Part shown: piece by piece, positions 1-20,094 of the stretch | Layout of the letters: each line of letters begins with the position of its first letter | Numbering within the stretch: the stretch's first letter is position 1 | IMG/VR virus record: IMGVR_UViG_3300010885_017886 | Coordinates: 1 to 20,094 of that record | Reading direction: 5' to 3' (one strand) | Source of the DNA: a virus | Length of the DNA stretch: 20,094 bases | Notes under the pieces: model-generated | Seen by the model: the letters and a program-made list of their open reading frames with translations, nothing else | What the model was told of the DNA's origin: nothing | Databases searched by the model: none | Translations under genes and position numbers: made by a program

Positions 1-48
1 GTGACGGACTCTCCTTCTGAGAATCTATGAGCGGCCCCAAGGGTGGGG

Positions 49-95
49 GTATACCGGCAAGAAATGCCTAGTATACTGGCTTGAAACTGGTATAC
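49..95. promoter_or_regulatory. Array of three GTATAC sites, candidate terminase-binding (cosB-like) region
   Basis: The palindrome GTATAC occurs at 49-54, 71-76 and 90-95, with centres 22 and 19 bases apart, close to two helical turns. The first two copies share a longer core: GTATACCGGCAAG and GTATACTGGCTTG. The third is GGTATACCTCTTAC and ends 7 bases before the first start codon. In lambda, cosB lies just before the small-terminase gene and carries three repeated binding sites for gpNu1. Position, number and spacing fit that role, but this is inference. The alternative is an operator for the late transcript. No cosN nick site could be identified in 1-48. Confidence 0.4.
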
Positions 96-102
96 CTCTT
101 AC

Positions 103-633
103 ATGGAAAACCCATCGCCACCATATAGTCTCAAGCAAATTGCGGAAGCCTTCAATGTCACAAAAGGTGCTGTGCAGAAGTGGGATAAGATAGGGCTGAA
201 CCGAAACTGGACCCTTGAAGAGATCCGTGCTTGGAAAACCACTCAAGACATAGCCAAGGCAAAACCCGCAAAGGAGAAGGTCAAAGAGGCAAAAATTGCC
301 GATACGCTTAAACGACCTCATATCCTGCCCTCCCAAACTCCCGAACAGGCTAATGCCCCTTTGCTGACTCTAAGCGAAGCCCGTACAGAGAAACTCCGAA
401 AAGAAGTACAGCGTCTCGACATTATGATCGCTCGAGACAAAGGGGAGCTTGTGCCTCGAGCAGAGGTCAGAGAGGCCGGAGTCAGCATAGGCGCTCTGCT
501 ATCCGCTGAAATTGCCGCGATGGTCAACGACCTTCCGGGGCAGTTGGCAGGCTTGGACGAGGTAGGCATTCGGGCCGGATTGCTTGCAAGGACAGATGCG
601 CTTCTCGTTGCCATAAAGACTAAACTACTATGA
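103..633 (+). CDS. Terminase small subunit (Nu1-like DNA-recognition subunit)
   Basis: This 176-residue protein probably recognises the packaging site and recruits the large terminase. Residues about 8-33 (YSLKQIAEAFNVTKGAVQKW, then DKIGL) read as a winged helix-turn-helix like that of lambda gpNu1. A Lys/Ala/Glu-rich linker (about 50-70) follows, then a charged helical segment around 90-115 and a hydrophobic helical C-terminus suited to oligomerisation or to contact with the large subunit. The length is close to gpNu1 (about 180). The stop overlaps the large-subunit start in ATGA at 630-633, implying translational coupling. No Shine-Dalgarno sequence precedes the ATG. Family assignment rests on the HTH and on the gene next door. 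Confidence 0.82.
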   Translation: MENPSPPYSLKQIAEAFNVTKGAVQKWDKIGLNRNWTLEEIRAWKTTQDIAKAKPAKEKVKEAKIADTLKRPHILPSQTPEQANAPLLTLSEARTEKLRKEVQRLDIMIARDKGELVPRAEVREAGVSIGALLSAEIAAMVNDLPGQLAGLDEVGIRAGLLARTDALLVAIKTKLL

Positions 634-2369
634 ACCCACTCGCTGAAGGCATCTCCGCCGGGATCGTTACCAGCTTCCAAGGCGATCCACTAGACTGGCT
701 ATCTGAACACATCCGTCTTCCGCACTCCGCTCGGTCACAGAGGTTCTCACCAGAGAACGCCCCTTGGTTGAATGATGTATTTCGCGCCGTGTGTAATGAT
801 CGCATAAAGCAAATTGTGGTTCGCGCCCCTACGGGAGGAGGTAAGACCACTCTCCTTGAGTTAGTGGTGCCTTGGATTGTTGCTCAACAGCCTGGGCCAA
901 TGATGCTGGTCGGCCAGACAGATGAGACTGCCTCTGACTGGGCTGAGTCTCGCTTGATGCCAATCCTAGAGGCTTGCCCTCCCGTAGCAAGGCTTTTCCC
1001 GCAAGACCGGCACAAGAAGCGCAAGACTGCGATTATGTTTCCGCACATGGCCCTGTTTATGTCAGGCGCCAATATGTCCTCCTTACAAGAAAAATCCATG
1101 CGGTACTGCTACGGGGATGAATGCTGGCGATGGGAGAATGGCATGATCGGTGAATTGAAGAAACGGCATCATGATAGGTGGAATAGAAAGACCATTCTTG
1201 TCAGCCAGGGAAGCAATACTAAAGACGATTTCGATAATGAATTCAATTCAGGTGAAATCAAGGAATGGGGTACTGAGTGCGAATCTTGCGGGCAATGGCA
1301 CAAGTATCTCTGGACCTCGATTAAGTATGATGAATGCAAGACGCCAGAGGGGGAGTGGGATTGGACTGCGTTAGCCGCCACCGTCCGGCATGAATGTCCG
1401 CACTGTAGCTTTGTGACACTAGATACCACCCAAGGTCGTCGAGGCATGTCGAGCCGAGGACGCTATGAGACGGACCCGATAAATCAACCAATTGTCGGAA
1501 ACGTTTCCTATACTTGGTCAGCTCAGAGTGTTTGGTGGATTTCATGGTCAGATATGGTCTTTGAGTGGATTAAGGCCAACGAGTCAAAAAGGCGAGGAGT
1601 AACAGAGCCTCTAAAGCAATTCCGACAAAAGCGTCTCGCGCAGTCTTGGTCTGATGAAGTCGAGCTGCCGCAGATGAACTTAACTGCCGGAGATTACTTT
1701 TTTGCGGATTACACAGACGGGCAACCGATTGATGGGGAGGTGAAACGCTTGATCGGCATTGACCGCCAGCGGGATCACTTCTGGATGGTAGCTCGAGCAT
1801 TTAGAGCTGATGGCACCAGCAGGCTTATCTGGTCTGGGAAAATCCTCACTGTAGAAAGCATAAGAACGATCCAGCAAAGATTGAAAGTCCCCGACAAGTT
1901 GACTTTTATGGATGCTGGTTACGACACCGGGCTTACTTACTCGGACTGTGCAAAGTTCAATTGGACGGCTCTTCATGGTTCGGGACGCAGATCATTTACT
2001 CATGTGATCTTAAATAAGAATGTGGAAAGATTTTACTCGCCAGTAAAAGATGCACAAGCACCTAACGGTGCCAGGGCCCGGTATATTTTCTGGAGTAACG
2101 AAGGGGTTAAGGATCGACTTTCTGAGCTTCGCGCCATGGGCTCTCCAGTGTGGGAGTATCCCAAGGATGTGTCGCCGGATTACCTTAAACAGATCAACTC
2201 TGAAGTAAAGAGGGAAGTAATTGATAAGGCAACCAAGACAATCACAAGACGTTACGTTAAGATTCACAGAGACAACCATCTCTGGGATTGCGAGGCGGAG
2301 ATCACTGCTGCCGCCTTGATGCTTGGGTTGCTGAAAAATACTAACATTGACGATGAAGATTTCGCTTGA
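630..2369 (+). CDS. Terminase large subunit, GpA family
   Basis: This is the packaging motor and cos-cleaving nuclease, 579 residues, somewhat shorter than lambda gpA (641). The ATPase Walker A motif is at about 66-74 (APTGGGKTT) and the Walker B at about 158-164, ending in D163-E164. Two CxxC pairs (C217/C220 and C256/C259) make a likely zinc-binding insert between the ATPase and nuclease parts. Candidate metal-binding acidic residues of the nuclease are D378 (GIDRQ), D428 (FMDAGYD) and D553 (NHLWDCE). The NHLWDC.. signature near the C-terminus is typical of the GpA family. The gene overlaps the small terminase by four bases. A structured gap of about 165 bases follows. Confidence 0.96.
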   Translation: MNPLAEGISAGIVTSFQGDPLDWLSEHIRLPHSARSQRFSPENAPWLNDVFRAVCNDRIKQIVVRAPTGGGKTTLLELVVPWIVAQQPGPMMLVGQTDETASDWAESRLMPILEACPPVARLFPQDRHKKRKTAIMFPHMALFMSGANMSSLQEKSMRYCYGDECWRWENGMIGELKKRHHDRWNRKTILVSQGSNTKDDFDNEFNSGEIKEWGTECESCGQWHKYLWTSIKYDECKTPEGEWDWTALAATVRHECPHCSFVTLDTTQGRRGMSSRGRYETDPINQPIVGNVSYTWSAQSVWWISWSDMVFEWIKANESKRRGVTEPLKQFRQKRLAQSWSDEVELPQMNLTAGDYFFADYTDGQPIDGEVKRLIGIDRQRDHFWMVARAFRADGTSRLIWSGKILTVESIRTIQQRLKVPDKLTFMDAGYDTGLTYSDCAKFNWTALHGSGRRSFTHVILNKNVERFYSPVKDAQAPNGARARYIFWSNEGVKDRLSELRAMGSPVWEYPKDVSPDYLKQINSEVKREVIDKATKTITRRYVKIHRDNHLWDCEAEITAAALMLGLLKNTNIDDEDFA

Positions 2370-2404
2370 TCTGCTTTTTCTGGCGATGTATTCCTAGCGT
2401 TCAA

Positions 2405-2426
2405 CCAAAAAGCGGACGTTTTTTGG
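2405..2426 (+). other. Short hairpin after the large terminase gene
   Basis: CCAAAAAGC (2405-2413) pairs with GTTTTTTGG (2418-2426) around a GGAC loop, including one G-U pair. It lies 36 bases after the terminase stop. The T run lies inside the stem rather than after it, so it is not a classical terminator. It could be a transcript-end or processing hairpin. Confidence 0.4.
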
Positions 2427-2433
2427 GGCAATT

Positions 2434-2514
2434 GCCAGTCCCCGCACATAACGTGCATAGCGTCGGAAAGCGTAAAGTCTTTACTGAGTAAAGACTGGGG
2501 ACTGGCTTTCTTTT
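2434..2514 (+). terminator. Branched inverted repeat with T-rich tail; terminator or structured RNA
   Basis: The outer arms GCCAGTCCCC (2434-2443) and GGGGACTGGC (2497-2506) are perfect complements. Inside them lie a small hairpin (GCAC/GTGC, 2444-2456) and a second perfect repeat, AGTCTTTACT and AGTAAAGACT, around one G (2476-2496). The second stem abuts the outer stem, so the RNA can fold as a three-way junction with an unpaired strand at 2457-2475. TTTCTTTT follows at 2507-2514, so the downstream arm plus tail can also act as an intrinsic terminator. The branching is more elaborate than a terminator needs. Confidence 0.5.
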
Positions 2515-2536
2515 GTTTACAAATCGGCCTTCTAGC
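2515..2536 (+). promoter_or_regulatory. GTTTACA motif 22 bases before a start codon
   Basis: GTTTACA begins at 2515, 22 bases before the ATG at 2537, directly after the T-rich tail of the preceding repeat. The stretch CCTTCTAGC then leads into the ATG. The same arrangement recurs before 5197, 8035 and 13985. It could be a promoter element read after a terminator or a translation signal replacing a Shine-Dalgarno site. Confidence 0.35.
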
Positions 2537-2800
2537 ATGAGGGCCTCCCGCCTAATCCTTTCCATTTTCCTCTCTCGGTCCACAGAGGAACTATACTCAA
2601 TTCGCGACGGCAAGTTTGATCTTATCGTCCAAGGGCAGGGCATGATGATCTCCTCGGCGGTCAATGGATCGCAGTTTTCCTTTTATGCTGCCTCTATGCT
2701 TTCTCCATTGGAGGTTGCTCAGATGGCACAACTCGCGATTGATCATAAAGAAGCGGGTTGGTGTAGACCTACCACCAGAACAACCGTAAGATTCATGTAA
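2537..2800 (+). CDS. Small protein, possibly gpW-like head-tail connector
   Basis: An 87-residue protein sits between the large terminase and the portal, exactly where lambda encodes gpW, the small protein that completes the head for tail joining. The composition is loosely gpW-like: a helical start with ELYSIRDGKFD, a central segment that may be beta (DLIVQGQG..NGSQFSFY), a helix with SPLEVAQMAQLAIDH, and a basic end (TTRTTVRFM). I chose the ATG at 2537; a TTG at 2513 would add eight residues but lies inside the T-rich tail of the upstream repeat. No Shine-Dalgarno site is seen. Its TAA overlaps the portal ATG by one base. The match to gpW is weak and depends mainly on position. Confidence 0.4.
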   Translation: MRASRLILSIFLSRSTEELYSIRDGKFDLIVQGQGMMISSAVNGSQFSFYAASMLSPLEVAQMAQLAIDHKEAGWCRPTTRTTVRFM

Positions 2801-4290
2801 TGGGATTACTCGATAAGATTACTACGCTGTTCAAAGGGGGCAGTCTAAAGCCAAAAGCGGAATACAACCGCTACCAGAACATGCGCCTTATCGAAGGCGG
2901 ATGGTGGGCAGAACGTCCTTATTGGCCTACACATAACCGTTCGCTTGACAAAGAGGTAACTCTTTCAGAATATCGCGTTCTGGTTAGTGCCTCAAACCGG
3001 CTTTACTATAATTATGGTGCGATTACGAACTGCGTTAATGCCTTTGCTCAATATTGTATTGGCAGTAGCTTTTCTCCTGTATTTCAGGGAGAAGACAAAG
3101 AGTGGGGAGCTTTAGCTGAGAAATGGTTACACGATGCACTTGAAATTGCCTACACAGATGGGACACCTTGGGCTCTTGGCCTTGTCCGAGAAATTATCAT
3201 GCTCACCCGCGATGGTGACTGCGGGACTATCTTCACTGAAACTAAAAACGGATTTCCGCAATTGCAGCAAGTTGCTTGGCATCAAATTGCCTCCCGTGAA
3301 GGCACAGAAGTAGTTAAGGAAGGCAAATACAAAGGCTTGCCCCAGCACAATGGTGTAATCAAGAACCTTCAGGGCAGGCCGGTGGCTTATCGGCTAATGG
3401 GACCTCTTGAGGAGCAGGACCGAGATATCTCGGCTCAGAACATGCAGTTGACTATGGAATCCATTGCCCCGGATCAATCCCGAGGATTCCCTGCGTTCAC
3501 TGCTGCCATACGAGATCTTCGTACCACTCTTTCTATCGGCAACAACATCCGCCAAGCAGCGGAACTTGCTAGCACTATCGGTCTGATTGTCCACAACGAG
3601 ATGGGCATGGCTGATCCTCTCGATCCTGCCTATGCTCTCCAAGATGCTCCTCCAGTTGGACAAAGCGGTCTTCGCGTTGAAGAGCGTATGGGTGGCTCGA
3701 TTCAATACTTCCGCGCCGGTGCTGGAGAAAAGCTTGAACAGCTTAAGAATGAGATTCCAACGGAAGCCACCGACAGATTGCTCGAACGGTTGCTGCGGAA
3801 TGCCATGCTTGCCGGAGGATTCCCCCCAGAATTCTTCTGGAAGCCGGGTGAAGCTTCGGGTGCGAACTCCCGTATGGTTGTCGAACAGGTAAACCGCAAG
3901 ATCGCCAGGACTCAGCACATTATGAAATCCGCCTGCAAACGCCGGATTGGATATTTTGTGTCCAAGGCCATTAAATTGGGCCAGCTTCCTCCCTACAAAG
4001 GCAAAGACGCCGGAGGATTCTTAAAGTGGACCTTCACTCGTCCTGCAATCCTCACCCTCGATCAAGGGTACGCCAATGGCGCGGCACTTGATGCTTACAG
4101 GGCTGGGTTGCGGACGATGACAGACATTGTAGGTGAAGGCGGGCATACTCTCGAGCAGCATTTGGATATGCGCGAGAAAGAGGGCCTTGCAATTAAGGAA
4201 CGCATGGAGCGCTCTAAGCTTCCTCTCGAGTCCTTTGTAACTTTCACGCCTAACGGCAATTTGAATACGCAGCAGAACATCAAGCCATGA
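2800..4290 (+). CDS. Portal protein, lambda family
   Basis: This 496-residue protein should form the ring at the capsid vertex through which DNA is packaged. The region at about 60-95 (LVSASNRLYYNYGAITNCVN onward), the DGDCGTIF segment at about 138-145, and the stretch SRGFPAFTAAIRDLRTT near 227-243 with the following helical AAELAST segment match the pattern of lambda-type portals. The C-terminal third holds EFFWKPGEASGANSRM and a DMREKEGL segment, also usual for the family. It is a little shorter than lambda gpB (533). It starts at a TAATG overlap with the preceding gene and ends in an ATGA overlap with the protease, consistent with coupled translation of connector, portal and protease. Confidence 0.93.
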   Translation: MGLLDKITTLFKGGSLKPKAEYNRYQNMRLIEGGWWAERPYWPTHNRSLDKEVTLSEYRVLVSASNRLYYNYGAITNCVNAFAQYCIGSSFSPVFQGEDKEWGALAEKWLHDALEIAYTDGTPWALGLVREIIMLTRDGDCGTIFTETKNGFPQLQQVAWHQIASREGTEVVKEGKYKGLPQHNGVIKNLQGRPVAYRLMGPLEEQDRDISAQNMQLTMESIAPDQSRGFPAFTAAIRDLRTTLSIGNNIRQAAELASTIGLIVHNEMGMADPLDPAYALQDAPPVGQSGLRVEERMGGSIQYFRAGAGEKLEQLKNEIPTEATDRLLERLLRNAMLAGGFPPEFFWKPGEASGANSRMVVEQVNRKIARTQHIMKSACKRRIGYFVSKAIKLGQLPPYKGKDAGGFLKWTFTRPAILTLDQGYANGAALDAYRAGLRTMTDIVGEGGHTLEQHLDMREKEGLAIKERMERSKLPLESFVTFTPNGNLNTQQNIKP

Positions 4291-5114
4291 AATTAGTCCG
4301 CGTTCTATCTCGCATCAACATGCGTCCCTGGGCTATTGAGCCCGCCGGACAAGCAGCCATAGCGCAGTTGCTCAAGAATAAGATGGCTCGAGCAGACAGT
4401 GATGAGATTCCCGATCTCTCTGAATACGCCAACGAACGTAAGCCTATGTGGATTGATGGCAATGGCATTGCCCATATACACATTGAGGGCGTAATGGCCA
4501 AGGGTATTTCCAGGCTTGAAGCTATCTGCGGGGGGTACGACCTTGACTGGCTTGAATCGGACCTTAACGAGGCGAACGAGGCTGGCGTAAAGGGATGCTG
4601 GATTGAATTTGACACTCCCGGCGGAAGTTGCGAGGGCCTCGCTGAGTGCGCGGATATGATTTCCGAAATGGCACGCCGGATTCCCGTTGTTGCATGGACA
4701 GATCAGACTATTGCCAGCGCCGGATATTTCCTTGCTTCCTCTTGCACAAAGATTTATGCATCTCAGTCTTCTATGGTTGGCTCTATTGGCGTTATCATTG
4801 GCTGGATTGATTCTAGCGAGCAATGGTCTAGCCAAGGAATGAGCTGGGAGCCCGTTGTTAGCGGACCGCTCAAAGGTGCAGGCATGGGGCCATCTCTTAC
4901 GGAAGCCCAGAGGGAAAGCCTTCAGCGTCTAGTGGATGACTCTTATGCTCTCTTCAAGAAGAACATCCTAAAGCATCGCCGAGTTCCGAATGAAGCAATG
5001 CAGGGAGAGCTTTATCTCGCAAGTCGCGCAGCCAGTTACAACCTCGTTGATTCTGCGACGTTGACAGAGCAACAAGCATTTGATAAATTGGTTTCGTTGT
5101 GTAGTTCATTGTAG
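4287..5114 (+). CDS. S49-family prohead protease (lambda gpC-like)
   Basis: This 275-residue serine peptidase of the SppA/lambda C family probably cleaves scaffold and head proteins during prohead maturation. The fold signature runs from GIAHIHIEGVM (about 60-70) through IEFDTPGGS (106-114). The nucleophile is S144 in TIASAGYFLAS, followed by YASQSSMVGSIGV, and the catalytic lysine is K196 in SGPLKGAG. It is much shorter than lambda gpC (439), whose C-terminal part contains the nested scaffold Nu3; here that part is missing and a separate coiled-coil gene lies downstream. The start overlaps the portal stop (ATGA). A strong intrinsic terminator follows. Confidence 0.93.
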   Translation: MKLVRVLSRINMRPWAIEPAGQAAIAQLLKNKMARADSDEIPDLSEYANERKPMWIDGNGIAHIHIEGVMAKGISRLEAICGGYDLDWLESDLNEANEAGVKGCWIEFDTPGGSCEGLAECADMISEMARRIPVVAWTDQTIASAGYFLASSCTKIYASQSSMVGSIGVIIGWIDSSEQWSSQGMSWEPVVSGPLKGAGMGPSLTEAQRESLQRLVDDSYALFKKNILKHRRVPNEAMQGELYLASRAASYNLVDSATLTEQQAFDKLVSLCSSL

Positions 5115-5142
5115 TGTATTGTGTATTGTGTATCCATGTGAA

Positions 5143-5175
5143 CGCCGCAGAGTTTAATCGCTCTGCGGCGTTTTT
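5143..5175 (+). terminator. Rho-independent terminator
   Basis: CGCCGCAGAG (5143-5152) pairs perfectly with CTCTGCGGCG (5161-5170) around an 8-base loop, followed by TTTTT (5171-5175). Two further A-T pairs extend the stem. It lies 28 bases after the protease stop and before the scaffold candidate, so it may cut transcription and lower expression of the genes beyond unless a promoter or antitermination restores it. Confidence 0.85.
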
Positions 5176-5196
5176 GTTTACATATGGCGCATAGGT
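5176..5196 (+). promoter_or_regulatory. GTTTACA motif 21 bases before a start codon
   Basis: GTTTACA starts at 5176, on the edge of the terminator T tract, and is followed by CATAGGT and the ATG at 5197. This is the second copy of the arrangement seen before 2537. Coming straight after a terminator and before the scaffold and coat genes, it is a reasonable promoter candidate, but no standard -10 hexamer is obvious. Confidence 0.35.
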
Positions 5197-5589
5197 ATGG
5201 AACCCGCCACCCTCTCTGACGCTCTGTCTGCACTCGCAGCGGCCCGTACAGACTTATCTGCATTGGAAGCTCTTTCCAATGACCACAAAACCGTAGTGCA
5301 GGCACTTGCTGACACACAACGGGACAACAGCGCTTTGGTGCTGGCTGTTAAAGCTTTGCAAAACGAAAAGACTGATCTGGAAGCTTCGATTGAAGCCTTC
5401 AAAAAAGTTGAAGCGGACGCAAATGCAAGGGCTGTTGAAATCGTCGCTTCGATTGGTGTTGAACCTGTCGTTGTTGTCGCTGAAGCCGTCTCTGCAACTC
5501 AGACGCTAGCCGAACGCTTGGAAGGCGTTACAGATCCCCGCGTTCGCGGCCAGATCCGTCAGGATTTCCTCAACTCTAAAAACAAGTAA
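5197..5589 (+). CDS. Scaffold-like coiled-coil protein
   Basis: This 130-residue acidic protein is rich in Ala, Leu, Asp, Glu and Lys. Residues about 5-80 have hydrophobic spacing that fits a long coiled coil (LSDALSALAAARTDLSALEA; LVLAVKALQNEKTDLEASIE). The C-terminal part after about 95 ends in a basic segment (RVRGQIRQDFLNSKNK), as scaffold proteins often do to bind coat protein. Position between the prohead protease and the coat gene supports an assembly scaffold, replacing the Nu3 domain missing from the protease. A shared head-decoration role cannot be excluded. No family motif is recognised, so the call rests on composition and context. It starts at ATG 5197; an ATG at 5184 is in another frame and closes quickly. 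Confidence 0.6.
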   Translation: MEPATLSDALSALAAARTDLSALEALSNDHKTVVQALADTQRDNSALVLAVKALQNEKTDLEASIEAFKKVEADANARAVEIVASIGVEPVVVVAEAVSATQTLAERLEGVTDPRVRGQIRQDFLNSKNK

Positions 5590-5592
5590 TTT

Positions 5593-6498
5593 ATGTCCAA
5601 TCAATTAGGAACGCTAAATAGTGCGCTTATCCTCCAGGAAGCGCTTTCGTTGGTCTATACCATTCGTCCAGAACTTCGTGTAATCACGAAAGATCTCGAC
5701 CCTATGGGGGCCCTTCAGAACCAGACAGTTATCACTCGTCTGAAAACCATCCCTACGGTGGTTAATGGCACTGATCCGATCCCTGATGTATCGACGACTG
5801 ACGTGCCGGTGACGTTGTCCTACGACCGCAAGGTGGGTGCAACCTTTACGGCTGCCCAGCTCAATAGCACGAATCGTAATCTGATCCGTGAAATGGCCGA
5901 ACCTATCGCTCGCGCAATGGCGAACGAAATGGTCGATTCTGTTGCCGCCCTTTGGACGACTAGCAACTTTGTAAACGAAACCGTTGAGCCCACGCCCGAC
6001 TATTCGACTCTGGTGTCTCTCCGTAAAGAGCTTGTCTCTCGCGGTATTCACGGTGATCGCTTTGCGGCTGTGAGCCCCGGCGTCTATCAGCTCTTGCTGG
6101 AAGATCCTCGGTGCAATCGTTTCTACAAAGCATTCCTTGCTCCGGGCACTGATCCGATTGAGCAGGGTGAGCTTCTCCAGACTGCGGGTTTTGCTCGGAT
6201 TTTTGAATATCCGAACATTCCCCTCAACAATCACATGATTGGGTTCGCAGGAACTTCCGAATCCGTGATTCTGGCCAGCCGTCCTCCGCTTGATCCTCGC
6301 GAAGCGTTTGGCGCTGGTGGCGTTCCCTTTCCGGGGAATTTTGAGATCATCTCTGACCCTGTCACCGGCATGTCTGCCGCTGCGGTTGAATGGATTGATC
6401 CGTCCACGCTCGCTATCCAGGTCTATCTGAAATGGATCTATGGTGTTGCAAAGGGCAATCCCGCCGCCGGTCAGCGCTTGGTTTCTGCCGCTAACTAA
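5593..6498 (+). CDS. Major capsid protein, HK97 fold
   Basis: This 301-residue protein is the probable main shell subunit. It lies right after the scaffold candidate and before the head-tail joiners. The stretch VPVTLSYDRKVGATFTAAQL followed by REMAEPIARAMANEMVDSVA (about residues 72-115) resembles the P-domain and spine helix of HK97-fold coat proteins, more like the P22 gp5 group than lambda gpE. A mid-protein segment with LVSLRKELVSRGI..DRFAAVSPGVYQLLLED, then GFAGTSESVILASRPP and a C-terminal beta-rich part also fit. There is no long N-terminal delta domain, which agrees with a separate scaffold gene. The start is 3 bases after the preceding stop. The exact subfamily is uncertain. Confidence 0.85.
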   Translation: MSNQLGTLNSALILQEALSLVYTIRPELRVITKDLDPMGALQNQTVITRLKTIPTVVNGTDPIPDVSTTDVPVTLSYDRKVGATFTAAQLNSTNRNLIREMAEPIARAMANEMVDSVAALWTTSNFVNETVEPTPDYSTLVSLRKELVSRGIHGDRFAAVSPGVYQLLLEDPRCNRFYKAFLAPGTDPIEQGELLQTAGFARIFEYPNIPLNNHMIGFAGTSESVILASRPPLDPREAFGAGGVPFPGNFEIISDPVTGMSAAAVEWIDPSTLAIQVYLKWIYGVAKGNPAAGQRLVSAAN

Positions 6499-6502
6499 TC
6501 AA

Positions 6503-6721
6503 ATGGATCTGCACCTCACTATCTCGAGGACTGCACTGGGAGAGGTCAGGGTCGCTTATTGTGGCCCTGACCGCCTCGCGGCGCAGAATGCTTACGAGAC
6601 TAATATCGAAGGTGCGGTTGTTGTTGAGTACATGCCTTATTTGGAGGCGCAACGCATCCGCAAGATTGCTAGGCCAGCAGCACCTCTTGCTGTTCAAGAA
6701 CAGTCTAGCAAAAAGAAATGA
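6503..6721 (+). CDS. Small hypothetical protein after the coat gene (gpFI position)
   Basis: A 72-residue protein starts at ATG 6503, four bases after the coat stop. It has a beta-like N-terminal half (LHLTISRTALGEVRVAY) and a basic, Ala/Pro-rich tail ending in SKKK. It sits where lambda encodes gpFI, but I see no sequence similarity to it. The stop overlaps the next gene's start in ATGA at 6718-6721. It may be a connector or a packaging accessory; no function is claimed. Confidence 0.7.
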   Translation: MDLHLTISRTALGEVRVAYCGPDRLAAQNAYETNIEGAVVVEYMPYLEAQRIRKIARPAAPLAVQEQSSKKK

Positions 6722-7020
6722 GCTTTTTCTCCCAAATGTCGGCGGCATTCGACCAATCCGCCGCATTTGTGGGAAGGCCCTTTATTTATAAGGGCGTAAC
6801 CTACACCGGCATCGTTAATTTCCTCAATACAAGCGAGGTCATTGATTACGGTGGGTTTCAGAGCCATTTAAGCGCAACCATCGCAGTAAACTGCAATTTG
6901 ATGCCACAGCCCACAAAGGGAGATCGTCTTACCATTGATGGGATTGATCGCCGGGTTGTGAATGTCACGAATAACAACGGAGTGAGCTGGCATATTAGCC
7001 TAGAAGACGTTTCAAGATGA
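6718..7020 (+). CDS. Head-tail joining protein (gpFII-like)
   Basis: This 100-residue protein has the size, beta-rich character and position of the lambda gpFII stopper family, which binds the connector and receives the tail. Segments such as FIYKGVTYTGIVNFL, IAVNCNLMPQPTKGDRLTID and DRRVVNVTNNNGVSWHISLE read as successive strands with a turn before the conserved-looking GDRLTIDG. The N-terminal amphipathic segment (FFSQMSAAFDQSAAFVG) resembles the start of this family. It overlaps its neighbours by four bases on both sides. The call is moderately secure by size, pattern and order. Confidence 0.68.
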   Translation: MSFFSQMSAAFDQSAAFVGRPFIYKGVTYTGIVNFLNTSEVIDYGGFQSHLSATIAVNCNLMPQPTKGDRLTIDGIDRRVVNVTNNNGVSWHISLEDVSR

Positions 7021-7397
7021 TTGATGGGTTTTTATGTGAGGCAATCGCCGAGTCTTTAAGGACTGAATTTCCGAATGTTTATGTCGGAATTCCTCAAGAT
7101 GATGGCCGGATCACAATGCCAGCAATCATCTTGCAGCTTCGCTCGGATTTTGTTGTCGGTTCCCCTTATGAGCGCGGGCATTTGACCGTAATGGTGTGCT
7201 CGCAAGCTGACGATACAGATCCTCACGCTCATTCTCAATTTGTTTACGATGTTAGCCAATTTATGAGGACTATCACCATTCAATCTGACGTTGTTCAGCT
7301 TTATGGGATTGTCACAAGCTCTGGTGACGAGGCTCATGCTGAACGTCATTGGCAAACCCCGCTTCTTTATATCGTAGGATTCGCACCTAAATCTTAA
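7017..7397 (+). CDS. Tail completion / tail terminator-like protein
   Basis: A 126-residue protein follows the gpFII-like gene and precedes the tube-like genes, where siphophages place the tail terminator (lambda gpU/gpZ). The N-terminal helix (CEAIAESLRTEFPNVYVGIP) followed by strands (AIILQLRSDF; ERGHLTVMVCSQ), a helix (HSQFVYDVSQFMRTI) and terminal strands (LYGIVTSSG; PLLYIVGFAP) matches the alpha/beta layout of that class. The start overlaps the preceding stop (ATGA at 7017-7020). The assignment is from fold pattern and gene order, with no diagnostic motif. Confidence 0.6.
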   Translation: MIDGFLCEAIAESLRTEFPNVYVGIPQDDGRITMPAIILQLRSDFVVGSPYERGHLTVMVCSQADDTDPHAHSQFVYDVSQFMRTITIQSDVVQLYGIVTSSGDEAHAERHWQTPLLYIVGFAPKS

Positions 7398-7401
7398 TAT
7401 T

Positions 7402-7701
7402 ATGCCTCTTAATTTCGGAGCAGACGCACTGGGCTCAACGCCCCCAAGTGGATATCTTCAAGAGTCCTCACTCGAGGAAACTCAAGAACAAGCAACCATT
7501 CGCAATGCAGACGGACGCATTGTTGTTGCCATTGCTAAACCTCGTTCAATCATCACTACAAATTTGACTACAAAGGGAGAGGTTAGTTTTTTGAATGTTC
7601 CGATGGGTGATTTCGCAGGAAATACTCGTACGGCATCAAAGGTTTCCGAAACCAACGACGATTTTGCCGTCTCAACCGCAACCTATACTCTGTACAAATA
7701 A
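7402..7701 (+). CDS. Small tail protein, tube-like (first of two)
   Basis: This 99-residue protein is predicted beta-rich, with ATIRNADGRIVVAIAKPRS, an ITTNLTTKGEV segment, and a C-terminal strand pair after SETNDDF. It lies where lambda carries the tail tube gene V. Weak similarity in layout to the next protein (an SG start, a central NADG/GSDG turn, KG, then NDD before the last strand) suggests old duplication. The gap to the preceding gene is four bases: TAA, TATT, ATG. No Shine-Dalgarno site is seen. A role in the tail tube is inferred from position only. Confidence 0.55.
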   Translation: MPLNFGADALGSTPPSGYLQESSLEETQEQATIRNADGRIVVAIAKPRSIITTNLTTKGEVSFLNVPMGDFAGNTRTASKVSETNDDFAVSTATYTLYK

Positions 7702-7702
7702 T

Positions 7703-8014
7703 ATGGCTACTTTTGGTATTACTCTGATTAGTCCAAGTGGAGTTGTTACTGAGTCTGTTGATGTTGAGAACAAAGCAGATTTTAAGCAATTGGTCGGAAG
7801 CGATGGCACTCATTATGGGGCTATTACTTATGACTACACCCAACCCTTTTCCGCAAAAGGCAAAGGCAATAACCCTTATGAAGTAGGTGTCGCAAGCAAT
7901 CCTCCTGAAATAATGAGCGGAAAAATTTTTATCTCTAGCGCAAAAAAAACCACCAAGAATGATGATTGGGAAGGTTGGGAAATTAGCGGTGTCGGATATC
8001 CGCACGTTACTTAG
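7703..8014 (+). CDS. Small tail protein, tube-like (second of two)
   Basis: This 103-residue protein begins at ATG 7703, one base after the previous stop. It is beta-rich, with FGITLISPSGVVTESVDVE, GAITYDYTQPFSAKGKG and a terminal WEGWEISGVGYPHV strand. It could be the main tail tube subunit or a tube-initiation partner of the previous gene. The two align loosely over most of their length, though a pairwise comparison by eye is not proof. A hairpin (7989-8005) lies within its 3' end. Confidence 0.55.
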   Translation: MATFGITLISPSGVVTESVDVENKADFKQLVGSDGTHYGAITYDYTQPFSAKGKGNNPYEVGVASNPPEIMSGKIFISSAKKTTKNDDWEGWEISGVGYPHVT

Positions 8015-8019
8015 TTTAA
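7989..8019 (+). promoter_or_regulatory. Hairpin plus GTTTAA motif before the gene at 8035
   Basis: GTGTCGG (7989-7995) pairs with CCGCAC (8000-8005), with one bulged T and an ATAT loop. GTTTAA starts at 8014, 21 bases before the ATG at 8035, and CCTTCTATT leads into the start. This is a variant of the GTTTACA arrangement before 2537, 5197 and 13985. Confidence 0.3.
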
Positions 8020-8034
8020 GCAAAGCCTTCTATT

Positions 8035-8463
8035 ATGATCCAAGGCGAATCTTTCTTAACGCTTACAGACAACGAAGACCCAAGCAAAAGCACAAATACG
8101 GATTTGGTTTTTGCTTGGCACACTCTCGGAGGGGTTCTTGTCCCTCATACCTTTCAAAAGGTAATTGAAAACGAAAAGCTTCGAGTGTCATGGACCATTC
8201 AGATCAGCAAAAAGGCTGATATCAATGGGGAAATCTTGGACTTCATGGAGTTCCGAAAGAGATGGGATGACCTTGAATGGTGCAAGGCCAATGAGTGGCA
8301 TCCCATCTCTATAATCCGAGCTTTTAGAGACAACAGTCGAGACGGCAAGCGCTGGGCTCGCCAGCAGGCTACTGGGGCCCTTAAACGCAAGGGCAATTCG
8401 ATGTGCATCTGTTACCCAGATTCACCTGAGTGGCTTAAGAAAGAATTTGCCAGATTTATCTAA
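8035..8463 (+). CDS. Hypothetical tail-region protein
   Basis: This 142-residue protein is not recognised. It has an N-terminal half with strands (DLVFAWHTLGGVLVPHTFQK; LRVSWTIQISKK) and a helical, Arg/Lys-rich second half with four Trp residues (WDDLEWCKANEWHP; KRWARQQATGALKRKG) and two close cysteines (MCICYPD). It lies between the tube-like genes and the tail chaperones, so a tail assembly role is likely, but nothing in the sequence names one. It is a reliable gene: it fills the gap between neighbours and has an ATG with the same upstream pattern as three others. The next start (8465) is two bases after its stop codon. Confidence 0.75.
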   Translation: MIQGESFLTLTDNEDPSKSTNTDLVFAWHTLGGVLVPHTFQKVIENEKLRVSWTIQISKKADINGEILDFMEFRKRWDDLEWCKANEWHPISIIRAFRDNSRDGKRWARQQATGALKRKGNSMCICYPDSPEWLKKEFARFI

Positions 8464-8464
8464 C

Positions 8465-8809
8465 ATGAACCCATTCCTATTATCGAATGAAACTATCGGT
8501 CCTTTGACGCTTCGTCCTTGGACGCTCACCACACAGAAAGCCATCATGGCTCTTGATGACTGCAAGTTCTCAGAGCTTGAGCAAATGGCCGCAATGGCAT
8601 GGATGCAGGCTCAGGAACCTGAGGATGTTGAAAAGGCGGTCAATGACAAGAGCGCGGAAAAGAAGATCAAATCCTTTACGCGCAATTTTCCAATGGCGCT
8701 TGTTCAACCTATTGCTGAATGGTGCGACCGCCAGAACAAGATGGTTCAAAGCGGACAGATTGAAATTATCCCCAAGGGAGGAGCAGATCCCGCGCAGCCG
8801 GGAAACTAG
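8465..8809 (+). CDS. Tail assembly chaperone, short product (gpG-like)
   Basis: This 114-residue protein occupies the gpG position just before the tape measure region. Such proteins coat the tape measure during tail tube assembly and are absent from the finished tail. It has an N-terminal beta segment (GPLTLRPWTLTTQKAIM) followed by helices (SELEQMAAMAWMQAQ; VEKAVNDKSAEKKIKSFTRN), typical of this class. I chose ATG 8465 over an in-frame TTG at 8447, which overlaps the previous gene. The last two sense codons, GGA AAC, belong to a slippery heptamer just before TAG (8807-8809), so a fraction of ribosomes should continue into the longer product. Confidence 0.82.
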   Translation: MNPFLLSNETIGPLTLRPWTLTTQKAIMALDDCKFSELEQMAAMAWMQAQEPEDVEKAVNDKSAEKKIKSFTRNFPMALVQPIAEWCDRQNKMVQSGQIEIIPKGGADPAQPGN

Positions 8810-9039
8810 ATGGGCCAGAGTGGTGCGAGTCATTCGTGATCACTCTGGCCCGAGAAACGGGATGGTCTGAAGACTTCATTATGAGACGCGCCCCCTTAGC
8901 TCGATTGTTGCGGTATTATCATGCAGCAGCATGGAGCAACGGGGCATGGACGCGCAAGGTTGCCACTGAAGAGCAGAGGCAAGGAGTTGATGCGGTGCTG
9001 GCGCTAATTCCTCAACAAACGGAGGAATGTGATGAGTGA
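8465..9039 (+). CDS. Tail assembly chaperone, -1 frameshift fusion (gpGT-like)
   Basis: A -1 slip at 8800-8806 would join the 114-residue short product to 77 residues read from 8806, giving about 191 residues. The added part begins LDGPEWCESFVITLARETGW and continues with helical segments (FIMRRAPLARLLRYYHAAAW) typical of the T part of G/GT chaperones, which contacts the tail tube protein. The downstream frame is open from 8764 to 9039 and contains no ATG before the conserved-looking part, so it is best explained as a frameshift extension. A GTG at 8836 would give only 67 residues and lies in the loop of the stimulatory hairpin. Lambda uses the related heptamer GGGAAAG for the same purpose. 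Confidence 0.85.
8800..8851 (+). promoter_or_regulatory. Programmed -1 ribosomal frameshift signal
   Basis: The heptamer GGGAAAC (8800-8806) is in phase as G GGA AAC, directly before the TAG stop. After a 5-base spacer, GGGCCAGAGTG (8812-8822) pairs perfectly with CACTCTGGCCC (8841-8851) in an 11-bp stem. The loop can add a few inner pairs (CGA with TCG). All three standard parts are present at the usual spacing. The event joins the two tail chaperone frames. Confidence 0.9.
9021..9025 (+). promoter_or_regulatory. Strong Shine-Dalgarno site GGAGG
   Basis: GGAGG is six bases before the ATG at 9032 and selects that start over the GTG at 9029. It is the only clear Shine-Dalgarno site I see before any gene in the window. 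Confidence 0.65.
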
Positions 9040-9793
9040 CATTGCAGTCGATCTCTCCGCCAAAGGTCATACCGAGTTTTACTCAAACTTGGAAAAGATT
9101 ATTGCCACGTCCAAAAAAGGCATGTGGTCAGTCGTCCACACGCATTTTAAGGGAGTTGTTAGAAACTTTCTGTCTATCACGCCCCCAATGGGCGGCACTC
9201 ATCCCTCGCTGAAGTTTAACGCTAAGGGAGAACATACCGGCGCTGTTGACTATGCTGCTGGGCGAGAGGCTGGCAGAAAGACCATTCTTGCAGATATTAA
9301 GAAAGCTTTTTGGCAAATGGAACCCGGAAACGAGGTTCAACAAAAGCGCTGGAGCAATAGCGTGACCCAGCAGATGCTTTCTGAGCACCCTTTGCTCACT
9401 CTCAGGTGGTATTTATCTGTTCGCAATGACCGCAAAAGGATCAGAGGGGCCCCTAGAAGGCCCGCCACCAAGGTTCAGGTAGATTTTGTGCTGAAGTACC
9501 TATTAACGCGCCAGGGAAGCGTTGTGGCCGGATGGAAGAATGCAGCTCGATTCTTTAATCTTCCAATTCCTCGGTGGGACAACAAGTACGACGCTTCTCG
9601 CTCTAGGTTTAAAGTGGAAGCCGGAGAAGAAAATTATTACATCTACGCCGGAAACACGACAAACCACAGAGAGGCGAACAAGTTAAATCGCATGGGTGAA
9701 ATTGCGATGAACATGCAGAACAATAACATGGCGCGAATACTGAAAGCTTTTGTAGAGACAGAAGCAAGGCGACGCGGATTCGTAACACGATAA
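9032..9793 (+). CDS. Hypothetical protein between chaperones and tape measure
   Basis: This protein of about 253 residues is not recognised. The N-terminal third is mixed (DLSAKGHTEFYSNLEKII..; ITPPMGGTHPSLKF), followed by basic helical segments (GREAGRKTILADIKKAFWQM; LRWYLSVRNDRKRIRGAPRR), a VVAGWKNAARFFNLPIPRWD segment and a helical C-terminus rich in Asn, Met and Arg. The ..GWKNAA.. pattern after a basic helical stretch recalls minor tail proteins of the HK97 gp10 type, but this is only a resemblance. Its start overlaps the frameshift extension by eight bases. In lambda nothing lies between GT and the tape measure, so this is an addition to that order. Confidence 0.78.
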   Translation: MSDIAVDLSAKGHTEFYSNLEKIIATSKKGMWSVVHTHFKGVVRNFLSITPPMGGTHPSLKFNAKGEHTGAVDYAAGREAGRKTILADIKKAFWQMEPGNEVQQKRWSNSVTQQMLSEHPLLTLRWYLSVRNDRKRIRGAPRRPATKVQVDFVLKYLLTRQGSVVAGWKNAARFFNLPIPRWDNKYDASRSRFKVEAGEENYYIYAGNTTNHREANKLNRMGEIAMNMQNNNMARILKAFVETEARRRGFVTR

Positions 9794-9797
9794 TATT

Positions 9798-11177
9798 ATG
9801 GCAACTATTGAATTCTCCCTAAACGCGCACATTGCCGGATTTGTGGCAGGCATGAAAGCTGCCAAAGAAGCAATGCGAGATTTTATTGGAAGCTCTGGAA
9901 CAAAAACTCCTTTTGAGAAAATAAATACAGATGTAAAAAATGTCTCTGCCGCATTTAGTAAAATGCAAGGGCAGGCTATGGGCGGCGATTTATTTGGAGC
10001 AGTCGCAACAGCATCTAATCTTTCTAAAAGCATTATTCCAGAAATGGGTGCGGTAGGCATTGCAATTGCAAGCATAGGAATTGCTGCCACGGGAGCCGCC
10101 GGGGCAATGTATGGAATGTGGAATGCAATGAGCAGGTCCAAAGAAATTACTGCAATGGCAGAGGCAAGTGGAATGACCATTGTGCAGTTTATGGGGCTCG
10201 AGCAAGCCTTTCACAGGGCAGGGCTAGCCCTTGATGAAGCACCTCCCCTAATATCTCATTTTACAGAAGCATTAATGTCGCTCGGTGATCCAATGAGCAA
10301 AGCCACCTATGCATTTGCTCAACTAGGGCTTAATGCTAATGATTTTAATGGCAGAACAAATGCCGAATCTCTTGATATTTTTGCAAAGGCATTAGATCGC
10401 ACAACTGATAAAACAAAAAAGCTACTAGCTGCAAATGCGGCGTTTTCTGAACGTCGAGGAGGCCGAATGATACAGGCACTTCAAGGCGGAGCATTGCAAG
10501 AGTCCATGCAGAATGTTTCTCCAGTTTCTGGTGTATTTGAAAGATCTGGGGAAGCCTTTAATAAATTTCAAAGTTCAATTGAAAAGCTGCTAGGAACCTT
10601 TATGACATTTTTTGCCGGTATGGCAGAAGTGTTTGTTGAGAATTTTGGAGGGATTATTGAGAAGATTTCCAAGATTGATCTTTCTGAAGATGGCAGAACT
10701 TTTGCGCAGTATATTGTGACTGCATTTGAGCTTGCTAAACCCATTTTTTCTTTTCTCAAGTTTATATTTGATGAATTACTTGTGGTGCTTAACACAGTAA
10801 TGCTAATCATGTCCCCTTGGGCAGCAATTGTAGACGCTTTTAGAACTGCTGTTCTTGGGGAAAAAACAGTATTTACAAGCTCCGAGTTTTCAGGTGGAAG
10901 CAAGGGCACATTTGAAACACCGTCTTCTCCTGATATTGGAAAGCTCGACATCAAATTCTCCCCAATGGAGGTCATTCACCCCATCGTGGATAGCCTCACC
11001 CGGATAGGCGGAGGAGGAGGATCAGCCGTGAATTCTGTGGACATTCAGCGTGATCAATTGGATGTTCTCAGGCGTATTTCTGACAGTGTCAGCAATTTTT
11101 CGAGAAACATTAACGCAGACTTGACCCCAAAGCTTCCTACTATTTATGGAAGCGGCGGATCTGTAGGAACTTGGTAA
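9798..11177 (+). CDS. Tape measure protein (short)
   Basis: This 459-residue protein is the best tape measure candidate, directly downstream of the chaperone block. It has an Ala/Met/Lys helical N-terminus, a hydrophobic glycine-rich segment at about 83-108 (GAVGIAIASIGIAATGAAGA), long helical stretches through 110-260 and a second hydrophobic region near 262-345. A Gly-rich stretch and a helical DQLDVLRRISDSVSNFSRNI segment end the protein. The hydrophobic segments match those that insert during DNA delivery. If tape length scales at roughly 1.5 angstrom per residue, the tail would be short, about 70 nm. It begins after the junction TAA-TATT-ATG. Confidence 0.82.
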   Translation: MATIEFSLNAHIAGFVAGMKAAKEAMRDFIGSSGTKTPFEKINTDVKNVSAAFSKMQGQAMGGDLFGAVATASNLSKSIIPEMGAVGIAIASIGIAATGAAGAMYGMWNAMSRSKEITAMAEASGMTIVQFMGLEQAFHRAGLALDEAPPLISHFTEALMSLGDPMSKATYAFAQLGLNANDFNGRTNAESLDIFAKALDRTTDKTKKLLAANAAFSERRGGRMIQALQGGALQESMQNVSPVSGVFERSGEAFNKFQSSIEKLLGTFMTFFAGMAEVFVENFGGIIEKISKIDLSEDGRTFAQYIVTAFELAKPIFSFLKFIFDELLVVLNTVMLIMSPWAAIVDAFRTAVLGEKTVFTSSEFSGGSKGTFETPSSPDIGKLDIKFSPMEVIHPIVDSLTRIGGGGGSAVNSVDIQRDQLDVLRRISDSVSNFSRNINADLTPKLPTIYGSGGSVGTW

Positions 11178-11181
11178 CATT

Positions 11182-11865
11182 ATGCCAGTCGAAACTAAAT
11201 TTGAAGAGACGAAGGATATGCAACGTGTGATCATGCACACGTATACATATCAAGAGACTAGTGATTTTGAGGCTTCTCCAACATGCCGTTCTTATCGAAA
11301 AGAGCACGTTGATGGCATCTGGACCATCGTCGAAGAGTTTATTGTTGATCAAGGCTCTGCTCAATGGAACGTAGATGGAACCACAAGCACAGAACCGCTT
11401 GAGTCAAATTTGATATTCACATCAGTTCCTGAAAGTATTAGAAAGCTTTGGTTTGCATGGAAAAGAAATACTCAATCTCCAAGCCTTGCAAAAGCTGTTT
11501 CTTTATCGGAAGGTGCATGGTGGGATCCTGCTGTTGATGGCGTAAAAGACTCTGCGTTTTTGGCGTTTTATAAACGCTGGACTATCGGCATGGATAGCTA
11601 TCTTGCGCCAAGAATTGTTCTTCGCATGAACGAGCTTGAGGATGGGCCGCCAACGCAAACAAAAGTGGGTAAAATTGAAGATCCTTTATCTAAAATGCAA
11701 ACAGCTCCAGCAATTCCAGCCGGAGTGACATTCATTCTTACTGCCGCCAGAGGCATTCAAGAAGGCGATAAGTGGAGAAATACCTATGAATGGCTTGGGT
11801 CCAGTTCTACTTCAGGGGTAAATGCTGCCGGGACAAATGGTTGGGATACTTTAGTTTATTCTTAA
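11182..11865 (+). CDS. Hypothetical distal tail protein
   Basis: This 227-residue protein follows the tape measure, where siphophages place distal-tail or hub proteins. It is Trp- and Thr-rich and seems largely beta, with IWTIVEEFIVDQGSAQWNVD, SIRKLWFAWKRNTQSP and a C-terminal FILTAARGIQEGDKWRNTYEW segment. No cysteine cluster or catalytic motif is seen. I do not recognise a family; Dit or baseplate hub is possible by position. It begins after TAA-CATT-ATG and its stop directly abuts the next ATG. Confidence 0.72.
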   Translation: MPVETKFEETKDMQRVIMHTYTYQETSDFEASPTCRSYRKEHVDGIWTIVEEFIVDQGSAQWNVDGTTSTEPLESNLIFTSVPESIRKLWFAWKRNTQSPSLAKAVSLSEGAWWDPAVDGVKDSAFLAFYKRWTIGMDSYLAPRIVLRMNELEDGPPTQTKVGKIEDPLSKMQTAPAIPAGVTFILTAARGIQEGDKWRNTYEWLGSSSTSGVNAAGTNGWDTLVYS

Positions 11866-13197
11866 ATGCTTCCTCTAAATTTTAGTCGCGGGACTCCAAT
11901 AACGGCAGAGCATCTTAACTCGCTTGTTAATGAGATTAGAAGTAACTCGTTAACCTCGGGCATGGGATACATTCTTAATAAGACGCCTAATGGAACAAGC
12001 TTAAGTATTCCTCAGCCATCTGGTGGTGGAGGTGGCGGAGGCGGAGGTGCTGCAATTGCTTGTCCTTTTGAAGTTACGGATGTATCTGAGCCTGGGCAAT
12101 CGGGGCAATTGACTTTAAAGCTAAATGTAAAATGTGAACTTGTCCGCGCATACAATATTTGGCCCACAGGGACAAGCGAAGAACATCCCAATCATGTAAT
12201 CGTAGATCTTCCTGTCGAGGCGGGGTGGTATGGCATTTATTTGTGGATCGAATTAGATCAAGAAGGAAATCTTACCAAAACAAATGGCGTAGATTTCCAG
12301 CCTGACGTGGTGTGGCGAGATAATTGGGTTGAGTCTACTTCGACAGATTTGTTTGTCTATTTGGGCGGCGTGACATTAAGTGCTGATACTGAAAGCCATA
12401 TTTATGTCTCGAACATAGAAAATGCTTGTCCAGTCATTCAAAGACCGACTCTTCCGGCTTGTCCATTCTTGGTAGAGCCATCCTTAAAGATTCTAGAGAC
12501 TGGGTTAAATATTCAGATTCGCAGTGGGAAAATTAACGGAAATTACCCGACAGGAATGGATTCCATCAATACCTACTTAATGGTATTGGGAGACTCCACA
12601 AATTACCGGTACATTTACTGTGTAATGGTCGTAAAGGATGGAGTCATTCAGACTGGGCCGAATGACGTTACTTTTGGGGATTATGAACAGATGCAAGAAT
12701 CTACGAGCACTCTTGCATACTTTTTAGTGGCAGAAGTTCAGACAGGCTATGACGCACAAAGCGATCTCGTTGTTGAGTATGTTTATAACTACTGCACCGT
12801 TCCATTCACATTTCCAATTTCCTATTGTCCGTTCAGGCTAACCAACGTTAGTTCTCCTACGGCAATGTATTTGGAGGTTCAGTTTGGTTATGTAAATGGA
12901 GATCGTATTCCCGATGGAATGCCTACACCTCCAGCTACAACGCCACCTTTGATTTTAACTGTGACGGCGGATTGTTTTGTGTATTGCGCCATTACTTACG
13001 ATTCAAACTTTAACGTGCCTTATACTGGCGGGATCGTATTTTCAACCTCAAGCACAGTAAAAACCAACACTGCAACCATACAATATGTTCTTGTAGGAAC
13101 GGTAAAAGTTATTGATGGCAGAATTGATTCGATTTCAAATGTATGCTCTCCAATTAACTTTGATGCGTGTTCTTTAAAATTTGATCTTATTCCATAA
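11866..13197 (+). CDS. Tail protein with three Cys-bracketed repeat domains
   Basis: This 443-residue protein has a short attachment-like N-terminus (PITAEHLNSLVNEIRSNSLT, residues 11-30, then GMGYILNKTPNGTSLSI), a nine-glycine linker (53-61), and three repeats of about 107-123 residues. Each repeat begins with CPF (C66, C199, C321) and ends with a cysteine after an Asn- or Tyr-containing strand (C188, C310, C427). Between them lie shared elements: a turn with a Gly or Pro, an aromatic strand with YxY or YC, and an ESTST or SSTVKT segment before YFLVAE/YVLVGT. The end-to-end cysteines could form a disulfide in each domain. Likely a virion-surface or tail-tip protein; the exact role is unknown. 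Confidence 0.75.
   Translation: MLPLNFSRGTPITAEHLNSLVNEIRSNSLTSGMGYILNKTPNGTSLSIPQPSGGGGGGGGGAAIACPFEVTDVSEPGQSGQLTLKLNVKCELVRAYNIWPTGTSEEHPNHVIVDLPVEAGWYGIYLWIELDQEGNLTKTNGVDFQPDVVWRDNWVESTSTDLFVYLGGVTLSADTESHIYVSNIENACPVIQRPTLPACPFLVEPSLKILETGLNIQIRSGKINGNYPTGMDSINTYLMVLGDSTNYRYIYCVMVVKDGVIQTGPNDVTFGDYEQMQESTSTLAYFLVAEVQTGYDAQSDLVVEYVYNYCTVPFTFPISYCPFRLTNVSSPTAMYLEVQFGYVNGDRIPDGMPTPPATTPPLILTVTADCFVYCAITYDSNFNVPYTGGIVFSTSSTVKTNTATIQYVLVGTVKVIDGRIDSISNVCSPINFDACSLKFDLIP
12061..13146 (+). repeat. Three diverged tandem protein repeats (coding)
   Basis: The repeats span residues 66-188, 199-310 and 321-427 of the gene at 11866. They are recognisable at the protein level by opening CPF, central aromatic strands and closing cysteine. 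DNA similarity is low, so the duplication is old. Confidence 0.6.
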
Positions 13198-13751
13198 TGA
13201 ATTGCTATCAATTTACTGCAATTGATGGAATGAAGCTTAAGTTTAAAGTTGAAGCTAACCCAGATCAATATCTGCAAATCGCTGGAGAACAAATAAATAC
13301 ATCTATTCGGCCAACTACAGAAAACTGTTTAAGATATAAATGTTGGAGTCAGTACAAAACACAAAATCCATGCAGCAAATCAGAATGGGACAAACTTGCA
13401 ATAAGATTTAATCATACTTGTTTTAGATTTATTCTTTCTCATGTTCCAGAATACGACGATCTTGGGATTGAAGATCAATTTGGTACAAAATATTATGTAA
13501 CGTTTAGGCCTTCTTTATGGTATGAAAAAATAATGCTTTTTTTTAAACCGTGGAACTCATCTGATCAATATTATGAAAAAGGATTACAAATTTATAATTG
13601 GAAAAAAACACAGCCACTGGGGATAAAAGCTCGATTGTCTTTGTATGAAGTAAATGCGGGATATGTTACTTCGTGGATGATTGATACGCTTGATGAGGCA
13701 ACTGCCGAAAACTTTTTAGCAAAAGTAACAATGAACGTCACATTTCTATGA
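13197..13751 (+). CDS. Hypothetical A+T-rich tail-region protein
   Basis: This 184-residue protein is unrecognised. It is rich in aromatic residues (many Tyr, Phe, Trp) and carries cysteines near C44, C49, C59 and C75, the middle set spaced like a possible metal or disulfide group. The gene is more A+T-rich than the later fibre genes: a 60-base line within it (13501-13560) has 19 G+C. It overlaps the previous gene by one base (TAATG) and the next by ATGA. The composition shift suggests it, perhaps with the upstream gene, came from a different source. Confidence 0.7.
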   Translation: MNCYQFTAIDGMKLKFKVEANPDQYLQIAGEQINTSIRPTTENCLRYKCWSQYKTQNPCSKSEWDKLAIRFNHTCFRFILSHVPEYDDLGIEDQFGTKYYVTFRPSLWYEKIMLFFKPWNSSDQYYEKGLQIYNWKKTQPLGIKARLSLYEVNAGYVTSWMIDTLDEATAENFLAKVTMNVTFL

Positions 13752-13963
13752 TCCCAAGATGGCTGTCAACAAAACGGCATGATATTTGCCGAAAATGTGA
13801 GCTTGAAAAGTCATGCAAAGACAAATTCACGCTTCTTCAGCCTGAGCCTCAATGCAGCTTATCAAAGCTTCCCTCCTTGAGTGATGAGCTTGTTTGGGCC
13901 AAGGCTTGGCCTCAAGAAGCTCAGGCAATCTCCGGGTGCTGTGATTCAGCGCTCAACTATTAG
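13748..13963 (+). CDS. Small Cys-rich protein, putative metal-binding
   Basis: A 71-residue protein has H11 and cysteines C14, C17, C23 and C36 in a CxxC-x5-C-x12-C arrangement, plus C64-C65. Four cysteines in this spacing could bind zinc or an iron-sulfur cluster. The start overlaps the previous stop (ATGA). The 3' end of the gene contains a long inverted repeat (13886-13922). No family is recognised; a distal tail accessory is the contextual guess. Confidence 0.6.
   Translation: MIPRWLSTKRHDICRKCELEKSCKDKFTLLQPEPQCSLSKLPSLSDELVWAKAWPQEAQAISGCCDSALNY
13886..13922 (+). other. Strong hairpin inside a gene's 3' end
   Basis: GAGCTT (13886-13891) pairs with AAGCTC (13917-13922), and inside it GGCCAAG (13897-13903) pairs with CTTGGCC (13905-13911) around one G. 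No T run follows, so it is not an ordinary terminator. It lies about 40 bases before a GTTTACA motif and may mark a transcript boundary or processing point. Confidence 0.45.
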
Positions 13964-13984
13964 TTTACAAACTACCCTCTAAGT
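13963..13984 (+). promoter_or_regulatory. GTTTACA motif 22 bases before a start codon
   Basis: GTTTACA starts at 13963, at the last base of the previous stop codon, and CCCTCTAAGT leads into the ATG at 13985. It matches the motif before 2537 and 5197 in sequence and spacing. Confidence 0.35.
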
Positions 13985-14296
13985 ATGACCCCCGCACGGA
14001 CCGCTCAAACCATCGTGAGAGGCGCAGACTATGCGCTTGGGTTTCAGCGTACCGAAAATTCTACCCCCGTATCACTGGAAGGGGATGAGTTTGATTGTTT
14101 GTTGATTTCTTCTTCTGGGACGGTTTTGACTCATCCAGTTATTGGATATGTCGATGAAATGCAGCGTTGTATTCAAATTTCTCACACAGTTACTGCAACA
14201 TTGGCCGCACAGACTGCCCGGATGGAACTTTGGGTCACAAGGATCGTCGATGGGTTTCGCTATATGATTTTAACCGCTAGGATGACAATTGTATGA
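13985..14296 (+). CDS. Small beta-rich protein before the fibre genes
   Basis: This 103-residue protein has the pattern of small baseplate or fibre-adaptor domains: an RGADYALGFQ strand near the N-terminus, a SLEGDEFDCLLISSSGTVL segment and alternating strands to the end (RMELWVTRIVDGFRYMILTA). Many phages carry a protein with a similar opening, in which a polar stretch precedes an immunoglobulin-like fold, beside the fibre genes. That resemblance is weak. The stop overlaps the next gene's ATGA. I assign no function beyond likely tail attachment. Confidence 0.6.
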   Translation: MTPARTAQTIVRGADYALGFQRTENSTPVSLEGDEFDCLLISSSGTVLTHPVIGYVDEMQRCIQISHTVTATLAAQTARMELWVTRIVDGFRYMILTARMTIV

Positions 14297-14574
14297 GTTG
14301 TGCGAATGAATGCGGAACTGCCGCAATTGAACTGTTTCAAGGTATTCCGGGCATTCAAGGCCCCGTAGGGCCACAGGGCCCTCAGGGTTCTCCTGGCGAC
14401 TTAACAGCGCTTCATGGGGATGTTATTTTGTCTGTTGATCAACAGGGTTCTGTTGCAACTGTGACCGGCATTCAGACCATCCCAGTTTCTGAAGTGCATC
14501 CTACGGGCACTCAATTTCTCCAGTACAACGGCATTCGTTGGACTCCAACCACATTTGACGCAGGCACCTATTAG
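14293..14574 (+). CDS. Short collagen-like fibre protein
   Basis: This 93-residue protein has two N-terminal cysteines (C3, C7), a helical lead, then six Gly-X-Y triplets (residues 17-34, beginning GIPGIQGPVGPQGPQGSPGD). A short beta region with HPTGTQFLQYNGIRWTPT follows. The triplets should form a trimeric collagen-like stalk. The ending matches a module (P-T-x-G-Q/x-x-L-x-W/Y-N..W-x-P) found in the next genes, so it is probably part of the same fibre system. It overlaps the previous gene by ATGA; the next gene starts two bases after its stop. Confidence 0.8.
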   Translation: MSCANECGTAAIELFQGIPGIQGPVGPQGPQGSPGDLTALHGDVILSVDQQGSVATVTGIQTIPVSEVHPTGTQFLQYNGIRWTPTTFDAGTY

Positions 14575-14576
14575 TT

Positions 14577-15503
14577 ATGAGCAATCCGATCATTCCAAAA
14601 CGCAACATCGTTGCAACTTCTCAGCTTGCTCCGCTTAATGGAGATCTTCAGCTTGCCGAGCTTGCCGTTAATACCGCGACCAATAAGGTTTTCCTAAAAG
14701 GAAACGCTGGGGTTTACGAAGTTGCGTCTGACAAGGTTGCCACGTCTCAGCTAACCACTGCAAAAGTAGCTGGTGGCGTTCCCGTGCTCGATGGTAACGG
14801 GTATTTGTCCACAGCCCAGATTGCTGCGCTTAACACAACTCAACTCGCGTGCCTTACGACTGGGGCTCTTGCCAACCTGGTGCCGCAACTCGGAAGTGAT
14901 GGGAAAATCTCGGCGGCTCAGCTTCCTCCTATTGTTACAGGAGCGCTGGTTTATAAAGGCGCATGGGTGCCAAACACGAATCCCGTACTTGTTAGCGGAG
15001 TCGGCACAAAAGGCGATTACTATATCGCAACCGCAGATGCAACGATCACTCCCGTAGACGGTCACGCTAAGATCCTGGCTGGGGATATGATGGCCTACAA
15101 TGGTGTGGGCTGGGACCTATTGCACGGTGCCACTAGCGAAGTGATTAGCGTAAATTCGCAGCTCCCAGTAAATGGCAACGTGGTGCTAAATGCCGCCAAT
15201 GTTGGGGCCGTTGCTACATCCGAGCTGACGACCGCAGCGGTGGCTTCTGGCGTTCCGCAGCTTACTGACGCAGGCAAACTTTCAACCTCTCAGCTCATTG
15301 CCGCAACCACTTCCGAACTGGGGTCCATCAAGGTTGGTTCTGGTCTTGCCATTGATGGCAATGGAGTTGTGAGTGTTACGGGATCGGCTTACCAATTGCC
15401 AATCGCAACCGCGTTTGCCCTGGGTGGCATTAAAGCATCCGCATCAATTGACGTTGATGGTGTGACTGGTGCCGCAACCGTAGCAACTGCTGGAGTCTAC
15501 TAA
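14577..15503 (+). CDS. Tail fibre / adhesin protein with repeat modules
   Basis: This 308-residue protein is built from common phage-fibre units. Residues 1-50 (MSNPIIPKRN.., LQLAELAVNTATNKVFLKGN) look like an attachment module shared with the next gene. A 32-residue unit appears twice (54-85 and 212-243): VATSQLTTAKVAGGVPVL and VATSELTTAAVASGVPQL, each followed by GKLST-like text. Residues about 126-182 (YKGAWVPNTNP.. GTKGDYYIA.. AGDMMAYNGVGWDLL) are a well-known small fibre domain. EVISVNSQLPVNGNVVLNAA with NVGAV is the familiar V-x-SVN-G fibre motif. The C-terminal 40 residues (YQLPIATAFALGGIKASASI) are also common in fibres. It is likely part of the receptor-binding apparatus. Confidence 0.85.
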   Translation: MSNPIIPKRNIVATSQLAPLNGDLQLAELAVNTATNKVFLKGNAGVYEVASDKVATSQLTTAKVAGGVPVLDGNGYLSTAQIAALNTTQLACLTTGALANLVPQLGSDGKISAAQLPPIVTGALVYKGAWVPNTNPVLVSGVGTKGDYYIATADATITPVDGHAKILAGDMMAYNGVGWDLLHGATSEVISVNSQLPVNGNVVLNAANVGAVATSELTTAAVASGVPQLTDAGKLSTSQLIAATTSELGSIKVGSGLAIDGNGVVSVTGSAYQLPIATAFALGGIKASASIDVDGVTGAATVATAGVY

Positions 15504-15505
15504 GT

Positions 15506-17059
15506 ATGTCATTCCCGATCATCCCTAAACTCAATTCGGCCCCAGGGGCTGGCGCGCCCGCAACGCTTACTCTTGGGGAACTTGCCGCAAACCGCTCGAC
15601 GGCCACGCTCTACATGGGCACTGATACGGGAGTTCAGGAGTTGGCATTTGCGGGAACATTGGGTGGGACTGCGGTCAGCAATTTCACGGCAGATGGCGGC
15701 ACATCATTTTCGCCTATCAACGGATACACATCGACAAATATTAACGCCTATTTGGTAAGCGTTGGCGGAATTGAGCAGAGGCCAACAGTTGATTGGACAG
15801 TCTCTGATGCAAACGGTGGAACTGTTGTTTTTGCTTCTGCACCGCCCTCTGGTGTGACAATTATCGTGCGTGCGGTTGTTGCAGGCTCTGGCGGTGGCGG
15901 CGGTGGCGGCACTGACATTGGTGGCCGCGCATGGTCCGGCACTGCAACGTACACTGAGGGTGACTTGGTTGCCACATCGCAACGCGAGACGTGGATCTGC
16001 ATTCAGGCAAACAATATTGGCAACGACCCAGCAACATCGCCAACATGGTGGGCGCCTCAACCCGCAGATGCGGTTTCATTGCAGCTCAGGCCGCTGGCAG
16101 CAACGGCGCCAACAGATGGGCAGGCAATTGTTTGGGATGACACCAATACGACATGGAGGCCTGGAACAGTCAGCGGCGGCGGCGGAAACGCCACGCAGTT
16201 ACAAGGGCGCAGCATTGCAACAACAGCGCCAACGGCTGGGCAGGTTCTGGCGTGGAATGCGACAACATCTAAATGGGAACCTACTGGCGGTGGCGGAACT
16301 ATTACTTTCGACACTGTTGGAACGCATTATTTTTCGGTGCCAGCAAACGCTCGCTGGGCAAGGGTGCAAGCAACGGCTGGCGATGGCACAAACGGCAGCA
16401 ATGGCACGGGGACTAATGGTGAGTATGGGTCAACGGACGAAAACGGGTATGCTGTTCGAGGTGCAAACGGAACGGATGTTTCAGGCACCGCTGGGGCCGT
16501 TGGAAAATCAATAAAAATTGCATCAGCAACTATAGCGAGCGGCGGATCGGCTGGCGATACTGGAGGCACAGGATATGGCGGGGGAGGGGGTGGTGGCACT
16601 GGGGGGAATTCAGCCGGGGATAATGATCCAAACACTTGGGGCCGAGATGGAAATGGGCCACTTTCTGGAAAAGGGGGGACTTATATTGCGGGGGGGAACG
16701 CAGGCGGCGGAAATGCTACGGCTGGGGCTCCACCAAACACAGAAACACAATACCAAAGTGGCGGCTCTGGGTATCTTGGCGGCGGAGATGGGGGCAATGG
16801 AGTAGTAGGAGGAAATTACTGGATAACCGGCGGCGGCGGTGGCGGAGAAGATGGAAGCGGCGGCGGTGGGGGTGCTGGTGCTGGGGCTGGGGCTGGGCTT
16901 GGCACTCCAGGCAAAGGCGGAACTGGAAGCGCTGGCGGAATTGGAGGCGTTGGGCAAATCGTTGATGCGCCTTTCAACCTGACGCCCTATGCTGGAGGAT
17001 CATTGATGATTGAAATCACGGCAGGCGCAGGCACCGCCTCTTGCACAATTACTTGGTAA
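15506..17059 (+). CDS. Receptor-binding adhesin with CBM-like domain and glycine-rich tip
   Basis: This 517-residue protein starts with an attachment module like that of the previous gene (MSFPIIPKLN.., LGELAANRSTATLYMG). Residues about 60-123 resemble a fibre domain with NAYLVSVGGIEQRPTVDWTV and SAPPSGVTIIVRAV. Residues about 143-184 (WSGTATYTEGDLVATSQRET, then WICIQANN, PTWWAP) have the Trp/Tyr pattern of CBM5/12 chitin-type carbohydrate-binding modules. Two P-T-x-G-Q units follow (202-220, 242-260), then a long glycine-rich region (about 291-480) like the polyglycine tips of T-even gp38-type adhesins, closing with a beta segment (GGSLMIEITAGAGTASCTIT). The role should be host-surface binding; the target sugar is unknown. 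Confidence 0.83.
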   Translation: MSFPIIPKLNSAPGAGAPATLTLGELAANRSTATLYMGTDTGVQELAFAGTLGGTAVSNFTADGGTSFSPINGYTSTNINAYLVSVGGIEQRPTVDWTVSDANGGTVVFASAPPSGVTIIVRAVVAGSGGGGGGGTDIGGRAWSGTATYTEGDLVATSQRETWICIQANNIGNDPATSPTWWAPQPADAVSLQLRPLAATAPTDGQAIVWDDTNTTWRPGTVSGGGGNATQLQGRSIATTAPTAGQVLAWNATTSKWEPTGGGGTITFDTVGTHYFSVPANARWARVQATAGDGTNGSNGTGTNGEYGSTDENGYAVRGANGTDVSGTAGAVGKSIKIASATIASGGSAGDTGGTGYGGGGGGGTGGNSAGDNDPNTWGRDGNGPLSGKGGTYIAGGNAGGGNATAGAPPNTETQYQSGGSGYLGGGDGGNGVVGGNYWITGGGGGGEDGSGGGGGAGAGAGAGLGTPGKGGTGSAGGIGGVGQIVDAPFNLTPYAGGSLMIEITAGAGTASCTITW

Positions 17060-17068
17060 ACTATTTTT

Positions 17069-20000
17069 ATGGCACTCAACAAACCCACGGGCGACATGCT
17101 CAACGCAGGCAGCGATGTTGCCGCACAAGATCTAGGCACCGCAGCAGCAGGCACCTCCTCTAGCTACGCTCGGGCAGATCACGTTCATAAAAAGCCGACA
17201 GCGGCAGATGTGGGCGCTGTCGCAACTTCGCAACTGGGAATTTCCAATGGAGTCGCCACGCTCGGCAGCACTGGCAAACTTTCGACCGATCAGGTAAACG
17301 CAATCAGCACGGCGGACGTTGTAGGGCTTAGTGCAGCACTAGCGACCAAAGTATCTACCTCACAACTCGGAGCGCTCAGCGGCGTTGCTACGCTCGATGC
17401 TGGTGGTAAACTTACATCCTCGCAGATCCCCGCACTAACGACATCGCAAATCGCACAAATCACTCCCGCAGGAATTGGCGCAGTCGGGACTGGAGATGTG
17501 ATCGCGATTTCTAAAGGCGGCACCGGCAGCACTACGGCTCCGGCGGCTCGTACTGCTTTAGGTATTACCCCTGCTAATATCGGAGCAATTAGCACCGATC
17601 AGCAGGCTGGATTTGCTACGCTGACCGCTGGAACGCTTACAACAACGCAGGCACTTGCATTGACTGGCGATGTGACTTCTGCCGCAGGAACCCCGATTAC
17701 AGTTGTCGGCAAAATCCAAGGCAAAGCAATCTCAAACGCAACGCCTATAACCGGGCAGACGCTTGTCTGGGATGGCGCTCAGTGGGCTCCGGCTACCAGC
17801 AACAATACTGGCGGAGGCGGTGGAGCCAATGGGCTCACATATTATTTCAATCAGGCGACCGCAGCAGATGCGCCTGTAACCAATATCCCTGGCACGCCGC
17901 ATCAACTGGGGCGCAGTGGCGAAGTAGCGCAGACCACAATTACGACTGGCACTCTTCCTCGAAACACTTGGACGCAAATCGCAGGTTTTGTGACTGAAAC
18001 TGCCCCGCAAGATCCGGCGACCATCCTTATCCCCGCAGGTTTGTGGGACACAAATTTCTGGTGTTTTGGAGACGCCGGAACTAGCATTCGCGCAGTGGCT
18101 TATATTTATAGCCTCGCTGGTGGCGGCACGCTCACTGCTCTCGGCTCGCCATCCAGTTCGCAGGTAATCAACGGCACTTCTGCTCAGTACTCGCTTTCGG
18201 TTTTGGTGCCGCAGACAGCGGTGTTGGCGACGGATCGTATTTACATCGCGCTCGAAGCCTACGCGACTGGTAATAATCACACCGTAACCGCGCAGTTTGG
18301 CGACAGTACGCCATCGCATATTCACACATCGCTACCGCTTGTTGGGGGGACGGGGTTGTGGAAGAATATCAGTGGTGCGTTGCAATCGCCAGCGACTCTT
18401 CTTTTTAATGCCGATGTGGACCCTGCCGCAGCAATTGCAGTCAGCAAAATCTCGGGGCTTGCTGCATCAGCAACAACGGATACAACTAACGCCAGCAACA
18501 TCGTAACGGGCACGCTTGGCACGGATCAGTTAGCGAGTATCTCTGGCTTGCCTACTGGCGCACAGGGCAGCGCAACAGTGATCCCCTTGGTAACCGTAGA
18601 TTCCAAAGGGAGAGTCACTGCACTGACGACATCTCAGCTTGCTAGTTATGTTTTGACGGCTGATCTAACAACGGCAGCAACGGCAAACAAAGTGCCCCAG
18701 CTTGATTCCGCTGGGAAACTTTCGACAGCCCAAGTCCCTGCGTTGACTGCTGCGCAGATCGCACAAATCACCCCGGCAGGAATCGGGGCAGTATCAACTA
18801 GCGATGTGATTGCGATCACCAAAGGGGGAACTGGCGCAATTAGCGCATCTGCTGCGCGTACATCTCTAGGAATTACCCCGGCAAATATCGGTGCAGTAAA
18901 CACTGCGGATATTATTGCTATCTCCAACGGAGGAACGGGAGCAACCACTGCATCTGCCGCTCGTACTGCCCTCGGGATTACTCCTGCAAACATTGGAGCA
19001 ATTTCCACAGATCAGCAATCGGGATTTGCAACTCTAACTGGCGGAACTCTAACGACATCTCAAGTTGCCGCATTTACGGGAGATGTCACCAGCACAGCGG
19101 GAAATCCCGCAACAACTGTTGGAAAAATTCAGGGGAGATCGGTATCTGCGACACTGCCAACAGCCGGCCAGGTGCTGACGTGGAACAATGGGACCTCGCA
19201 ATGGGAGCCCACCGCTTCAGCGAGCGGCGGCGTAACAGCCACAGGAACAGGACTCACGGGAACCATTTCAAAGTTTGCTTCCGAGACATCGATTACCAGC
19301 GCAACTGCCGGAACTGATTATCAGGCTGCACTGACGACATCGCAGCCTTTGGCCGTGACCTCTGGGGGAACAGGACTTGGTGGGACTGGGGCCACTTTTG
19401 CTAATGGTCAGCTTTTGATCGGCAATGGCACTGGATTAACCAAAGCCACATTGACGGCCGGCAGCAATGTTACCATCACCAATGCTTCCGGGGCCATCAC
19501 AATTGGCATGACGGCAACGCCAGGCACAGGAACAGTGACCACTAGCGGGTCGCCTGTGTCGGGAAACATGGCAAAGTTCAGTGCGCCCACCGTTGTGACA
19601 ACAGCAACGGCAGGGGTGGATTATCAGGCTCCATTTACAACAGCTCAACCGTTGGCATTGACGTATGGCGGAACTGGCCAAATCACAAATGAACTTGCAC
19701 GCAGCGCGCTTGGAGGCATCCAGAATGCCACTATTCGGCATGGAAGCGCATTATCCTTGCAGAACATTGGCACAATATCTGGCGGAACTTGGACAACCAG
19801 TTCTACTACTCTAACATTTGCAAGTTCTTCAGTCACGCTTGTGCCGGGAATGAGTATTCTTGCAGTTGGACTTACATCAGCCGTCATTAGAACGGTTGAT
19901 AGTCCAACACAAGTTACAATGTCGATAGCGGCAACTTCTGGAGGAAGTGGAACAATTTCAATTTATAATTCAACAGTGTCCACCCTAGTTTCCTCATCCA

Positions 20001-20094
20001 TTGTTGTAATGGACGGACGCACAATGGTTGTTGGCGATGTTGTGTTGCTCTCGGCTCAAACTGCAAATGCACAGAACGGACCTTGGGTGCTTAA
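17069..20094 (+). CDS. Large modular tail fibre protein, truncated at window end
   Basis: An open frame runs from ATG 17069 to the window edge (about 1008 codons) without a stop; the C-terminus lies outside. It opens with a fibre attachment module containing SSYARADHVHKK (D37-H40), a common metal-binding-like H-x-H motif in phage fibres. Repeated GGTG..AAR..LGI units with TPANIGA tails recur at least three times, with a KxGxxxTxQ module between. A beta domain at about residues 255-455 (GLTYYFNQATAADAPVTNIP through DSTPSHIHTSLPLVGGTGLW) is a recognisable fibre domain. The last visible part (DGRTMVVGDVVLLSAQTANA) is another common fibre element. It is probably the longest receptor-binding fibre. 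Confidence 0.85.
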   Translation, partial: MALNKPTGDMLNAGSDVAAQDLGTAAAGTSSSYARADHVHKKPTAADVGAVATSQLGISNGVATLGSTGKLSTDQVNAISTADVVGLSAALATKVSTSQLGALSGVATLDAGGKLTSSQIPALTTSQIAQITPAGIGAVGTGDVIAISKGGTGSTTAPAARTALGITPANIGAISTDQQAGFATLTAGTLTTTQALALTGDVTSAAGTPITVVGKIQGKAISNATPITGQTLVWDGAQWAPATSNNTGGGGGANGLTYYFNQATAADAPVTNIPGTPHQLGRSGEVAQTTITTGTLPRNTWTQIAGFVTETAPQDPATILIPAGLWDTNFWCFGDAGTSIRAVAYIYSLAGGGTLTALGSPSSSQVINGTSAQYSLSVLVPQTAVLATDRIYIALEAYATGNNHTVTAQFGDSTPSHIHTSLPLVGGTGLWKNISGALQSPATLLFNADVDPAAAIAVSKISGLAASATTDTTNASNIVTGTLGTDQLASISGLPTGAQGSATVIPLVTVDSKGRVTALTTSQLASYVLTADLTTAATANKVPQLDSAGKLSTAQVPALTAAQIAQITPAGIGAVSTSDVIAITKGGTGAISASAARTSLGITPANIGAVNTADIIAISNGGTGATTASAARTALGITPANIGAISTDQQSGFATLTGGTLTTSQVAAFTGDVTSTAGNPATTVGKIQGRSVSATLPTAGQVLTWNNGTSQWEPTASASGGVTATGTGLTGTISKFASETSITSATAGTDYQAALTTSQPLAVTSGGTGLGGTGATFANGQLLIGNGTGLTKATLTAGSNVTITNASGAITIGMTATPGTGTVTTSGSPVSGNMAKFSAPTVVTTATAGVDYQAPFTTAQPLALTYGGTGQITNELARSALGGIQNATIRHGSALSLQNIGTISGGTWTTSSTTLTFASSSVTLVPGMSILAVGLTSAVIRTVDSPTQVTMSIAATSGGSGTISIYNSTVSTLVSSSIVVMDGRTMVVGDVVLLSAQTANAQNGPWVL
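17459..17800 (+). repeat. Internal duplication in the large fibre gene, copy 1
   Basis: This 114-codon block runs from ITPAGIGAV to LVWDGAQWAPATS. It matches a second block at 18767-19219 with the same order of submodules (GGTG unit, STDQQ-GFATLT unit, TGDVTS unit, GKIQG, P-x-x-GQ-L unit). Confidence 0.7.
18767..19219 (+). repeat. Internal duplication in the large fibre gene, copy 2
   Basis: This block repeats copy 1 with one extra GGTG unit of about 35 residues (ITPANIGAVNTADIIAIS and onward). The expansion by one unit suggests length change by recombination between repeats. Confidence 0.68.

Follow-up and report, generated by a model that had tools for sequence, protein, structure and literature searches.

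A probable programmed -1 ribosomal frameshift with a conserved downstream hairpin in the putative tail chaperone genes of a Verrucomicrobiota phage lineage

The question raised by this locus is whether two overlapping reading frames, encoded upstream of a tail length tape measure gene, are joined into a single protein by ribosomes that change frame. The window (i.e. the whole stretch of DNA analysed: 20,094 nucleotides, positions 1 to 20,094 of the IMG/VR virus record IMGVR_UViG_3300010885_017886) carries the features listed in Table 1. Comparison with homologous junctions points to a programmed -1 ribosomal frameshift, which would generate a G/G-T tail chaperone pair in a tailed-phage lineage of Verrucomicrobiota; the probability of this reading was estimated at about 94%. 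From the sequences we infer the slippage itself, its efficiency, the stimulation by the hairpin and the function in tail assembly.

Table 1. Features of the candidate frameshift locus and of the adjacent genes (window coordinates).
Feature	Position	Strand	Evidence
Slippery heptamer G GGA AAC, predicted -1 shift	8800..8806	+	All distinct homologous junctions (121/121) carry X XXY YYZ here
Zero-frame TAG, abutting the heptamer	8807..8809	+	Adjacent stop in 82/121 homologues
Hairpin 5' arm, GGGCCAGAGTG	8812..8822	+	Folding; covariation; excess over synonymous recoding
Hairpin 3' arm, CACTCTGGCCC	8841..8851	+	Folding; covariation
Zero-frame gene (putative G-like tail assembly chaperone), 114 aa, ends ...PGN-TAG	8465..8809	+	Homologues 41-56% identical (A2)
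-1 extension (T-like), 77 aa post-shift, LDGPEWCESFVITLARETGW...	8806..9039	+	Stop at 9037-9039
253-aa gene, function unassigned, between chaperone and tape measure	9032..9793	+	Gene of ~230-290 aa at the same place in relatives
Tail length tape measure, 459 aa	9798..11177	+	PHROG tape-measure profiles, best E 2.7e-5

According to the proposed mechanism, most ribosomes would terminate at the TAG and release the 114-aa G-like protein. Some ribosomes, with the P site on GGA and the A site on AAC, would slip back by one base onto GGG AAA, held during the slip by the hairpin located 5 nt downstream, and the shifted ribosomes would produce a 191-aa fusion carrying the T-like domain of 77 aa. In the manner of phage lambda, the tape measure protein may be coated by many copies of G and few of G-T, which would also recruit the tube protein.

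The heptamer is in register with the ATG at 8465 and is separated by a 5-nt spacer (8807-8811) from a perfect 11-bp stem. The -1 frame is open from 8764 to 9039. An earlier sequence-only reading of the window had located the heptamer, TAG, spacer, stem and open -1 frame correctly to the base, and had proposed a fusion of about 191 residues, the length obtained here by computation (114 + 77). With RNAfold, the stem was lengthened to 14 bp with an additional inner helix (-35.8 kcal/mol for 8795-8875), and none of 200 shuffled sequences was equally stable (z -4.3). Set against recodings of the protein with synonymous codons, the hairpin gave a z-score of about -6, and the 50-nt window at 8811 ranked second in stability among 4009 windows of the + strand. 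Heptamers of the X XXA/T type occur in register 15 times in the 5343 codons of the window and are not rare, so the case rests on comparison and its significance comes from conservation.

Homologues were collected with the 77-aa extension as probe: the pooled matches comprised 227 locus rows, corresponding to 121 distinct 90-nt junctions. They were found in IMG/VR viral contigs and in Verrucomicrobiota genomes (Chthoniobacter flavus Ellin428, Prosthecobacter, Verrucomicrobium, Akkermansiaceae and others), and more distant homologues were present in 13 further Verrucomicrobiota genomes. The extension was the better IMG/VR probe; the zero-frame protein alone retrieved no relatives by pattern scan and none from INPHARED. 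A relative's extension searched in INPHARED and a search of Rfam returned no match.

In all 121 junctions, the extension is immediately preceded by an X XXY YYZ heptamer in register: AAAAAAC (43), GGGAAAC (28), CCCAAAC (27), GGGAAAG (20) or CCCAAAA (3). The junction finder scanned from 15 codons upstream to 10 codons downstream of the aligned start, and the heptamer was always at the aligned position itself. The residues encoded there vary (P-K-N, P-G-N, P-P-N); the preceding codon specifies Pro in 118/121 junctions, with a wobble base that always matches XXX (CCA-AAA, CCG-GGA, CCC-CCA). On a tree from which the columns of the signal itself were left out, XXX had changed no fewer than 9 times; without slippage, it is difficult to account for three identical bases being kept over a codon boundary throughout. 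Three homologues have no heptamer (L105, a Verrucomicrobiaceae MAG with the fusion at 1120-1767; L238, distant; and L244, distant and weakly matched), and in each of them both halves are fused in frame, as expected if the two halves are needed as one chain. The -1 frameshift proposed by the sequence-only reading is thus supported: across the 121 junctions, the heptamer was never broken without compensation. The abutting stop, which that reading pointed out in the window, is found in 82/121 junctions; it lies one codon further on in 32/121 and 10-11 codons further on in 7/121, and is therefore usual, not required.

A separate origin for the extension, by translation initiated within it at GTG 8836 or by re-initiation past the TAG, with the heptamer and hairpin incidental or regulating initiation, was judged very improbable. 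A simple ORF list does report a 67-aa GTG ORF at 8836, as had been foreseen in the sequence-only reading, and the stop abuts the junction in many relatives. However, the conserved protein sequence LDGPEWCESF begins 10 codons before this GTG; the start-like codons of the extension occupy no conserved position across the 121 junctions, and in 94 of these the -1 frame contains no ATG, GTG or TTG from its last stop to the conserved Pro. In the window, the ATG directly 3' of the TAG belongs to the zero frame and is followed by a stop after 9 codons, and three homologues have G and T fused in frame. The extension is 64-70% identical in close relatives and is better conserved than the upstream gene. 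Slippage by the RNA polymerase at a homopolymer, rather than by the ribosome, appears less probable still: the AAAAAAC heptamer of 43/121 junctions offers a run of six A, but the runs of GGGAAAC and CCCAAAC are only three bases long, and the conserved tandem X XXY YYZ register, with a hairpin at fixed distance, fits tandem tRNA slippage.

Conservation of the downstream stem was examined in the same junctions. The central GCC/GGC pairs do not vary among the 101 junctions whose A-site codon is AAC or AAA. Among 48 distinct sequences, 89.4% of the stem's alignment cells were paired (slid controls: 28-40%) and 36 were double-changed, compared with 10.4 in shuffles, so the comparison across relatives suggested by the sequence-only reading revealed a hairpin conserved with covariation. 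The pair 8819/8844 occurs as six pair types (CG, GC, GU, UA, AU and UG). Position 8819 is the middle base of extension codon 5, and 8844 is the third base of a Thr codon, which is ACG in 18/18 sequences with C at the 5' base and ACA in 11/11 sequences with U. In a second clade, where Val replaces this Thr, an 18-bp stem with one bulge is kept. Independent-pairs tests on the tree, with too few pairs, gave no significance for stem pair 8. When each protein was recoded with its own codon usage, 66/66 and 34/35 junctions of the two stem groups (100/101) had a hairpin whose strength exceeds what protein and codon usage call for (p<0.05). The downstream structure thus appears to be selected at the RNA level, and is absent from the GGGAAAG clade.

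An alternative role for this hairpin, as an attenuator or mRNA stability element beside a heptamer that alone drives low-level shifting as in lambda, was considered unlikely, although less so than the two readings weighed above. It draws on the observations that the same test detects nothing significant downstream of the site in lambda, N15 and P2, and that the GGGAAAG clade of the family itself has no hairpin. Against it, the hairpin lies within coding sequence, with a constant spacing throughout the 101 AAC/AAA junctions and with no T run after it, and it is missing exactly in the clade whose heptamer is highly shift-prone in E. coli.

The 20 GGGAAAG junctions can form 4.45 of the 11 pairs, compared with 5.45 expected from recoding. 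The conserved Pro and motif Ala are kept in these junctions, mostly encoded by non-pairing synonyms, and the differences that accompany hairpin absence are mostly synonymous. These junctions form one clade and so represent one event on the tree; independent-pairs tests, again with too few pairs, gave no significance for the link between AAG and hairpin loss. The hairpin of the fused homologue L105 has decayed, with one invariant core pair broken and 4/11 pairs lost. At the distant AAC sites (L236, L237, L239, L240 and L241), structure exceeded recoding in at least 1 of 2 window sizes (p<0.03), while the distant AAAAAAG sites (L234, L235 and L243) had no structure beyond recoding and the distant GGGAAAG site (L242) was ambiguous. 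In E. coli, AAC heptamers are much less shift-prone than AAG heptamers, and in some tailed phages shifting occurs with no stimulatory signal (PMC5009743). Given this difference and the pattern of structure across sites, a trade-off is plausible, though it involves few independent events. We tentatively suggest that a strong covarying hairpin offsets a weak heptamer with the Asn codon AAC in the A site and, as the other side of the same claim, that lineages with a Lys AAG heptamer or with fused frames shed the hairpin, mostly by synonymous changes. If so, the family would be a natural series for heptamer strength versus RNA structure in holding the G:G-T ratio.

Host tRNA content was considered as a reason for AAC over AAG and was rejected. 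A tRNA-Lys(CUU)-like gene was found in 7/10 carrier genomes (11/13 with a looser pattern); it is also present in G227, G339 and G136, whose sites use AAG, and so does not explain the choice of A-site codon. Most Verrucomicrobiota with the element (G002-G011 and others) carry both tRNA-Lys(UUU)-like and tRNA-Lys(CUU)-like genes.

A GGAGG-type Shine-Dalgarno match lies ~7-20 nt 5' of the heptamer in the AAAAAAC clade with the VLAR motif (L070-L090 and relatives). In this AAAAAAC 'VLA' clade, the upstream match was observed in 89% of junctions, compared with 26% expected from codon usage, an excess that possibly goes back to one inherited event; the element may act as a second stimulator. Most of the family showed no excess of upstream matches (29% observed, 31% expected).

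The identity of the pair was approached from gene order, profile and fold searches. In the window and in relatives, the tape measure gene is located two genes downstream of the chaperone candidate: the lambda-like G/GT arrangement, with two overlapping frames ahead of the tape measure, is found here with one extra gene of ~250 aa between T and the tape measure, unlike lambda. The window also encodes a GpA-type terminase and a lambda-family portal. Searches of Pfam and PHROG gave no match for the G or T part, so the name 'tail chaperone' is given by inference. The AlphaFold model of G consists of a beta-hairpin and helices (pLDDT 86). In the search for a fold in common with solved chaperones such as HK97 gp13, Foldseek gave it no PDB match and VIA, covering the matches listed by Foldseek, no confident one; the good BFVD matches were uncharacterised phage proteins. 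Fold searches with the G and T models returned no named chaperone with confidence. The T domain has a short motif (F..xLARExG) in common with the T domains of lambda, N15, HK97 and P2; hhalign of these with A3 gave 48% probability over 14 columns. The chaperone role assigned by the sequence-only reading is supported by architecture and by the nearby tape measure gene rather than by sequence homology, and the alignment to GT-type chaperones that it called for yielded this short motif only. By its architecture, a tail assembly chaperone pair is the best reading.

Three other regions of the window were recorded. Among all 50-nt windows of the record, the greatest stability (-32.5 kcal/mol) belongs to 6536-6585, which contains a hairpin, GGTCAGGGTC...GGCCCTGACC, just 3' of the presumed major capsid gene (end 6498), where the next small ORF begins. 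At 5139-5175, just past the ORF 4287-5114, which by eye we take to be S49-protease-like, a strong hairpin rich in GC (AACGCCGCAGAG...CTCTGCGGCGTT) precedes a T run; this hairpin is likely an intrinsic terminator in mid-operon. Glycine-rich and collagen-like stretches (PSGGGGGGGGG; GIQGPVGPQGPQGSPG; long GGGG/GGTG runs) occupy 11866-13197 and 14293-17059, in presumed tail-fibre genes.

The frameshifted tail chaperone is already well known as a device. Lambda gpG/gpGT (GGGAAAG) has in common with the present locus a site upstream of the tape measure gene, the -1 register at the 3' end of the G-like gene and the X XXY YYZ type. In contrast, the A-site codon is AAG (Lys) in lambda and AAC (Asn) here, lambda has no structure within 50 nt (z +1.1) where a strong conserved hairpin is found here, and lambda G has no detectable homology to the G part. 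The chaperone frameshifts of HK97, N15, P2 and D29 have the same arrangement and shift direction; the N15 and HK97 sites are of the G GAA AAG type and the P2 site is T TTT TTG. In the 50-nt test, lambda, N15, P2 and HK97 have weak downstream structure or none (marginal in HK97 at a longer window) and D29 has a significant one (z -2.9), so a structured chaperone site is not unique to this family. The sequence-only reading called the stem unusually strong, a description that needs the qualification that D29 also carries a strong downstream structure. The G-T frameshifts of the Haloarcula phages HCTV-1/-2/-5, whose hosts are archaeal, were likened by description. Bacterial insertion-sequence and dnaX -1 signals (E. 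coli dnaX heptamer A_AAA_AAG, PMC5009743) also combine a slippery heptamer with stimulatory signals, in different genes; an upstream Shine-Dalgarno-like element is possible in one clade here.

In the searchable sources, no earlier description was found of this phage family, its strictly kept hairpin or its hairpin-less branch. Throughout the Verrucomicrobiota phage group, gene callers are expected to miss the T half, which has no Pfam, PHROG or INPHARED match, or to call a false short gene. One gene family with several A-site codons, hairpin and hairpin-less versions and fusions provides a comparison for frameshift efficiency outside E. coli.
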